64,000 bases of DNA, taken from NCBI GenBank assembly GCA_015057025.1, contig SVFD01000002.1, positions 310,001 through 374,000 on the forward strand, read 5' to 3'. The first letter of the stretch is position 1. Every line of letters starts with the position of its first letter. The notes under the pieces are model-generated. The model was not told the DNA's origin. It saw only the letters and a list, made by a program, of their open reading frames with translations, and ran no database searches. The stretch is from Lachnospiraceae bacterium. GTDB taxonomy: Bacteria > Bacillota > Clostridia > Lachnospirales > Lachnospiraceae. The position numbers were made by a program, and so were the translations under genes. This document shows positions 1-64,000 of this stretch, piece after piece.

Positions 1-18
1 TACTGTTGCACTGGTCAT
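1..18 (-). CDS. N-terminus of a flagellar gene running off the window (probably fliK)
   Basis: Only the first six codons (M-T-S-A-T-V) are inside the window. The ATG at 18-16 is preceded on the minus strand by a strong GGAGGAG ribosome binding site with good spacing, so a real gene starts here. It follows the ylxF/motE-like gene of the flagellar operon; in Bacillus and Clostridia the next gene there is usually fliK, the hook-length control protein. The identity is inferred from gene order only, since six residues carry no family information. Confidence 0.5.
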
Positions 19-129
19 CCAAACTCCTCCTTCCTTATGAATTTTTCAAGGTTCTTCACATATATACAGACATTTTTATCAATGTCTCATGTGCAATCAT
101 ATAATATATCGGTTAAAAAGCTTTTTTTC

Positions 130-999
130 TTAACTCTCAGGCTCCATAATTTTTGTAATTCTTGCCGCCACTTCCGGATCCATTACACCAAGAATTTTAC
201 CTCGGTCATCCGGTTGCATTGCTCCAAGAATTTTAGCCGCCAAATCCAGGTCATCTGTCATTGCTTCAAAAATACCGGCTGCCTCTTTCGGTTTCATCTC
301 AGAATAAGCTTGAGCATATTCTTCAATTTCCGCATCATAATTTTCCTGTGTTACCACTTGCTGATAAATCAATTCCGCAGTTTCCGGATCCATGCTCTCA
401 TAATATTCCATAAAAGCTTCTACGCCCGGCCCCTTTTCACTGTACACAACTTCCTCGTAAAACTCAGTCTTAATACGCTGAAATTCCACTTGATTATCCT
501 CGAAAGTCTGAAGTCTCTCCACTTCAGCTGTCAAAGCAGCAATCTGCTCTTCCTGTGCTTCAATGGTGCTTAACTGTTCATCAATCTGACCTTCATAATA
601 CTGAATCTGATCCACCGCTTCCGATAAACTTCCGTAACCATAATAGCTTTCTGTATCATCCGTCTCCGTGATACTGTCTGCCGGCAAAATTTTATTCAAT
701 ACCGGAATATCTTTAATTACAGGCGCCACTATATTAGTTCCGATACCGCACACATCTAATTTAATCAAAAGAACCGTAATCCCCAACCAGATAACAACCA
801 ATAAAAGCGTAACAAAAAAAACACCGACATTGCTGCCCGCAGAGTCAGAATCCAATTCTGCCTCTTGTGCTGCCAGTTCCTTCGCGCGCCTTTTCGCTTC
901 TTTTTTTTGTTGTTTTTTCTCAGCCTCCAGCTTTTTACGCTCAGCTTTGATTCTGTCGCGTTCTATTTTATCTTGTCTTTCATCATCACGAACTGCCAT
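130..999 (-). CDS. YlxF/MotE-like flagellar protein with MgtE N-terminal-like domain
   Basis: Membrane-anchored protein of 289 residues. A charged Lys/Glu/Ala-rich N-terminal coiled coil (about 10-50) is followed by one hydrophobic segment (about 58-82), a second coiled coil (about 120-165), and a C-terminal helical repeat region (about 235-289) in which 'AGIFEAM' and 'GKILGVMDPEVAARI' resemble the MgtE intracellular N-domain. This is the arrangement of YlxF/MotE proteins, found between FliJ and FliK in Firmicutes and, in other bacteria, linked to MotB/MotC folding. I start at the ATG at 999 because AAAGGAAGTG lies just upstream; an in-frame start eight codons earlier would overlap fliJ and has a poorer site. 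A real magnesium transporter is excluded because the MgtE channel part is absent. Confidence 0.8.
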   Translation of the reverse strand: MAVRDDERQDKIERDRIKAERKKLEAEKKQQKKEAKRRAKELAAQEAELDSDSAGSNVGVFFVTLLLVVIWLGITVLLIKLDVCGIGTNIVAPVIKDIPVLNKILPADSITETDDTESYYGYGSLSEAVDQIQYYEGQIDEQLSTIEAQEEQIAALTAEVERLQTFEDNQVEFQRIKTEFYEEVVYSEKGPGVEAFMEYYESMDPETAELIYQQVVTQENYDAEIEEYAQAYSEMKPKEAAGIFEAMTDDLDLAAKILGAMQPDDRGKILGVMDPEVAARITKIMEPES

Positions 1000-1012
1000 A
1001 AGACACTTCCTT

Positions 1013-1459
1013 TCATTGAGCATTTCTTGCCGAGCGATAACTGTTTAGTTGGTCAATCTCTTTGCTCTCCGCTCTGTTTTCTTCTAACATAAACTCTTCA
1101 AAAGCATGCTCTTTTAATTTTTCATAGGTTCTGGTTTGAGCTCTTGCCTCCATCATACGTCTGGTTGCAGCATCCACTGCTTTTTGTGCTACATTCACCG
1201 CCAGTCTCTGTTCTTTTTCCAGTTCTTTTGTATACTCTATCGCATTTTTATTATCCAAAATTTCCTGCACATTAATTGCTTCATTGCGCAATTTAATACC
1301 ATAAGCTATATAATCATCCTTACGCTTTATGATTTGCTCCAAAAGTTCCTGTTCTTCCGTTAGCTTTTGCTGCGCCTGAGCAAATTCAATTTTGGCCTGG
1401 TCCTCAAGCTTTGCTTTCATATCCAATATACTCTGCATACGAAATCGAAAAACTGACAT
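1013..1459 (-). CDS. fliJ: Flagellar export protein FliJ
   Basis: A 148-residue, almost wholly alpha-helical protein with the 'FRFRMQSILDMKAKLEDQ' type N-terminus of FliJ and long heptad-rich coiled coils throughout. FliJ is the soluble stalk-like component of the flagellar type III export apparatus; it sits inside the FliI ATPase ring and contacts FlhA, coupling ATP hydrolysis to export. Length is normal for the family (about 140-150). An AAGAGG site precedes the ATG. It lies directly after fliI with a 23-base gap, the usual order. Sequence conservation in FliJ is low, so the assignment rests on the N-terminus, coiled-coil character and position together. Confidence 0.9.
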   Translation of the reverse strand: MSVFRFRMQSILDMKAKLEDQAKIEFAQAQQKLTEEQELLEQIIKRKDDYIAYGIKLRNEAINVQEILDNKNAIEYTKELEKEQRLAVNVAQKAVDAATRRMMEARAQTRTYEKLKEHAFEEFMLEENRAESKEIDQLNSYRSARNAQ

Positions 1460-1482
1460 TTTAAACCTCTTTTATAAAATAC

Positions 1483-2793
1483 TTATCCAAAAAGCTCTCT
1501 CATCAAATCCAACGTTTCTTCATACGTATATTTTTCATCCGTCATCTGACACAGGAAACCGTTTACCTTGTTTATATATGCAATCGCCTCATCAATGGCC
1601 GGATTACTGCCTTTTTTGTACGCACCGATGTTAATCAAATCCTCTGCATCATTATAGGTCGCCATAATTCCTTTGATACGGGATGCAAGGCGCTTCTGTT
1701 CCTTATCCGTAATCATGGACATACAGCGGGAAATAGACTGTAATACATCAATAGCCGGATAATGATTTTTATGAGCGAGCTTACGATTCAACATAATATG
1801 ACCGTCCAAAATACTACGTGCCGTATCCGTAATCGGTTCATTAAAATCATCACCGTCAACCAATACGGTATAAAGTCCGGTAATCGAACCTTTTTCATTG
1901 GTTCCAGCTCTCTCTAATAACTTAGGCATTTCCGCATATACGCTGGGGGGATATCCCCTTGTCACCGGCGGTTCACCGCTGGCAAGCCCTATTTCTCTCT
2001 GTGCCATGGAAAAACGTGTCAAAGAGTCCATCATCAAAAGAACGTCCTTACCTCTGTCACGGAAATATTCCGCTATCGCCGTAGCAGTTTTTGCAGCCTT
2101 ATTGCGTTCCAATGCAGGTTTGTCAGAAGTTGCCACCACAACCACTGAACGTCTCATACCTTCTTCTCCAAGGTCATTTTCAATAAATTCCCTAACCTCA
2201 CGACCACGTTCGCCAATTAATGCAATTACATTAATATCTGCTTTGGTATTTCTTGCAAACATACCCATCAGGGTGGATTTACCAACACCGGAACCGGCAA
2301 AAATACCGATACGTTGTCCCTTGCCAACCGTAATCAGGCCATCTACCGCTTTAACACCCAAGGGCAATACCTCAGAAATAATCTCTCTCTTCATAGGATC
2401 CGGCGGCGGCGCTTCAACACTGTAGGATGCACCAGCCGTAAAAGGTTTTCCTTCCAAGGGTCTTCCCAAGCCATCTAATACCTGACCTAATAAAAAGGGA
2501 CCAACCTGTACTTTCAAGGATGTTCCCTGATTTTCCACAAGACACCCTAATCCAATACCGTTTGTAACTTCAAAAGGCATAAGTAAAGTTTTATTTTCCT
2601 TAAAACCTACCACTTCCGCCATAATATAGTTACTTTTATCTTCTTCCGTATAAATACAACAGATATCGCCAAGTGTAGCATCCGGACCTGCCGACTCAAT
2701 GGTCAGCCCGACCACATTTACTACCCTGCCGAGTTTCTTATAATATTTTTTTTGTTTTAACTGCTCATATTTATCCGGATTAAAGGTACTCAT
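1483..2793 (-). CDS. fliI: Flagellum-specific ATPase FliI
   Basis: 436 residues, full length. FliI is the hexameric ATPase at the base of the flagellar export gate, related to the F1 ATPase beta subunit. The Walker A loop GSGVGKST is at about 167-174, and the Walker B strand 'VLLMMD' at about 251-256, followed by 'SLTRFSMAQREIGL', a hallmark of FliI/type III ATPases. 'IALIGERGREVREF' (about 189-203) is the conserved catalytic-glutamate region. The N-terminal beta-barrel region and C-terminal helical domain are both present. It lies between fliH, its negative regulator and stator, and fliJ, in the canonical order. An AGGAAATTCTG site precedes the ATG. No abnormality seen. Confidence 0.98.
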   Translation of the reverse strand: MSTFNPDKYEQLKQKKYYKKLGRVVNVVGLTIESAGPDATLGDICCIYTEEDKSNYIMAEVVGFKENKTLLMPFEVTNGIGLGCLVENQGTSLKVQVGPFLLGQVLDGLGRPLEGKPFTAGASYSVEAPPPDPMKREIISEVLPLGVKAVDGLITVGKGQRIGIFAGSGVGKSTLMGMFARNTKADINVIALIGERGREVREFIENDLGEEGMRRSVVVVATSDKPALERNKAAKTATAIAEYFRDRGKDVLLMMDSLTRFSMAQREIGLASGEPPVTRGYPPSVYAEMPKLLERAGTNEKGSITGLYTVLVDGDDFNEPITDTARSILDGHIMLNRKLAHKNHYPAIDVLQSISRCMSMITDKEQKRLASRIKGIMATYNDAEDLINIGAYKKGSNPAIDEAIAYINKVNGFLCQMTDEKYTYEETLDLMRELFG

Positions 2794-2811
2794 CAGAATT
2801 TCCTATGCTTT

Positions 2812-3675
2812 TTATTTTTGCTCATAGCTTAATAATTTTAATTGTTTACGAAGTTCTTCCATCTGCGTCTGGAAACCACAATCAAAGATTGCACCGTCAG
2901 TCTCAATAATGCACTGTCCTCTTTTCATGCTGAAATCTTCCACAATCTCTACATTCTCCACAGCAATACCCGTTCCTGTAACCAGTTCCTTTTTCTGCAT
3001 GGAAACATAAGGGTAATCATCTTTGGATACATGTAAAAGAAACTTTTTTACGCCATCCATTTGAAACAATGTAGAATTTACCAGATGAATCACAACTTCA
3101 CGATGTTCCTCAAGGGACAAACCTAATACATGCTCGTAAACATCCGTTATAACATCCACAAGCTTTGGTTCTAACTCATCAACAGCATTACGATAGTCTG
3201 TTTCTAAGTTTTTTTTCATCTGCTCCAGTTCTTTTGACTTTTGATTCAGTTCATCCGTGCCCTTTTTTATGCCTTCCGCATATCCCTGCTCACTGCCGGC
3301 TTGAAAAGCCTCATTTTTAATTTCAAGCGCTTCCTTGTGAGCATTGGCCAGAATCTGTGCAGCTTCATCATTTGCCTGCTGGATGATATCGCTGGCCGTT
3401 TTACTGGCAATCTGCATATCAGCCTTACTTCCTTTATCCGCAATCACAACGCCTTCCGTAAAACCTTCTGCATTCTCTTCGCCATCATCCAACAGCACTG
3501 CCACTTCCGTAGCACCGATTCCTTCCGAAAATACATTTTCCAGTTCGCCTTCTGTATCTTCCTGCACATAATGTGCAATTGACTCCAGCTTTTTGGCAAC
3601 AATTTCATTGCTGTTAATAATACGAACTTCTCTCTCCTGCACAACGGCTGAAGATTTAAAGAAATTACTAGACAA
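2812..3675 (-). CDS. fliH: Flagellar assembly protein FliH
   Basis: FliH is the peripheral stalk of the flagellar export ATPase; it binds FliI and tethers it to the C-ring. The protein has an acidic N-terminal half, a long central coiled coil with 'AAQILANAHKEALEIKNEA' and a Gly-spaced helix (about 115-155), then the conserved FliH/YscL C-terminal domain containing 'EHREVVIHLVNSTLFQM'. I chose the TTG at 3675 (287 residues): GGAGGTGA is 11 bases upstream and the resulting N-terminus MSSNFFKSS fits the family. The same frame is open to a GTG at 3693 that lacks a proper site. The TTG overlaps the fliG stop by eight bases, implying translational coupling. Confidence 0.88.
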   Translation of the reverse strand: MSSNFFKSSAVVQEREVRIINSNEIVAKKLESIAHYVQEDTEGELENVFSEGIGATEVAVLLDDGEENAEGFTEGVVIADKGSKADMQIASKTASDIIQQANDEAAQILANAHKEALEIKNEAFQAGSEQGYAEGIKKGTDELNQKSKELEQMKKNLETDYRNAVDELEPKLVDVITDVYEHVLGLSLEEHREVVIHLVNSTLFQMDGVKKFLLHVSKDDYPYVSMQKKELVTGTGIAVENVEIVEDFSMKRGQCIIETDGAIFDCGFQTQMEELRKQLKLLSYEQK

Positions 3676-4678
3676 CGATCTCGTCACCTCCACCTCTGGA
3701 AATTACAATTTCTCCGGAATCCTCTAATTTACGAATGGTATTAACAATCTTCTGCTGTGCTTCCTCTACGTCCTTCATTCTGACAGGTCCCATAAATTCC
3801 ATATCTTCCTTAATCATAACAGCAAGACGCTTTGACATATTGTTAAAGATTGCATTCTGGACCTCTTCATTTGCACCCTTAAGGGCAACTGCAAGGTCAT
3901 TATTATCCACATCACGCAATACTCGCTGAATAGCACGATCGTCCAAAAGTAAAATATCTTCGAATACGAACATTTTCTTGCGGATTTCGTCTGCAAGCTC
4001 TGGGTCTTCGATTTCCAAAGTCTCCATAATATGCTTCTCTGTACCACGATCTACGGTGTTTAAAATTTCCACAACATGGTCCACACCACCGATAATGGTG
4101 TAGTCCTGATTTACAAGGTTTGCAAGCTTTGATTCCAATATCTTCTCAACTTCCTTAATAACATCCGGGCTTGTTCTGTCCATTGTTGCAATACGTTTCG
4201 CAACCTCAACCTGCTGTTCCGGCGATAATGCAGATACAATCATAGCCGACTGACTAGGTCCAAGGTAAGATAAAATTAAAGCAATGGTCTGAGGATGTTC
4301 ATCCTGAATAAAGCTCAACAACTGACTCGCATCTGTTTTACGAACAAATTCGAAAGGTTTTACCTGAATAGATGCAGTCAATCGATTGAGAACTTCCACA
4401 GCCTTGTCCGCACCAAGTGCTTTTTCCAAAAGTTCCTTCGCGTAGCCGATACCGCCTTCTGCAATATACTGCTGTGCAAGACATACCTCATAAAATTCAT
4501 TAATAATATTTTCTTTTATCTGAGGAGTTACGCTTCTTGTATTCGCTATTTCCAACGTTAATTCCTCTATTTCTTCTTCCTTCAAATGTTTAAAAATCAT
4601 AGCGGATTTTTCAGGCCCTAATGAAATCAGGAGAATCGCCGCTTTTTGAAGTCCTGTAATTCTGTCATCACCTCTCAT
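3668..4678 (-). CDS. fliG: Flagellar motor switch protein FliG
   Basis: 336 residues, full length. FliG forms the top of the C-ring, binds FliF with its N-terminal domain and transmits torque through its charged C-terminal domain. Visible landmarks are the N-terminal 'GLQKAAILLISLG', the EHPQTIAL motif of the middle domain (about 128-135), and the C-terminal torque helix region 'DDRAIQRVLRDVDNNDLAVAL', which keeps the alternating Arg/Asp pattern that interacts with the stator. The ATG is preceded by GGGGGTAG at the end of fliF, seven bases from its stop. It is in the standard fliF-fliG-fliH order and looks intact. Confidence 0.98.
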   Translation of the reverse strand: MRGDDRITGLQKAAILLISLGPEKSAMIFKHLKEEEIEELTLEIANTRSVTPQIKENIINEFYEVCLAQQYIAEGGIGYAKELLEKALGADKAVEVLNRLTASIQVKPFEFVRKTDASQLLSFIQDEHPQTIALILSYLGPSQSAMIVSALSPEQQVEVAKRIATMDRTSPDVIKEVEKILESKLANLVNQDYTIIGGVDHVVEILNTVDRGTEKHIMETLEIEDPELADEIRKKMFVFEDILLLDDRAIQRVLRDVDNNDLAVALKGANEEVQNAIFNNMSKRLAVMIKEDMEFMGPVRMKDVEEAQQKIVNTIRKLEDSGEIVISRGGGDEIVV

Positions 4679-4685
4679 TCACGGT

Positions 4686-6302
4686 CTACCCCCAATCTTC
4701 ATTCAACCAGTTACGCAATAGATTTGCAACCGCTTCCGGATTTTCTTCCACAAATTTTTCAATCATCTTTCTGGTCTCGGACTTAGTCTCTAATTCAATA
4801 TCTTCTAACGTTTCAGTAGGCATGGACTGTAAAAGATTTTCAACAGAAAGTTCTTCCGGCTGCTCTTCCTCTGCTTTATCACGCTTAAAGCTGCGAATTA
4901 CCACATAAGCCAAAAGTAAAAGTATAATAATAATTAAAACAATCTGCAAAACATCCGTAAATTCCACATCAAACGCGGCTTCTTTATCTACAAAGAAAGG
5001 TTCTTCATAAGCAACAATAGTAATATCTTCCAATGCAATACCACTGGCATCGGATACCACTGAATACAATTCCGGATCTACCTCTAACTTCTTTCGGTCA
5101 GAATTTGCAAGCTTATATTCATCCCATGTAATACCATCTAAAAGACCTAATTCCTTGGCATCTTCTTCACGAATGACGTTATAAGAAATTGCGGTAACTG
5201 CAATAGAAGATTTATCATAAATAATGCTTCCTGCCGGAATCTTTTCTACTGTAGTTTCAGAATTAGGCAAATAATCCTTTTCAAACTGCGATACGGAACT
5301 TGAACCGCCCTCACCTTCACTCCATACATATGTATCATCCCCGTTACTGTCAGTTCCGGGCACCATTGCAGTACCACCGTCTGTCTCAGCTTCATAAGAA
5401 GATTCGTGGGATAATACACCCTGCATCTGTCCGTCAGCCGGAGTATAGTTAATTTCTGTCCTTTCGGTTTCAGCAAAATTAACGGTTAAATTACTTGCAA
5501 CTTCAATCATGTCAAATTCATTGGTTCCAAGCAGTACTTTTTTAACTTCATTACGAATAATTGCTTCAACCTGCTGTTTCAAACTAAGCTGACTGGAAGC
5601 ATTTCCTACAGACGAAACCTCATCACCACCGCTAAACAAAAGATTTCCCTGTGTGTCCCAAATCACGATATGCTCGGTAGTTTCGTTACCGATTGCCGTT
5701 TTGATAGCATTAGCAATTGTATTAGCCTGATCAGAACTACATGCTGCATTTAACTTCAACATAATCTGAGCATAGCTCTCCTCTTTGCTGGCAATCAGTG
5801 TTCCGTCATCTTCGGGAATATGTAATTTAACGGTTGCTTCTTCAATAAATTCCACATCCTCCAACATATTTTCAAGGTCACCCTGCAAATGTGCCGTATA
5901 CAATTTCTGTGTATCCGATTCCGTTGTTGTAAGACTGCCGGATACAACATCCGTCAAGCTGAAAGTCTCCGTCAAAATATTATTGGAATTAATTAATATA
6001 TTTGCATCTGACAACTGATCATTATTAATTTCATAAACCAGTCCCTGCGTATCTGCAATTCGATAATCATAATTACCTTCTTCAAGCAGAGATTTAACCG
6101 TTGCCGATTGAGTTGCATTTTCACAGGTGACCAAAGGTACATACTGTGGTCTTGATACAACAGTAATTAAAATTGCAAACGCAACAATAAAACCAAGCAG
6201 AGCTGCTATCATTGCAGTCTTCTGCTTAGACGAGAATTTATTCCACCATGCCATAAACTTAGGTGGGAACTCTTTTAGTTTATCTAAAAGTTTTTCAACC
6301 AT
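4686..6302 (-). CDS. fliF: Flagellar M-ring protein FliF
   Basis: 538 residues. FliF builds the MS ring in the cytoplasmic membrane, the platform on which rotor, rod and export gate assemble. A transmembrane segment near residues 30-52 follows a short cytoplasmic N-terminus. The ring-building periplasmic-side domains follow, with 'PEDDGTLIASKEESYAQIML' around 160-180. A low-complexity Gly/Ser/acidic linker is near 300-335, and a second transmembrane segment is near 450-470. The last 40 residues, with 'NPEAVANLLRNWLNEDWG', are the FliG-binding tail. An AAGGAG site lies upstream. The family is somewhat variable in the linker; nothing here suggests damage. Confidence 0.97.
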   Translation of the reverse strand: MVEKLLDKLKEFPPKFMAWWNKFSSKQKTAMIAALLGFIVAFAILITVVSRPQYVPLVTCENATQSATVKSLLEEGNYDYRIADTQGLVYEINNDQLSDANILINSNNILTETFSLTDVVSGSLTTTESDTQKLYTAHLQGDLENMLEDVEFIEEATVKLHIPEDDGTLIASKEESYAQIMLKLNAACSSDQANTIANAIKTAIGNETTEHIVIWDTQGNLLFSGGDEVSSVGNASSQLSLKQQVEAIIRNEVKKVLLGTNEFDMIEVASNLTVNFAETERTEINYTPADGQMQGVLSHESSYEAETDGGTAMVPGTDSNGDDTYVWSEGEGGSSSVSQFEKDYLPNSETTVEKIPAGSIIYDKSSIAVTAISYNVIREEDAKELGLLDGITWDEYKLANSDRKKLEVDPELYSVVSDASGIALEDITIVAYEEPFFVDKEAAFDVEFTDVLQIVLIIIILLLLAYVVIRSFKRDKAEEEQPEELSVENLLQSMPTETLEDIELETKSETRKMIEKFVEENPEAVANLLRNWLNEDWG

Positions 6303-6363
6303 TGCTTCTTCTCCTTACCTAAACGGTCATCTGAAATTTCTATCCGTTCAGACAGTTTTTTAA

Positions 6364-6675
6364 TTAAATCTGCATCTGCATAATTTCCCGGTATGCCTGT
6401 ATGAATTTATCTCTGACCGCCACCGTATATTGTAATGCAGTTGATGCTTTTTGAAGAGCTATCATTAAATCATGGGTACTCTCGGTCTCACCGAGGGCAA
6501 ATTTAATTTCCTCGTTCTCTGCATCCGATAAATATGCATTGGTGGTCTGTATATTATCAATGGCAGAATTCAACATAACCGAAAACATATCACTGCCTTC
6601 TGCCACCTTTGTTTTATTTGCATTATATTGATCCAATGCCTCTGTATTAATTTTATATACAGCTGAAAGATCCAT
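6364..6675 (-). CDS. fliE: Flagellar hook-basal body protein FliE
   Basis: 103 residues, normal length. FliE is the small adaptor that joins the MS ring to the rod and is the first substrate exported. The C-terminal signature is clear: 'LGETESTHDLMIALQKAS' followed by 'VAVRDKFIQAYREIMQMQI', which forms the helices packing against FliF and the rod. The N-terminal part contains the usual variable stretch with 'FSVMLNSAIDNIQTTN'. The start ATG has AGGAGAATGG upstream. It lies between flgC and fliF as in most Firmicutes. Confidence 0.96.
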   Translation of the reverse strand: MDLSAVYKINTEALDQYNANKTKVAEGSDMFSVMLNSAIDNIQTTNAYLSDAENEEIKFALGETESTHDLMIALQKASTALQYTVAVRDKFIQAYREIMQMQI

Positions 6676-6705
6676 TTACCATTCTCCTTAAATTTTCATT
6701 TCAAA

Positions 6706-7164
6706 CTATGCCTTACCGATGTCTAATCCTGCCATTGCCATGGACTTACTTGCAGAAAAAGCAGTTGCATTGGCTTCATAGCCGCGAGTAGCGTCAATTA
6801 AGTTCGTCATTTCTGTAATTGTATTCACATTAGGATATGTAACATAACCGGACTCATCAGCATCAGGATGAGCAGGATCATATACCTTATTCATTCCAGA
6901 CGTAAAATCCTCCTGTACCGTAGTCACGCGTACACCTTTTCCTACTGCATTACTAAATGAGCTTGTAGCATTGCCAAACACCGTAGCAAAAGATTCTTTT
7001 CCCGGACCCTTTGCCTGAAAAGTAACCACTTTACGGCGATACGGGGTACCATCTTCTGTTCTGGTTGTATTTGCATTCGCAACATTTTCTGCGATAACAT
7101 CCATACGATATCTCTGCGCCGTCAATCCCGATGCACTGATATCAAAAGCATCAAACATTCCCAT
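6706..7164 (-). CDS. flgC: Flagellar basal-body rod protein FlgC
   Basis: 152 residues. FlgC is a proximal rod subunit. The N-terminal 'MFDAFDISASGLTAQRYRMD' followed by 'ENVANANTTRT' is the conserved flagellar rod/hook N-terminal motif, and the C-terminal 'MIDATRGYEANATAFSASK' is the matching helix that pairs with it in the assembled rod. A very strong TAAGGAGG site precedes the ATG. The gene follows flgB by 17 bases. A Gly-rich central region is ordinary for the family. Confidence 0.97.
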   Translation of the reverse strand: MGMFDAFDISASGLTAQRYRMDVIAENVANANTTRTEDGTPYRRKVVTFQAKGPGKESFATVFGNATSSFSNAVGKGVRVTTVQEDFTSGMNKVYDPAHPDADESGYVTYPNVNTITEMTNLIDATRGYEANATAFSASKSMAMAGLDIGKA

Positions 7165-7181
7165 AATTTGCTACCTCCTTA

Positions 7182-7577
7182 CTATGATGACTTCATAACA
7201 GACTGCAGATTCTGAAATTCCTGCGTAATGCTGTTCATTAAACCATTATACTTGATTTGATTTTCTGCCAAATTCACATTCTCAGTGTCAATATCAACAT
7301 TATTACCGTCCAAACGATACATCACTTCCGTAGAATCGGTATATATGGTGGGATTCAAAGTCTTTAAATTAACATTACTAATCTTTGCATCCATACTGCC
7401 GCCACTGGCACCTAAAATCGCGTGACGTAATTCATTTTCAAATGAAACATCCTGTCTCTTATAACCGGGTGTAGCCGCGTTGGCAATATTATTACTGATT
7501 GCCTCGTTTCTTTTCCATGATGCATCCGCAGCTTTATCCAATACGTTTATGTAGTCAAATGTGTTGGTATTAATCAT
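7182..7577 (-). CDS. flgB: Flagellar basal-body rod protein FlgB
   Basis: 131 residues from the ATG at 7577, which has TAGGAGG upstream; an in-frame start eight codons earlier would swallow that site and is rejected. FlgB is the rod subunit closest to the membrane. The motif 'NNIANAATPGYKRQDVSFE' near residues 30-48 is diagnostic for FlgB. The C-terminal half, 'GLMNSITQEFQNLQSVMKSS', is the terminal helix. It is the first gene of the flagellar operon in this window, with a promoter and a terminator for codY upstream. Confidence 0.96.
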   Translation of the reverse strand: MINTNTFDYINVLDKAADASWKRNEAISNNIANAATPGYKRQDVSFENELRHAILGASGGSMDAKISNVNLKTLNPTIYTDSTEVMYRLDGNNVDIDTENVNLAENQIKYNGLMNSITQEFQNLQSVMKSS

Positions 7578-7620
7578 ATAAAACCTCCTATAGGCAGGCA
7601 CAGTCCACCCACCTTATTTC

Positions 7621-7648
7621 ATTATAGTTTATTTCTATAAAAACACAA
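7621..7648 (-). promoter_or_regulatory. Candidate vegetative promoter of the flgB operon
   Basis: On the minus strand TTGTGT (7648-7643) and TATAAT (7626-7621) are separated by 16 bases, about 44 bases before the flgB start codon. This fits a SigA-type promoter for the fli/flg operon. No clear SigD (flagellar sigma) consensus was seen in this gap. CodY encoded just upstream may act here, but no convincing CodY box was found by eye. Confidence 0.6.
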
Positions 7649-7725
7649 GCTATTTTTGCAAAAAAACCACTCCATCTTGTGCTTTTCTTCATTTTATCCA
7701 CAAGATGTCCGATTTATGTAAATCA

Positions 7726-7760
7726 AAAAGGATTTATCGCTATACACAATAAATCCTTTT
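7726..7760 (-). terminator. Hairpin terminator after codY
   Basis: Twelve-base arms AAAAGGATTTAT and ATAAATCCTTTT face each other across an 11-base loop, in the gap between codY and flgB. On the minus strand the stem is followed by a TTTTTGATTT run, as expected for a rho-independent terminator of codY. It separates codY transcription from the flagellar operon, which then needs its own promoter. Confidence 0.7.
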
Positions 7761-7872
7761 ATCTCTTTTTTATAAAACAGCTTCCCTGCTGTGTCTTTAT
7801 AAATATGCTATATACTATATCGACAATTCGTGTAAATAACTTAAGTCCGACACCATTTTTCTTTTTATACTG

Positions 7873-8655
7873 TTACTCATTACCTCTCTTTAAAAGATTA
7901 ATTTCTTCAAATACCATATCATTAATCACTTTAATGTATGTGCCCTTCATTCCTGAAGACCGTGATTCAATAACTCCGGCACTTTCCAATTTACGCAAAG
8001 CATTCACAATAACCGAACGGGTAATTCCCACACGATCTGCAATCTTGCTGGCAACCAAAACACCTTCCATGCCGCCCAATTCATCAAATACATGAATAAT
8101 TGCTTCCATCTCAGACCCCGACAAGGTACTGATGGCAGATTTCGCTCCTGCTACACGTCTGGACTCTTCTGCGGTCTCTTCACTGACAGAACGAAGAATC
8201 TCCAAGCCAACCACGCTGGTCGCATACTCACATAAAATAATATCATCAATTTCATATTCCCTGTTATTGCGATATAAAAATAGTGTACCCAAACGTTCAC
8301 CTGCAATCACAATCGGTGTAATAACGCCGCGATATAAAGAACAATCGGTTTCTTCGAATCCCAATGTTCCCAAATTCACATTTTCCTTTGTAGATAGAAC
8401 GCCAAGAAAACGTTCATTTAAATCAGCATCAATAAATACGCCTTTTTTCTCTCCCAATAATTCATGAATCACAGGGACCTTAGAGGTATTGCCCATCCCC
8501 AAAATCTTTCCCTTACGGCTGATTACCAAAACATTGGAATCCGTCACATCCCGCATCACCTTACAGATATCGGTAAAAACCACTTTCCCTGCGTTGTTCG
8601 AATATAAAAGCTTAACTATCTTTCTTGTTTTATCCAATAACTGTACACTACTCAT
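7873..8655 (-). CDS. codY: GTP-sensing transcriptional pleiotropic repressor CodY
   Basis: 260 residues from the ATG at 8655, matching the usual 259; GGAGA lies just upstream, whereas the longer frame start 12 codons earlier has no support. CodY binds branched-chain amino acids and GTP and represses stationary-phase, amino-acid biosynthesis and often motility genes in Firmicutes. The N-terminus 'SSVQLLDKTRKIVKLL' and GAF domain with 'SKVPVIHELLGEKKGVFID' are typical. The C-terminal winged helix-turn-helix contains 'ASKIADRVGITRSVIVNALR' followed by 'LESAGVIESRSSGMKGTYI', which is nearly invariant in CodY. It lies between topA and flgB, an arrangement known from related genomes. Confidence 0.98.
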   Translation of the reverse strand: MSSVQLLDKTRKIVKLLYSNNAGKVVFTDICKVMRDVTDSNVLVISRKGKILGMGNTSKVPVIHELLGEKKGVFIDADLNERFLGVLSTKENVNLGTLGFEETDCSLYRGVITPIVIAGERLGTLFLYRNNREYEIDDIILCEYATSVVGLEILRSVSEETAEESRRVAGAKSAISTLSGSEMEAIIHVFDELGGMEGVLVASKIADRVGITRSVIVNALRKLESAGVIESRSSGMKGTYIKVINDMVFEEINLLKRGNE

Positions 8656-8697
8656 GCTGTCTCCATTGCATTTAATATAATTGATAACCATTAAATA

Positions 8698-8736
8698 AAA
8701 ATGGTTATGTAACCATCACTGCCACATAACCATTTT
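8698..8736 (-). terminator. Strong hairpin after topA, just ahead of codY
   Basis: Thirteen-base complementary arms (8698-8710 and 8724-8736) surround a 13-base loop. On the minus strand the stem ends in a TTTTTATTT run, so it should terminate topA transcription. Its end is only about 43 bases before the codY start, which leaves little room for a separate promoter. Partial read-through or a promoter overlapping the hairpin must supply codY. Confidence 0.75.
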
Positions 8737-8771
8737 AACACAATTAAACAAATTGCGCAACATTTCAAAAG

Positions 8772-10841
8772 TTATTTCTCAATTTGTCTGACATAGCCAC
8801 ATTCTTGCTTTGCACATACAAGTTTATTACCTTTTGTCAATAAAACATCTCCGCATTCGGGACATTTTTCATTTGTAGGACGTTGCCATACCATAAAATC
8901 ACAATCCGGTGCTTTTTCACATCCGTAATAGGTACGTCCCTTTTTGGTTTTTCGAACCACAACATCTCCACCGCACTTAGGACAGGATACACCGATTCGT
9001 TCCAAAAATGTTTTAGTATTTCTGCATTCCGGGAAGCCGGGACATGCCAAAAACTTACCATGAGGTCCGTATTTAATTACCATATTACGACCGCAAACTT
9101 CACATACCTCTTCCGAAACTTCATCAGCAATCTTAACTTCACCCAAATCCTTTTCTGCCTGTTTCACCGCTTCGTCTAAGTCCGGATAGAAATTAGATAC
9201 AACCGTTTTCCAGTTTACGGTACCTTCTTCCACCTTATCAAGTAATGCTTCCATATATGCGGTAAAATTCACGTCTACAATACTGGGGAAAGCTTCCTTC
9301 ATCATATTATTTACAACCTGACCGATTTCAGATGCATAAAGATTCTTATTTTCCTTAATTACATAGCGACGCGCAATAATGGTTGTAATGGTAGGCGCAT
9401 AGGTACTGGGACGACCAATACCAAGTTCCTCCAGCGCACGCACCAGTGCCGCTTCCGTAAAATGTGCCGGTGGCTGGGTAAAATGCTGTTGTTCCTTATA
9501 TCCTTCAAAGGAAAGCTTTGTATTTTTATCAATTCCGTTTAATAACGTATTGTTATCCGCTTTTTCATCTTCTTCCTGCATATAAACGCTTCTGTAACCT
9601 TCAAAAGCAATCTTTGACGCGCTGACACGGAAGGAATAATCGCCGCCCACAATACGCACAGATACTGTTTCAAACACTGCCGGCGTCATCTGACTTGCCA
9701 CAAAGCGCTTCCATATTAACTGGTATAAACGGAACTGGTCTCTTGTAAGAGAATCTTTTAATTTATCGGGAGACATGGTAATATCCGTTGGACGAATGGC
9801 TTCATGTGCATCCTGAATACGTTTCTCTTCTTTCTTCTTTCCTTCTTCCTGTTGAACAAACTGTTCTCCGTAAACATTCTCAATATAAGAAGCTGCAAAA
9901 GCTTTAGCTTCATCAGATATACGGGTTGAATCGGTACGCAAGTAAGTAATCACACCCACAGTGCCATTTCCTTTAATATCAATACCTTCATATAACTGCT
10001 GGGCGATTCTCATGGTTTTTTGAGTTGCAAAACCTAAAACCTTGCTTGCTTCCTGTTGCAAAGTAGAAGTTGTAAATGGAAGCGGGGCCTTTTTTATTCG
10101 TTCGCCTGTTTTTACCTCATCCACATAAAACTCTGCATCCTTTAATGCTGCTTTTACCTCATCTACTTCTTTTTTAGTACTTAATTCAAGCTTTTTATCA
10201 CCTTTACCGTAAAAAGATGCCTCCAAAGGTTTTTTTTCACCTTTCAAACTGAATAAAGCATTCATAGACCAATATTCCTTAGGAATAAAAGCCTCAATTT
10301 CTTCTTCTCTGTCACAAATAATACGTAATGCTACAGATTGTACACGCCCTGCACTTAAGCCTCTTTTCACCTTAGCCCAGAGTACCGGAGAAATACGATA
10401 TCCTACCATACGATCCAGTATTCTTCTGGTTTGCTGAGCATCCACAAGATTCATATTTATTTCTCTGGCATTTTTCAAAGACTCTTTTACAGCATTCTTT
10501 GTAATTTCATTAAAAGTTATTCGATATACCTTTTTATCCGCTAATTTCAATGCCTCATATAAATGCCATGAAATAGCCTCTCCCTCACGGTCAGGGTCAG
10601 TTGCCAGATAAATTTTTTCTGCTTTTTTAACTTCTTTACGAAGTGCAGATAATACATCTCCCTTTCCGCGAATAGTTATATATTTAGGTTCATAATCGTG
10701 TTCAACGTCTACACCTAACTGGCTCTTAGGTAAATCTCTTACATGCCCGTTACTTGCCAGAACTTCATAATTATTTCCTAAAAATTTCTTGATTGTTTTC
10801 ACTTTCGCAGGTGATTCCACAATCACCAGATATTTTGCCAT
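8772..10841 (-). CDS. topA: DNA topoisomerase I
   Basis: 689 residues, a type IA topoisomerase that relaxes negative supercoils by nicking one strand. The Toprim domain begins at 'MAKYLVIVESPAKVKTIKKF' with the metal-binding 'TDPDREGEAISWH' near 80-92. The catalytic tyrosine lies in 'VGVITYLRTDSTRIS' near residue 300. The C-terminus carries three Cys4 zinc ribbons, each with paired CxxC-type motifs, spanning about 580-685, as in most Firmicute enzymes. The start has AGGGGAATT upstream. In many relatives dprA precedes topA; here the upstream neighbours are membrane glycosyltransferase-like genes, and topA is followed by codY. Confidence 0.98.
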   Translation of the reverse strand: MAKYLVIVESPAKVKTIKKFLGNNYEVLASNGHVRDLPKSQLGVDVEHDYEPKYITIRGKGDVLSALRKEVKKAEKIYLATDPDREGEAISWHLYEALKLADKKVYRITFNEITKNAVKESLKNAREINMNLVDAQQTRRILDRMVGYRISPVLWAKVKRGLSAGRVQSVALRIICDREEEIEAFIPKEYWSMNALFSLKGEKKPLEASFYGKGDKKLELSTKKEVDEVKAALKDAEFYVDEVKTGERIKKAPLPFTTSTLQQEASKVLGFATQKTMRIAQQLYEGIDIKGNGTVGVITYLRTDSTRISDEAKAFAASYIENVYGEQFVQQEEGKKKEEKRIQDAHEAIRPTDITMSPDKLKDSLTRDQFRLYQLIWKRFVASQMTPAVFETVSVRIVGGDYSFRVSASKIAFEGYRSVYMQEEDEKADNNTLLNGIDKNTKLSFEGYKEQQHFTQPPAHFTEAALVRALEELGIGRPSTYAPTITTIIARRYVIKENKNLYASEIGQVVNNMMKEAFPSIVDVNFTAYMEALLDKVEEGTVNWKTVVSNFYPDLDEAVKQAEKDLGEVKIADEVSEEVCEVCGRNMVIKYGPHGKFLACPGFPECRNTKTFLERIGVSCPKCGGDVVVRKTKKGRTYYGCEKAPDCDFMVWQRPTNEKCPECGDVLLTKGNKLVCAKQECGYVRQIEK

Positions 10842-10955
10842 ACTTAATTCCCCTATTCATTCTATCCTCTCACCCTGTTTAGGGTAGCCGATATCCACTC
10901 TACACCAATTTTTTTTAAGATGCAAGGAAAATTTTAGTAAGACACGAAAAAAATA

Positions 10956-12683
10956 CTATCTGAAAATTAATTGTTCTTTAATCGGCCAATCACTTCTCTG
11001 TGCGTATATGTCCTGTCTTGCATAAATATATCGGTCATTATAGTCTATAATAAACTTATCCGGTTTATACACCTCAAATCGATAAACAGGTACATACCCC
11101 GGCATTTCTTCCTCAAGTGGCAAAGCATCTAAAACAAAAGAATTTCCTATAATAAATTCCGGATAGCCATATTCTGCCATGTTCTCCAGCATCTGCGTCT
11201 GCTTTTCATCCTCGGCAAGAATCTGTTGATTATAGGATACATTCCGATTTCCGCCGTTGTGGTTGTAAAAGATATTTTCATCAAAGTAAACCAGACAATC
11301 AAAAAACTGAGTAACAGAAGGTATATGTCGATATTTAGAAGCATCCGTATAGTCAGCCGGTTCTTCAAAGGGTCCTATTGCAACAATCTCCCATTGTAAC
11401 GCACAATTATTTTGGTCTGCTCCCACATCCTGAATTCCTTGAGCCAAATCTCTGGTATACCAAGTAATGCGAAACAAATCCGTACCTACACAAAAAGCAC
11501 TCCATGCCAAAGACATACCCAGTGATAATACAAGTGCTATTTTAGGAATTTGTTTACATAACTTACTGTATTTATAATTGATTTGTGAAAGAAAATCCGG
11601 CATCTTTTTTACTTCATTTGATACAACTTCATCCAACCCGCACCAAAAAACAAACACAAGATATAAAAAGATTAAACCTATGTGATGATACCAAAAATAA
11701 ACTACAGACGAAAACAAAGAAAACAAACTATAGGGAATAATAAGCAATAAAAGTTTACGATATTTTCTTGCATAATACAGTAAAAACAAAATTGTAATCA
11801 ATCCCACAATAAGGTTAACATAAGATATCAATCCTCCATTGACTATCCCCTCCGCGTAATACTGCAGTCTGGCATCCATTCCCGTATCCAAGAACATAGA
11901 ATCCGCCGGTCCGAGGATACACATATAAATCATACTATATATAATAGTAGAAACGGAAAAAAACACCACATTATTGGTATCATCCATAGGCATCATAAGC
12001 CAAAGCTGTCCAATATTGTATGCTAACAGCACAGCCATTGCACTAAACTGTTTAAAATAATTCTTTTTTATATTTTTTATAATATCAATAATCCAGACAA
12101 TACAAATGCCGGCCGCCATAGCCATACCGTAGGCACTGCTTACACACAAAAGCATTAGGGCAAACATATGAAGAAATGGTTTCTCTGCTCTTTTTTTATA
12201 TGTAAGTGCCACCAGGCATAACCCAAACATGGTTACACAATAAGGTCGTACCACAATGCTATAGCGAAAGAAAACATAATACGTAAAAGGTATTAAACAT
12301 TTAATCATCCTCGGAAACGGAGAACGAAATAATATAAGCCAAATGGTCGCAATACTGAATAATGCTCCCGGAATACGCAAACCAATATCAATAGAAAAAC
12401 CGCTTTTAGCAAACAAAGCAAGTATCAAATGCCAAAAAGGCGGGTGACCTTCATAATGCGGGATTTCAAAAAACAATTCCCTCCAGGAAGCGTCTCTTGC
12501 AATCAGCCATGCCTGAGCCTCATCGTACATAGGTTCATGAAAAAGGGACACTAAAATATAAAGAATCACAAACAGACCGAAACAAAACCACTCTAGCCTT
12601 TTTTCTTCTTTAAAAAATTGAAACATGGTCATCAAAAAATTATTTTTTTCACTGTTCGGCAAAGCCGTTTGCAATTTGCTCAT
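10956..12683 (-). CDS. GT-C-like multi-pass membrane glycosyltransferase, paralogue 1
   Basis: 575-residue membrane protein with about ten hydrophobic segments in its first 350 residues and a soluble C-terminal domain. The early 'HEPMYDEAQAW' (near 50-60), on the first extracellular loop, has the acidic pair typical of GT-C fold transferases that use polyprenyl-phosphate sugars (PMT, ArnT, GtrII types). 'PHYEGHPPFWHLILALF' follows near 75-91. It overlaps the end of its paralogue by 35 bases, and both share the whole layout including the C-terminal 'YVPVYRFEVYK' and 'DWPIKEQ' segment, so they arose by duplication. The donor and acceptor cannot be read from sequence; cell-surface glycan or flagellin/pilin modification are possible. 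The glycosyltransferase call is an inference from topology and motif. Confidence 0.65.
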   Translation of the reverse strand: MSKLQTALPNSEKNNFLMTMFQFFKEEKRLEWFCFGLFVILYILVSLFHEPMYDEAQAWLIARDASWRELFFEIPHYEGHPPFWHLILALFAKSGFSIDIGLRIPGALFSIATIWLILFRSPFPRMIKCLIPFTYYVFFRYSIVVRPYCVTMFGLCLVALTYKKRAEKPFLHMFALMLLCVSSAYGMAMAAGICIVWIIDIIKNIKKNYFKQFSAMAVLLAYNIGQLWLMMPMDDTNNVVFFSVSTIIYSMIYMCILGPADSMFLDTGMDARLQYYAEGIVNGGLISYVNLIVGLITILFLLYYARKYRKLLLLIIPYSLFSLFSSVVYFWYHHIGLIFLYLVFVFWCGLDEVVSNEVKKMPDFLSQINYKYSKLCKQIPKIALVLSLGMSLAWSAFCVGTDLFRITWYTRDLAQGIQDVGADQNNCALQWEIVAIGPFEEPADYTDASKYRHIPSVTQFFDCLVYFDENIFYNHNGGNRNVSYNQQILAEDEKQTQMLENMAEYGYPEFIIGNSFVLDALPLEEEMPGYVPVYRFEVYKPDKFIIDYNDRYIYARQDIYAQRSDWPIKEQLIFR

Positions 12684-14433
12684 AAATAGGCCAATCCTCT
12701 CGTGTCATAAAAATATCTTCTCTTACATATACAAAACCGCGTGCATAAACCGCATTATACTTATTAATACGGTAGCAGGTGAATCCATACACCGGAACAT
12801 ATGCATATTCATTTACATCAAGTCCCATCATTCCCAATACTTCAGGATTGCCAATAATAACCTCAGGGTAGCCCTGTTTTCCCAGTTCTTCTAAATATGT
12901 CATACATTCTTCCTGAGACAACATATCATGATCTACATAACGCTTATTTGGATTACCTTCATTAAAATTATAAATATAATTTACTTTTTCATCAGAATAA
13001 GCCAACACATCTACGAAATTACACATTTTAACATATTGATAAAAATCTTCTGCCGCAAGCTGTTCCACTTCCGTTGAAATAACATAACCGTCTTCCGTCT
13101 CAGAAATAACCTCTTTCTCTTCCGTCACCGTGCTCTCATCGATTTCCTCATAAGTCCACTGATTTACCACTTTATATTGTGTCAAATCATATTCTTCCAG
13201 CATTGCAGCCAAATCTTTTGCATACCAAACCGGCAAAAGAATATCATTTTTTACAGCCATAACAGTCCAGAACAAGGATACACCCAACGCTAATACAGTA
13301 AAGAAATAACCGGTTTTCTTTGCAATACCCGGAGTACCCTTTTCAAGTTTCTGCAACCAATTAGGAAGTTTTAACTCTTCCGGTCTGTCATCTATTGCGC
13401 ACCAAAATACAAACAAAATAAAGAGCGGCACAATACCCATATGGTGATTATAAAAATATCCTACAGCTGCATATGTAGCAAATGCCAAATACGGTAATAT
13501 AAATAATGCTTTCTTTCGAAACACATGCATTGCCGTAAGAATTACAACATATAAAAGCAAACTAAGTACAATACAAATTATGACTGCATAATCTGCACGT
13601 ATCATTGTATCATACTGTTGTAATCTTCCCATTAATGCAATATCTGTAATCAAAGCATCCGCAGGAAGCACAAGATATGTATAAACAAGGCAACGCAACC
13701 ATGAAAAATCCACCACACGAACTTGGGCAAAAGCACTGTCAGCCGGCCAGATAATCACAAGTAAAGAAACCGCCGCAAGCAACATCACAAGCAAAGCCCA
13801 TGTTCTTCTATCCCTTAATGCCTTATTAACAAATCCGTTTCCCCACAACTCTTTTACTATTTCAATAGTCCATACAATACAAATCATGCCTGCAAACATT
13901 ATTCCGTAAGCACTACTCATACATAATAAAAATAGTGAAATCAAGAAGCGCACAGGCTTTTGATTACGTTGTTTATAAAAAAATGCCGCCAGAACAAAAC
14001 CAAGAAACATTAACGAATAAGGTCTGCAGATTATGGTATATTGATAAAACAAAAAATAACTAAAAGGAATCAGACAACGAATCCATTTTTTAAAAGGAGC
14101 CTTAAATATAACCAAATATGCCGCCACACCTGAAAATATCAATGTAGGTATACGTAATCCTATCTCCATTGGCACACCGGTTTTTGCAAAAATCGCTAAA
14201 ATCAGGGTCCAAAAAGGCGGATGCCCCTCGAAATGCGGCAATTCAAATATCATTTCCCAAACCGAAGCATCGGATGCTACCATCCAAGCCTGAATTTCAT
14301 CATACCATGGTTCATGAAACCAAAACATAACCATGGAAAGTCCAAAAAAAGCCACAAAAGAAATCCATTCTATTATGAGTGACTTATTTTTAATATTTTT
14401 TTGCTCTGATATATTTGTAATATTATTTTCCAT
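12649..14433 (-). CDS. GT-C-like multi-pass membrane glycosyltransferase, paralogue 2
   Basis: 594 residues from the ATG at 14433 (AAAAGG upstream); a GTG six codons earlier is possible but weaker. It has the same build as the downstream paralogue: the N-terminal 'HEPWYDEIQAWMVASDAS', 'PHFEGHPPFWTLILAIF', about ten membrane segments, then a soluble C-terminal domain with a Glu/Thr-rich insert near 440-465 that the paralogue lacks. The conserved acidic DE in the first loop fits a lipid-linked-sugar GT-C enzyme. The two genes are co-transcribed and overlapping, so they may form a pair acting on the same acceptor. Substrate unknown; I do not recognise a named family with certainty. Confidence 0.65.
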   Translation of the reverse strand: MENNITNISEQKNIKNKSLIIEWISFVAFFGLSMVMFWFHEPWYDEIQAWMVASDASVWEMIFELPHFEGHPPFWTLILAIFAKTGVPMEIGLRIPTLIFSGVAAYLVIFKAPFKKWIRCLIPFSYFLFYQYTIICRPYSLMFLGFVLAAFFYKQRNQKPVRFLISLFLLCMSSAYGIMFAGMICIVWTIEIVKELWGNGFVNKALRDRRTWALLVMLLAAVSLLVIIWPADSAFAQVRVVDFSWLRCLVYTYLVLPADALITDIALMGRLQQYDTMIRADYAVIICIVLSLLLYVVILTAMHVFRKKALFILPYLAFATYAAVGYFYNHHMGIVPLFILFVFWCAIDDRPEELKLPNWLQKLEKGTPGIAKKTGYFFTVLALGVSLFWTVMAVKNDILLPVWYAKDLAAMLEEYDLTQYKVVNQWTYEEIDESTVTEEKEVISETEDGYVISTEVEQLAAEDFYQYVKMCNFVDVLAYSDEKVNYIYNFNEGNPNKRYVDHDMLSQEECMTYLEELGKQGYPEVIIGNPEVLGMMGLDVNEYAYVPVYGFTCYRINKYNAVYARGFVYVREDIFMTREDWPIYEQIANGFAEQ

Positions 14434-14499
14434 ACCTTTTCTCTCTTTCACACATTCTCTAATATGGACATTATATCCGATAAAAATCAGAAAAGCAAT

Positions 14500-14527
14500 A
14501 AAGGAACCGCTATACAGCGATTCCTTT
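14500..14527 (-). terminator. Hairpin terminator of the pilin cluster
   Basis: AAAGGAACCGCT and AGCGATTCCTTT form a 12-position stem with one mismatch around a four-base loop, about 20 bases after the last pilin-like gene. On the minus strand it is followed by ATTGCTTTT. It marks the end of the type IV pilus transcript and the start of the membrane glycosyltransferase unit. Confidence 0.65.
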
Positions 14528-14548
14528 AAAATCTAACATAAAACTTAT

Positions 14549-16030
14549 TTAAGGTGTAAATGTAATACCCCAGTTAGCAGGTGTTGCATTATACGTATTT
14601 GCACCCTTATAATACTGCATATCATATCCCGGTGCTGAAATTGCCAAGTCAACAACCGTATGTGTACCCGTTGCACTGTCAGAAGGCAAATGAATCATAA
14701 TAGATAATCTCATATTTCCTGCTAACATCGCATTCTTAGCATTATCATTTGCAATCAATGCATTATTATCCTGTACCAGAATAAAACCATTGGTTTCAGG
14801 GTCAGCCTTTAAAGCAAGACCTCTCTGTACACCACTATTATTTAAAGCAACACCATCAGAATAACCATGAGAAACTGTACTTACAGTCTTAACAGTAGGC
14901 TTATTTGAATCAACAAGTGCATACTGCTGATCATTATTTGTATCAATATAGGCAACCATAGCATACTGATATGACTTACCGGAAATATTAATCATAGATG
15001 CGATATCAATTCCCTTTACACCAAGCCATGTATAACCGCCCTGGCCGTCACCGGTTTTATTTGATAAGTATACAACACCATCTGCTGTAGCTTCTGTAGT
15101 ATTTACAGTAAATTCAACTGCATCCGTTGTTAAAAGAATCTTTTTCTCAACACCGTTTGCATCTTTACCGGATACAACAACTCCCTGTGTATCTTTAACC
15201 GAAGTTGTTGTTGAGGAAGTAGTTGCCGCATTTACACGAATATAAGCAGTAGCCGTACCAGCCTCAGCAGGACTTGCAGAAGAAATTGCTTTTGCAACTT
15301 CTGTATTACCTGTACGGAATGTAACATTTACAAATTCATAATAAGTTGCAAAGTTTGATGTTACTGCAATATCTGAAACAATGCCATATTCCTTCTGAAG
15401 ATTTAATACTGCATAACGATCCAATGAAACTTTAGCAGTATATGCATCTTCCGGAGTTTCAGCACCGCCGGCTGCGCCTTCAATTTCATAAACGGTAGCA
15501 TCTTCAAGTGCATTACGGAAAAATACATCTCTGGATACTTCATACTCATATCCTTCATTATTCATTGCAAGTTCAATTGTAACCTTATTATCACAATTAT
15601 CCGAAGGAGTAGCTGATAATTTCTCCCATCCTGTAATGTTAAAATCAGATACATATTCTGCCATTAAAGATAAACTGTCATCTGTATAACTACTGCCATC
15701 AGCAGTTGAATCGTATAACAGCTCCTGCTCAACAGAATCAAATACCAACCAATGCTTCGTTGTTCCTGATTGAATCCAACAATACTTACGGCCGGCAGCA
15801 TCTGTAAGCATACCACTAAAACCGGTTGTAGCATCTACTAACAACTCTTCTACCTGGTTTGCAACAATCTGTACTTCTGTTTGCATTGCAACCTCTCTTG
15901 AGCCTTTTAAATAAGATATAGAGGTCGTACGCATCATCATTGCAATACCAATCATGATAATGCCAAAAATCGCAAGAGTGATCAGCATCTCTACGAGAGT
16001 ATAACCTTTGTTATTGCGCTTTGCTTTCAT
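14549..16030 (-). CDS. Type IV pilin-like protein (PilW-type) with long C-terminal domain
   Basis: 493 residues. A short basic leader ending in 'NNKG' is followed by YTLVEMLITLAIFGII, the class III prepilin signal: cleavage after Gly, a Glu at mature position 5, and a hydrophobic helix. This should be processed by the prepilin peptidase of this cluster. The mature part is far longer than a major pilin (usually 120-200), with Ser/Thr/Ala-rich beta-type sequence, which suits a minor pilin or tip-located adhesin. It is the last gene of the operon; GAGGAGG precedes the ATG. The PilW name is by analogy with large minor pilins. Confidence 0.8.
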   Translation of the reverse strand: MKAKRNNKGYTLVEMLITLAIFGIIMIGIAMMMRTTSISYLKGSREVAMQTEVQIVANQVEELLVDATTGFSGMLTDAAGRKYCWIQSGTTKHWLVFDSVEQELLYDSTADGSSYTDDSLSLMAEYVSDFNITGWEKLSATPSDNCDNKVTIELAMNNEGYEYEVSRDVFFRNALEDATVYEIEGAAGGAETPEDAYTAKVSLDRYAVLNLQKEYGIVSDIAVTSNFATYYEFVNVTFRTGNTEVAKAISSASPAEAGTATAYIRVNAATTSSTTTSVKDTQGVVVSGKDANGVEKKILLTTDAVEFTVNTTEATADGVVYLSNKTGDGQGGYTWLGVKGIDIASMINISGKSYQYAMVAYIDTNNDQQYALVDSNKPTVKTVSTVSHGYSDGVALNNSGVQRGLALKADPETNGFILVQDNNALIANDNAKNAMLAGNMRLSIMIHLPSDSATGTHTVVDLAISAPGYDMQYYKGANTYNATPANWGITFTP

Positions 16031-16042
16031 TTTCTTCCTCCT

Positions 16043-16552
16043 CTATAAAGTAATCAATTCGCTCTTGCCGGTAGTCGGATGTAACTGAATACCGGTAGAC
16101 TGGTCTTTATGTTGCAAAATAATCTGACTACAATAATCACCTGACGGCATCGCTAAAAATGCACCGGTTGATTGATTATACTTAATCACCAACGGATTGG
16201 CCTGAGTTACTTCAATCAAATCATCACTGCCTTGAATCTTATAATAAATCGTTGCAGGCTGTGAAACCAATTCATCCATCAAATCAACTTTATTCGGTGA
16301 CGACAAACTTCCTACATAACAATAATATGTTGCACCATCAAAAGAAATTTCAATAGTTCCTCTATCAGTCCCTCTCGCCATCGCAGTGTTTCTTGCCTGA
16401 TTCAGACTACTGCTTACTTTCTCTGCTCCTCGGTTGATATTGGTCCTTGATACTAACCCCATGGATAAAGAAACAAGACCAACTGCAATTGCCATAATTG
16501 CAATTACAATAATAAATTCGACATAGGACAAACCCTTATTATTATCTTTCAT
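16043..16552 (-). CDS. Prepilin-type N-terminal cleavage protein (minor pilin)
   Basis: 169 residues from the ATG at 16552, which has AGGAGGAAACTT upstream; the frame extends 28 codons further into the neighbouring gene but that part is not coding here. The leader MKDNNKG is followed by LSYVEFIIVIAIMAIAVG, a class III prepilin signal with Glu at position 5 but Ser-Tyr in place of the usual Thr-Leu. The rest is a small globular domain with 'NLARNTAMARGTDRGTI'-like helix content typical of GspH/FimT-type minor pseudopilins. It sits between the PilX-like and PilW-like genes. Confidence 0.8.
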   Translation of the reverse strand: MKDNNKGLSYVEFIIVIAIMAIAVGLVSLSMGLVSRTNINRGAEKVSSSLNQARNTAMARGTDRGTIEISFDGATYYCYVGSLSSPNKVDLMDELVSQPATIYYKIQGSDDLIEVTQANPLVIKYNQSTGAFLAMPSGDYCSQIILQHKDQSTGIQLHPTTGKSELITL

Positions 16553-16562
16553 AAGTTTCCTC

Positions 16563-18185
16563 CTATTCCTTCGTCCAATTTGAGTATCCGACTGCTGTAT
16601 CAATGGTAGTATCTCCATCACCGCCACCTGATGCAAGATTTAAAATATTATTTACTTTCGTATTTGCATCCGCCTGGAAGAAAGATCCTACCACATGTTC
16701 TTCTTCCTTCAAACCTGAAGCTGTATTTGATTTAATTTTAATCTTGTGAGTACTATCACTGTAGAACGGACTTTCTGTTGTACTTTCCGCAGTAAGCATA
16801 TCAAAGGTATCACTACCCAGCTGACTAAGAAGCATATTCTTTCCGTTCATAACTTTAACAGGTTTAAAGCTGATAATAGTAGCATTAATATTGGCACCAT
16901 CCGGCATAGAAAGATCTGCCGCATTAAATACCAATCTGTTATTAGCATCTCCCGTATTCATAACATCTGCAACATGGAAGCGATAACCGTAATTAACACC
17001 ATAGTAATCAATCATTCCGGTACTCTTAGTTTCCTGAAGCCCTGATAACCATTCTTCATTTTCAGGAACAAGAATCTGTTTTAAAATACCATCATTTGTA
17101 TAATCTGTATCATCCAACTTCAGAGCTGCCAGCATACTGGTATAATCATCAGCTTCCAAATATTTAATAGCATTAGGATCTGTTAATAAAGTATTCGGAA
17201 TAACATTATGTGCATTAGTAGCCTTGATTCCATACGGTTCTGTTGTTCCGGGTTTATTTCCTGAAGGGAAATAGATCTCCCCTGTACATAACAACGCTGC
17301 ACTATCGTTTATAATGATATCTCCAAACACTGTCAAGCGACCACTTACTACATTTAATACGGATGTTCCCGATAAAACAACATTACCGAATACAACCATA
17401 TAGTCACCCTTCTGGGTATAATATGCTTCATTAGAAAGAACCAAAGCATTAGCTCCTGCCGGATTCAGTGTTCCGTCTGCTAAATACTTATATGTTCCGG
17501 GACCAACAAATACATTACCGTACATGGTAGCTCTGGTAGCATCACCACCGGAAGGTTCACCACTCACAGGACAGTCCATTAACATACTGAATTCACCAAT
17601 ACCGCCGGGTGAATCATCACCTTTAGTCTTCTTAATCTTATATACAAGGTCAGTAGTAATCTTATGTACATATCCGTCTTCTGTAGTAACGTGCTCAATT
17701 ACAATACCTTTCAACGTAACCGTCTGGTCATTTTCTGTACCTTCAACAATAAAGTTACTTACACCGGCTGGTACATTGGAAGAAAAGGTTGCATTACAAT
17801 CACCCACAACTACAGACATATTCTGAATACCGGATACAGCAGTCAAATCAACATTATCCGGATATACAAGTTCAGATAAATACGCCGGATTATATCTTGC
17901 CACACCAGCTGTTTCCTGATATCCTACAATATCCTTTAATGACTGCAATGTATTATCTCCACCGGTTTCAACTTCATTTCGAATGGATGTAGAAACCTGA
18001 GTCATATCCTTTTCTGTACCATAGAAATTTACCTTAGACTGGTAATTAACTATCTTCATCTGATAATTGGAATATGACATATAGAGCATTGCACTGGCAA
18101 GAATGGAAATAAATGCAACTGCAATCATAATGGTTACTAATGCTGCACCTCGATTATCCTTCATGAAACTCTTTCTTGTTTTCAT
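16563..18185 (-). CDS. PilX-like pilus assembly protein with beta-repeat domain
   Basis: 540 residues. The N-terminus MKTRKSFMKDNRGAALVTIM resembles PilX proteins: a charged leader with 'RGAALV' before a single hydrophobic helix (about 16-38). Unlike a true prepilin there is no Glu at position 5. The middle (about 210-330) holds repeated Val/Gly/Asn-rich strands such as 'YMVVFGNVVLSGTSVLNVVS' and 'RLTVFGDIIINDSAALLCTG', suggesting a right-handed beta-helix or similar solenoid. TAGGAGGGG precedes the ATG. It is probably a surface-exposed minor pilus component; binding partner unknown. Confidence 0.7.
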   Translation of the reverse strand: MKTRKSFMKDNRGAALVTIMIAVAFISILASAMLYMSYSNYQMKIVNYQSKVNFYGTEKDMTQVSTSIRNEVETGGDNTLQSLKDIVGYQETAGVARYNPAYLSELVYPDNVDLTAVSGIQNMSVVVGDCNATFSSNVPAGVSNFIVEGTENDQTVTLKGIVIEHVTTEDGYVHKITTDLVYKIKKTKGDDSPGGIGEFSMLMDCPVSGEPSGGDATRATMYGNVFVGPGTYKYLADGTLNPAGANALVLSNEAYYTQKGDYMVVFGNVVLSGTSVLNVVSGRLTVFGDIIINDSAALLCTGEIYFPSGNKPGTTEPYGIKATNAHNVIPNTLLTDPNAIKYLEADDYTSMLAALKLDDTDYTNDGILKQILVPENEEWLSGLQETKSTGMIDYYGVNYGYRFHVADVMNTGDANNRLVFNAADLSMPDGANINATIISFKPVKVMNGKNMLLSQLGSDTFDMLTAESTTESPFYSDSTHKIKIKSNTASGLKEEEHVVGSFFQADANTKVNNILNLASGGGDGDTTIDTAVGYSNWTKE

Positions 18186-18195
18186 ATTTCCCCTC

Positions 18196-18831
18196 CTATT
18201 TATTTGCTACCGCACCATCAACGGTTATAATCTTCTCGTTAAAATGTGAAAAAACTTCTGATTTATTTCCCTCATCATCTTCCACAATAGCATCTTGTGC
18301 TTTAAACACCTCAAGCACGACATCATATGTATAATACTCATCGCTACCTTCTTTATTTGATTCAAACCATATAATCATATCAAAGGTAAAACCATTGTAT
18401 TCAATATCTTTTACCGCAACACCCAAACAAGAATCACCCATAATGGAATTGTAAAATATCTGTTTAGAATCTGCTGTATAATTTGCTACAATATTCGCCT
18501 CAAAATCAGCTAAGGTTCCATGAGAAGTTCCCATGTCGGTTGCTGTAGCTGTATAAGAAAGAGTGGGAAATCTTTCTGTGCTGGTATTTTCCGTCAATAA
18601 CGGCTTAATATCATTATCAAAATCCATAGATGTTAAATACTCCATGGTAAGATTTGCCACATCTGTCGCCGCCAGAACTTCTCTGGAACGATTGTTGATT
18701 TTTGCAGAAGTCAAAAATATTTGTAATATAGGTGCCGCAACCAAACCCAAAATTACAATGGCTAATAAAACTTCAATAAGTGAAAAACCAAGATTTTTTA
18801 ACTTTGCTTTGTTTTGCTTCTTTCTTTTCAT
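18196..18831 (-). CDS. Type IV pilus minor pilin, PilV-like
   Basis: 211 residues from the ATG at 18831 with GGAGGGATAG upstream; a start nine codons earlier is disfavoured because it overlaps that site. The basic leader (KRKKQNKAKLKNLG) is followed by FSLIEVLLAIVILGLVAAP, a perfect class III prepilin signal with Glu at mature position 5. The rest is a modest globular domain. By size and position next to PilX- and PilW-like proteins it resembles PilV. It would be cleaved and N-methylated by the prepilin peptidase. Confidence 0.82.
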   Translation of the reverse strand: MKRKKQNKAKLKNLGFSLIEVLLAIVILGLVAAPILQIFLTSAKINNRSREVLAATDVANLTMEYLTSMDFDNDIKPLLTENTSTERFPTLSYTATATDMGTSHGTLADFEANIVANYTADSKQIFYNSIMGDSCLGVAVKDIEYNGFTFDMIIWFESNKEGSDEYYTYDVVLEVFKAQDAIVEDDEGNKSEVFSHFNEKIITVDGAVANK

Positions 18832-18923
18832 TCTATCCCTCCAAAATCGCCCTATCATTTAAGTTCTTATCATAAAACAATACATTGCTCTATCATAACA
18901 ACTCAAATCAATTACAATATCCC

Positions 18924-18944
18924 TGCGGCACAAAACGTGCCGCA
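18924..18944 (-). other. GC-rich hairpin between pilO and the pilin genes
   Basis: Perfect eight-base arms TGCGGCAC and GTGCCGCA flank a five-base loop, in the 131-base gap between pilO and the PilV-like gene. There is no good T-run after it on the minus strand. It may stabilise or process the transcript so that pilin genes and pilMN-pilO are expressed at different levels, or it may be a leaky terminator. Confidence 0.5.
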
Positions 18945-18962
18945 AGGAATATATAATACTAC

Positions 18963-19688
18963 TTATTCTTCAGCATCCTCTGCTTCTTCAGGTGCTGCAC
19001 CGCCTTGTTTTTCTTCTCTTAATTCCTCGTCAGAAATCCATGTACCGAAAATACTTTCATTACCATGATACATCGTAGGAATATCAGCAGCTTCCAACTC
19101 TCTTCCTTCGCCAACAATTGCGAACTGGTCAAGGACAAACATACCGGACACCTTGCCGGTAGCACTGTCATAAGAAATATCAATAGCAGATACTACCATT
19201 CTGTCACTGTTACCCATAATCTCCGTAATAAATGTCTTGATATCTTCATATTCACATTCATAAGAAACCGAAGTCTGAGTCTTAACAGCATCAATAGCTC
19301 CTGTTACAGAACCATCCGGCTGAGTCATGCCTGCCGAAATCGGAGTGATGGTATTACCGGTAAATGACAATGTTTCCATAAATATAGGAATATTCTTTTC
19401 AAGTCCTCTTAAGAACATGATGACATTTTCCTGACGGATGCCTTCTGCATATCCGTCAATAATGTCGTCACGCATGCCATTATACTCGGCAATTTCTTTC
19501 TCATAATCTTCTCTATGTTCTTCTAACTCTAACAGATACTCGTATCTTTCTGTCAAATCGGCAATTTCTTTGTCAATAGCTTCCTGTTTTTCCTTATAAG
19601 GCTTAAGTACAAAAAGAATAGGAAGAGCAATTACAGCTGCAATAATAACAATAACAATAATTTTTTTCTCTCTATCACTGATTTTCAT
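18963..19688 (-). CDS. pilO: Type IV pilus inner-membrane alignment protein PilO
   Basis: 241 residues with a short cytoplasmic N-terminus, one transmembrane helix (about 10-30), a coiled coil (about 33-75) and a C-terminal ferredoxin-like domain, followed by an acidic Glu/Ala tail. This is the PilO build. PilO pairs with PilN in the membrane and links the pilus motor platform to pilin assembly. Its ATG overlaps the stop of the PilM-PilN gene by one base (TAATG), so the two are translationally coupled. Sequence conservation of PilO is weak; position and topology support the call. Confidence 0.8.
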   Translation of the reverse strand: MKISDREKKIIVIVIIAAVIALPILFVLKPYKEKQEAIDKEIADLTERYEYLLELEEHREDYEKEIAEYNGMRDDIIDGYAEGIRQENVIMFLRGLEKNIPIFMETLSFTGNTITPISAGMTQPDGSVTGAIDAVKTQTSVSYECEYEDIKTFITEIMGNSDRMVVSAIDISYDSATGKVSGMFVLDQFAIVGEGRELEAADIPTMYHGNESIFGTWISDEELREEKQGGAAPEEAEDAEE

Positions 19689-21364
19689 TACTGCTCTCCT
19701 CCTTCCTCAGTAGTTGTTTCTTCAGTTGTTTCTTCTGGTTCTTTTACCTCTACAAGTACACAACTAAACTCATATACAACATAAGTAGGCATAACTTCGA
19801 TTTCCTCGTCGTTTTCAATAGCCTCTTCTAAAGCTTCATATTCCGGAGTTCCGGGAATTGCTCCCTCTTCTTCTGTAATAGCAGGGATTGAGAATGAATA
19901 AACATATTCCAATTTACCCATTTCAACAATTGCATCAGCAACCGCTTCCTTATTAGGTGTCATTACCGAGAACTCTACCTCACCATTAACAGATGAGAAA
20001 TTATTAATAACTGTACCCTTCGGAAGAATGTCTTCCAAATCTTCAATAAAGCCTAAAACAAGTTCATTGTTTGAATATGTAGAAGCATCAAATGCCAGAA
20101 CAGTCTCATATTCTGCAATAGCATACTCATGTTCCGAAGCCAGCTGTTCAATATCTTCAATATCAGCAATCGCTGCAACAAGAACTTCCTTAGCACCCTC
20201 TGACAGATAATAACGAATTACTGCAAACAATGATAAACCAAGCATTACAACAATAGAAAGAACCAATAAAACAGTTAATACAATATCTGCTGTTTTGGAA
20301 ACATTCTCTTTTGACTTTCCTCTGTTAAGGTTCAATCCGATAGGATTTAATACCGCACCAAAGTTTGCAAGATAACGAAGTGCTGTTTCACTTGTCAAAT
20401 ATGCTTTGCTACCAACCTTAATACCCTGTAAGGTAGAGAAGTGGGTAACCTGTGCACCAAGTTCCTGTCTTAAGACTTCATCAATACCTGCAATCGCACT
20501 ACCTTCACCAAACACACGGATACCATCAATAATACGGTCCGGATTACGGCTTCTGTGATATTCTACGATACGACCGATACTACTGATTAAGTAACGCACT
20601 GCTTCAGCATATTCTTCTTCAGTAACCTGACGATCAAGCATATCTCTGTTAGAAAGTAAAGTCTTAGCCTCTTTTTCTGTTAACTTCTTAATCTCCATCA
20701 TGGAGTTAATAACAGCATTCTTTCCGTAAGGCACGCTACGCTGTAAAATAACCGACTTACCACTCATAACGTTAACGAAAGTCATATCTTTTTCAATCTG
20801 TAATACAAGTTCTGTATCGCCTTCCTTCATCTGTAAGCTTAACAGCTGAAGAACTGAGTTACCTACATAGTCAATATTTTCAACTGTAAGTCTTAACTCA
20901 TCTGCTAATTCATAATAGCATTCAACCAAGTCTCTGGGAGCTGCCACTGCAGTTAAACGAATTTTCTTTCCTTCGTCATCCGGGAAAGTTTCCATTACAG
21001 TATGTGCAAAAATAAAATCTCCGGTAGTACTCATCGGGAAGTACTCACTTGAATTTGCTGCTAAAATTGATGCAATTTTTTTGTCTCCGCGAACATAAGG
21101 AATTACAACTTCCTTATTCGCAATTTTCTTGGAAGAAATAGTAAAGATAACCTTACTTGCTGAGAATCCTCTTCCAAATACGCAACCCCTGATTGCTTCT
21201 GCAATTGCCGGAACATCAGTAAGATAACCGTCATCCATGGCACCGGTCGGTGTTGCAACTTCTGTTGCGTTGTTTACCACAACTAAACTTGCGGACTTCT
21301 TAACAACTTCACAGACACGAGTTACTTCGTTTCCAACGTAAATGGACAATAATTTTTGTTCCAT
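19688..21364 (-). CDS. PilM-PilN fusion, type IV pilus assembly
   Basis: 558 residues joining two usually separate proteins. Residues about 1-340 are a PilM actin-like ATPase: 'SIYVGNEVTRVCEV' start, 'DTELVLQIEKDMTFVNVMSG' phosphate loop-like strand, and 'YLISSIGRIVEYHRSRNPDR'. A transmembrane helix at about 365-390 then leads into a PilN-like part with coiled coil and 'FIEDLEDILPKGTVINNFS', the typical PilN segment. In proteobacteria PilM binds the cytoplasmic tail of PilN, so the fusion fixes that contact. The final 60 residues are acidic and Thr-rich. AAAGGGG precedes the ATG. Confidence 0.85.
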   Translation of the reverse strand: MEQKLLSIYVGNEVTRVCEVVKKSASLVVVNNATEVATPTGAMDDGYLTDVPAIAEAIRGCVFGRGFSASKVIFTISSKKIANKEVVIPYVRGDKKIASILAANSSEYFPMSTTGDFIFAHTVMETFPDDEGKKIRLTAVAAPRDLVECYYELADELRLTVENIDYVGNSVLQLLSLQMKEGDTELVLQIEKDMTFVNVMSGKSVILQRSVPYGKNAVINSMMEIKKLTEKEAKTLLSNRDMLDRQVTEEEYAEAVRYLISSIGRIVEYHRSRNPDRIIDGIRVFGEGSAIAGIDEVLRQELGAQVTHFSTLQGIKVGSKAYLTSETALRYLANFGAVLNPIGLNLNRGKSKENVSKTADIVLTVLLVLSIVVMLGLSLFAVIRYYLSEGAKEVLVAAIADIEDIEQLASEHEYAIAEYETVLAFDASTYSNNELVLGFIEDLEDILPKGTVINNFSSVNGEVEFSVMTPNKEAVADAIVEMGKLEYVYSFSIPAITEEEGAIPGTPEYEALEEAIENDEEIEVMPTYVVYEFSCVLVEVKEPEETTEETTTEEGGEQ

Positions 21365-21451
21365 TCTCTCGTTCCCCTTTCATGTAAGAATCATAGTATA
21401 TTTTGACTAAACCGGCATAGCCGAATTTATTCCTAAAGTTAATATGTTCCT

Positions 21452-22237
21452 TTAGATTTGGAACATGCCAAAGTACCATTCCACAATAGGTGCACCGAAT
21501 AAAATAGTAAGATAAATACCAGCCGCAAGATACGGGCCAAATGCAAGCACATGCTCTTTCTTCTTATCAAAGGCCATTCTGCAACAGTGGATGATGGAAC
21601 CAAGTACACACCCAACAAGCATAGCAAGAAGGATCGACTTCCAGCCCAACAGCAAACCTGCCGCAGCCATCAACTTCACATCTCCGCCACCCATTCCTCT
21701 ACCTTTGGTAATCCAAAGAATCAAAAGAAAGAAAGTACTTACCACAAAGAATCCAATTATGTATTCATACCAATGCGTGTAATCCAAAACCACTCTCACA
21801 ACACCCAGGCAGAAAATAAATATATTACAACCAAAAGGTATTTCCTGTGTTCGTTCATCAATAACCGTTATTACAATCAACACGGATGCACATAAGCAAA
21901 AGAGAATCGTTTCCCATTTCAGGCCATGTACCAACAAAACACCAAGCCAAAGAACTCCGTTCAGTGCCTCTACAATAGGATACTGCCAGGAAATCTTCTT
22001 TTTACAGCTTCGGCATTTGCCTCCCTGTATCAGAAAACTAAATAACGGTATCAGTTCATACCATGCAAGAACATGACCACAATGCATACAATGGGAACGT
22101 TCAACTGCGATATCTTCTTTCTTTGGAATTCTGTAAATGCAAACATTCAAGAAACTTCCAACCACTATTCCCAATATGCCAACCATAACAAACAGAACGA
22201 TGATTGCATTCGTTCCGAGTCCTGTAAAATCTGCCAT
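21452..22237 (-). CDS. pilD: Prepilin peptidase (A24 family)
   Basis: About 261 residues from the ATG at 22237, chosen because GGGAGAT lies just upstream; an adjacent ATG at 22240 is also possible. The enzyme cleaves the Gly-Phe/Tyr bond of prepilins and methylates the new N-terminus. Visible features are the N-terminal 'VGSFLNVCIYRIP', two CxxC pairs in 'CMHCGHVL' and 'CRSCKKK' that bind zinc, and the two catalytic aspartates in 'VTVIDERTQEIP' and in the GxGD-type motif 'GMGGGDVKLMAAAG'. Seven or eight membrane segments are seen. It heads the pilus cluster and is needed for the four pilin-like proteins encoded downstream. Confidence 0.95.
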   Translation of the reverse strand: MADFTGLGTNAIIVLFVMVGILGIVVGSFLNVCIYRIPKKEDIAVERSHCMHCGHVLAWYELIPLFSFLIQGGKCRSCKKKISWQYPIVEALNGVLWLGVLLVHGLKWETILFCLCASVLIVITVIDERTQEIPFGCNIFIFCLGVVRVVLDYTHWYEYIIGFFVVSTFFLLILWITKGRGMGGGDVKLMAAAGLLLGWKSILLAMLVGCVLGSIIHCCRMAFDKKKEHVLAFGPYLAAGIYLTILFGAPIVEWYFGMFQI

Positions 22238-22295
22238 CATATCTCCCATAAAAATAGGTGTTTCGATATTTTTACACACCTATCCAGTTATAAGA

Positions 22296-22324
22296 ATTAT
22301 AACAAATTAGCCCTTTTACAGCAA
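22296..22324 (-). promoter_or_regulatory. Promoter of the type IV pilus cluster
   Basis: On the minus strand TTGCTG (22324-22319), a 17-base spacer and TATAAT (22301-22296) form a good SigA-type promoter about 55 bases ahead of the prepilin peptidase. The remaining gap up to 22497 is very AT-rich and shows no other feature I can support. Confidence 0.7.
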
Positions 22325-22497
22325 GCAAAAATAATATTTTTCTAAATCCGCTTTCTATATTTGTAAAATATTCACAATTATGCCATAAAGTTTTTGTTAA
22401 TTTATAACATCAACTTCATTTTTTTCATAAATAAAATACTTATTTTTTCGTTTTTTATTTAATATACACACAAAAATCTTCCAATTATTTCCTTCTG

Positions 22498-23265
22498 TTA
22501 AAGTACCTTGCTAATCAAATCAACGACAGGCGTTTGGGGAAATACTTTTACCAAAAGGCGAAACGCTCCAATATGCGGTCCGTCAACAGATACCGCCTTA
22601 TGCAATGCAGCATCTCCCAATGCACGGCGTACCACAACCTCAGGAGTATTCATCATTGCCTTTTTAAATGGACTGATACCTGCGCCATATCTCTCACTCA
22701 CATCAAAGAAAGGAGTGTTTACAGGCCCCGGACAAACTGCCAATACATGAATTCCACGGGGTTTTAATTCCGCGCGCAGTGCTCTGGAAAAATTAAGCAC
22801 ATATGATTTGCTGGCACCATACACCGAATATCCCGGAAAAGGCATAAAGCCTGCACTGGATGCCAAATTAATAATATGACTGTTTCTTCTCATAAAAGGC
22901 AGACAAATCGAAGTAAAATTTGTTAAAGCTTCACAATTTAAACGAATCATTGCCGCCTGATCCTTTGCTGTCATATCTGCAAATCGCCCGTGTAAGCCCA
23001 TTCCCGCACTTTGAAATAACATTCTTATATTAGGATTCAATTTATATAAAACATTCTCAAACTCTTTCATGTCAGCCTCATCCGTCACATCCATGGCAAA
23101 GGTTCTGACACTGTGACCAAGTTTTTTCTGTAATTCCAGCAGTTTCTCTTCTCTTCTTCCAATAATCCAAATTTCATCCAAACTTCTAAAACGTCTGTCA
23201 ATCTGAATTGCAGCTTCCCAGCCGATTCCTGAGGTTGCTCCTGTAATAATGGCTACTTTCATCAT
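22498..23265 (-). CDS. Short-chain dehydrogenase/reductase
   Basis: 255 residues, classical SDR length. The NAD(P)-binding motif TGATSGIG is at 8-15, 'MDVTDE' (58-63) binds the adenine ring, and the catalytic Tyr149-x3-Lys153 pair lies in 'YSVYGASKSYVLNF', preceded by the active-site Ser in 'NLASSAGF' (133-140). 'CPGPVNTPFFD' is the usual region following the catalytic lysine. Arg37-Arg38 after the second strand suggests NADPH preference. AAGGAGATAAA precedes the start. The substrate cannot be inferred; the neighbours (a YitT protein upstream and pilus genes downstream) give no clue. Confidence 0.9.
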   Translation of the reverse strand: MMKVAIITGATSGIGWEAAIQIDRRFRSLDEIWIIGRREEKLLELQKKLGHSVRTFAMDVTDEADMKEFENVLYKLNPNIRMLFQSAGMGLHGRFADMTAKDQAAMIRLNCEALTNFTSICLPFMRRNSHIINLASSAGFMPFPGYSVYGASKSYVLNFSRALRAELKPRGIHVLAVCPGPVNTPFFDVSERYGAGISPFKKAMMNTPEVVVRRALGDAALHKAVSVDGPHIGAFRLLVKVFPQTPVVDLISKVL

Positions 23266-23316
23266 TTTATCTCCTTCTCTAAATGATACTATGAACTTAT
23301 ATATGTCTTTCCCCTG

Positions 23317-24186
23317 CTAAAACCGCTCTGCATGGTAGCTTTTATATCCTTCACCAAAAATTTCACTGGCACTTGTTACAATCATAAAAGCATTTGTATC
23401 AGTTAATTTTACTACCTCTTCGACTTTGGGCGCAATTCTTTTTTTCACTACACACATGATAATCTTCTTATTTTTCTCAGTATAAGCACCCACACCTTCC
23501 AAATACGTAACTCCCATATCCAGTTCTTCCATAAACTGCTTGGCTATTTGGTCCGGCTCATCACTTATAATATAAATCAATTTCGCCTCATCTTTGCCAT
23601 ACAAAACCAAATCCAAAACCCAACTTGTAATCATGATTGCAATAACGGCATACATGGCTTTTTCAAAATCGCGAAACACCAGTAAGGAGCCGGAAATAAC
23701 AATCAAATCCACAATCAGAAATAAAGAACCGGTTTTAATATGCGGATGTTTCAAACGTAAAAGGCGCACCACAATATCCGTCCCGCCTGTAGTAAGGCCG
23801 CTTTTCAAAACAGTACCAAGCCCTACCGCAATACAAATACCTCCGGCCACCGCCGCAAGCAACATATCCTTGGTAATCGGTTCAAACCGTTCAAAAACAT
23901 TTGTAAATGTCGAAATCAAAACAAGTGCAGACAACGTCCCTACCACAAACCGCCAACCAAATTTTTTCCACGCAATAATCAAAAGCGGAATATTAAGAAC
24001 CAAAATCAATGTACCCGTCTCTATATGAATCAATCGGTTTAAAAGAATAGATACTCCTGTCACGCCCCCCGGTGCCAAATTATTCGGATCCAAAAACAGA
24101 GCAACACCTGCCGAATACAGACAGGTTGCCAGTATAACCTTTATCACTTTAACAATTATTTTTATCACTTTGCTATTCTTTTTCAT
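23317..24186 (-). CDS. YitT family membrane protein (DUF161/DUF2179)
   Basis: 289 residues with five or six membrane segments in the first 200 residues, including 'NNLAPGGVTGVSILLNRL' (near 31-48) and 'LKSGLTTGGTDIVVRLLRLK', both signatures of the YitT family, then a C-terminal soluble DUF2179 domain with 'MGVTYLEGVGAYTEKNKKII'. Members are abundant in Firmicutes, and their function is not established. The ribosome binding site is weak. The gene lies just downstream of the structured repeat element 1 and a terminator, so it is probably transcribed from its own promoter. Confidence 0.9.
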   Translation of the reverse strand: MKKNSKVIKIIVKVIKVILATCLYSAGVALFLDPNNLAPGGVTGVSILLNRLIHIETGTLILVLNIPLLIIAWKKFGWRFVVGTLSALVLISTFTNVFERFEPITKDMLLAAVAGGICIAVGLGTVLKSGLTTGGTDIVVRLLRLKHPHIKTGSLFLIVDLIVISGSLLVFRDFEKAMYAVIAIMITSWVLDLVLYGKDEAKLIYIISDEPDQIAKQFMEELDMGVTYLEGVGAYTEKNKKIIMCVVKKRIAPKVEEVVKLTDTNAFMIVTSASEIFGEGYKSYHAERF

Positions 24187-24243
24187 AGTTCATTTATCTT
24201 TCTTAAATATAATATTTCAATTTACATTTCATAATATAGACTA

Positions 24244-24283
24244 AAAACAGGCAAGCCTTAATAATATCTAGCATACCTGTTTT
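24244..24283 (-). terminator. Hairpin terminator downstream of ftsY and of structured element 1
   Basis: AAAACAGG and CCTGTTTT, with some further pairing inside, form a stem-loop followed on the minus strand by a TGTTTTTAG run. It lies beyond structured element 1, so an ftsY transcript reaching this site would contain the element in its 3' region. Confidence 0.6.
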
Positions 24284-24316
24284 AAGTTCAAATATTCTCT
24301 TTATTTATTCGTTACA

Positions 24317-24483
24317 TGAAACGATTCTGTCCGGTTACATATTTTCCGTAAAGAACCCTTTGAGTACGTCAGTGCTTAGCAAAAAGGCTTGTTTACAAGG
24401 CTTTGCGCTTAGCATCTGCTACGTACGAAACCGAGCGAAAGCGCGTTCTGCACGGAAAATATGTAACCGGACAGAATCCTTCA
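24317..24483. repeat. Structured inverted-repeat element, copy 1
   Basis: A perfect 27-base inverted repeat (24323-24349 and 24452-24478), extended by TGAA/TTCA, encloses a core at 24350-24450. The core starts AAAGAACC and ends ACCGAGCGAAAGCGCGTTCTG in two segments, with a 63-base imperfect hairpin (24364-24426) between. AGAAC and GTTCT in the core continue the outer stem. A related core lies at 42682-42778 with unrelated outer arms. The element fills most of the 316-base gap between ftsY and the YitT gene and has no open reading frame of note. It could be a small RNA, a 3' untranslated-region structure or a miniature mobile element; I do not recognise it. Confidence 0.75.
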
Positions 24484-24502
24484 CTTACCTCAATATAATA
24501 CC

Positions 24503-25432
24503 CTATTCAATATCAAACAACGCATTTACAAACTGCTCACTGTCAAACTTTTGCAAATCTTCAATGGTTTCACCCACACCAATGTATTTAACAGGCACTT
24601 TCAACTCCGATTGAATTGCCACAGCAATACCACCCTTAGCTGTACCATCCATCTTGGTAAGAATAATACCGGTAAGATCTGTTACTTCTCCAAACTCCCT
24701 TGCCTGCATCAAGGCATTCTGACCTGTCGTGCCATCCAAAACAATTAAATTTTCCCTGTGAGCATCAGGAAATTCTCTCTCTATGATGCGGTTAATCTTT
24801 TTTAACTCTTCCATCAGATTGCGTTTGTTATGAAGGCGTCCTGCGGTATCACAGATTAAAACATCCACATTACGGGATTTTGCCGCACTTACCGCATCAA
24901 AAATAACACTGGCAGGATCAGAGCCTGTATTTGCTTTGATAATTTCCACGCCTGCCCTATTAGACCATTCCTCTAATTGCTCAACCGCAGCCGCACGGAA
25001 AGTATCCGCAGCGGCAATCAAAACACGTTTGCCTTTGTCTTTTAACTTGCCTGCAAGCTTACCAACGGAAGTGGTTTTACCCACGCCGTTTACACCGATA
25101 ACAAGTATAACAGACTGCTTATTTTCAAATTCATAGGCAGTCTCGCCTACACGCATCTGTTCCTTAATGTTTTCAATCAAAAGTTCCCTGCATTCCTGAG
25201 GTTCTTTTATTCTCTGCTCTTTTACCTGCTTACGAAGACGCTCCATTATTTCACCGGTGGCATTTACACCGATATCTCCCATAATGAGCACTTCTTCCAG
25301 TTCCTCATAAAAATCTTCATCTATACGTGAGTATCCTTTAAAAACAGAGTCCATACCATGCACAATGTTATTTCTTGTTTTACTGAGACCTTGTTTTAAG
25401 CGGCTAAAAAAACCTTTCTTTTCCTCACTCAT
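24503..25432 (-). CDS. ftsY: Signal recognition particle receptor FtsY
   Basis: 309 residues, the short Gram-positive form without a long acidic N-terminal A domain. FtsY is the membrane-associated GTPase that receives ribosome-SRP complexes for co-translational insertion. The N domain (about 1-100) is followed by the G domain with 'GVNGVGKTTSVGKLAGKL' (P-loop), 'DTFRAAAVEQLEEW', 'DTAGRLHNKRNLMEEL' (G3) and 'TKMDGTAKGG' (G4 and closing loop), all intact. It is downstream of smc, the standard rnc-smc-ftsY order. Its stop codon is only about 20 bases from structured element 1. Confidence 0.97.
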   Translation of the reverse strand: MSEEKKGFFSRLKQGLSKTRNNIVHGMDSVFKGYSRIDEDFYEELEEVLIMGDIGVNATGEIMERLRKQVKEQRIKEPQECRELLIENIKEQMRVGETAYEFENKQSVILVIGVNGVGKTTSVGKLAGKLKDKGKRVLIAAADTFRAAAVEQLEEWSNRAGVEIIKANTGSDPASVIFDAVSAAKSRNVDVLICDTAGRLHNKRNLMEELKKINRIIEREFPDAHRENLIVLDGTTGQNALMQAREFGEVTDLTGIILTKMDGTAKGGIAVAIQSELKVPVKYIGVGETIEDLQKFDSEQFVNALFDIE

Positions 25433-25493
25433 AAAAGACCAACCTTTCTTAAACTTCTTTCACTGCTACACTTCATCTGTAAAAGAGTATTTT

Positions 25494-28400
25494 TTATGAT
25501 TCACTCTTCTGCAAGTCCACACTAACTAAAGTTGACACACCTTTTTCCTGCATGGTAATACCATACAGCTGGTTTGCCTGATCCATAGTACCTCGTCTGT
25601 GGGTAATAACAATAAACTGCGTAGACTTTGTCATCTTATGAAGATACTTTGCAAAACGGTCTACGTTACTTTCATCCAAAGCTGCTTCAATTTCGTCTAA
25701 AAGGCAGAAGGGCGAAGGTTTTAGGTTCTGAATTGCAAATAAAAGCGAAATTGCAGTTAATGCTTTCTCACCACCGGATAACTGCATCATATTCTGCAGT
25801 TTCTTTCCAGGGGGCTGGGCAATAATCTTAATACCGGCTTCCAGAATATCATCATCATCCATAAGTTCTAAGTTAGCCTGGCCACCACCGAAGAGTTCCT
25901 TAAATACCTTATCAAACTCATGGTCAATTTCTGCAAAACGCTCTCTAAACTGCTTACGCATCAGTTCGTCTAACTCAAGAATAATCTGCTGTAAGCTCTT
26001 CTCCGCCTCAATCAAATCAGAATGCTGTTTATGTAAAAATGTGTAACGTTCCATGACATTTTTATAATCTTCAATGGCGTTAACATTAACATCCCCCAGT
26101 TTTTTAATTTTATCCTTAAGAGATGCGATTTCCTTCTTCATAGCCGGCAAATCCGTTAATTCTTCATTGCGAAGTCCCTGAGCATCATGAAGCGTAATTT
26201 CGTACTCCTGCCACATATAACTGCTTTGGGAAGCCATGGATTCTTCTGCACGCTCTTTCTGGGCTTTCAAACGGAAGATTTCCTTGTCCAAATCATTAAT
26301 CTGCTTGCTTAATTTATCTCGCTCTTCAAAGAAATTCTTCTGCTTCGCATTCAATTCATCACGCTTTACAATGGCAGCATCCAACTTCTCCTGGGTATCG
26401 GATTTGGTAGTATGGGAAGCGGCAATAGTCTTCTCAATTTCCTGAATACTTTCTGTCTTATGCAAAATATCGCTAACGCCAGAATTGATACCTTCCACGA
26501 TTTCTTTCTTTTCTTCTTCATGCCGGGCAATTTCACCATCCACACGGTTCAAATTCTGCTGTTCAAAGCCCTGTCTCTGAAGAAGTTTTTCTACTTCCAA
26601 ATCCAACTCTGCAACCTTATTTAACTTAACGGTTTCCTCTGCACGGGCCTCTTCCAGCTTCTTCTGGTTTACGGTAATGGATTCGGTTTCCTTCTGCTCA
26701 AGAGCCTGTGAATCCGCAAATTCTTTCTGAATAGCTTCCTTTTCTTCCGTAATATGCTGTAGGGATTCTCTCAAATCCTCTTCTTCCAACTTCAGTTCAT
26801 CAAAGCCTTTCTGTACATCATCCTTCTTTTCCTGTGCCTGCATTACATTTAAGCGGGCTGTATTCTGACGTATAAATGCACTCTGCAACTGATCCTTGCT
26901 ATCTGCCATGTTTTTACGAAGTTCATTACGTTCCTTCTTCAAGTTCTCAATATCATCCAGGATGACATCAATTTCTTTCAAAAGTGCTTTAACCTTCTTC
27001 TCCAGCTCGTCCATTTCACGACGACGGCCCAAGAGATTGCTGTTATTCTTAAAGGCACCACCGCTGATAGCACCGCCGGGCACCAACAGTTCACCTTCCA
27101 AAGTAACCATACGGATGCCATAATCAAACTTCTTTGCAATCTTTAAAGCATTATCTACGGTATCTACTACAACAATACGACCAAGCATAGCTTTAGCTAC
27201 ATCCTTATACTTAGCCTCCAAATTCACCAATGCATCTGCCATTCCGATCACGCCGGGTTCATTTAAGGCCTCCGGATTCTTGAACTCCTGAGGATTGGTA
27301 ATGCTGGTAAGCGGTAAAAAGGTTGCTCTACCGTGCTTATTAGCCTTTAAAAACTGAATCATCTTCTTTGCGGTAGCTTCATTGTCGGTAACAATATTCT
27401 GGATATTACCGCCAAGAGCTGTTTCGATAGCAGTTTCATATTTGGCATCTACCTTAATAATATCTGCCACAACACCGCAAATGCCGGGATTGGAAGCCTT
27501 TTGCTCCATTACCTTCTTGACGCTGCTTCCGTAACCTTCGTAACGCTCGGTCAAATTGGTAATTGCCTCTAACTTGGACTTTTCCTGATGGTAAAGCACC
27601 TGGGTATCACGAAGCTTCTTGTCCATGTCACCCAGTTCATCGTGTATTTTACCGGCACGCTCTTCCATAACACGGATTTCATGATTACGTTCTTCAATTT
27701 CCTTGGTAACAGCCTGAAAAGCTTCTTCTAACTTGGCAATTACATCATCTTGCTCTGCTTCTTCTGTTTTTGCCTTTAAGATACGTGCGTTTAATTCAGA
27801 CAAACGGATGTTGTTCTGTTCCGTCATGGAGTCCAAACGGCTTAACTTTGCCTTAATGGTTGCACGCTCACTCAACAGGTCAATGATACAGTTTTTACTC
27901 TTTTCCACACTAAAATTCAAAGTTTCAATTTCAGTCTGGCATGCAAGAAGTGCTTCTCGTGCCTCATCTCTTAATGCAACACCTTCTGCCGCCTTTGTAT
28001 CAATCTCAGTTTTTGCTTCTAAAATTACAGCCTTTTCTTCTTCTTTGGCTGCAATCTGCTCATTCACGGAATTAAGACGCACATTCATGTGCTCCTTATT
28101 GCCTTCTGCCGAATGGATCTGTTCTTTTAAAAGCTTAATTTCACCTTCCAGCTTTTCACGCATGATATCGGTATTGGCAAGACTTGAGCGGGATTCCTCA
28201 ATCTCTTTTTCAAGCTCGGCTAAAATACCTTCTATTTCATCATATTCAGCTTTTAACTTATCATTCGCTTCATTTGCAATATTAAAGTCATTTTCGGCAA
28301 TAACTGCCTTTTTATCCAATTCTTCCAACTGTTCACGGACACGCTTGCTCTCCAGGAGAAAAACATTCACATCCAAAGTCTTTAATTCTTCTTTATGCTT

Positions 28401-29048
28401 TAAATAAACCTTTGCTTTCTCTGACTGTTTTTCCAAGGGTCCGATTTGTTTCTCAAGCTCTGATAAAATATCGCTGACACGAACTAAATTCTGTTGTTCT
28501 GCCTCTAATTTACGACTTGCTTCCACCTTACGTCTTTTAAACTTAACAATACCTGCCGCTTCATCAAAAAGTTCACGACGGTCTTCCGGCTTGGAACTTA
28601 AAATCTTATCAATCTGACCCTGACCGATAATGGAATAACCTTCCTTACCGATACCGGTATCATAAAAGAGTTCATTTACATCCTTCAAACGGCAAACCGT
28701 ACCATTGATTAAGTATTCACTTTCACCGGAACGATAAATTCGTCTTGCAACAGTTACTTCATCATAATCAATCGCAAGGGAATGATCGGAATTATCCAAT
28801 GTAATGGCAACATAAGCAGAACCCACAGGCTTACGCATTTGGGTACCCGAAAAGATAACGTCCTGCATGGACGCACCACGTAACTGCTTAATTCTCTGTT
28901 CACCAAGTACCCAACGCACCGCGTCGGCTACATTACTTTTACCACTACCGTTAGGACCTACGATACCGGTGATTCCGTTTGTAAACTTAAATACAATTTT
29001 ATTTGCAAAAGACTTAAATCCCTGCACTTCAATACTTTTTAAATACAT
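25494..29048 (-). CDS. smc: Chromosome segregation protein SMC
   Basis: 1184 residues from the ATG at 29048 (AAGGG upstream; MYLKSIEVQGFKSF is the family start; a start five codons earlier is less likely). SMC with ScpA/ScpB forms the condensin ring that compacts and separates chromosomes. The N-terminal ATPase half has 'GPNGSGKSNVADAVRW' (about 32-47). Two long coiled coils surround a hinge near 515-640 with 'GICGVVADIIKVD' and 'RATFLPL'. The C-terminal half has the ABC signature 'LSGGEKALTAISLLFAI' and Walker B 'PFCLLDEIEAALDESN'. Length and motifs are complete. It lies between rnc and ftsY. Confidence 0.98.
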   Translation of the reverse strand: MYLKSIEVQGFKSFANKIVFKFTNGITGIVGPNGSGKSNVADAVRWVLGEQRIKQLRGASMQDVIFSGTQMRKPVGSAYVAITLDNSDHSLAIDYDEVTVARRIYRSGESEYLINGTVCRLKDVNELFYDTGIGKEGYSIIGQGQIDKILSSKPEDRRELFDEAAGIVKFKRRKVEASRKLEAEQQNLVRVSDILSELEKQIGPLEKQSEKAKVYLKHKEELKTLDVNVFLLESKRVREQLEELDKKAVIAENDFNIANEANDKLKAEYDEIEGILAELEKEIEESRSSLANTDIMREKLEGEIKLLKEQIHSAEGNKEHMNVRLNSVNEQIAAKEEEKAVILEAKTEIDTKAAEGVALRDEAREALLACQTEIETLNFSVEKSKNCIIDLLSERATIKAKLSRLDSMTEQNNIRLSELNARILKAKTEEAEQDDVIAKLEEAFQAVTKEIEERNHEIRVMEERAGKIHDELGDMDKKLRDTQVLYHQEKSKLEAITNLTERYEGYGSSVKKVMEQKASNPGICGVVADIIKVDAKYETAIETALGGNIQNIVTDNEATAKKMIQFLKANKHGRATFLPLTSITNPQEFKNPEALNEPGVIGMADALVNLEAKYKDVAKAMLGRIVVVDTVDNALKIAKKFDYGIRMVTLEGELLVPGGAISGGAFKNNSNLLGRRREMDELEKKVKALLKEIDVILDDIENLKKERNELRKNMADSKDQLQSAFIRQNTARLNVMQAQEKKDDVQKGFDELKLEEEDLRESLQHITEEKEAIQKEFADSQALEQKETESITVNQKKLEEARAEETVKLNKVAELDLEVEKLLQRQGFEQQNLNRVDGEIARHEEEKKEIVEGINSGVSDILHKTESIQEIEKTIAASHTTKSDTQEKLDAAIVKRDELNAKQKNFFEERDKLSKQINDLDKEIFRLKAQKERAEESMASQSSYMWQEYEITLHDAQGLRNEELTDLPAMKKEIASLKDKIKKLGDVNVNAIEDYKNVMERYTFLHKQHSDLIEAEKSLQQIILELDELMRKQFRERFAEIDHEFDKVFKELFGGGQANLELMDDDDILEAGIKIIAQPPGKKLQNMMQLSGGEKALTAISLLFAIQNLKPSPFCLLDEIEAALDESNVDRFAKYLHKMTKSTQFIVITHRRGTMDQANQLYGITMQEKGVSTLVSVDLQKSES

Positions 29049-29106
29049 TTTATTACCCTTCATATGAACCTTGTGTTCATTTTTATGTTCGTACTGCGTT
29101 TAAATA

Positions 29107-29796
29107 TTATACCTGCATTTTCTTTAATACCAGATAAGCCGCTTGTTGCTCAGCCTCTTTTTTGTTATGTCCCATAGCAGTGGCCATACATTCATCATTG
29201 ATATAAACTGCTACTTCAAAGCTTTTATCATGCTCCGGTCCACTCTCCGAAATCAACTTATAAGAAAGTATTTTGTCAGCTTCTGCCTGGATTTTTTCCT
29301 GCAAAATACTTTTACTGTCCACAAATAATTGATTCTCTTCCACATCATCCAAAACATGCTTATGAATGAATTTTCTTGCTTCGTCCAAACCGCCGTCCTG
29401 ATAAATTGCGCCAATAATCGCTTCAAATACATCTGAAAGAATAGAATTACGTTCACGTCCGCCACCGGCTTCTTCACCCTTACCAAGTAAAATCATTTCT
29501 CCGAGAGAAATTTTTTTTGCACAGAATGCCAATGCCGGTTCGCATACCATGGACGCTCTCACCTTAGACATTTTACCTTCAGACATTCCCGAATTTCCTT
29601 CGTATAAAAATTCGCTGCTGACAAGCTCTAACACTGCATCACCAAGAAATTCCAAACGTTGGTAATTCTCCCACTTATTAATTTTTAATTCATTCACAAA
29701 AGAACTGTGTGTCAAAGCACATTTAATCAGTTCTTTGTTTTTGAACTCATAATAAATTCTTTTTTCAACTTCTGCGATAATCGCATCTACATTCAT
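29107..29796 (-). CDS. rnc: Ribonuclease III
   Basis: 229 residues. RNase III cuts double-stranded RNA in rRNA processing and mRNA turnover. The signature 'NYQRLEFLGDAVLELV' is at about 44-59 and contains the catalytic Glu and Asp residues; 'SDVFEAIIGAIYQDGG' near 123-138 supplies the second acidic pair. A C-terminal double-stranded RNA-binding domain (about 158-228) ends with 'GHNKKEAEQQAAYLVLKKM'. AACGGAG precedes the ATG. It follows acpP and precedes smc, a conserved Firmicute order. Confidence 0.98.
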   Translation of the reverse strand: MNVDAIIAEVEKRIYYEFKNKELIKCALTHSSFVNELKINKWENYQRLEFLGDAVLELVSSEFLYEGNSGMSEGKMSKVRASMVCEPALAFCAKKISLGEMILLGKGEEAGGGRERNSILSDVFEAIIGAIYQDGGLDEARKFIHKHVLDDVEENQLFVDSKSILQEKIQAEADKILSYKLISESGPEHDKSFEVAVYINDECMATAMGHNKKEAEQQAAYLVLKKMQV

Positions 29797-29840
29797 TACG
29801 CTTCTCCGTTACATTTCTTTTCTTGTCAGCAATCGAAAGA

Positions 29841-29861
29841 AAAAGCCCGAACCGGGCTTTT
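29841..29861 (-). terminator. Short GC-rich hairpin after acpP
   Basis: AAAAGCCCG and CGGGCTTTT pair perfectly around a three-base loop. On the minus strand it is followed by TTTCTTTCG. It should terminate or attenuate transcription between acpP and rnc, allowing much higher acpP expression than rnc. Confidence 0.7.
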
Positions 29862-29867
29862 CGCAGA

Positions 29868-30104
29868 TTACTGATTCTTCTCTGCATTAATAATTACTTC
29901 CACCGCTTCTCTTACGTTGGTAATCTTTTCAACATCCTCTGCAGTAATGGTAATGTTCAATTCTTCTTCTACTCCGCTTACAATCTGATAAACATCAAGA
30001 GAGTCCGCTCCCAAATCTCCCAAAAAAGTAGTCTCTTCCGTAATCTCATTAGGGTCTACCTTTAGAATATTTGAGATAGCCGTTTTTAATACTTCAATTT
30101 CCAT
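29868..30104 (-). CDS. acpP: Acyl carrier protein
   Basis: 78 residues, acidic, normal ACP size. The phosphopantetheine attachment serine (Ser35) lies in the canonical 'GADSLDVYQIV' motif. ACP carries the growing acyl chain in type II fatty acid synthesis and donates acyl groups to phospholipid synthesis. It follows plsX and is followed by a strong hairpin, consistent with separate high-level expression. TTGGAGAT precedes the ATG. Confidence 0.97.
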   Translation of the reverse strand: MEIEVLKTAISNILKVDPNEITEETTFLGDLGADSLDVYQIVSGVEEELNITITAEDVEKITNVREAVEVIINAEKNQ

Positions 30105-30209
30105 TTTATCTCCAATCTTTATCTTATTACATTTTCATAAGATATAAACTGATTTTATCGTACATAAATCCTGTATTTTGCGCTGTTGTTTTGCATCATT
30201 TTTCTATTA

Positions 30210-31226
30210 TTAAGCTTCCTCGCTACAGCTTAAGCTTTCACTGATTTTACGGTTAATATCCTGCTTTTTAAAATCAATACACTGTAAGATGGAATTCTTC
30301 ACTTCTTCCGCATTGGAACTGCCGTGGGATTTTACAACCAAGCCTTTTAATCCAAGCAAAGGTGCTCCGCCGTATGCATCGGTAGAGAATTTCTTCATCA
30401 CCTGCTTCATACCGGGTTTTACAAGGGCACCACCGATTTTACCCCTGGTAGTTGACATCATGGAATCCTTAATCAATTTCACAAGGGTCATGCCAACGCC
30501 TTCATATAACTTAAGAATAACGTTACCTACAAAAGCATCGCAAACAATAACGTCTACATCACCGTTGGGAATATCTCTTGCTTCCACGCTGCCTACAAAG
30601 TTAATATCGGGACATGCTTTTAACAAAGGGAAAGTTTCTTTCACAAGAGCATTTCCCTTCTCTTCTTCAGCACCATTATTAACAATACCGACTCTGGGAT
30701 TCTCAATTCCCATAATATTCTTCATATATACAGTTCCCATCTTGGCAAACTGCACAAGATAAGAAGGTTTTGCATCTACATTGGCACCACAGTCAATAAG
30801 AAGCGCCATACCTTTAGCTGTAGGAATTAAAGGTGCCAAAGGAGGTCTTTGTACGCCGGGGAGACGCCCAACAAGAACCTGTCCGCCTACCAAAACCGCA
30901 CCGGTACTTCCGCAGGATACAAAAGCATCTGCTATTCCTTCTTTTACAAGCCCCATACCTTTTACAATGGAAGAATCTTTCTTTGTACGGATTGCATTAA
31001 CAGGTGGTTCTGCCATTTCGATTACTTCCCTTGCATCTACAATTTCAACCTGTTCCTTATTATATTCGTACTGCTTTAATTCTTCTTCAATTACTTCCTG
31101 TTTACCGGTAAAAAGCACTTTTACCGAATCATTTTCATTAATTGCCGCCACAGCACCTTTTATAATTTCCATAGGCGCATTGTCGCCACCCATGGCATCC
31201 ACTACAACTTTAACATATTCTGACAT
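30210..31226 (-). CDS. plsX: Phosphate acyltransferase PlsX
   Basis: 338 residues. PlsX converts acyl-ACP and phosphate into acyl-phosphate, the donor used by PlsY for the first step of phospholipid synthesis. 'VVVDAMGGDNAPMEIIKGAV' at the N-terminus and 'LIDCGANVDAKPSYLVQFAK', 'SVEARDIPNGDVDVIVCDAF' and 'YGGAPLLGLKG' are diagnostic. It heads the plsX-acpP-rnc-smc-ftsY run. In many Firmicutes rpmF precedes plsX in the same operon; here rpmF points the other way. TGGAG precedes the ATG. Confidence 0.97.
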   Translation of the reverse strand: MSEYVKVVVDAMGGDNAPMEIIKGAVAAINENDSVKVLFTGKQEVIEEELKQYEYNKEQVEIVDAREVIEMAEPPVNAIRTKKDSSIVKGMGLVKEGIADAFVSCGSTGAVLVGGQVLVGRLPGVQRPPLAPLIPTAKGMALLIDCGANVDAKPSYLVQFAKMGTVYMKNIMGIENPRVGIVNNGAEEEKGNALVKETFPLLKACPDINFVGSVEARDIPNGDVDVIVCDAFVGNVILKLYEGVGMTLVKLIKDSMMSTTRGKIGGALVKPGMKQVMKKFSTDAYGGAPLLGLKGLVVKSHGSSNAEEVKNSILQCIDFKKQDINRKISESLSCSEEA

Positions 31227-31257
31227 AATGTTTCTCCATTCTTTTGCATGTCTATAC

Positions 31258-31306
31258 GTGTCCTTTATACTATGTATAAAAAATATACATTTTCATTTAA
31301 GGACAC
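31258..31306 (-). promoter_or_regulatory. Leader hairpin of plsX
   Basis: Eight-base arms GTGTCCTT (31258-31265) and AAGGACAC (31299-31306) pair perfectly, and ATGTATA/TATACAT pairs again inside, giving a 49-base two-part stem-loop between the plsX promoter and its start codon. No long T-run follows, so it is more likely a regulatory or stabilising leader structure, or a protein-binding dyad, than a terminator. Confidence 0.55.
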
Positions 31307-31325
31307 AAACCCACACTTGTTTACT

Positions 31326-31354
31326 ACTATACTAAAATTGCAAGTAAAAATCAA
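31326..31354 (-). promoter_or_regulatory. Promoter of plsX
   Basis: On the minus strand TTGATT (31354-31349), a 17-base spacer and TATAGT (31331-31326). It is about 100 bases upstream of the plsX ATG and just downstream of the divergent rpmF promoter. Confidence 0.65.
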
Positions 31355-31391
31355 GATTTCATATAAAAAGAACTTTATGATAAAATTTTTG

Positions 31392-31420
31392 TTGACAAAG
31401 TATCCACCTGCTTGTATAAT
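31392..31420 (+). promoter_or_regulatory. Consensus SigA promoter of rpmF
   Basis: TTGACA (31392-31397), exactly 17 bases, TATAAT (31415-31420): a perfect consensus vegetative promoter, 54 bases ahead of the rpmF ATG. A dyad TCATAAA (31421-31427) and TTTATGA (31450-31456) straddles the expected transcription start and could be an operator. Confidence 0.85.
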
Positions 31421-31473
31421 TCATAAAGTACGAATATTTCCGGCATCGGTTTATGATATGGAGGTGTAACACA

Positions 31474-31656
31474 ATGTCTATTTGTCCTAAGAATAAATCT
31501 TCCAAAGGTAGAAGAGATAAAAGACGCGCAAACTGGAAAATGAGCGCTCCTACATTAGTAAAGTGCAGCAAGTGTGGTGCTTTAACAGTTCCTCACAGAG
31601 TTTGTAAGGCTTGCGGTTCTTATAACAAAAAAGAAATCGTTAAAGTTGAAGATTAA
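31474..31656 (+). CDS. rpmF: 50S ribosomal protein L32
   Basis: 60 residues from the ATG at 31474, preceded by GGAGGTG; an upstream in-frame start seven codons earlier would cover that site. The start 'MSICPKNKSSKGRRDKRRAN' and the two CxxC pairs, Cys31/Cys34 in 'CSKCG' and Cys44/Cys47 in 'CKACG', are typical of the zinc-binding form of L32. It is one of few plus-strand genes here, divergent from plsX and convergent with pta. The DUF177 (YceD) gene that often precedes rpmF is absent at this place. Confidence 0.97.
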   Translation: MSICPKNKSSKGRRDKRRANWKMSAPTLVKCSKCGALTVPHRVCKACGSYNKKEIVKVED

Positions 31657-31666
31657 TTTTAGTGCA

Positions 31667-31696
31667 AAAAGACTTTCGGTTACGAAGGTCTTTTTT
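31667..31696 (+). terminator. Terminator of rpmF
   Basis: AAAGACTTTCG and CGAAGGTCTTT form a stem with one G-U pair on the plus strand, then six T. It begins 10 bases after the rpmF stop. A second weaker stem-loop (ACATCA/TGATGT, 31743-31767, followed by T's) lies further on. Confidence 0.85.
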
Positions 31697-31782
31697 ATTG
31701 CTCTTCTGCTGCTTAATATTTAATTGCATAATTTTACTTTATACATCAACGCTTCTGTCGCTGATGTTTTTTTATATTAGAA

Positions 31783-31811
31783 AACGCCATCCGCAAATCA
31801 CAGATGGCGTT
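31783..31811 (-). terminator. Terminator of pta
   Basis: AACGCCATC and GATGGCGTT pair perfectly around an 11-base loop, about 20 bases beyond the pta stop codon; on the minus strand the stem runs into TTTTC. It isolates pta from the convergent rpmF. Confidence 0.75.
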
Positions 31812-31831
31812 AAATCTCTTTTATTTTAATC

Positions 31832-32833
31832 TTAGTTCAACTGTGCCTGTGCTACTGTAATAGCAATAACACCAACGATATCTTCTGCTGAGCATCCTCT
31901 TGACAAATCGTTTACGGGCTTTGCAATACCCTGAAGGATAGGTCCGTATGCATCAGCCTTAGCAAGTCTCTGTACAATCTTGTAAGAAATGTTACCTGCA
32001 TCAAGGTTAGGGAAAATAAGTACGTTTGCCTTACCCGCAACATCACTGTTGGGAGCCTTGGAAGCTGCTACGGAAGGAACAATTGCAGCGTCTAACTGGA
32101 ATTCACCATCTACAGTGATTTCAGGATACTGTTCCTTAGCGATTCTTGTAGCTTCTACCATCTTGTCAACCAATGCATGCTTTGCGCTGCCTACGGTTGA
32201 GTGTGAAAGCATTGCACAAACTGCCTTCTCTCCTACCAAAGCTTCGAAGCTTTCTGCCGATGAAGCTGCAATTGCTGCCAATTCTTCAGGATTGGGATCC
32301 TGATTCAAACCGCTGTCTGCAAAAATGAATGTACCGTTTGCACCAAATTCGCAGTTGGGAACGTCCATTACGAAGAATGCGGATACAAGCTTACAGCCTG
32401 CCTTAGTCTTAAGAATCTGTAATGAAGGTCTTAAAGTATCTGCTGTTGAGTGGCAAGCACCTGCTACCAAACCGTCTGCATCATCAGCCTTTAACATTAC
32501 GATACCAAAGGTAATGGTATCTTTTAAAAGGATATCCTTTGCCTGCTCCAGAGTCATGCCCTTTGCTTTTCTTGTTTCGTATAAAAGATTTGCATAATCA
32601 TCAAACTTATCGCAGTTTGCAGGGTCGATTACCTTAGCTGCACTGATGTCAACACCTGTGCTCTTTACGTGCTCGTCAATCTCTGCCTGGCTACCGATTA
32701 AAACGATGTCAGCTAAATCTTCCTTGATTGCCTGAGCCGCTGCGTAATAAGTTCTGTCGTCCATTGTTTCCGGAAGAAGAATTGTCTTCTTGCACTGTTT
32801 TGCTTTTTCTTTGATTCTGTCTACGAATGCCAT
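31832..32833 (-). CDS. pta: Phosphate acetyltransferase
   Basis: 333 residues, the short single-domain class. Pta interconverts acetyl-CoA plus phosphate with acetyl-phosphate plus CoA, the first step of acetate and ATP formation from acetyl-CoA in fermentation. 'ILLPETMDDRTYYAAAQAI', 'DADGLVAGACHSTADTLRPS', 'VMDVPNCEFGANGTFIFADS' and the C-terminal 'DAGNISYKIVQRLAKADAYG PILQG' are all family signatures. The usual partner ackA is not next to it in this window. AAAGGAGAG precedes the ATG. It is divergent from tmcAL and has a structured leader. Confidence 0.97.
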   Translation of the reverse strand: MAFVDRIKEKAKQCKKTILLPETMDDRTYYAAAQAIKEDLADIVLIGSQAEIDEHVKSTGVDISAAKVIDPANCDKFDDYANLLYETRKAKGMTLEQAKDILLKDTITFGIVMLKADDADGLVAGACHSTADTLRPSLQILKTKAGCKLVSAFFVMDVPNCEFGANGTFIFADSGLNQDPNPEELAAIAASSAESFEALVGEKAVCAMLSHSTVGSAKHALVDKMVEATRIAKEQYPEITVDGEFQLDAAIVPSVAASKAPNSDVAGKANVLIFPNLDAGNISYKIVQRLAKADAYGPILQGIAKPVNDLSRGCSAEDIVGVIAITVAQAQLN

Positions 32834-32850
32834 TTTCGTCTCTCCTTTTA

Positions 32851-32878
32851 TATGTTTGGGGTTGTCCCTCTAAACATA
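32851..32878 (-). promoter_or_regulatory. Leader hairpin immediately before the pta ribosome binding site
   Basis: TATGTTT and AAACATA pair perfectly, with a nested GGG-ACAA-CCC stem inside on the minus strand. The structure ends just before the AAAAGGAGAG site of pta, so it could control access of ribosomes or set mRNA stability. Confidence 0.5.
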
Positions 32879-32912
32879 CCAGGGGGGCCGCTCCAATATT
32901 TAATAATAATGT

Positions 32913-32936
32913 GATTATCGTTTTCTTTCGATAATC
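32913..32936 (-). promoter_or_regulatory. Hairpin at the predicted 5' end of the pta transcript
   Basis: Eight-base arms GATTATCG and CGATAATC enclose an eight-base loop. It begins right where transcription from the promoter at 32944-32972 should start, so it would cap the 5' end of the mRNA. It could be a stability structure or an operator. Confidence 0.5.
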
Positions 32937-32943
32937 CTCAAAT

Positions 32944-32972
32944 ATTATACATAATTTTTTTTTAATCTACAA
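32944..32972 (-). promoter_or_regulatory. Promoter of pta
   Basis: Minus strand TTGTAG (32972-32967), a 17-base A/T-rich spacer and TATAAT (32949-32944). It implies a leader of about 100 bases with two hairpins before the pta start codon. Confidence 0.65.
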
Positions 32973-33102
32973 GGGTATGTATATAAAAACAAGATTTTTT
33001 TAAACTTTTTCATTATTTTAACTTGTCACTGTCTTTTAAAAATGTTAAGTTTAAAAGAAAGGTAAAAACAATAGGGGAAATAATTTGGAAAGGGGGCTTA
33101 CC

Positions 33103-34341
33103 ATGAAAGTAGCCGGTATTGTAGCAGAATACAATCCGTTCCATAACGGACACGCATATCATATGCAAAAAGTAAAAGAAATGACAGGTGCAGATTACCT
33201 TGTGGTTGTAATGAGCGGTAATTTTACACAGAGAGGTGTTCCCGCCCTGATCGATAAATATACAAGAACCAAAATGGCTTTGGATGCAGGTGCAGACTTA
33301 GTACTTGAGTTGCCTCTCTACTATGCCGCGGGAAGTGCGGAATACTTTGCTTCCGGTGCCGTTGCCCTGCTTGATAAATTAGGCGTGGTTGATACCCTCT
33401 GCTTTGGCAGTGAGTGTGGCGATATTAAGACATTGACGGAAGTTGCTATTCTTTTATCCAAGGAAGATGAAGCATTCTCTAACGCCATCAAGTCTAAAAT
33501 GAAACAAGGACTTACCTACCCCCGCGCAAGAATGCAGGTAATCGAAGAAACCCTGCCCAATTCTTTTATGCACGTGGATGCTATGAGCTATCCTAACAAT
33601 ATTTTGGGCATTGAATACATTAAAGCAATTATCCAACGTGACAGTAAAATTCTGCCCCAAACCACAAGACGTATGGGCGCCGGCTATCACGACCGTATGG
33701 TGACCGAAGTAATGAGCTCTGCTCTCTCCATCCGAGAGTCCTTGAAATCTGCTGATTCTTTGGATATGATCAAAAGCTCCGTACCCGATTATGTTTACAA
33801 AATGATGAAGAAGGACTTCCATAAGACTTTTCCCATTTTCCACGAAGATATTTCCAGTCTGTTGAAGTATAAACTTCTCTTGGATGCACCAAAGGGGTTT
33901 GCAGAATATGTGGATATTTCGGAAGATTTTTCTGATAAAATTGTAAAAAACTTAAAGAACTACGAGAATTACTCACAGTTCTGTGATTTGTTAAAAACCA
34001 AAGACATTACTTATGCCCGCGTAAGCCGTTGTCTCTTGCACATTCTTTTAAATCTTCGTAAAGATGCCCTTCAGCACTATGTTGATAAGGATTACATCTT
34101 CTATGCAAGAATGTTAGGTCTTCGCAAGAGCGCCAACGAATTAACCTCAACCATTAAAAAGGTCTCCAAAGTCCCCATGATTTCCAAATTGGCAGACGCA
34201 AGAGAATTCTTAACCTCTACCGGTATGGAAATGCTGGAATGCGACATTCAGGCATCTCACATCTACGACTCTCTCGTTACCGAAAAATTCGGTAATAAGC
34301 CGATGAGTGAGTTTAGTCGAGAGATTGTGATTGTTGAGTAA
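33103..34341 (+). CDS. tmcAL: tRNA(Met) cytidine acetate ligase TmcAL
   Basis: 412 residues from the ATG at 33103, with AAAGGGGG upstream; an in-frame start six codons earlier covers that site. TmcAL activates acetate with ATP to acetyl-adenylate and acetylates the wobble cytidine of elongator tRNA-Met. The N-terminus 'AGIVAEYNPFHNGHAYHM' holds the HxGH nucleotidyltransferase motif, and 'SGNFTQRGVPALIDKYTRTK' and 'DLVLELPLYYAAGSAEYFA' are diagnostic (formerly YlbM/DUF795). It is divergent from pta, whose pathway makes acetate. Length is normal. Confidence 0.95.
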   Translation: MKVAGIVAEYNPFHNGHAYHMQKVKEMTGADYLVVVMSGNFTQRGVPALIDKYTRTKMALDAGADLVLELPLYYAAGSAEYFASGAVALLDKLGVVDTLCFGSECGDIKTLTEVAILLSKEDEAFSNAIKSKMKQGLTYPRARMQVIEETLPNSFMHVDAMSYPNNILGIEYIKAIIQRDSKILPQTTRRMGAGYHDRMVTEVMSSALSIRESLKSADSLDMIKSSVPDYVYKMMKKDFHKTFPIFHEDISSLLKYKLLLDAPKGFAEYVDISEDFSDKIVKNLKNYENYSQFCDLLKTKDITYARVSRCLLHILLNLRKDALQHYVDKDYIFYARMLGLRKSANELTSTIKKVSKVPMISKLADAREFLTSTGMEMLECDIQASHIYDSLVTEKFGNKPMSEFSREIVIVE

Positions 34342-34367
34342 AATTGATTCATACTTTTATTAAAACA

Positions 34368-34398
34368 AACAGGTCACCTTATCATCAAGTGACCTGTT
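34368..34398. terminator. Bidirectional hairpin terminator after tmcAL
   Basis: Ten-base perfect arms AACAGGTCAC and GTGACCTGTT around an 11-base loop lie between the convergent tmcAL and the 74-residue membrane protein. T-rich tracts follow on both strands (ATTTTATATT on plus, TGTTTTAATA on minus). Confidence 0.75.
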
Positions 34399-34437
34399 AT
34401 TTTATATTATTTTATCACACTAGCCAAATTTCATTTA

Positions 34438-34662
34438 CTACATATTATATAACTGAAGTGCAATGATAAAATGCCCAATCCAGCTTAAAATTCCTGTGAT
34501 AAAAGAAATCAAAAAAGCAATCGTAAGGCTTCGGTTTCTTTTTTTATCCAATTTGTTTGTAATCTTAAAAATCACTGCCGCTATGGCAATCGCCACAGTA
34601 GCCATCAACGCCAAGAAAAATATAATTCCAACAATTCCTTTTAATATTTCTAAAAAAGACAT
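34438..34662 (-). CDS. Small two-helix membrane protein
   Basis: 74 residues from the ATG at 34662 with GGGAGGAAATC upstream. It has two hydrophobic segments (about 5-32 and 46-66) joined by a basic loop (NKLDKKRNR). I do not recognise a family. It is the last gene of the MerR-headed operon, 61 bases after the YhfC-family gene, and ends at a terminator shared with tmcAL. The strong ribosome binding site and clean hydrophobic pattern support it being real. Confidence 0.65.
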   Translation of the reverse strand: MSFLEILKGIVGIIFFLALMATVAIAIAAVIFKITNKLDKKRNRSLTIAFLISFITGILSWIGHFIIALQLYNM

Positions 34663-34723
34663 CCGATTTCCTCCCAAAGAATTGCTTTAATCAAGAATAC
34701 AACACCTTACGTATCAAGTCAAA

Positions 34724-35566
34724 CTACGCTTCCTTCTTCCACTTCTTCCCAATCATCACAATAACAACAAACGAAGCCACCGCAACCACGGTCAGGAAAC
34801 TGTAAATAATCACATAAGCCGTTCCCTCTGAAATCACGCTTCCAAGATAAGGCGTTGCCAATCCGTTAATCAACGGTGCAATGAAATCCACCAGGAAATG
34901 TGCCACAAAGGCAATGCTTACGCCAAGAACCGCTTTCTTTTTGTAAACAAGATAGCAAACCAGCAAACTCATAGCAGTATGGAAAATAACGGTAAGCACA
35001 CGTTCATAGCCTGCAAGATAAAAGAGATAACTTGGTGCCTCAACCAAAGATGCCTGAATCGCCAGCAACTGTGCCTCCGCCATACCTGTAGTATCCGTAG
35101 CCGCAACTGCCTCTATCGTTTGGGCAAAAGCACCTGAATTAATCATAATTGCATACAACAAATTGTTAATATATGTCATACCTACAATCAAGATTGCCTC
35201 AATACCGCCGTGACCCAAGCCTGCTGCAACGCCCTGCTCATAATTAATCTTCTTTTGCAGGATTTTAGCCACACCGAAACGTGCCACCACTTCAAACAAA
35301 GCCGCCGTAATAGCAAGAATCAGGCAATAAATCACATAATACTCGGCTACGAAGGTCCCAAATCCCGGAATCAAACTTACAATATTAAGAATCGGCATAC
35401 GGATAATCATCTGAAGCAAAACAAAACCTGCCGCACCTAAACCCAGCGCCTTCCAAACGCCTTTTCCCTTATTTTTTACACCATAAATAATCCACACGAC
35501 TACCGGTGCAATCAATGTAACTAAAAGCGTGATAATAATTGCAATCATTGAAGCTGTACTAACCAT
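34724..35566 (-). CDS. YhfC family intramembrane metalloprotease-like protein
   Basis: 280 residues with about seven membrane segments. 'AALFEVVARFGVAKIL', 'GLGHGGIEAILIVGMTYINN', 'YERVLTVIFHTAMSLLVCYL' and 'AFVAHFLVDFIAPL' place Glu and His residues in successive helices in the pattern of the YhfC (DUF2324) family, which is grouped with CAAX-type membrane proteases. No substrate is known. It is 77 bases downstream of ybjQ-like gene in the MerR-headed operon, where a second, CPBP-type protease is also encoded. GGGAGATG precedes the ATG. Confidence 0.82.
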   Translation of the reverse strand: MVSTASMIAIIITLLVTLIAPVVVWIIYGVKNKGKGVWKALGLGAAGFVLLQMIIRMPILNIVSLIPGFGTFVAEYYVIYCLILAITAALFEVVARFGVAKILQKKINYEQGVAAGLGHGGIEAILIVGMTYINNLLYAIMINSGAFAQTIEAVAATDTTGMAEAQLLAIQASLVEAPSYLFYLAGYERVLTVIFHTAMSLLVCYLVYKKKAVLGVSIAFVAHFLVDFIAPLINGLATPYLGSVISEGTAYVIIYSFLTVVAVASFVVIVMIGKKWKKEA

Positions 35567-35643
35567 AAAGTCATCTCCCTGCTAAACTCATTCTTAATTA
35601 TTCAAAAAAACGCACATAACATTATCATTTCAACGCATTAAAA

Positions 35644-35958
35644 TCATTTCACAAACTTCACTGCTGTTCCATACACAATTACTTCCGCAGCGCCCTGCAT
35701 AACTGCCGAAGATGCATAACGGATATTCACAATAGCGTCTGCTCCTAATTTTTCTGCTTCTTCCACCATTCTCTTGGTTGCAAGGGCACGGGCATCGTTC
35801 ATCATTTCATTGTAAGCCTTTAACTCACCGCCGACTAAAGTCTTAAAGCTCTGGCTGATGTCACTTCCCAAATGCTTTGACTGAATGGTACTTCCCTTTA
35901 CCAATGAAAGGGTTTCTAACTCTTTTCCGCTAATGTAATCAGTATTTACTAAGATCAT
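35644..35958 (-). CDS. YbjQ/UPF0145 family protein
   Basis: 104 residues from the ATG at 35958 (AAGGAAGGTG upstream), matching the usual size. The N-terminal 'ILVNTDYISGKELETLSLVK' and 'ARALATKRMVEEAEKLGADA' followed by 'IVNIRYASSAVMQGAAEVIV' are typical of YbjQ (DUF74), small homopentameric proteins of unknown role often annotated as heavy-metal-binding. The start overlaps the end of the upstream 73-codon gene by 20 bases. A longer frame start exists but would place 13 poorly conserved residues ahead. Confidence 0.88.
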   Translation of the reverse strand: MILVNTDYISGKELETLSLVKGSTIQSKHLGSDISQSFKTLVGGELKAYNEMMNDARALATKRMVEEAEKLGADAIVNIRYASSAVMQGAAEVIVYGTAVKFVK

Positions 35959-36160
35959 CTTCTTCACCTTCCTTAATTTCTTTGATTCGCTCCACACAAA
36001 CCTTAATCATCACACTGCCAAACAATAGCGGAACAATGCCAAGCACATACTTCCAGATACCGCCTAACAGTGCCATTAAAATACCAAAATATAAAACATA
36101 ATATAGTATTATAATAACAGATATCAGAATCGGGGCAATCATTTTTTTACTCTTTTTCAT
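35939..36160 (-). CDS. Small two-helix membrane protein
   Basis: 73 residues: a basic N-terminus (KKSKK), two hydrophobic segments (about 7-30 and 34-54) and a charged C-terminal tail (RIKEIKEGEEDD). TGGAG precedes the ATG. It lies between the CPBP protease and the YbjQ gene and overlaps the latter, so all are likely co-translated. No family recognised; the small size and tail suggest a partner or regulatory subunit rather than an enzyme. Confidence 0.65.
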   Translation of the reverse strand: MKKSKKMIAPILISVIIILYYVLYFGILMALLGGIWKYVLGIVPLLFGSVMIKVCVERIKEIKEGEEDDLSKY

Positions 36161-36193
36161 GGTTTACTCCATTTTATCTTTTCTAAAAACCTC

Positions 36194-37081
36194 TTAATTC
36201 TCTTTCTTCTTCCCGGTAAGAACAAGTAAAAGAATTGCAGTGATAATATACGGTATCATTGCAATAATACCGATGGGCAACGGTCCTATGGTCAACTGAT
36301 CCGCAAATTCGGCATTTAACATTAGAACAGGAACTCCCACAGTTGCATTGATGGCACCATGTCCTACGGAAGGTACCCAGATACACTTGGTCTTCTCATA
36401 TAAAACATCCAAAATAATTCCGGCCACTGTAGCGTACAGGCAAAACATCGCCATACCAAGGAAGGGTGCGCCCCAGTACTCTAAGCCGTATTCATATCCT
36501 GCAAGCACCATAATCGGCCAATGCCATGCGCCCCAGATTACACCACCAAGAATCATACCTTTTACCCGGCCAAGCTTATCTTTTAACATGGGATACATAA
36601 CGCCTCGCCAGCCTACTTCTTCGCCCAAACCGAACAATCCGTTGATGATTGGTGCATAGGAACAGGCCTGCACGATGGTAATGATTGTTAAAAGGGGGAT
36701 GGTGATTCCGGTAGACTGCAATTCTGCCATCATTTCCTCGCCATACTGAGAAGCCATATAGGAACCGCTCCAATCCAGTCTGTCAGGAAAAATGATATAA
36801 AAAATCACTGCGCCCAAAATGGTCAAAACCATAGGACCAAACCATGCTAACAAAATCCAGCCGATATTGCCTTTCAGTTTCGGAATCCAGCCCATACCTC
36901 TTAAAGGAATTTTAGCAATAAATGTAGCCAGAAACGGCATAAACATACAAACCATCAAAAGGAGCTGAAATACAGCCACATTTCCGTTTCTTGAAAAAAT
37001 GCTTGCTATAATCTGAATTACCCACGCAAGACCAAAGGCAAAAATCATATAAATTGTAAACTTCTTTTTATCCATTTTCAT
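36194..37081 (-). CDS. CPBP family intramembrane glutamic endopeptidase
   Basis: 295 residues, eight or so membrane segments. The CPBP (Abi/CAAX protease) motifs are complete: the EExxxR motif in 'GLGEEVGWRGVMYP' (Glu154, Glu155, Arg159), the FxxxH-like helix 'GVIWGAWHWPIMV' (His187) and the last motif 'SVGHGAINA' (His241). Family members cleave prenylated or short membrane peptides; in bacteria some provide bacteriocin immunity. It starts four bases after the merR stop with GGAGGCC upstream, so it is under the MerR-type promoter. Substrate unknown. Confidence 0.92.
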   Translation of the reverse strand: MKMDKKKFTIYMIFAFGLAWVIQIIASIFSRNGNVAVFQLLLMVCMFMPFLATFIAKIPLRGMGWIPKLKGNIGWILLAWFGPMVLTILGAVIFYIIFPDRLDWSGSYMASQYGEEMMAELQSTGITIPLLTIITIVQACSYAPIINGLFGLGEEVGWRGVMYPMLKDKLGRVKGMILGGVIWGAWHWPIMVLAGYEYGLEYWGAPFLGMAMFCLYATVAGIILDVLYEKTKCIWVPSVGHGAINATVGVPVLMLNAEFADQLTIGPLPIGIIAMIPYIITAILLLVLTGKKKEN

Positions 37082-37084
37082 CTT

Positions 37085-37816
37085 TTAGGCCTCCGTTTTC
37101 TCTTGCGCATAGGTTTCTACACAAAAGCCTTTGTGTCCGCAACTTGTACAGGTCAACTTTCTGGTATTCGGTGTATGGTTTGCCCAAAACATCTGACCAA
37201 ACTTTGGCTTAAATACAGTATGGCACTGCGGGCAGATATAGTCCACAGATTTATAATAGTATCTACTGATAAAAACACCGATTGCCACAACGATACACAT
37301 ACCCACTGCAAAAGGCCACCAAATTCCTGTTTTAATCCATAAAATAATAGTTCCAATCTCAATCACATTCATAATGGAACCAAGCCCTATCATTTTCCAA
37401 CGCATTTTCGTTAATTCTTTCTTTGTCTTCATAAGATAAGCAATGTCACCTATGGATTCAACCGAAAAATGCTCAACATCCTTAAGCCCGGAAGCTAACT
37501 CTTCCAACTTCTTAAGCCGTTCTTCACGCTCAGCGATTTCTTCTTTCAGCATTTTTCTCTGTTGTTCCAAAAGAAGGGAAATAACGCTTCCCGGGTCCTC
37601 TTCTTTTAACAGGTCGGCAATGCTGTTGATGGGCAAATCCAACTCACGTAAAAAACAGATGATTTTCATCTTGCGAAGGTCTTCGTCATTATAAAGACGT
37701 CTTCCGCCCTCCGTTAATTCACTGGGTACAAGAATGCCTCTCGTATCGTAATATTGAACGGTACGGACCGTCACTTCGCAAAGCTTGGCAATTTCTCCTG
37801 TTGTGTATTTTGACAT
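37085..37816 (-). CDS. Membrane-anchored MerR family regulator with zinc ribbon
   Basis: 243 residues. The N-terminal MerR winged helix contains 'YTTGEIAKLCEVTVRTVQYY' and 'DTRGILVPSELTEGGRRLY' (1-42), followed by a dimerisation coiled coil (about 80-115). Unlike classic MerR proteins it then has two hydrophobic segments (about 142-160 and 166-184) and a C-terminal zinc ribbon with CPQC (195-198) and CTSC (223-226). The protein should be tethered to the membrane. AAAGGAGGCG precedes the ATG. It heads the operon with the two protease families and is probably autoregulated through the 19-base-spacer promoter just upstream. Confidence 0.9.
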   Translation of the reverse strand: MSKYTTGEIAKLCEVTVRTVQYYDTRGILVPSELTEGGRRLYNDEDLRKMKIICFLRELDLPINSIADLLKEEDPGSVISLLLEQQRKMLKEEIAEREERLKKLEELASGLKDVEHFSVESIGDIAYLMKTKKELTKMRWKMIGLGSIMNVIEIGTIILWIKTGIWWPFAVGMCIVVAIGVFISRYYYKSVDYICPQCHTVFKPKFGQMFWANHTPNTRKLTCTSCGHKGFCVETYAQEKTEA

Positions 37817-37840
37817 TGCTCTCGCCTCCTTTCAACGCCC

Positions 37841-37881
37841 ATTTTAGGACGTTACGCAGCGTCACAAGCAATAGGTGACGC
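37841..37881 (-). promoter_or_regulatory. MerR-type promoter and operator with 19-base spacer
   Basis: On the minus strand TTGCTT (37871-37866) and TAAAAT (37846-37841) are separated by exactly 19 bases, the lengthened spacer of MerR-regulated promoters. The spacer contains a near-palindrome, GTGACGC-T-GCGTAAC (37865-37851), centred between the two hexamers. A further half-site GCGTCAC lies upstream (37881-37875), forming a perfect seven-base inverted pair with the first half-site. This should be the autoregulated promoter of the merR operon. Confidence 0.85.
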
Positions 37882-37918
37882 AAGGGGATTTTTTGATTTT
37901 TTATGAAAATAATGCATT

Positions 37919-40258
37919 TTAGACGTATTTTGATAAGATTTTTTCCATTTTCTCCACGTCAATGGGTTTGGGCAAGTATCCATCAAAGCCTTCTTCCAAA
38001 TATTTCTCTTCCACATCACCCACCGCATTTGCCGTCAAAACAATTACAGGTGTCTCAAGATTCTTATTTTCCTGATCTGCCCGTAAAAGATGCAATGTCT
38101 CCACACCGTCCGGCTCAGGCATCATATGGTCCATAAGAATAATGTCGTACTTCTTCTCTTTGGTCATTTCCAGGCATTGATTTCCGTCATTTGCAAAATC
38201 CACATGCATTTCCGTACGTTTCAGAAGGTTTCCGATTACTTTCAAGTTCATTTTATTGTCATCTACCACAAGCACCTTCGCATCCGGTGCTTTGAACGTT
38301 TTCACCGGACTTTCCGCCTCTGTGGGTGCATTTACGTTTTTGCTTTCCAAGCTTCCCATAGCCGTCTCATCTATGATGGTCTGCGGAATCTCTACCATAA
38401 AACAACTGCCCTTTCCGACTTCACTGGTAACCGTAATACTACCGCCCATATTTTCTACAAGCTGCTTTGTAATGCTAAGTCCCAAACCTGTTCCTTCAAT
38501 ATTCTGATTCTTCTTTAAATCCAGTCGAACAAAGGTATCAAAAAGACGTTCAAGGTCTTCCTTCGCAATACCTATACCCGTATCCAAAACCGCTAACTGC
38601 AGGAAAAATCCGTTTTCCATGCTTTTCCCCTTAGCCGTCAGCGTAACAGAACCCGTTTCTGTATATTTCACCGCATTGGATAACAAATTATTTAAAATCT
38701 GTGTAATACGAATCTCATCTCCGTTTAAAACAGCAGGAAGTGTTTCATCGATATCCTTTTTTACCTCTAAATTTTTACGCTTAGCCCGCATTTCTATACC
38801 GGAAATAGCTGTTTTCAACATATTTGCCGTTGAATAATCCGCCTCTACAATCTGCAATTTCCCTGCTTCGATTTTAGATAAATCCAATATATCATTAATT
38901 AATCCTAACAGTATTTCACTGGCCCGATTGATATTATCTGCATACTCCCTTGTGTTTTCTTCCTTGCTCTCGCGCAAAATCATCTCATTCATACCCATAA
39001 TAGTATTAATCGGCGTACGAATTTCATGTGACATACTTGCAAGGAACTGCGACTTGGATTCGCTGACGGCAAGGGCAAGATTTCGTTCCTGATTTACCGC
39101 GCGGACTTCTTTTGCGGTTCGCATTCCGGCTGTAATCAAAAAGACTACAAGCCCTAAACATAAGGGAATTCCGTTATACTGCGAACTGTTGATATATACC
39201 ATAACAATCTCGCCGATTCCACCCAGCATCAAAGCTACAAAACCGATTGCAATCGCCCAATATTCCTTCACATACCCATGAATAGTGTCCAGAATAATCG
39301 TTACAGTCATTATAATAATCAAGCATCCGATGATAATGTGAGATACCAACATCGTTTCAAAGAAGTCTTTTATCTGCAAAACCTGCAACGTCGTTCCAAG
39401 CACACAATTCACGGCTACCGCAATATAAATTGCCAAATATGCGATTCGATAACGACACTTTTGCACCTTATTCATATATGCAGCTATGGGATAAGGTAAA
39501 AGCATAATCATAAAAAATCCCAGATATACCGCCATCGTACTGTTCGGGAATATAAACTGTCGCATCCTTGACTCCGCAATCATCCAGGAAGACGCCAAAA
39601 TAATACCGTTTCCCATATGTAACAATTCCACTTCCGTCTTATACATAAAACGAACAATGATACTTAATACGGAAACGCTGATTCCCACCAGTAACATAAA
39701 CATAGCAATTATCAAAGACGGCGCATAGTTTTTGATAATATTCTGCCAAAGTGCAACATGCTCACCCATATAAACTTCACTTACATAGCCTGCATAAGAG
39801 GAATCACTCATAAATTCAATCCTTAAAGTTTTACCCCCATCATCCTCATATACATCAAAAAATACATAGGTAATCGTACTGGTTTTACCAAAAGGCTGAG
39901 TCTCAATGGTCGAATATTCTTTGCGCAACTCATCTCCAACATAGATTTTGAAATCCTGCTGCATACTACGGATTGCGAAACTAATATCCGAAATATCTTC
40001 CGGCAAAACCGTTTCAATCGTAACCCATTCGCCCTGCTCCGTCTTGCATTCTCCCGGCACTTCTATCGACTCTGTTGTGCCGTCATCCAAGACCTGAACC
40101 CACTCACCTTCATAAAGTCCGAATTCGCCGATGTCTTCCAAATTTTCCGGCGGCAAAACTACTTCTCCGATGATGAAAAAGGCAAAAGCTGCTATTATCA
40201 TCAACCCTAATATCCATTGTAAAATATTCGATGCTCCAAAATCTTTCTTTTCTTTCAT
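37919..40258 (-). CDS. Hybrid sensor histidine kinase
   Basis: 779 residues. An N-terminal transmembrane helix (about 13-33) precedes an extracellular domain (about 35-185), then seven membrane helices (about 185-390), a layout like 7TMR-DISM sensors. HisKA follows with the phospho-accepting His in '[20 protein letters not shown]' (near 410), then the HATPase with 'VLDTGIGIAKEDL' and 'EGTGLGLSITKQLVENMGG', and a C-terminal receiver with 'VLVVDDNKMNLKVIGN' and the phospho-acceptor Asp in 'IILMDHMMPEPDG'. No HPt domain is attached. No response regulator gene lies beside it. GGGG precedes the ATG. The ligand is unknown. Confidence 0.92.
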   Translation of the reverse strand: MKEKKDFGASNILQWILGLMIIAAFAFFIIGEVVLPPENLEDIGEFGLYEGEWVQVLDDGTTESIEVPGECKTEQGEWVTIETVLPEDISDISFAIRSMQQDFKIYVGDELRKEYSTIETQPFGKTSTITYVFFDVYEDDGGKTLRIEFMSDSSYAGYVSEVYMGEHVALWQNIIKNYAPSLIIAMFMLLVGISVSVLSIIVRFMYKTEVELLHMGNGIILASSWMIAESRMRQFIFPNSTMAVYLGFFMIMLLPYPIAAYMNKVQKCRYRIAYLAIYIAVAVNCVLGTTLQVLQIKDFFETMLVSHIIIGCLIIIMTVTIILDTIHGYVKEYWAIAIGFVALMLGGIGEIVMVYINSSQYNGIPLCLGLVVFLITAGMRTAKEVRAVNQERNLALAVSESKSQFLASMSHEIRTPINTIMGMNEMILRESKEENTREYADNINRASEILLGLINDILDLSKIEAGKLQIVEADYSTANMLKTAISGIEMRAKRKNLEVKKDIDETLPAVLNGDEIRITQILNNLLSNAVKYTETGSVTLTAKGKSMENGFFLQLAVLDTGIGIAKEDLERLFDTFVRLDLKKNQNIEGTGLGLSITKQLVENMGGSITVTSEVGKGSCFMVEIPQTIIDETAMGSLESKNVNAPTEAESPVKTFKAPDAKVLVVDDNKMNLKVIGNLLKRTEMHVDFANDGNQCLEMTKEKKYDIILMDHMMPEPDGVETLHLLRADQENKNLETPVIVLTANAVGDVEEKYLEEGFDGYLPKPIDVEKMEKILSKYV

Positions 40259-40334
40259 ACGTATTCCCCTATATCATCTTTGTATTCCATCAACATTCGT
40301 GTACTTTTATGAACAAATTCCTAAAAAATATATA

Positions 40335-41144
40335 TCACTGCTTTAACTCTTCTTTCATCAGAAAGTCGTAAACTCTCCGGTTAAAATCCTTCGCCTCTTC
40401 ATAGGCAGCATGCCCCAAATCCTCATACATATAAATCTCACAGCCAAGTTTCTCTGCAATTTCCACAGATGCCTGTCCCGTGGTAACTTTGTCCCGACTT
40501 CCGCCAAGCACCAGTACGGGGCACTTGATTTGCTCCAACTCTTCATATGCATTACAGGTAAGGTTGGCTTTCGCCAATGTAATAAAACGCTCCTTATCCT
40601 TTGGCTTTTGCACCGCTGTCAGAAGGGGCATAAAAGGTTTGTAGCGCTTCACATACGCATCCGAGTACATTTTAACCGCCATATCCAAAACCAGTTCCTT
40701 GTAGTTCTCCTGCTCTGTCATTTGAATCCAGTTGGACAGAACTTCTTTTACCACGTCGTTGTTACGTGAAAGTGTTACGGCAAGCACCATTCTATGTACC
40801 AATTCAGGCCTGTCGATGGCAAGGTACTGACCAATCATTCCGCCCTGAGAGACCGCAAACACATCTGCATTGACAAGTTCCAGCGCATCCATCGCCTCCG
40901 CAATATCTGCCGCCAGTTCCCGGACTGTAATGCCATCATAGACTTCCGTTCTCCTGTCAAAAAGATATACTGTATAATCCTTGGCAAAGATACGATACAT
41001 ATAAGCCAAGGAATTCGCTGCACCTTTAATACTGTTGGTATTAAGACCTTGAATCATAATCAAAGACTTGGTACCTTTGCCGAAAGTTATGTAATTGATT
41101 TCTTTGTTGTTTAAAGTAAGTTTTAATTCTTTGGCGTTGTACAT
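40335..41144 (-). CDS. Alpha/beta hydrolase
   Basis: 269 residues from the ATG at 41144 (GGGAGAATTTTTT upstream); a TTG five codons earlier lies inside that site. The nucleophile elbow is 'AVSQGGMIGQYLA' (Ser99), the acid is in 'CPVLVLGGSRDKVTTGQASV', and the base His is in 'LGHAAYEEAKDF' near the C-terminus, so the catalytic triad is complete. 'SLIMIQGLNTNSIKGAA' supplies the oxyanion region, with GLN in place of the common HG motif. Substrate cannot be predicted. Confidence 0.88.
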   Translation of the reverse strand: MYNAKELKLTLNNKEINYITFGKGTKSLIMIQGLNTNSIKGAANSLAYMYRIFAKDYTVYLFDRRTEVYDGITVRELAADIAEAMDALELVNADVFAVSQGGMIGQYLAIDRPELVHRMVLAVTLSRNNDVVKEVLSNWIQMTEQENYKELVLDMAVKMYSDAYVKRYKPFMPLLTAVQKPKDKERFITLAKANLTCNAYEELEQIKCPVLVLGGSRDKVTTGQASVEIAEKLGCEIYMYEDLGHAAYEEAKDFNRRVYDFLMKEELKQ

Positions 41145-41211
41145 AAAAAATTCTCCCAACCAAAAGTAACGCGAATATCTTTATTCTTTTCTACCTTTGA
41201 GCCAATCTTTT

Positions 41212-41688
41212 TTACAATAATTTCCTCATACGGATTGCTTTCCATCCATTAGGGCGTTCTTCTATCCCCTCTTCAACAAATCCGCATTTTTGATAACATC
41301 TGTGTGCCGCAAAATTAAAGTCAAATACAAATAATGTCACTTCCCTTATCCCAAGCATTTCTTTACAATACTCCAAAAAAGCCAGAAGCATTTTAGTTCC
41401 CAGTCCTTTTTGCACAATTGTCTGGTCTAAAACAAATCTTCCAATCAATGCTGTATGTTCCTGCTTATTTCTACTGATTACTTCAATCGTTCCTATCATT
41501 TTATCATCAAGATGAGCCTCATATATCTCTGCGCCATCCGCCAGTCTGTCACAAATCTGTTGTTCCGTTAATGGATAACTATATCCGTTTCCTGCCCATT
41601 GTCTTAAAAAATATTCGTCTTTATTTTTGCACCAATTTACAATCAAATGGATATTGTTGGAATTTAATCTATTAATTATTACTTTCAT
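41212..41688 (-). CDS. GNAT family N-acetyltransferase
   Basis: 158 residues. The acetyl-CoA-binding motif A is 'VLDQTIVQKGLGTKMLLAFL' (Q/RxxGxG/A) near 92-111, followed by motif B 'VTLFVFDFNFAAHRCYQKCG' and 'FVEEGIE', the normal C-terminal GNAT pattern. AAGGTAG precedes the ATG. Acceptor unknown. It is 17 bases downstream of the epimerase gene and may be co-transcribed with it. Confidence 0.9.
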   Translation of the reverse strand: MKVIINRLNSNNIHLIVNWCKNKDEYFLRQWAGNGYSYPLTEQQICDRLADGAEIYEAHLDDKMIGTIEVISRNKQEHTALIGRFVLDQTIVQKGLGTKMLLAFLEYCKEMLGIREVTLFVFDFNFAAHRCYQKCGFVEEGIEERPNGWKAIRMRKLL

Positions 41689-41705
41689 TTCATTCTACCT
41701 TACAG

Positions 41706-42605
41706 TTATTTTAGTTCCTCATCTATAAAAACAATAAAATCCTTCCTTCTTACTTCGCCTTTATTATTTTTATACCACTCATAAGCTCCCTGTAAGCCGT
41801 CCCGCAAATCTATCGTTTCATTCAGTAACGTCTTCTGCCGGCTCACCTCCAGCTTATACTCATAGTCATAAAAGCTGAAATACTTCCGTTGTTCTACCGC
41901 ACCATCCACATTTACAATTTCCAATGGTGCTCCTACCACATCATAACACATTTTAACCCAATCTAAAATACTGACCGTCTCTTCATTCCCCACATTTAAG
42001 ATATGTTCCAAAGGCTTTTTCTCAAAAATCTCATCCATCACCCTGCACAAATCTTCCACATGGAAGAAGTGCAACTGCATACTGCCATCCTTCGGAATAT
42101 AAAACTTCCGCCCCTTTTCAGCGCACTCAAAGACAAAGGCCTCCCGATACACGTTGTTCATCGGTCCGTAAATATAAGGCGGTCTTAATATATATGCCTT
42201 AGGAACTGCTTGTAAAAGTGCCTCTTCTGCGGCAATTTTATCTGTTCCGTACTGTCCCCAGAACTTATTAAGCCCCACGCTCTGCCCTTCTGTAAAAGGT
42301 TGCACATTCGTCTCAGGATACACCGCACTGGAACTAATCATAATGTAATGCCCGAAACTTTCTAAACCTACAAACAAATCCTTAATATCCTTCGCCGTAT
42401 AGGCTGTCACATCAAGCACCGCATCAAAATAGTGTCCTTTCAGAACTTCTTTACAATTATGCCGGTCAGCCTCCAGCAAATGTACACCTTCCACCTGCGG
42501 TCTACTGTTTCGGTTTAATACATAAACCTCACATCCTTTGTTTACATAATACCCAGCTACATACTTACTGACAAATACGGTTCCTCCGGTAACGAGAATC
42601 TTCAT
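41706..42605 (-). CDS. NAD-dependent epimerase/dehydratase family protein
   Basis: 299 residues from the ATG at 42605 with AAAGGAGGGC upstream. The open frame runs 38 codons further but that part is the inverted-repeat element 2, so it is not coding. An extended SDR Rossmann fold starts at 'MKILVTGGTVFVSKYVAGYY'; the normal GxxGxxG is altered to GGTVFVS, a variant that I have seen described for this subgroup, so cofactor binding may still occur. The catalytic Tyr-x3-Lys is in 'FWGQYGTDKIAAEEALLQ', and 'AYILRPPYIYGPMNN' is the usual substrate-side strand. Likely a nucleotide-sugar or isoflavone-reductase-like enzyme; substrate unknown. Confidence 0.85.
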   Translation of the reverse strand: MKILVTGGTVFVSKYVAGYYVNKGCEVYVLNRNSRPQVEGVHLLEADRHNCKEVLKGHYFDAVLDVTAYTAKDIKDLFVGLESFGHYIMISSSAVYPETNVQPFTEGQSVGLNKFWGQYGTDKIAAEEALLQAVPKAYILRPPYIYGPMNNVYREAFVFECAEKGRKFYIPKDGSMQLHFFHVEDLCRVMDEIFEKKPLEHILNVGNEETVSILDWVKMCYDVVGAPLEIVNVDGAVEQRKYFSFYDYEYKLEVSRQKTLLNETIDLRDGLQGAYEWYKNNKGEVRRKDFIVFIDEELK

Positions 42606-42625
42606 ATTGCCCTCCTTTTGTTTGT

Positions 42626-42835
42626 TATCATTTTCTTTCGGACCGTTATCTTCGCATATTGTGTGGATATTTTTATTCCATAAAGAACCGTTTTGAATGC
42701 GTCGGCACTTAATGAGCAAGGATACTTCCTTGCGAATTTAGTACCGTTACGTATTCAACCGAGCGAGAGCGCGTTCTGTTGGAATATAAAATAATCCACA
42801 CTATTTCATATTATAATCTCCGAAAGAAAATGATA
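42626..42835. repeat. Structured inverted-repeat element, copy 2
   Basis: The core at 42682-42778 matches that of copy 1: AAAGAACC at the left, a central hairpin (42693-42758) and ACCGAGCGAGAGCGCGTTCTG-like right end. The outer arms are different in sequence from copy 1 but again pair: GTGTGGAT with ATCCACAC and TTCCA with TGGAA close to the core, and a second perfect 16-base pair (42626-42641 with 42820-42835) further out. It fills most of the 279-base gap between the epimerase and the UPF0210 gene. Confidence 0.75.
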
Positions 42836-42841
42836 TATCAC

Positions 42842-42872
42842 AAAAGCCCGCAACATTGAGTTACAGGCTTTT
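42842..42872 (-). terminator. Terminator of the UPF0210 gene
   Basis: Thirteen-base arms pair fully on the minus-strand RNA when two G-U pairs are allowed (on the plus strand they would be mismatches), which indicates a minus-strand terminator. It lies 12 bases after the stop codon and is followed by structured element 2, which is therefore outside the terminated transcript. Confidence 0.75.
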
Positions 42873-42884
42873 AGGTTTACATAA

Positions 42885-44249
42885 TTAATTTTTAAAACTG
42901 TGAATCGGTGCAGGAATTCTTCCGCCACGATTTACAAAAGCATCACAAGAGAACTGATTTACAGGCATAATAGGCGCATAACCAAGCAAACCGCCGAATT
43001 CCACGGTCTCGCCAACTCCCTTGCCGATTACGGGGATAATACGCACTGCTGTGGTCTTCTGGTTAATCATACCGATTGCAAGTTCATCCGCAATAATACC
43101 GGAAATGGTGGTTGCCTTGGTGTCGCCGGGAATTGCAATCATATCAAGACCAACCGAACATACGCAAGTCATGGCCTCTAACTTCTCTAAAGTAAGGGCG
43201 CCAGCCGTTACCGCATCAATCATACCCTGGTCTTCACTGACAGGGATAAAAGCACCGCTCAATCCGCCTACATAAGATGACGCCATAACGCCACCTTTCT
43301 TTACCTGATCGTTAAGAAGTGCCAAAGCTGCCGTAGTACCGGGCGCACCTGCATATTCCAAACCAATCTCACATAAAATATCCGCTACACTGTCGCCAAC
43401 CGCCGGTGTAGGTGCCAAAGACAAGTCTACGATACCAAAAGGAACACCAAGACGCTTAGACGCTTCTTTTGCTACCAACTGGCCTACTCTCGTTACCTTA
43501 AAAGCAGTCTTTTTAATGGTTTCACAAAGCACTTCGAAATTCTTGCCGCGTACCTTTTCCAAGGCTGTTTTTACAACGCCCGGTCCGCTGACACCAACAT
43601 GAATGACACAATCCGCCTCGGTTACACCGTGGAACGCCCCCGCCATAAAAGGATTATCGTCCGGTGCATTACAGAACACCACAAGCTTAGCACAGCCCAA
43701 GGAATCCTTTTCTTTGGTTGCTTCTGCGGTCTCTTTGATGATTTCACCCACCATTTTAACCGCATCCATATTGATACCGGTCTTGGTAGAACCTAAGTTA
43801 ATGGAACTGCACACTCTGTCTGTAGTGGAAAGTGCCAAAGGCACGGATTTAATTAAAAGTTCTTCCGCCGGGGTCATACCCTTAGAAACCAATGCGGAAT
43901 ATCCGCCGATAAAATTAACGCCTACTACTTTTGCCGCATCATCTAATGTTTTTGCGATGGTTGCAAAATCCTCAGGGCTTTTACAAGCCGCACCGCCCAC
44001 CAATGCAATGGGGGTTACGGAAATTCTTTTATTTACGATAGGAATACCGAACTCGCGCTCGATATCCTTACCGGTCTGCACCAAATCCTTGGCGCAGGTA
44101 GTAATTTTCTTAAAAATCTTCTCATTACATACCTTCAAATCCGGGTCTACGCAGTCTAAAAGGCTGATACCCATGGTGATAGTACGCACATCAAGATTCT
44201 CTTTTTCAATCATCTGATTTGTCTCAGATACTTCATATATGTTAATCAT
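42885..44249 (-). CDS. PFL family protein (UPF0210, DUF711)
   Basis: 454 residues from the ATG at 44249 with TTGGAGG upstream; this matches the usual length of about 450. '[16 protein letters not shown]', '[20 protein letters not shown]', '[17 protein letters not shown]' and '[20 protein letters not shown]' are strongly conserved in the family. Structures of relatives show a pyruvate-formate-lyase-like barrel, but the reaction is unknown and no glycyl-radical motif is present. It is found next to a small ACT-domain gene in very many Firmicutes, as here. Confidence 0.95.
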
Positions 44250-44330
44250 GATTGCCTCCAATGTTATGTTTTAAATTAGCAAGCTTGTAAACTCTTTCTT
44301 CGTCCGAATCTATATAGCTCGTTCGTTATA

Positions 44331-44603
44331 TTAGATGCGGTGCATTGAATCAAAAATCTCTTCGCGCTGACACTTAACAACAACGCCGATTTCTTCCCCA
44401 ATCTGCTCCAATTCGCTTGCAATATCCGCAAAAGGCTTAGATGCCTCATTCATATCCGTAATCATCATCATGTTAAAATATCCCTGCACGATGGTCTGAG
44501 AAATATCCTCAATGTTAATGTGATTGTTTGCAAGGTAAGTACAAATTTTAGCGATGATACCAACGCCGTCCTTACCTACTACTGTAATAATTGTCTTTTT
44601 CAT
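44331..44603 (-). CDS. ACT domain protein (UPF0237)
   Basis: 90 residues comprising one ACT domain and a short tail. 'IITVVGKDGVGIIAKICTYL' and 'NIEDISQTIVQGYFNMMMIT' are the signature of UPF0237, related to the GcvR regulator. ACT domains usually bind amino acids. It is immediately upstream of the UPF0210 gene and probably regulates or accompanies it. AGAAAGGAAAC precedes the ATG. Confidence 0.95.
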   Translation of the reverse strand: MKKTIITVVGKDGVGIIAKICTYLANNHINIEDISQTIVQGYFNMMMITDMNEASKPFADIASELEQIGEEIGVVVKCQREEIFDSMHRI

Positions 44604-44644
44604 AATGTTTCCTTTCTATATAAAAAATTATTTATACAATTCTT

Positions 44645-46039
44645 TTATCGCACTCTTCGTGCTGCCACCGAATCCCAATACTTCGGATCATAATAAAAAA
44701 ATACCACACTGGTCTCCGTAAGATAAAAATCCCATTCATCCATGGATGCAGTATCCATTCCCAATACAGACTGCAACTGTTCACCGATTTCCTCATCAGA
44801 ATCATCCAAAAATCGTTGTACATCAACAACCTCACCGGTTACACAATCAATAGTAATCCCCTTCTTTGCTGAATACGGATGAGCCCCTCCCATGTAACAA
44901 ACATCGTTATATACCAGACTGACGTAATCCTCATCAACATAAGTAAAATATTGAAAAATCAAACTATTGCATGGGGTATTAACATCCTCTTCAAAGGGCT
45001 CGGCATAAACTTGCGCATCTTGTATATATGCCTCTTCCACAGAATCATAATAGTCTTGAAGCGTCTCGTTCAACTTCTCAGGATAAGTATCATCGAAATA
45101 GAAACATTCCATATCATAATAATATGTAACAATTCCGTCCGCATCCTTAAATTCCTGATGAACCCGCTCCATCTCACCATATTTTATGAAATCATTCTCT
45201 ACGGTTTCTTGATATAAAACATTATAAGAGTTTGTTTCATCCAATTTATAAGGAGTCGCTCCGTAAACCGTAAGCACACCATAATATTTAGCAACGGTTC
45301 CCTTATCCTGCGTATATGCTCCCACATCTTCTATTCCATACCGTAAAAGAAAATAATCCAAATCATGCAAAATTTTATAAATCTGATTTGCGTACTCCAT
45401 CTTATGAGTCACAGATGCCATATAAGTCAAATCAATTAACTGTTGCAAATCTGCAGACAACATTTCATTCTGTACGGATAACTGCATATCCTCAATTAAT
45501 TCAATAAAATTTGCCGCATCAAATCGGTTATATGCCATTCCCGGTTCGTATTCCCGTTCATAAAACTCCGCCTCGGTAATACCTTCCGCCTGCATAATTG
45601 CATCTTTTTGAATAATATATCTGTTATACCACCAGCCGATCTGTATCTCACCTGTTTTATCAAAGTACTGCCAATACGGACTATCTGCATCTGATAATTT
45701 GTCAAATATATTATCATTCAAATATGCATACTCCATTGTTGTGTTAGCAACTTTAATATTCTCTTTCAATCGGCTAATTTCTTCTTCACTCATTCCGTCC
45801 AATACAACAGCACGCATAGCAATTACTTCTTCCTTTGAAGGAGCAATCATACTCTCAGTGCTATTATCGGTATTGCTATTCTCTTCATTGCTTTCCGGTT
45901 GTAAATTATACTCTTCGCTAATGTATGTTTCGCTTTCCTCCGCAACCTGCGATTCATTCACAGTTCTACATGCCGTGAAACAAAGACAAAGACATATTAT
46001 AAGATATATAGAAATAACTTTTTTCGCTTTCTTTTTCAT
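44645..46039 (-). CDS. Lipoprotein with DUF3298/RsiV-like C-terminal domain
   Basis: 464 residues from the ATG at 46039, which has AAGGGAGGC upstream. A basic start (KKKAKK) and hydrophobic stretch end in 'LCFTAC', a good lipobox, so the protein should be lipid-anchored at the cell surface after cleavage before Cys. A Ser/Glu/Asn-rich linker (about 30-65) follows. The C-terminal part, 'YVDEDYVSLVYNDVCYMGGA' followed by 'HPYSAKKGITIDCVTGEVVD', resembles the DUF3298 domain of RsiV and related cell-surface proteins that bind lysozyme or sugars. The reading frame stays open upstream into a GNAT remnant, which I treat separately. Confidence 0.75.
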   Translation of the reverse strand: MKKKAKKVISIYLIICLCLCFTACRTVNESQVAEESETYISEEYNLQPESNEENSNTDNSTESMIAPSKEEVIAMRAVVLDGMSEEEISRLKENIKVANTTMEYAYLNDNIFDKLSDADSPYWQYFDKTGEIQIGWWYNRYIIQKDAIMQAEGITEAEFYEREYEPGMAYNRFDAANFIELIEDMQLSVQNEMLSADLQQLIDLTYMASVTHKMEYANQIYKILHDLDYFLLRYGIEDVGAYTQDKGTVAKYYGVLTVYGATPYKLDETNSYNVLYQETVENDFIKYGEMERVHQEFKDADGIVTYYYDMECFYFDDTYPEKLNETLQDYYDSVEEAYIQDAQVYAEPFEEDVNTPCNSLIFQYFTYVDEDYVSLVYNDVCYMGGAHPYSAKKGITIDCVTGEVVDVQRFLDDSDEEIGEQLQSVLGMDTASMDEWDFYLTETSVVFFYYDPKYWDSVAARRVR

Positions 46040-46045
46040 AAAGTA

Positions 46046-46303
46046 GCCTCCCTTATAAAAAATATACGCCTGTCGTTTTTCCACCATCAACTCTCTACAC
46101 TTCCATTCTTCTCCAAGAACAGAATACGTCTCAACTGTATCGAGTATCACATCTTCAAACCCTACCACCTTATAGCAATGATAGACCGAAAGGTTATTTT
46201 CAAAAACACCCAAGGATACTTTCTTAGCACCATAAATATCAATGGCATATTTTAAGCCTGATTCTAAGCATTTACATTCTCCTAAATCATTCGTCCAACA
46301 TTA
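46046..46303 (-). pseudogene. C-terminal remnant of a GNAT acetyltransferase
   Basis: Translating the minus strand from 46303 gives a recognisable C-terminal half of a GNAT enzyme: 'LESGLKYAIDIYGAKKVSLG', then 'VFENNLSVYHCYKVVGFEDV' and 'TYSVLGEEWKCRELMVEKR'. The N-terminal half, including the acetyl-CoA motif, is missing; the frame is closed by a stop near 46303, and the DinD gene overlaps its beginning. The frame then continues without a stop into the lipoprotein gene. It looks like a gene truncated when the dinD-like gene arrived, and no ribosome binding site with ATG serves it. Confidence 0.75.
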
Positions 46304-47150
46304 ATTTTCCGCTCTTTGCTTTTGCTTTCAAACGCTCCATTTGTTCTTTTTCAATCTGTTGGATACTCTTTACCGGCGTTGGTAAATTCTCCGGCATCGT
46401 TCCGCCAATTTTTTCAATGGCAGTTCTAACTTCTTTACCTACAGAATAATGAACCGTTGTCGCTGTTTTCGCATTATCTACTTCATCTTTCCGCAGTTTT
46501 TCCTCTGTTTGTGATATTCTAAAAAGATTAGCAATCAATTCTGTACTTCCCATATAATCAAGAATTTTTTGCCCTACTTCTAAATTCTTCTTTTTATGAA
46601 TATCATCTACATCTAATCCGCCATACAAGCCCATATACCCGGCATTTTGAAAAATTGCAAATTCTTCATTTGTTATAACTCCGGCATTATACGCGGTCTC
46701 GGCAAGCATCTGATTCCATTGTTTAATATCACCTCTGATAACCAATCTTCTGTTATCCTCGTCCAATTGATTAAAATGGTCAGCCACTTCTTGCCGATAT
46801 GTCTGAATTGCAAAATATGTCTGTCCCAAAGCAATCACTTCTTTGCGCGGATCACCATTCTGCACAATCAGATAACATGCATATCGTGACAGTTCATAAT
46901 CAACTAACGGCTTTGTGCCACCTTTTGGCATGTTTGATGTTTTCCTGACCTCAGGAAAACATTCATCTACGCTTCTTCCGCTGTTTTCGCAAGCTATCAT
47001 TGCTCGCCTTATTACTTTATGAAAATTTTCCCACTTAGTATATTCTAATGCAGGTCCTAATTCTCTTGCACTCCAATATTCAGTGCCATCCTCTTTCGTA
47101 TGCTTAATATCTTCGAATCTTTTGTATTCTTTTGCGATAAGTGTACTCAA
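46287..47150 (-). CDS. dinD: DinD-like DNA damage-inducible protein
   Basis: 287 residues from the TTG at 47150, which has AAAGGAGATAATC upstream; the longer ATG start ten codons earlier lacks a site and would cover this one. 'FEDIKHTKEDGTEYWSAREL' followed by 'TKWENFHKVIRRAMIACENS' is the BRO-N-like N-terminus of DinD, and 'LVDYELSRYACYLIVQNGDP' and 'IALGQTYFAIQTYRQE' complete the domain. In Escherichia coli DinD is SOS-induced and inhibits RecA-mediated strand exchange. A perfect inverted repeat upstream could be its operator. The gene is flanked by an acetyltransferase remnant, which suggests recent arrival. Confidence 0.88.
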   Translation of the reverse strand: MSTLIAKEYKRFEDIKHTKEDGTEYWSARELGPALEYTKWENFHKVIRRAMIACENSGRSVDECFPEVRKTSNMPKGGTKPLVDYELSRYACYLIVQNGDPRKEVIALGQTYFAIQTYRQEVADHFNQLDEDNRRLVIRGDIKQWNQMLAETAYNAGVITNEEFAIFQNAGYMGLYGGLDVDDIHKKKNLEVGQKILDYMGSTELIANLFRISQTEEKLRKDEVDNAKTATTVHYSVGKEVRTAIEKIGGTMPENLPTPVKSIQQIEKEQMERLKAKAKSGKLMLDE

Positions 47151-47181
47151 GATTATCTCCTTTCTTTTACAAGCATACATT

Positions 47182-47214
47182 TATTTGTATCACATATCAT
47201 CACTGATACAAATA
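47182..47214 (-). promoter_or_regulatory. Palindromic operator candidate upstream of dinD-like gene
   Basis: Perfect 11-base arms TATTTGTATCA and TGATACAAATA are separated by an 11-base centre, 32 bases ahead of the start codon. It overlaps a possible promoter. It does not match the Gram-positive LexA box (CGAAC-n4-GTTCG). Confidence 0.6.
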
Positions 47215-47259
47215 CCAAATTTAAACTGTTAATTATTTTTTATTAATTAGACACTTTTT

Positions 47260-48078
47260 TTACGCCTTCTCCCCACTCAAGCACTTCAAAATCATATCCC
47301 TATATTCCTCGTGTCGGGGCATACCGCCGCCAAATCCACCGGTCTTAGGAATCATTATTTTAAAATAATCGCCGTTTTTCATGGTAATCACGCAATTTAA
47401 GGAACCTGCCATACCATTCTTCACCTTGCAGTTTTCAACATCTTCCAAGGCAAAACACTTGCACAAACTGCCCAAAGAAACGGGTTCTGTCAAGGTCCGG
47501 ATTTTTAAATCGCTGGAAACGGGAACCTTATTAAACTCATAATAATATTTATATGCACCGCAATCTGCCACTACAAGAGAACGCTCTGTAATACCAAGAT
47601 ACATATCATAAGTTGCAAGCTTTTTCTTGCGCACTGATACAATTTTACCGTCTTCTGCGGGACGAATATCATCTTCAGTAAGAATACATTTATCAAACAC
47701 GCAACTTGCGGAAGATTCCTTGGTTACAACACGTATTGCTGCAACTAGGGTTTCACCTGCCGGAACATACTTTTCCAATGCCACACGCATATTTGCCTCA
47801 TTGAAAATATCGTTTTCGTCGGTTACCACAGTACCACCCTGGCTTTTCTTACCTCTAATAATCATAGGCAATGAATGGCAAAAGGCCATAACAAGAAAAA
47901 ACACACCTATAAGAACAATAATCTTTGAAATTTCAACAATTCTGTCATCTACCGGTGTGGGACCTTTGGTTGACATATAGACAAGAACAAATACACCAAA
48001 ACATACCAATGCCAATAAGATGCTCACTACAAAAGAAATAACTGCTCTTTTACCGCCTTGATTTTTATTCTGATTCAT
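47260..48078 (-). CDS. Membrane protein with two N-terminal helices and PH-like domain
   Basis: 272 residues. Two hydrophobic segments (about 12-35 and 48-70) are followed by a cytoplasmic or extracellular beta-rich domain (about 95-265) with 'LGITERSLVVADCGAYKYYY' and 'DVENCKVKNGMAGSLNCVIT', which looks like a bacterial PH-like domain of the kind common in Firmicute membrane proteins. I do not recognise a named family. GAGGAAG precedes the ATG. The gene is between the walJ-like and dinD-like genes. Confidence 0.75.
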   Translation of the reverse strand: MNQNKNQGGKRAVISFVVSILLALVCFGVFVLVYMSTKGPTPVDDRIVEISKIIVLIGVFFLVMAFCHSLPMIIRGKKSQGGTVVTDENDIFNEANMRVALEKYVPAGETLVAAIRVVTKESSASCVFDKCILTEDDIRPAEDGKIVSVRKKKLATYDMYLGITERSLVVADCGAYKYYYEFNKVPVSSDLKIRTLTEPVSLGSLCKCFALEDVENCKVKNGMAGSLNCVITMKNGDYFKIMIPKTGGFGGGMPRHEEYRDMILKCLSGEKA

Positions 48079-48161
48079 TTTTCTAACTTCCTCTCAATCT
48101 CTTCTTTATAAATCACATTCTATGAAGGTTTTATCATTAACCCTTATTACATTCACTCACC

Positions 48162-48959
48162 CTAAAACTCCAACTTCGGAAACGTCCCGTCCCTCTTAGC
48201 CACAAGAATCGGAAAATCGTTGCCGTCATAAGGATTATCGCCCATGGTTACTTCCAACTTCACTGTCTCATAAGCCAATTCCGGCAAGTTGTTTTCCTTA
48301 CTCAGATGTCCAAGCACCACAGCCTTCATATCATCATGTAAAACCTTGGATAAAAGTCTTCCGCCGGCCTCATTTGACAAATGCCCGTGACTTCCTAAAA
48401 TACGCTGTTTCAAAGGATAAGGATAGGGCCCAACTTGTAGCATATTAATGTCGTGATTTGCTTCCAAAAGAAGAACGTCCAAGCCTTTCAAACAATCTAT
48501 GGTATAATCATCATATGTTCCCATATCTGTCGCAATAGCAGCGCTTTTTTCACCGCTTCGAAAACGATACGCTACAGGATCTCTTGCATCGTGACTGATG
48601 CGCATGGAATTAATTTCCATATCTTTTATCATAAAAGGACTGTCCGCCTGAATACTTTCAAAAAGCGATACATCAATGTCCCCTAAGTTTTTTTTCTGTA
48701 AAATTTCCTGAATCGTGCCACGGGTGGCATAAATTGGGATACCGTATTTACGTGCCATAACACCAATGCCCTGAATATGGTCGGAATGTTCGTGAGTAAT
48801 CAGAATACCGTCCAAATCCTTGCCGCAAAGGTCAATTTCTTTTAAGCCGGCTTCGATTTTCTTAGCACTGATACCCACATCCACCAAAAGATGGGTGTTA
48901 TCGTTTCCCACATAAATACAGTTTCCGCTGCTACCGCTGGCAATACTGACCAGTCTCAT
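48162..48959 (-). CDS. walJ: MBL-fold metallo-hydrolase, WalJ/YycJ-like
   Basis: 265 residues. The metallo-beta-lactamase signature HxHxDH is in 'GILITHEHSDHIQGIGVMAR' (His56, His58, Asp60, His61); the third ligand region 'ISHDARDPVAY' and the late 'LGSHGHLSNEAGGRLL' supply other metal ligands. The start 'RLVSIASGSSGNCIYVG' is nearly invariant in WalJ/YycJ proteins. In Bacillus these lie with the WalRK two-component genes; here it is downstream of the FtsA-like gene, with no walRK in the window. Confidence 0.92.
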   Translation of the reverse strand: MRLVSIASGSSGNCIYVGNDNTHLLVDVGISAKKIEAGLKEIDLCGKDLDGILITHEHSDHIQGIGVMARKYGIPIYATRGTIQEILQKKNLGDIDVSLFESIQADSPFMIKDMEINSMRISHDARDPVAYRFRSGEKSAAIATDMGTYDDYTIDCLKGLDVLLLEANHDINMLQVGPYPYPLKQRILGSHGHLSNEAGGRLLSKVLHDDMKAVVLGHLSKENNLPELAYETVKLEVTMGDNPYDGNDFPILVAKRDGTFPKLEF

Positions 48960-48965
48960 TTGTTT

Positions 48966-51278
48966 TTATCTTTCCTTCCAGTAAATTTCAATCACATCAC
49001 CCGGTGTCAAGGGTTCCATATACTGTGCCTGTCTGCCGTTTAACTGTGTTACAATGGAACGACCGTTGGCGTGTGTTAAATCAAAATTGATATAATCAAA
49101 TACTTCTACAAACACGTAAGAAGACTTACCTTTTAAGGTAATGGGAGCACCATTTACCATAACCATCATTTCAACTGCCGCAGGCTTAGGCGCCTCCTGC
49201 GCTTCTGCATCCGCGCCTGCATTTGTGGTAGCATTTGCAGAAGAAGTTCCGACGGTTTCTATCACACTTTCTTCCTCTACCATGGTTTCTTCCACATCAG
49301 CAAGATAATCCGACATATCATCCGCAAATGCATCCGCTTTCGTTTCCACGTCATCAGTTACGCTCTTATTTGCATTTACCTTTGTGTCTGCATTTTTACC
49401 GTTGTCTGCATTTCCTGCTTTATTTGTGCTACTATCCGCACTTCCTGCCTTGCCGCTCTTACTTTCGGTTCCGGCAGACTTACTTCCGGCCTTGCTCTTC
49501 GTCGTTTTTTTCTTCTTCGGCGGTGTTGCTTTCACAATATCAAAGGTAAAATTATCATACACCTTAGTTCTCTTGTCGGCCTTCTTGTTATTGACATTGA
49601 CGCACTTACTCTTGTCTAAGATAATGTCCATAAACTCAAGAATCTGCGGTACGGTGTAGTAATTAAGCATCTCAATTTCATCACCCTCCTGCACTACATA
49701 AGCAGGGGAACGAAGCTCGCCGTTTACGCTTGCAAATTTCGGGAACTGTACCGGTGTTTTATCTACAATTACCGTAATACTTTCCTTCATTTCCGCAAGA
49801 CTGCCAAGCTCTACCACCGCATCTTCGCCTGCAGTAGACTCAATTAAACGCACAATATCGTTGGCATGAATGTAACTATGTAAATCCGCAGGTTCGCCGT
49901 TTAAGTAAAATTCTGCCGCTTCACCCTGATTACCGCGAATGGTTTTAGGCTTACCATTCAATGTAAAAGTAACGCCCGCACCACGCCTCGGGAATAAAGC
50001 TTCGTTGGGAATGCCGGCCTGCATTACTACATCCACAATGGTCAATTTACCGTTATCATATAACTTCATTCTCTCATCGTTAAAAGATACAAAAATAAAG
50101 TTGTTATTCTGCTCATAGAAGTTCAGACAAATACCAAGGGGTGTTACCAGCAGAGAGTCCTTCTTCAAAGAATCGTCCTGGAAAATAATCTTCTGCATTA
50201 CTTCCTCACCACGCAAAGCAACACGCTGTACCTGGATACCGATTTTATCAGCCAAGTGGTTTGTGTAACCTTCGATTTTACCACCACCGCCGACAACAAA
50301 TACAGCACTGACAGGTTTATCTCCGTTTAACTTCATAATGCATTCTGCAACCTGAGAAGTCATTTTATCAATCTCCGGCTCTAATACCTGTAAAATCTCA
50401 TCCTTGGTAATAGACTGGGGAAGGCCGATAATATCTTCATACTCAGCTACGCCATTCTCGGTAACGTTTCTTTTAATTTCTTCCGCCACGTTAAAATCTA
50501 CAAGGCAATGCTGGGCAATCATTTCGGTCAGACAGTCACCCGCCGTAGGAATCATTCCGTAAGCCGCAATGCTTCCGTCCTTGGTGATACAGATATCGGA
50601 AGTACCTGCGCCAACATCTACAAGAGCAATATTTAACATACGATATTTCTCAGGAATTGCAACCTCAATTGCCGCAATAGGCTCCAAAGTAAGGTTTGCA
50701 ACGGTCAAATCCGCCATTTCCACAGCAGTATATAAACCATCCACCACATCACTGGGAAGGAAGGTTGCAATCAAATCCATACCAATCTGTTTTGCCTTAT
50801 GGTTCTCAAGGTTGGTCATTACGTTGCCGTTCATATAATAACGGATTACGCTGTGTCCAACACAGTAAAACTTCTCATCCGGCCCCAAATTCTTGTTAAA
50901 AGTCGCATAAGCCTTCTCCACACCGGCACCATCCAAGTCATAAATATGCTCGTCAGTAATGGTGGTCTCTACCTCGAAATCCTTCTCCACATAGGCATAC
51001 TCCGTGCGCAGAACACGACCTGCCGCAGCGATACATACTTCTTTTAACTTGCGCTTGGTCTTCTCTTCCAGAATTGCTTTTACCTCTTTGATGGTTCCGG
51101 CAACCTTGGCAATGTCATGAATCTGTCCATCAATCATGGCGCGGGTTTCATGCTCCTTGACTGCCTGTGCCACTACATAAAAGCAATCTCCGTCCTTGTA
51201 TCCAACTGTTCCTACTATGCTTCTGGTTCCGATATCAAGACCGAACACCAGAGACGCGGGATATTTTACTCCTGCCAT
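48966..51278 (-). CDS. FtsA-like actin-fold protein with long C-terminal extension
   Basis: 770 residues, nearly twice normal FtsA (about 420). Residues 1-400 are an FtsA/PilM actin-fold ATPase: 'VFGLDIGTRSIVGTVGYKDG' (phosphate 1), 'ALVDVGAGTSDICITKDGS' (phosphate 2) and 'VFVVGGGGKIEGYTNHLADK' (adenosine motif). A 200-residue extension with 'ITVIVDKTPVQFPKFASVNG' follows, then a Lys/Ser/Ala-rich low-complexity linker (about 590-695), and a last domain (about 700-770) ending 'PLTPGDVIEIYWKER', reminiscent of beta-grasp folds. No amphipathic C-terminal FtsA membrane helix is seen. It overlaps coaE by 13 bases. It may be a divergent divisome or envelope factor. Confidence 0.82.
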   Translation of the reverse strand: MAGVKYPASLVFGLDIGTRSIVGTVGYKDGDCFYVVAQAVKEHETRAMIDGQIHDIAKVAGTIKEVKAILEEKTKRKLKEVCIAAAGRVLRTEYAYVEKDFEVETTITDEHIYDLDGAGVEKAYATFNKNLGPDEKFYCVGHSVIRYYMNGNVMTNLENHKAKQIGMDLIATFLPSDVVDGLYTAVEMADLTVANLTLEPIAAIEVAIPEKYRMLNIALVDVGAGTSDICITKDGSIAAYGMIPTAGDCLTEMIAQHCLVDFNVAEEIKRNVTENGVAEYEDIIGLPQSITKDEILQVLEPEIDKMTSQVAECIMKLNGDKPVSAVFVVGGGGKIEGYTNHLADKIGIQVQRVALRGEEVMQKIIFQDDSLKKDSLLVTPLGICLNFYEQNNNFIFVSFNDERMKLYDNGKLTIVDVVMQAGIPNEALFPRRGAGVTFTLNGKPKTIRGNQGEAAEFYLNGEPADLHSYIHANDIVRLIESTAGEDAVVELGSLAEMKESITVIVDKTPVQFPKFASVNGELRSPAYVVQEGDEIEMLNYYTVPQILEFMDIILDKSKCVNVNNKKADKRTKVYDNFTFDIVKATPPKKKKTTKSKAGSKSAGTESKSGKAGSADSSTNKAGNADNGKNADTKVNANKSVTDDVETKADAFADDMSDYLADVEETMVEEESVIETVGTSSANATTNAGADAEAQEAPKPAAVEMMVMVNGAPITLKGKSSYVFVEVFDYINFDLTHANGRSIVTQLNGRQAQYMEPLTPGDVIEIYWKER

Positions 51279-51889
51279 AAATAGTCCCCCATAATGTTAT
51301 CTATTTGCTCTTTTAATTCTTCAATGGTTCCGGCATTTACAATTACGCGGTCAGCATATTTACGGAATTCTTCCTCCGTAAGCTGTTGCTCCATTATGCC
51401 TTCGATACGCTCTTCGCTATAGCCACGTGCTTCTTTTAAACGTTTTGCACGCAAGCTTTCGCCGGCACATACATACCAAAGTTCATCCAGTTCCGGCAAA
51501 TATCCGGCTTCAATCAGAAGTGCCGCTTCGATGAAAACAAAGCCGACCTTGCCTTCTTCCTTCGCCTTGGCGGTACGCTCTCGCACCTCATCTTTTACCG
51601 CCGGATGAATCAAGGCATTGACTTCGTCTAAAAGTGCATCATCCGCAAAAATCTTCTCTGCCGCCTTAGCCCTGTCAATGGTGCCGTCTTTCAAAACAAT
51701 ATCTGTACCTACCAATTCGATAAAAGCCTCATAGCATCTGCCGCCTGGCATTTTTACCTCATTGCCGATATCATCCGCCACCAAAATCTCGCAGGGATAT
51801 TTCTCTTTTAAATAATTTAAAACCACCGATTTGCCGGCTCCGACACCACCGGTAATTCCAATCACCCTGAAGGGTTTATTTCGTTTCAT
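51266..51889 (-). CDS. coaE: Dephospho-CoA kinase
   Basis: 207 residues from the ATG at 51889, with GGGAGATAACTGG upstream; an in-frame start ten codons earlier lies inside polA. CoaE phosphorylates the 3' hydroxyl of dephospho-CoA, the last step of CoA synthesis. The P-loop GGVGAGKS is at 14-21 in 'RVIGITGGVGAGKSVVLNYL', and 'ADDIGNEVKMPGGRCYEAF' and 'GFVFIEAALLIEAGY' match the family. It overlaps polA by 14 bases and the FtsA-like gene by 13, so the three are translationally coupled. Confidence 0.96.
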   Translation of the reverse strand: MKRNKPFRVIGITGGVGAGKSVVLNYLKEKYPCEILVADDIGNEVKMPGGRCYEAFIELVGTDIVLKDGTIDRAKAAEKIFADDALLDEVNALIHPAVKDEVRERTAKAKEEGKVGFVFIEAALLIEAGYLPELDELWYVCAGESLRAKRLKEARGYSEERIEGIMEQQLTEEEFRKYADRVIVNAGTIEELKEQIDNIMGDYLWQE

Positions 51890-54608
51890 ACCAGTTATCT
51901 CCCGTATGCAAATCCACATCCAAGGATACCGCTAACTGCGCCGCATTCTCCATTTCTGTACGAAGAATTTCTTCTACCTTGGATACTTCTTCTTTCTCTA
52001 CTTCAAGAAGCAGTTCATCGTGCACCTGCAGAAGTACTTTGGACTTGCAATTTTCTTCTGCCAAACGGTCTCTCACACGAATCATTGCAATCTTCATAAT
52101 ATCTGCCGCCGTTCCCTGAATGGGCGCGTTCATGGCCACACGCTCTCCGAAACTTCTCTGCATAAAATTTGACGAAGAAAGTTCAGGAATAGGTCTTCTT
52201 CTGCCAAACATGGTTGTGGAATAACCTAACTTCTTAGCATCTGTCACTGCCTTATCTAAGAACGCCTTAATTCCGGGATACGTGTTAAAATACTCATCAA
52301 TATATACTTTCGCTTCCTTTGGACTGATACTTAAGTCCTGGCTCAAACCAAAGGAACTGATGCCATATACAATACCGAAGTTTACAGCCTTGGCATTTCT
52401 TCTCTGCAAAGGAGTCACCTCTTCAAAAGGCACATGGAATACCTTGGAAGCGGTAATTCTGTGAATATCCTCTGCCGAACGATAAGCTTCAATCAACTGC
52501 TCATCCCCCGACATATGGGCAAGGATACGAAGTTCAATTTGCGAATAGTCCGCATCCATAAACACACATCCGTTCTTGGGCACGAAAACCTTACGAATCA
52601 GACGTCCCATCTCCATACGAATGGGGATATTCTGTAAGTTCGGCTCCGTAGAACTGATGCGTCCCGTGGCAGTTATGGTCTGGTGAAAGGTAGTATGAAT
52701 TCTGCCATCCTCCGCAATTTCTCCAGCCAACCCATCCGCATAAGTGGACTTTAACTTAGCAAGACCTCTGTATTCCAATACATCTGCTACAATTTCATGT
52801 TCCTTGGCAAGACTTTCTAAAACATCAGCCGCCGTAGAATAGCCTGTCTTGGTCTTTTTACCACCGGGCAAAGCCATTTTATCAAATAAAATCTCACCCA
52901 ACTGCTTCGGCGAATTAATGTTAAAATTCTCTCCCGCAGCTTCATGAATTCTTCTTTCTAAAACTTCTATCTTCTCCTGCAGTTCATCACCGTAGGCTTT
53001 TAACTCGTCAGGTTTTACAATGACACCGATTTCTTCCATTTCGCCCAAAACTACTGATAAGGGCATTTCGGTCTCTGTAAAGAGTTCAAGCATCTTTGTA
53101 TTCTGAAGTTTCTCTTTTAAAACTTCGTAGGCATCGTAAGCCACACCTGCAATATCGCAATAATATGCCACCAAAGCTTCCTGCCTCTCATTATAGGCCT
53201 TCACCGGCGTCATCTTGGGAAACTCCTGCTTAAACGTAGGCATCACCCGATCCAAGTGCTCGGATGCAATGTCTTCCACCGCATAATCATTTTTTAACGG
53301 ATTTAAAAGATAGGCTCCGATTAAAATATCAAAGAATCGTCCTGAAATTTCTTTCGAAGACTTCTTTCGCAAATTCTTGGACACCATCAAAGGATAAGCA
53401 TTTTTACTGTCATATACCGAAATAACCGGTCCGGTCTTTTCTTCCACCAGTGCCTGTAAATTCTCTAAAAGAAAGCTTTCACTGATTTCATCGTTCTTTG
53501 CAATCCAAATAATCTGTTCTGCGTTATAGGCCAACGCCAAACCGATGATTTTACTCTCTTCTGCCTGCGGTGCAAACAGGGACAGTTGCCCGAAAGCTGC
53601 AACCTCTTCCCCCTCTTCTGCCGGTAAAAGTGCCAATCCGATATGTTTTGCCTTTATTGCCTTGTTAAAATGTGTCTTAGCATCCTTTACAGTTGTAACC
53701 GTTACTTTCTCAATTTTTCGGTCAGGCTTTACCGCACCTGCTGCAAATCGTCCTAAAAAGGATTTTAACTCCAGTTTCTGGAATAAGGCATAAGCATCAG
53801 CGTTATAAAAATCGCCAATCAATCCATCTTTGATATCAAAAGGAATCTCTGCGTTAATTTCAATAGTAGCAAGCTTTAAGCTAAGCTCTGCCAAGTCTTT
53901 ATTTTCTTCCAACGTCTTACGGATGGCAGGCTTACTCACCTCATCTAAATGCTCATATACCCCTGATAAACTACCAAAATTTACAATTAAATCCGTAGCG
54001 GTCTTCTCTCCAACCTTAGGTACACCGGGAATATTATCCGCAGTATCCCCCATTAAGGCTTTTAACTCAATAAACTGCTTGGGATTCACCTGATATTTGG
54101 CAACCACATCTGCAGGATAATAATCTTCTACTTCGGTTTTACCGCCACCCTTGGTTTTAGGAATGCGTATTTTAATATGTTCATCAGCTATCTGCAGTAA
54201 GTCTCGATCACCGGAAATCAAGGCTACTTCCATTCCTTTACTCTGGGCACGTTTTGCCATAGTTCCAAGAATATCGTCTGCCTCAAGACCGGGCTGTTCC
54301 ATAATAAGAATTCCCATAGCCTGTAATACTTCTTTAATAACAGGAACCTGCTCATGCAATTCCGCCGGCATAGGCCTTCTGGTGCCCTTGTAAGCCTCAA
54401 ACATCTCATGACGGAAGGTCTTTGCTTTCACATCAAATGCAACCGCAAGGTACTGCGGCTTTTCTTCCTCTAAAATTTTAAACATAATATTTAAGAACCC
54501 ATATACGGCATTGGTGTGCAATCCGCTACTGTTGCTAAGCAAAGGCACTCCGTAAAATGCTCTGTTTAAAATACTATGTCCATCTATTAAAACGATTTTC
54601 TCACTCAT
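51876..54608 (-). CDS. polA: DNA polymerase I
   Basis: 910 residues. The N-terminal 5'-3' exonuclease domain (about 1-290) starts 'EKIVLIDGHSILNRAFYG' and has 'LEADDILGTMAKRA' and 'LISGDRDLLQIAD'. The middle 3'-5' exonuclease-like region (about 300-500) lacks the DxE pair: where proofreading enzymes have DTET, this one reads 'IGLALLPAEE', so proofreading is probably lost, as in Bacillus-type enzymes. The polymerase domain has motif A 'DADYSQIELRILAHM', motif B 'RRNAKAVNFGIVYGISSFG' and motif C 'QVHDELLLEV'. AAAGGGG precedes the ATG. Followed directly by coaE. Confidence 0.97.
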   Translation of the reverse strand: MSEKIVLIDGHSILNRAFYGVPLLSNSSGLHTNAVYGFLNIMFKILEEEKPQYLAVAFDVKAKTFRHEMFEAYKGTRRPMPAELHEQVPVIKEVLQAMGILIMEQPGLEADDILGTMAKRAQSKGMEVALISGDRDLLQIADEHIKIRIPKTKGGGKTEVEDYYPADVVAKYQVNPKQFIELKALMGDTADNIPGVPKVGEKTATDLIVNFGSLSGVYEHLDEVSKPAIRKTLEENKDLAELSLKLATIEINAEIPFDIKDGLIGDFYNADAYALFQKLELKSFLGRFAAGAVKPDRKIEKVTVTTVKDAKTHFNKAIKAKHIGLALLPAEEGEEVAAFGQLSLFAPQAEESKIIGLALAYNAEQIIWIAKNDEISESFLLENLQALVEEKTGPVISVYDSKNAYPLMVSKNLRKKSSKEISGRFFDILIGAYLLNPLKNDYAVEDIASEHLDRVMPTFKQEFPKMTPVKAYNERQEALVAYYCDIAGVAYDAYEVLKEKLQNTKMLELFTETEMPLSVVLGEMEEIGVIVKPDELKAYGDELQEKIEVLERRIHEAAGENFNINSPKQLGEILFDKMALPGGKKTKTGYSTAADVLESLAKEHEIVADVLEYRGLAKLKSTYADGLAGEIAEDGRIHTTFHQTITATGRISSTEPNLQNIPIRMEMGRLIRKVFVPKNGCVFMDADYSQIELRILAHMSGDEQLIEAYRSAEDIHRITASKVFHVPFEEVTPLQRRNAKAVNFGIVYGISSFGLSQDLSISPKEAKVYIDEYFNTYPGIKAFLDKAVTDAKKLGYSTTMFGRRRPIPELSSSNFMQRSFGERVAMNAPIQGTAADIMKIAMIRVRDRLAEENCKSKVLLQVHDELLLEVEKEEVSKVEEILRTEMENAAQLAVSLDVDLHTGDNWYETK

Positions 54609-54625
54609 AAATCCGAACCCCTTTT

Positions 54626-54949
54626 TTAGGTATAAAACAACATTGAAACATAATAACCTGCCACTACAGCAATAAAAATAATAAACAAAAATCCAATTCT
54701 GGACATCTTCTTGCGTCGAAGGGCATTTTCTTGATTATTCTTAATCTTATCTTCCAATTCGCGTTGCAAATCAAAGGCTTCCGCAGAATCCAAACGTTGC
54801 AAACCGGTAATAACCAGAAACTCAATCGAAAGTTCTTCTTTGCAATTTGGACAACTTTTAATATGCTCGATAAAAGCAAGGCTCTCCTTGCTATCCAGCT
54901 CATCATTAAGAAAACTATGAATTTTTTTCTGAACCTCTTTGCATTCCAT
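54626..54949 (-). CDS. Zinc-finger (zf-HC2) anti-sigma-like membrane protein
   Basis: 107 residues from the ATG at 54949 with GAGGTAG upstream; 23 further in-frame codons are probably untranslated. The N-terminus MECKEVQKKIHSFLNDELDS and the HxxxCxxC motif in 'FIEHIKSCPNCKEEL' are typical of the zf-HC2/ZAS domain of anti-sigma factors, and one membrane helix sits at the C-terminus (about 85-104). No ECF sigma gene lies next to it; polA follows 17 bases downstream. It may regulate a sigma factor encoded elsewhere. Confidence 0.8.
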   Translation of the reverse strand: MECKEVQKKIHSFLNDELDSKESLAFIEHIKSCPNCKEELSIEFLVITGLQRLDSAEAFDLQRELEDKIKNNQENALRRKKMSRIGFLFIIFIAVVAGYYVSMLFYT

Positions 54950-55073
54950 GGAAACTACCTCATAAACATTCCCAAATTGCACACATGATACACTATTATC
55001 TATATTACACCAAATCACATTATTTTTAAAGTAAATCCCTAAAAATATATTTTATAAAAAATGCAAATTTTCC

Positions 55074-55102
55074 TTGCAAGAATCTTCATTTTATGATAGT
55101 AT
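55074..55102 (+). promoter_or_regulatory. Promoter of tRNA-Leu
   Basis: TTGCAA (55074-55079), 17 bases, TAGTAT (55097-55102), ending 21 bases before the mature tRNA 5' end. Confidence 0.6.
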
Positions 55103-55123
55103 TAACAACGGTTGATAACTTAT

Positions 55124-55206
55124 GCCGGTGTGTCGGAATGGCAGACGAGGCAGACTCAAAATCTGTTGTGGGCAACCACGTGTGGGTTCAAGTCCCACCG
55201 CCGGCA
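55124..55206 (+). tRNA. tRNA-Leu (anticodon CAA)
   Basis: 83-base class II tRNA. The acceptor arms GCCGGTG and CGCCGGC pair (one G-U), with A as discriminator base. The anticodon stem GCAGA/TCTGT holds the loop CTCAAAA, giving anticodon CAA for the codon UUG. A long variable arm (about GTGGGCAACCACG) and the T arm GTGGGTTCAAGTCCCAC follow. The 3' CCA is not encoded; the next bases are GTAC then a T-run. Confidence 0.95.
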
Positions 55207-55228
55207 GTACTTTTTCAATTTTTCAAAG

Positions 55229-55257
55229 AGAAATACGAGAAATCGTGTTTCTTTTTT
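55229..55257 (+). terminator. Terminator of tRNA-Leu
   Basis: AGAAATACGA and TCGTGTTTCT pair with one G-U around a GAAA loop, then a run of T follows, 22 bases after the tRNA. Confidence 0.85.
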
Positions 55258-55267
55258 ATTTATAAAA

Positions 55268-55302
55268 ACGGCAACACAAAATCTAATATTTTGCACTGCC
55301 GT
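55268..55302. terminator. Bidirectional terminator between tRNA-Leu and the sensory operon
   Basis: ACGGCA/TGCCGT and, inside, CAAAAT/ATTTTG form a two-part stem. T-rich tracts follow on both strands (CTTTTTATTTT on plus, TTTTTATAA on minus), so it should also end the minus-strand GGDEF operon, whose last stop is at 55338. Confidence 0.8.
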
Positions 55303-55337
55303 CTTTTTATTTTATGTATAAAACTCGTTGTAAACAC

Positions 55338-56690
55338 TTATTCAGCTTTCAAAGGCTGTATGTCATAGTTTACTTTAATACCGGAAAATTTAACTCTTTC
55401 ATTTTGATAAAATTTGTCAATAACACGTTTTGCTACTGCTCTTCCGTTCTCCACATCCGTATCCATTAAAAGAACAATGTATTGACTGCAACTATACTTT
55501 GTACCTGTATCGACGGAACGCAAAGAGGTTATAACTGCCTGCTTTAAAATTTCCATAATATCATCCATAGACTGCTCTGCTCGCACCTTATCTGAACTTA
55601 AGGAAAACAAAAGTGTTTGTACATTACGATTATTACGACCTACCGTACGCATAGAAAAGTCATATAACTTTTTAAAATCATCATACTCAACATGAAATGC
55701 GCCTCTGTCTTTATCCTGTTCCTCCGAAATCATTCGATGAATATCTTTTAGTTCCGCGTCCGTATCGATTTCCTGTAATTTAATATCGGATACAACTCCG
55801 TCTTTACTCCAAAAATGATATGAATTCTTACCATTTTCTTTTACAAAGTACAAAGTATCGTCCGCATCACCATATAAAGTTTCAAATGTTTCACCATTTT
55901 CCGCAATTTTAGCACCGATAGATACTGATACAATACCTGCATAGCCCATAACCCCCATCTTCTCAGCAAAGGTTTTAATTACACCTGCGGCTTTTTCTGA
56001 CGCTTCATTTATATCCGTTACATCTGTAAAAAAGGCAACAAATTCATCGCCACCTAATCTGCAAAGAATGTCATCCTCCTTGGAATGCAACTTTAACGTA
56101 TCTGCAAAATTCTGAAGAACCGCATCACCAACCATATGTCCATAGGTATCGTTCATCGACTTAAAGTTATCAAGATCCGTCATAAACAAGGTTCCTCTAT
56201 GGCCTTCTTCCAACAGCTTCTTTAATTCCTTTTCCAAATAGGCTCTGTTTTTAAGACCTGTCAGCGCATCCGTATAGGATTTAATGGTTTCCTGATCCAA
56301 TGCCTGCTCTAAATCTTTACGGACATCGTGAGCCTCCAACACTCTCGCCACACGGCTTCTCATAACGTCTACCACAAAGGGTTTCGTGATAAAATCATCC
56401 GCACCGCATTGCAGACAATCCGCTTCCGTAATAGGACTGGTATCCGCGGTCAAAAATACAACAGGTATCTTATTCCACGCATCACAAGCTTTAATTTTTT
56501 TGACTACCGTCTTACCATCCATTTCCGGCATTTCAATATCCATCAAAATCAAATCAGGTATCTCTCTCTCCAAAAAACTCAATGCTACTGCCCCGGAATT
56601 TACTGTTTCAACATTATAATTGTCGGCAAGCGCGTGTTTTGCCAATAAGCAATTGATACCGTCATCGTCTACAATCAATATCTTCTTCAT
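55338..56690 (-). CDS. Response regulator with GGDEF diguanylate cyclase domain
   Basis: 450 residues. A receiver (1-120) starts 'KKILIVDDDGINCLLAKHAL' with the phospho-acceptor Asp in 'LILMDIEMPEMDG'. A GGDEF domain (about 135-300) has 'DALTGLKNRAYLEKEL', 'FMTDLDNFKSMNDTYGHMVG' and the intact active-site 'LCRLGGDEFVAFF', so it should make cyclic-di-GMP. The C-terminal 130 residues are a further alpha/beta domain resembling a degenerate GGDEF fold with no signature left. AGGAAGTT precedes the ATG. It is the last gene of the sensory operon and opposes the HD-GYP enzyme encoded just upstream. Confidence 0.94.
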   Translation of the reverse strand: MKKILIVDDDGINCLLAKHALADNYNVETVNSGAVALSFLEREIPDLILMDIEMPEMDGKTVVKKIKACDAWNKIPVVFLTADTSPITEADCLQCGADDFITKPFVVDVMRSRVARVLEAHDVRKDLEQALDQETIKSYTDALTGLKNRAYLEKELKKLLEEGHRGTLFMTDLDNFKSMNDTYGHMVGDAVLQNFADTLKLHSKEDDILCRLGGDEFVAFFTDVTDINEASEKAAGVIKTFAEKMGVMGYAGIVSVSIGAKIAENGETFETLYGDADDTLYFVKENGKNSYHFWSKDGVVSDIKLQEIDTDAELKDIHRMISEEQDKDRGAFHVEYDDFKKLYDFSMRTVGRNNRNVQTLLFSLSSDKVRAEQSMDDIMEILKQAVITSLRSVDTGTKYSCSQYIVLLMDTDVENGRAVAKRVIDKFYQNERVKFSGIKVNYDIQPLKAE

Positions 56691-56703
56691 AACTTCCTAC
56701 CAC

Positions 56704-57783
56704 CTATTTTTCTCTAAATCTGTAATCCGTATCTTCATCAATAATTTTTATCATAATCGTAGCAATTTCCGGATCAAACTGCGAACCGGCACACTTTTGT
56801 ATTTCATTACGAATTACTTCTTGTGGCAATATACCTCGATAACTTCTTGTTGAACTCATTGCATCATATGCATCTGCCACGCCTATAATTCTTGCCACTA
56901 ACGGAATGTCAGCTCCGGCAAGCTTATCCGGATATCCTTTGCCATCATATCGTTCATGATGCCACCTTGCTCCCACCATAATATCAGGCAATTCTGACAT
57001 TTTTTCAAGAATTTCGGAACCGATTACCGGATGAGTTTTAATAATTGCGTATTCTTCATCTGTAAGTTTGGAAGTTTTGTTAATAATTTCATCAGGAATA
57101 CCAATTTTACCGATATCATGTAATAATCCAATATAATATATATTATCAATCTCTTCCTGAGTCATATTCATTTTAGTCGCAATCATAGCTGAATAATCGG
57201 CTACGCGCACAGAATGTCCATTGGTATACTTATCTTTGGCATCAATGGTTCCTGCAAGCGTTTGCATTACCTGTACCGTCATTCTTTTTAATTGACGACT
57301 ACGCTTCTCCAGCTTTCTTGTTTTATATTCCACTTCATTCTGTAATGACTTTTGCAAATGTGATAATTCTAATGTGCGGCTTGTACGCTGAAACATAATT
57401 TCATCAATAAAAGGCTTGGTAATAAAATCTACCGCCCCCAATTCGAAACACTTAACTTCCGATTCCTGTTCATTATCCGCAGTCAGACAAATAATTGGTA
57501 TTTCCTTCAAAACCGGTTTTTCTTTTATCAATTTCATAAAAGTAAAACCATCCATTTCCGGCATGCAAATATCGAGCAATATCAAGTCTGTTTCATTCTC
57601 CTCCAAATAAGAAAAAGCTTCTTTTCCGGAAGAAACCGTATTTACCTCAAATTTAGCAGAAAGAATGCGTTTTGCAATAAACAAATTCATCGCGTCATCA
57701 TCTACTACCAAGATATGGCTTTTTTTCGTATTAATATCTTCTTCCTCAGTATTATGTATTCTCGTCAGATCGTTGCGTTCCAT
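56704..57783 (-). CDS. Response regulator with HD-GYP phosphodiesterase domain
   Basis: 359 residues. The receiver (about 20-140) has '[19 protein letters not shown]' and the acceptor Asp in '[16 protein letters not shown]'. A short coiled coil leads to an HD-GYP domain (about 175-350) with '[20 protein letters not shown]', the '[11 protein letters not shown]' motif carrying GYP, and 'MVGARW' before it. Such proteins hydrolyse cyclic-di-GMP. AAGGGATAG precedes the ATG. The start overlaps the end of the histidine kinase gene by 19 bases, so the kinase and this regulator are likely made in equal amounts. Confidence 0.95.
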
Positions 57784-60341
57784 TCTTCTATCCCTTCTTT
57801 TTCAAGATATGCCTTAACATCTTTTATTACATTCAAATACATACCCATCATTGCTTCGTGATTCTGCGAAATATATTTTTCATTTTCTTCCGCATCTATA
57901 TTTTCACGAAGTTTCTTTCCTGCCATTTCCAATTTAAGGCATTCGTCCGAAAAACTTTCACAACCTACATTTAATGCATTCGTCTTTAAGGAATGAACAA
58001 CAATCGTGTAATCATTCCAGTTTTCATCCTGATAATATCGCTCTAAATCAGCTTTTTTACTCTCGTATTGATCGTAAAACATTTTAAGGACTTCCAAATA
58101 CATCTCCTTAATTCCTGCACAATACTTCATCCCCAAATCAGAATTTAAAAGACTGTTTTCCGTTTCTTCAATCCCTTGTTCAGGCTGTTTTAGGTTTTTC
58201 GCCAAACTCTCCCTGCTTTCAGAATCTTTATTCTCTATATTGGCTGTAATAACATGAACTTTCTCTGCCGGAATATATTTTACCAGCATTTCTTCCAAAA
58301 CTTTACCCACAATAGGTTTGCTTAAATAATTTGTAAAACCTTCCCGCATATACATTTCTTTAGCACCTGAAATCGTATTTGCAGTTAAAGCAATTACTGC
58401 CGCATCCTTATTTTTATTACCTTCAAGTTCTTTGGACTTTTTCAAGGTTTCAATACCATCCATACCGGACATCATATGATCCAGCAAAATAACATCATAG
58501 CGATTTTGGCACATCAATTCCAATGCCTCAGGACCATTGGTGCAGGTTGTAATCTGAATGCAGGTTTTCTTTAAAAGATTTTTTACCACCTGCAGATTAA
58601 TTTGATTGTCATCCACTACCAAAACAGATGCTTCAGGAGCAGTATAACCGGTTTGATATTTCTGCAAACGACCGGTAGACATGCAGTAGTTTTTCTTAAA
58701 ATCGCCGATTTTAGCAGTGCTGCGGATATTCTGAGATAAAAATACCGTAAAAACAGAACCTGTTCCGTAAGTACTTTCAACCTCTATTTTACCACCCATC
58801 ATTTGAACAAGATTATGAGTGATTGCCAACCCCAGACCGGTTCCCTCCACATTTCGATTTGCTTTTAAATCCAAACGTTGGAAATGTTTAAACAAACCTT
58901 CTATATCTTCTTTGCGAATGCCAATTCCCGTATCTTCCACAGCCATAAAAAGTTCTACATTTTCATTCGTAGAATCATATTTTCCGTCCACGGTTAACTT
59001 TACATTTCCCTTTGCAGTATACTTCACTGCGTTATTTAAAAGATTTAATAGAATCTGTTTTATTCTGATATCATCACCGTATAAAAGCTCCGGCAAATCA
59101 TAGTTGACACTGACTTGAAATTGTAAACCTTTCTGTTTTGCTTTTAATTCAATCATGCTGACAACATCATATAATGCCTCACCTAACTTATATTCATTAT
59201 TAACAATTTCCATTTTACCGGACTCAATTTTGGAGAAATCCAAAATATCATTAATAATGGATAAAAGACTCTGACTTGCAATATCAATATTGCCGGCATA
59301 CTCCAAAATTGCTTCCTCTTCACTCTCCCGCAGTATCATTTCATTCATACCGATTACCGCATTAATCGGTGTACGAATTTCATGAGACATATTGGCAAGG
59401 AAGTCTGATTTTGCATGATTTGCCTGTTCTGCAATCATTTTTGCCTGACGCAGTTCATCACTTTCTCTTGCTTTTTTTTCTGCACCCAGCAAATAAATTG
59501 TCACTATAACCAAAAGAAGCCATAAAAGACCAAAACACCATAATACAAGCGGAATTAACAATGTAACATCTCCCGCCACTGCATCTTTGGGCACCCAGCC
59601 AATAATATAAAGCCCACTATATTCCGTTTCTGATGCAAAAATCACTCTTTCTTCTTCACCGTTTTTACATACTGACGCAGCTGAAGCACTGATATTCATT
59701 TTTGAACGTATTGTTTCAAAAGTCTTTACATAAGTGTCATCAACTAAAAAATCCGCTTCTAATGGTACTTCTTTCATTTCCAAAAGAATTTCACCATCAA
59801 TATCAATAACGGCACATACACCGTTACCGTCATAGCAGGAAATATCAATTTTATCAGCCAAAACCGTACCTTCATACAATTTGTACAACACATACTTTAC
59901 ATTATCGCCACTATAAACGGGCACTGTAAATAATACCGTTGCGTCATCACCACAACTGACTGCTGCATTTCCGTGAATTGACTCAAAAATCCCGTCATAT
60001 TCTGAAATATCCAACGCTTCACCATAGGTTGGTGTGCCGTCAATGCGAAGCACACCATAAGAAACACCTACTTCTTCACTTAGAAACTCTTCCATTTGAC
60101 CGGTTTCCATATTGATAAAAGCAGATACTTCACTTAGCAATCGCAATTCTTCGCTAAAGCTGTTATTTACAACCTTTGCCATTGTTTTGCTTTGCTCTGC
60201 AACCTGATGTTCTAATTGAACATTTATAATATCCTGCATTTTCCACCACATGGCAATACAAACAATAATCAGTATGAAAAAGCTGACACCTACTATCCAT
60301 ATATTATTTCTTTTTAATTTATAACCGGGTTTATTCTCCAT
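57765..60341 (-). CDS. Hybrid histidine kinase with receiver and HPt domains
   Basis: 858 residues. Two membrane helices (about 13-33 and 265-292) enclose a Cache-like extracellular domain. HisKA has '[20 protein letters not shown]' (His near 325), the HATPase has '[18 protein letters not shown]' and '[19 protein letters not shown]', a receiver has '[20 protein letters not shown]' and the acceptor Asp in '[13 protein letters not shown]', and a C-terminal HPt (about 730-845) has the phospho-His in '[18 protein letters not shown]'. This is a complete phosphorelay that could feed the two co-encoded regulators. The gene overlaps the BMP-like gene upstream by 11 bases. GGAG precedes the ATG. Confidence 0.94.
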
Positions 60342-61431
60342 AAATTACAACTCCGTCCACAAACCAATCCATTTTTTTCAGTAATATTTCATCACTTATA
60401 GATTCGCCTTCGCCACATCTAAGGGTTCCGTTATTATCATAAATAACCCCTGAAAAAATTTGATTCCCCTCTGTCATTTCCAACTTCGATAATTCTATTT
60501 TTTGTATAATTTCCTCTTCTACATAATCAGAGTATTCTGACAAAGCCACGACACCGGTATCAAGGCTGAACCAATGACGTTCCACAGCATTCCCTTTGCC
60601 TTGCAAAAATTCACGAATAATTTGATAATATAAAGCATTCCAATCCCACACAGCCGCTGTCAGGTATTTTTCAGACAGTCCCTGTGCAACGGCATTATAA
60701 CCTATGGAATAAACACCTGCCTCATCTGCTTTTTGTGCGACATAATGTTGGTTTTGATGATATGTTACAACATCCGCACCTGCTTCATTAATTAAAATAT
60801 CTACTGCATCTGACTCTTTTTCTTCATCTTCCCATTCATTCGTCCATATTACATTAACTTCAGCATCCGGATTCACGCTTTTAACACCTAGCGTAAAAGC
60901 ATTAATTCCTCTGTTAACTTCACTATTTGGCATTGCCGCCACATAACCGATTACATTATTTTCCGTTTTCATACCGGCCACAATTCCGGCTAAATATCTC
61001 GCTTGATACATTCTTCCAAAATATGAAGTCATATTATCCGCAGAATATTCCGCAGAAATTCCATAAAAAGAAATCTGCGGATACTTTTGAATTGTATCTT
61101 GCACCTCCGTAGGATATGAATAGCTGGATAAAATAATCATTCCAACATCTTCTTTGACAAGTTCGTCAATGGCAATCTCACACTGTCCGGTCCCTTCAGA
61201 AACATTTTCCTTGACAATAAGTTCCACACCTAATTCTTCACAGGCAGAACTAACCCCCTGATAATGCATTCCGTTCCATCCTTCATCCGTAGAATTTCCG
61301 GTTAAAATCAATCCCACTTTGATTGTGTCTTCTTTTTTTAAATTAATTGTAAAAATAAAAACAATAATAAACACTAATAATATCCCGGCTGCAATAAGCA
61401 ATATATGCTGTTTGTTTTTAATTTTCTTCAT
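60331..61431 (-). CDS. BMP-family membrane-anchored ligand-binding protein 1
   Basis: 366 residues from the ATG at 61431 (AAGGGG upstream; an adjacent GTG is less likely). A basic start and one hydrophobic helix (about 9-29) without a lipobox suggest an uncleaved anchor. The rest is a periplasmic-binding-protein fold of the BMP (PF02608) family: '[20 protein letters not shown]', '[20 protein letters not shown]', '[20 protein letters not shown]' and '[17 protein letters not shown]'. BMP proteins bind purine nucleosides or related ligands. No ABC permease or ATPase accompanies it, so a sensory role with the adjoining kinase is likely. Confidence 0.9.
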
Positions 61432-62515
61432 CACTCACAACCCCTTCAACATACCAATCAAATTCATTTAGCATGGCATTATCAGTCATACATTCACCTT
61501 CTTCGATTCGAAGATTTCCTTCATTATCGTAAATAGGCCCGTAAAAAACATCATAAGTACCGCTACTTATCTTTTCCATTTCCCGATTGATAATTGCTTC
61601 TGTTTCCTTGCTTACTTTATCAGTAAGCGGTGCCAAAGAAACCATACCGGTTTCAACACCTTCCCAATAATGTTTTCCTACAAATTTTCCTTGAAGACAT
61701 TTCAATATTACAGGAGTATAAAAATTATCCCAGTCCCAAACCGCAGCAGTTAAATATGTATTGGGATAATCCTGACTATTGTCCAGATTATATCCGATAG
61801 ACATAATCCTTTCCTGCTCCGCTATTTCAAGTGCCATCAATGAATCTGTATGCATGGCAAGAACGTCTATATTATGATTATCAAGAAGTCTATGCGTTGC
61901 TTCAGCCGTTGCATCATCATCATTCCAGGAATTTGTCCAACTGACATATACCATAGCATCCGGATTTACACTTCTCACTCCTAAGGTAAATGCATTAATG
62001 CCTCTATTTACTTCCGAAATAGGAAACGCTGCAACATATCCGATTTCATTTGTTTCAGTCTGTAAACCGGCTACAATACCGCTTAAATATCTTATTTGAT
62101 AAATTCGTCCAAAATATGTAGACAAATTTTTATCTTCACCAACACCTGTAGCATGCAAAAAATATATTTCCGGATATTCTTTTGCAGCATCATTTATGTA
62201 TTCACCAAATTCAAAAGAATTGGCAACAATTACCTTACAGTCTGACTTTACAAATTCATCAATAATATCCGGTATTTCTTCCGGCACAACATTTTCTTTA
62301 TAAATAATCGATAAATTTAATTCTTCTGCAGTTGCTTCCAATCCTTCATAGTGAGACTGACTCCAACTACGATCATCTATACTCCCATTTAAAATAACAC
62401 CTATCTTGGTGGTTTCTTTAGTAACCTCAGTATCAGCTTCATATATGTTAATTACAAATATACCAATGATAATTGCAATAATAATAATTCCCGCCACAAC
62501 AAAAATCTTCTTCAT
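61418..62515 (-). CDS. BMP-family membrane-anchored ligand-binding protein 2
   Basis: 365 residues, paralogous along its whole length to the following gene. An N-terminal hydrophobic helix (about 3-25) lacks a lipobox, then 'IGVILNGSIDDRSWSQSHYE', 'YQIRYLSGIVAGLQTETNEI', '[20 protein letters not shown]' and '[19 protein letters not shown]' of the BMP fold follow. Differences between the paralogues cluster in the probable ligand-pocket residues, for example '[10 protein letters not shown]' against 'AMHTDSLMAL', which suggests different ligands. It is the first gene of the sensory operon and overlaps the next by 14 bases. Confidence 0.9.
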   Translation of the reverse strand: MKKIFVVAGIIIIAIIIGIFVINIYEADTEVTKETTKIGVILNGSIDDRSWSQSHYEGLEATAEELNLSIIYKENVVPEEIPDIIDEFVKSDCKVIVANSFEFGEYINDAAKEYPEIYFLHATGVGEDKNLSTYFGRIYQIRYLSGIVAGLQTETNEIGYVAAFPISEVNRGINAFTLGVRSVNPDAMVYVSWTNSWNDDDATAEATHRLLDNHNIDVLAMHTDSLMALEIAEQERIMSIGYNLDNSQDYPNTYLTAAVWDWDNFYTPVILKCLQGKFVGKHYWEGVETGMVSLAPLTDKVSKETEAIINREMEKISSGTYDVFYGPIYDNEGNLRIEEGECMTDNAMLNEFDWYVEGVVSDEEN

Positions 62516-62573
62516 TTACAATAATGCGCTCCCTACCGCTCATCTGTTTTGCATAAATAGTTCATAAAAATAT

Positions 62574-62602
62574 ATTTTATCACACATTATTTCTTCTGTA
62601 AA
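62574..62602 (-). promoter_or_regulatory. Promoter of the BMP-kinase-GGDEF/HD-GYP operon
   Basis: Minus strand TTTACA (62602-62597), a 17-base spacer and TAAAAT (62579-62574), about 59 bases before the first BMP gene. No cyclic-di-GMP riboswitch was recognised in the leader. Confidence 0.65.
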
Positions 62603-62689
62603 AGTATATAATACTATTTTAGTCATTTCCCACCAAAAATACTTTTACTTTTCATAAACATCAAACAATTTTTATAGTTTATAACTTTA

Positions 62690-63985
62690 TTAAAAAATAT
62701 ACTCCTGCATCCGCATATATTCTTCCTTCAGAAGCTTACCTTTAATACGAATACCATTTTCTGTATACTCTTCTTCCGTAATCTGCGCATTCTGCTTCAG
62801 GCGCGAATAACTTGCCCCATCTTTGTATGGAATTAAAAGTTCGCAGGCAATGTAATTCTTCATAAAAACTTCCTGAATCATCTGAATCAATTCTTCCATA
62901 CCGATTTGCAGGCTTGCACTCATATAAATTTTATTGCCTACACGCTTTGGCAATTCTTCCGGAGCAAAAATCACATCCGCTTTATTATACACATAAATTG
63001 CCGGAATACTGCCGGATTCCAAATCTTTTAACACTTCTCTTGTGATATCAATCTGTTCCTCATGGTTTACATCCGAAGCATCTACCACATGTAACAACAC
63101 ATCCGCATCCTTGGTTTCCTCCAAAGTCGAATGGAAAGCTTCCACTAATGCATGAGGCAAATGGCTTACAAATCCTACGGTATCTGTTAAAAGAAACGGT
63201 ATCTTTCCTTCCGGTTCAATCCTTCTCACAGTAGTATCCAAGGTAGCAAAAAGCATGTCTTTTTCAAATACTTTCTTTTCATCCTTGTCATAATCATCGC
63301 CCTTTTTAGCGTAATCGATAAAAGCATTCATAAGTGTTGATTTTCCTGCATTGGTATATCCCACCAGTGCAACACGAAAAACACCGTTTTTATCGCGACG
63401 TTTACGCTGTACCTGACGATTTTCTTCCAAATCTTTTAACTCTCTGCGGAGCTGTGCCAGACGATTCTCTAAATAACGTCGATCAAGCTCTAATTTCTTT
63501 TCTCCGGCACCCTTGTTACTCATACTTCCGCTTCCGCCGCCCTGACGGCTTAAGGCCTCGTGCAAGCCCACCAATCGCGGCAATGTATATTGTAATCTTG
63601 CCACCTCTACCTGAATTTTTGCCTCACGTGTTCTGGCTCTCTTAGAAAAAATCTCCAAAATAAGCGATGTTCTGTCCATAATTGCAATGTGCAATTGATT
63701 TTGAAGATTACGGAGTTGGGAAGGTGATAAAGTCTGGGCAAAAATTACAATATCCGCATCTAACATCACTGCCGATTCTTTTACCTCTTCTACCTTTCCG
63801 GGCCCAATTAACGTTGCCTTATTGGGCATATCCAGCTTCTGAGTAATAATACAAACCACTTCCATATTGCAAGCCCTTGCAAGCTGCTTTAACTCATCCA
63901 TATAAAGGTCAAAATCCTCCATATTGTCAAAGTCAGCCCCTACCAAAATGGCACGTTCCTTATGTTCTTCCTCATTTATATCCAT
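62690..63985 (-). CDS. hflX: GTPase HflX
   Basis: 431 residues in the window. HflX is a ribosome-associated GTPase that splits stalled 70S ribosomes under stress. The N-terminal HflX domain has 'ATLIGPGKVEEVKESA' and 'LSPSQLRNLQNQLHIAIMDR', then the 'LPRLVGLHEALSRQGGGSGS' linker. The G domain has P-loop 'VALVGYTNAGKSTLMNAF' and 'LTDTVGFVSHLPHALVEAF' (G3). The ATG at 63985 has no ribosome binding site inside the window and the frame is open to the window edge at 64000, so the true start may lie outside. Confidence 0.95.
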   Translation of the reverse strand: MDINEEEHKERAILVGADFDNMEDFDLYMDELKQLARACNMEVVCIITQKLDMPNKATLIGPGKVEEVKESAVMLDADIVIFAQTLSPSQLRNLQNQLHIAIMDRTSLILEIFSKRARTREAKIQVEVARLQYTLPRLVGLHEALSRQGGGSGSMSNKGAGEKKLELDRRYLENRLAQLRRELKDLEENRQVQRKRRDKNGVFRVALVGYTNAGKSTLMNAFIDYAKKGDDYDKDEKKVFEKDMLFATLDTTVRRIEPEGKIPFLLTDTVGFVSHLPHALVEAFHSTLEETKDADVLLHVVDASDVNHEEQIDITREVLKDLESGSIPAIYVYNKADVIFAPEELPKRVGNKIYMSASLQIGMEELIQMIQEVFMKNYIACELLIPYKDGASYSRLKQNAQITEEEYTENGIRIKGKLLKEEYMRMQEYIF

Positions 63986-64000
63986 ATAAAATTTCTGTTC

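Follow-up and report, generated by a model that had tools for sequence, protein, structure and literature searches.

A family of interspersed, structured and probably mobile intergenic repeats in Lachnospiraceae, with a conserved core and a nearly free outer stem

Two long hairpins found between genes in a Lachnospiraceae genome appear, with a probability of roughly 0.6, to belong to a single family of structured intergenic elements of approximately 150-210 bp that are dispersed over the genome, non-autonomous and probably mobile. Both lie in the window, the 64,000-nucleotide stretch of contig SVFD01000002.1 (positions 310,001 to 374,000, forward strand) that was analyzed. The family shares a structured core, occurs in many copies, is placed between genes, and is present or absent at one clean homologous site; the element would be moved by some host- or element-encoded enzyme. 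This reading is favored because of the high copy number, the empty-site comparison, and the multi-copy occurrence of the element in a distant lineage. The two window copies, each built from an outer stem (P1), a short helix within it (P2) and two hairpins (P3 and P4), and their neighboring genes were located as follows:

24323..24349, + strand: copy 1, 5' arm of P1; 27 bp, perfect, of locus-specific sequence
24352..24356, + strand: copy 1, 5' strand of P2, AGAAC; P2 covaries in 5 of its 5 pairs
24364..24426, + strand: copy 1, P3 hairpin with half-motifs CGTC[AG]G..CTTA and TTAG.., a U-U mismatch and a two-base bulge
24435..24444, + strand: copy 1, P4 small hairpin GCG-AAAG-CGC; 98.1% of P4 cells are paired across the family alignment
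24445..24449, + strand: copy 1, 3' strand of P2, GTTCT
24452..24478, + strand: copy 1, 3' arm of P1
42655..42807, + strand: copy 2, whole covariance-model match (P1-P4); 137.9 bits, E 1.8e-31
42684..42688, + strand: copy 2, 5' strand of P2, AGAAC
42763..42772, + strand: copy 2, P4 small hairpin GCG-AGAG-CGC
42773..42777, + strand: copy 2, 3' strand of P2, GTTCT
42626..42642, + strand: copy 2, outermost arm (TATCATTTTCTTTCGGA), predicted by folding to pair with 42819-42835
42819..42835, + strand: copy 2, 3' side of the outermost arm, predicted by folding
24503..25432, - strand: neighbor of copy 1, gene for an SRP54-type GTPase (ftsY; SRP54 domains, Pfam), its 3' end facing the right end of the element
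42885..44261, - strand: neighbor of copy 2, DUF711 gene (Pfam), its 3' end facing the right end of copy 2

The features that an earlier note had ascribed to copy 1, namely a perfect 27-base stem, additional pairs, and an inner hairpin with a T-T mismatch and a two-base bulge, were all found, and copy 2 repeats this layout within 42655-42807, with the same mismatch and bulge and with an extra outer arm pair. As RNA, copy 1 is predicted to fold at -83.0 kcal/mol compared to a shuffle mean of -37.9 (z -12.36) and copy 2 at -85.1 kcal/mol compared to -39.1 (z -11.41); in each case none of 200 shuffles was as good. Of the junction bases proposed to be conserved, GAGCG-N4-CGCG constitutes a conserved hairpin itself, P4. 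The accompanying statement that the whole outer stem differs holds for copy 1 against copy 2, and fails for three other copies in the same genome (L002, L003, and L004), which nearly share an inner stem (GATATTTTTATTCC paired with about GGAATATAAAAT) and diverge further out.

The proposed covariation is strongly confirmed, being in excess of shuffled and slid controls. With 52 distinct aligned sequences, changes on both sides were observed in 48 of 54 pairs, as had been anticipated from the window copies; paired cells amounted to 93.7%, compared to 61.3% in shuffles and 32.6-46.9% with the partners slid, and the covariation score, 0.798, fell to 0.203 in shuffles and to no more than 0.146 in the slid controls. 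This alignment was fitted to the model, which favors pairing, and the gap is judged to be far beyond that effect. The conserved core comprises, at a three-way junction, the P3 hairpin with its U-U mismatch and two-base bulge (conserved letters CGUCGG..CUUA / UUAG.aCCG.UACG) and the small P4 hairpin (GCG-N4-CGC or CGU, the outer pair being G-U in 37 of the 52 sequences). By comparison, the sequence of P1 is almost free, and all 22 of its pairs have changed on both sides.

The ends of the element outside the variable arms are conserved in most copies from G046, a particularly element-rich genome (..CTAGC on the left, GCGAACC on the right), and ACAG and CGTCC were seen by eye at those positions in one subfamily of the window's own genome (G000). 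In a few G046 copies (e.g., L295 and L291), GAACCTTTG-like units recur past the right end. Other copies (L178, L199, L202, L206, L227, and others) carry outside them an extra locus-specific inverted repeat that is split by the element and is partly terminator-like. These extra outer repeats prompted the consideration of insertion into the centers of pre-existing palindromes, which was rejected as a general explanation because the variable arms of the G046 copies lie within the conserved end motifs.

A search for the conserved right-hand motif identified four places in the own genome, and the covariance-model searches of this genome and its relatives that the earlier note had proposed revealed many more copies, with abundant compensatory changes. 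Model R1, built from seven sequences, gave 41 matches in G000, some of them on the opposite strand of a place already matched; model R2, built from 54 sequences, identified at least 39 separate places there, none on both strands (150 of 183 candidates scored), and in a later run two places were weakly matched (28-33 bits) on the opposite strand as well. Within the window, the whole-family model matched at copies 1 and 2 only (E<=1). G046 had at least 150 matches; a 400-kb sample of this genome contained 65 copies, of which 63 lay outside ORFs of 90 amino acids or longer, and extrapolation from these 400 kb to 3.3 Mb gives a total of approximately 500.

Among the nearest-kin genomes, 53 of 145 (the own included) matched R1 at E<=0.001, all of them in the window's family; in genus g1, G002, G026, G027, and G028 gave no match in this search. 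At the level of the order, R2 matched 30 of 295 genomes at E<=1e-8, each of the 30 again belonging to this family; among the genomes listed in that run, 18 further members of the family and two of other families had no match. Five of 398 genomes matched R2 phylum-wide at E<=1e-6, namely four of the own family and G735, and weak matches were lost in runs over 40 genomes, for which stricter filters were used. G735, from another family and class, has the element in at least seven places, seven of seven of which scored again, and inspection of two of its copies by eye showed a complete core and arms that pair. The occurrence of the element in this genome suggests horizontal spread. Thus far, in the genomes searched, the element has been found only in the window's family and in this one distant phylum-mate. 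The G735 loci, L427-L433, are distributed over contigs C1, C2, C3, C5, C14, and C16 of the sole element-bearing genome found outside the family, and its copy L422 adjoins genes that by eye are ABC-transporter-like.

The short right-hand pattern by itself was found in 48 stretches of the viral_contigs and at least 118 of the genome_contigs collections; with R2, three of these 166 loci were recognized as true copies (L080, L092, and L110), all from Lachnospiraceae records. Carriage by phages or plasmids was rejected, as one copy used as the query found no match in phage and plasmid collections at E 0.01, and a search of viral contigs with a two-part core pattern gave 0 matches.

It is extremely improbable that the hairpins represent transcription terminators, or chance long inverted repeats caught by a permissive model, and as a full explanation this is already refuted. 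Long hairpins do occur near gene ends, and R1 gave scores of up to 46 bits to the opposite strand of genuine copies, which R2 still matched at the two weak places noted above. Set against this, the core sequence is conserved, the first R2 run listed no opposite-strand match in G000, 393 of the 398 phylum-wide genomes had no R2 match, and so few of the 166 pattern loci were true copies. Nor was a terminator-like site reported at either window copy: a scan limited to loops of 3-8 bases returned none at copy 1 or copy 2, a GC-rich stem with an immediate U-tract was seen at neither by scan and inspection, and promoter-like sites at both were at shuffle level. As initially described, copy 1 sits between ftsY, with its SRP54 domains, and a terminator-like inverted repeat on the other side (approximately 24243-24284); this repeat was spotted by eye, the same scan giving no site in that stretch, and it was also seen by eye in a relative, G006, at a site without the element.

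The element was originally assigned to no named family, and a comparison with Rfam 15 agrees: at gathering scores, the whole window gave a single match, an ordinary tRNA (55124-55206, + strand), leaving the element unmatched. At E<=5, four copies with their flanks had seven matches, all far under gathering scores; the best, cspA (32.3 bits against a gathering score of 78), adjoins the element and does not lie on it.

With respect to neighboring genes, the orientations of the flanking ORFs relative to the element were (+,+) for 38, (-,-) for 29, (+,-) for 13, and (-,+) for three of 89 copies from several genomes, the remaining six having no neighbor on one side; because these orientations vary, there is no fixed orientation overall. 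Divergent gene pairs were rare among the 89, and the G046 sample has eight (+,-) and eight (-,+). In G046, the right end of the element lies at a median of 97 bp from the nearest 3' end of a gene and 218 bp from the nearest 5' end, the corresponding values for the left end being 348 and 275 bp; the right ends of both window copies likewise face the 3' end of a - strand gene. Across genomes, the neighboring proteins formed small clusters only, with no evident common function, and the largest cluster (seven loci) overlaps elements and looks like spurious ORFs. A recurrent partner gene was rejected, as the clusters were either small or made up of loci at one and the same site in related genomes. 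The specific role of copy 1 as a 3' region of ftsY mRNA, which had also been suggested, lacks support in view of the number of places in this one genome, the presence of both orientations, and the small size of these clusters.

Copies situated less than 1.5 kb apart show a pronounced arrangement; 36 of 40 distinct pairs diverge, two are '--', two are '++', and none converges. The diverging share was 17 of 18 in the G046 sample, 11 of 14 in 11 chosen genomes (tallied from printed coordinates, with several genomes represented by their best ten matches only), and eight of eight among others within 1.5 kb of copies. The tightest doublets are approximately 50 bp apart (G321). Tail-to-tail doublets resemble REPINs; REP, REPIN, and BIME sequences are high-copy intergenic palindromes, often arranged as inverted doublets, that occur with RAYT transposases. 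It is nevertheless very unlikely that two diverging hairpins together form the mobile unit here and that a Y1 (HUH) transposase, of the RAYT/IS200 type, moves it. The arrangement and closeness of the pairs are consistent with such a unit, as are the Y1 matches, several of them fragmentary, in five of ten element-rich genomes (G001, G013, G046, G077, and G081). Against it, 31 of the 39 copies in G000 and roughly half of those sampled from G046 lie outside close doublets, the doublet spacers are barely alike, with only a few short matches in common, and Y1_Tnp (PF01797) had no match in the other five element-rich genomes (G000, G006, G020, G087, and G041, of which G006, G020, and G041 are just 74-86% complete). 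Y1 matches were also found in four element-free genomes (G026, G028, G033, and G034), bringing the count to nine of 16 genomes searched, and none of 21 Y1 loci had the element in the surroundings fetched. Mobilization by IS200/RAYT enzymes was rejected on account of the Y1-free element-rich genomes and this lack of linkage, and the genomes searched yielded neither an autonomous relative of the element nor a mobilizing enzyme. The element is thus like REP/REPIN/BIME sequences in being high-copy and intergenic, with close neighbors forming inverted doublets, and unlike them in its many single copies, its length of 150-210 bp, its internal three-way junction, and the five element-rich genomes missing Y1.

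By analogy with the attC sites of integrons, the hairpins might instead be recombination sites flanking exchangeable gene cassettes, although this is quite improbable. At one G000 locus, the right-hand copy is kept in G006 and G020 with different arms, and the stretch to its left, between diverging copies, differs in length and content among the three genomes while the outer flanks are conserved. Two diverging doublets on contig C12 of G000 (L230 and L231) each enclose one of two related lipoprotein-like genes, and a third on C13 (L232) encloses a gene resembling these at its start; the two C12 genes form one BLASTP cluster with the gene beside a single copy at C6:172259 (L185), and the one lipoprotein-like gene scanned had no Pfam match. 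On the other hand, the genes enclosed elsewhere are ordinary chromosomal genes, including dapB, many doublets enclose none (few genes lie inside doublets and more between them), and close copies are mostly inverted, whereas those of integron arrays are direct. A transposon with cargo between diverging ends was likewise discarded, the spacers being barely alike and the six of 17 listed G046 ORFs that were scanned being ordinary; the scanned genes between diverging copies encode GNAT, DapB, flavin reductase, DegT, and a PBECR4-domain protein.

Presence and absence of the element at homologous sites could be compared cleanly at one site and less cleanly at another. At the rmlA/rmlB site (names assigned by eye), approximately 290 bp are present in G145 and absent in eight of eight congeners, in which the gap is short; the end of the insertion, CGTCC, adjoins a ribosome-binding site, and the flanks are too diverged for a target-site duplication to be defined. 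To the left of this copy (L387), a leader of approximately 100 nt with a small ATGCC..GGCAT inverted repeat forms part of the insertion, and no counterpart to it was found by eye in the leaders of other copies. The ftsY sites of G006, G001, G030, and G019 show no visible core, their flanks being too diverged for exact ends. Two features of MITE-like repeats, broadly defined, are seen: a high number of copies scattered between genes, and presence or absence at homologous sites. Several points weigh against a mobile element: no mobilizing enzyme was found and no target-site duplication could be delimited, the scanned genes between diverging copies are ordinary, the insertion was compared cleanly at the rmlA/rmlB site only, where its leader is unmatched, and copies that occupy the same site across species also fit fixed functional elements.

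Several such same-site copies were seen. In G003-like species, those at tlyA-like/NAD-kinase, uvrA/mreB, and valS (names by eye) persist while both arms change, and eight copies of G145 and G151 lie at matching sites. In four of these eight pairs the left flank is conserved (0.81-0.99) and arm identity is 0.88-1.00; in the other four the left flank is unrelated (0.50-0.59), the core identity is 0.92-1.00, and the arms have changed in three (0.54-0.82) and been kept in one (0.92-1.00), where shuffled arm letters would give 0.50. In one pair, the stem of the G151 copy has decayed (16/26).

The persistence of copies in place while both arms change accords with a stationary class of structured RNA, acting in cis in 3' or intercistronic mRNA (e.g., as a processing or stability element) and multiplied by descent, which is unlikely as the explanation of the family. 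This class would also account for the G-U outer pair of P4, for the left-hand gene reading towards the element in 11 of 13 cases from G003, G021, and G024, and for a preponderance of G-U over A-C outside G046. In symmetric counts of P1, G-T:A-C ratios were 32:1 in the G003-like group, 12:2 in genus g109, 6:3 in the G000-like group, 20:6 in others, and 17:16 in G046; the G003-like value does not amount to 33 independent events because a few inherited wobbles repeat, and the ratio over everything counted, 94:29, comes from related copies whose counts are not independent. The model-fitted alignment gave 82 G-U against 20 A-C. A folding-based count, which includes fixed core mismatches and outer flanks, pointed in the opposite direction (G-U 233 on the + and 416 on the - strand), an excess driven by G046 (+77/-245) and G000 (+32/-69). 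On balance, the element may be read as + strand RNA outside G046, the symmetric and folding-based counts pointing in different directions.

Several observations argue against a stationary class. Overall, copies occur in both orientations to their neighbors, which have no evident common function, and empty sites exist; the extrapolated G046 complement is hard to reconcile with service to each nearby gene. There is also no + strand bias in G046, neither in the symmetric count nor in a gapped count of the arms of 77 copies (13 G-T, 23 A-C, 97 other, 83 gaps, and 2051 matches, where, judged by eye, a single recurrent mismatch and a single recurrent bulge at the stem base account for the majority of the 'other' and gap columns), and the folding-based count has more G-U on the - strand. 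Of the two natures first offered for the hairpins, a small RNA or a hairpin mobile element, the latter is the better supported, and a role as RNA is possible in view of the G-U excess outside G046.

Under the mobile-element reading, the conserved core (three-way junction, P3, and P4) would presumably be recognized by a trans-acting factor, and P1 would be required as a stem only, its sequence being free to change if both arms change together. The stem probably forms in RNA within the transcript of a neighboring gene, at least in the G-U-biased groups, a DNA hairpin being its other possible form. How far the arms vary is best seen in G046, where 69 of 76 left arms (16 nt) are distinct and identity between copies is 0.56 for left arms and 0.87 for cores; a left arm has an ungapped identity of 0.79 with its own right arm and 0.52 with that of another copy. 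It is doubtful, though conceivable, that the element rewrites its own stem, one arm being copied from the other during movement or repair so that whole arms are replaced at once and do not drift one base at a time; the element would then be mobile and structured, with a variable stem that it templates itself, and might pass through a folded RNA intermediate. Self-templating would explain near-perfect arms that differ among similar cores, as well as the lack of a G-U excess in G046, and in the G145/G151 comparison strong arm change was confined to pairs that also showed turnover of the left flank (three of four such pairs, none of four others). Templating of the arms from local flanks was rejected, the longest exact match averaging 7.43 to own flanks and 7.44 to the flanks of others (p=0.37).

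Small interspersed repeats that carry stem-loops are already well established in the literature (PMC3049150, PMC2267715). BOX, RUP, and SPRITE of Streptococcus pneumoniae are described as small interspersed repeats whose RNA is predicted to be extensively structured, and which are regarded as mobile but non-autonomous and are over-represented between convergent genes; BIME are also mentioned (PMC3049150). The present element resembles them as a small interspersed structured repeat that is probably non-autonomous and mobile, and is set apart, by description, in its host, its modules, its core, and an outer stem that is nearly free and whose arms change together. A survey of 2008 reported 92 families of stem-loop repeats in 40 genomes, many of them intergenic, structured and repeated (PMC2267715), to which the element is alike in kind when compared by description and not by sequence. 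Palindromic candidate structured RNAs from the human microbiome also have structures on both strands, a likeness by description and not by comparison of models; 20 of 250 were not predicted terminators, and Bacteroidetes are the main or sole source of the four presented as examples (PMC8040213). By description, the element would be set apart from BOX/RUP/SPRITE and the stem-loop families by its core, by a paired stem of almost unconstrained sequence, and by having no evident partner of RAYT type. A literature search, whose reach excluded most subscription journals and all preprints, returned no description of the element, and it is apparently an undescribed repeat.

The two window copies are real and represent an unnamed structured repeat that is present in high copy number, is probably mobile, and occurs mainly within a single bacterial family. 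If this reading is right, the Lachnospiraceae, known from the gut, carry an unnamed structured repeat whose copy number per genome may reach into the hundreds. Such an element offers a dense natural experiment in which a fixed core is combined with a stem that needs only to pair, and it could reveal a new mobilizing enzyme or RNA-binding factor. Because its copies fall between genes, at least one of them just ahead of a ribosome-binding site, the element may also shape the expression of its neighbors.
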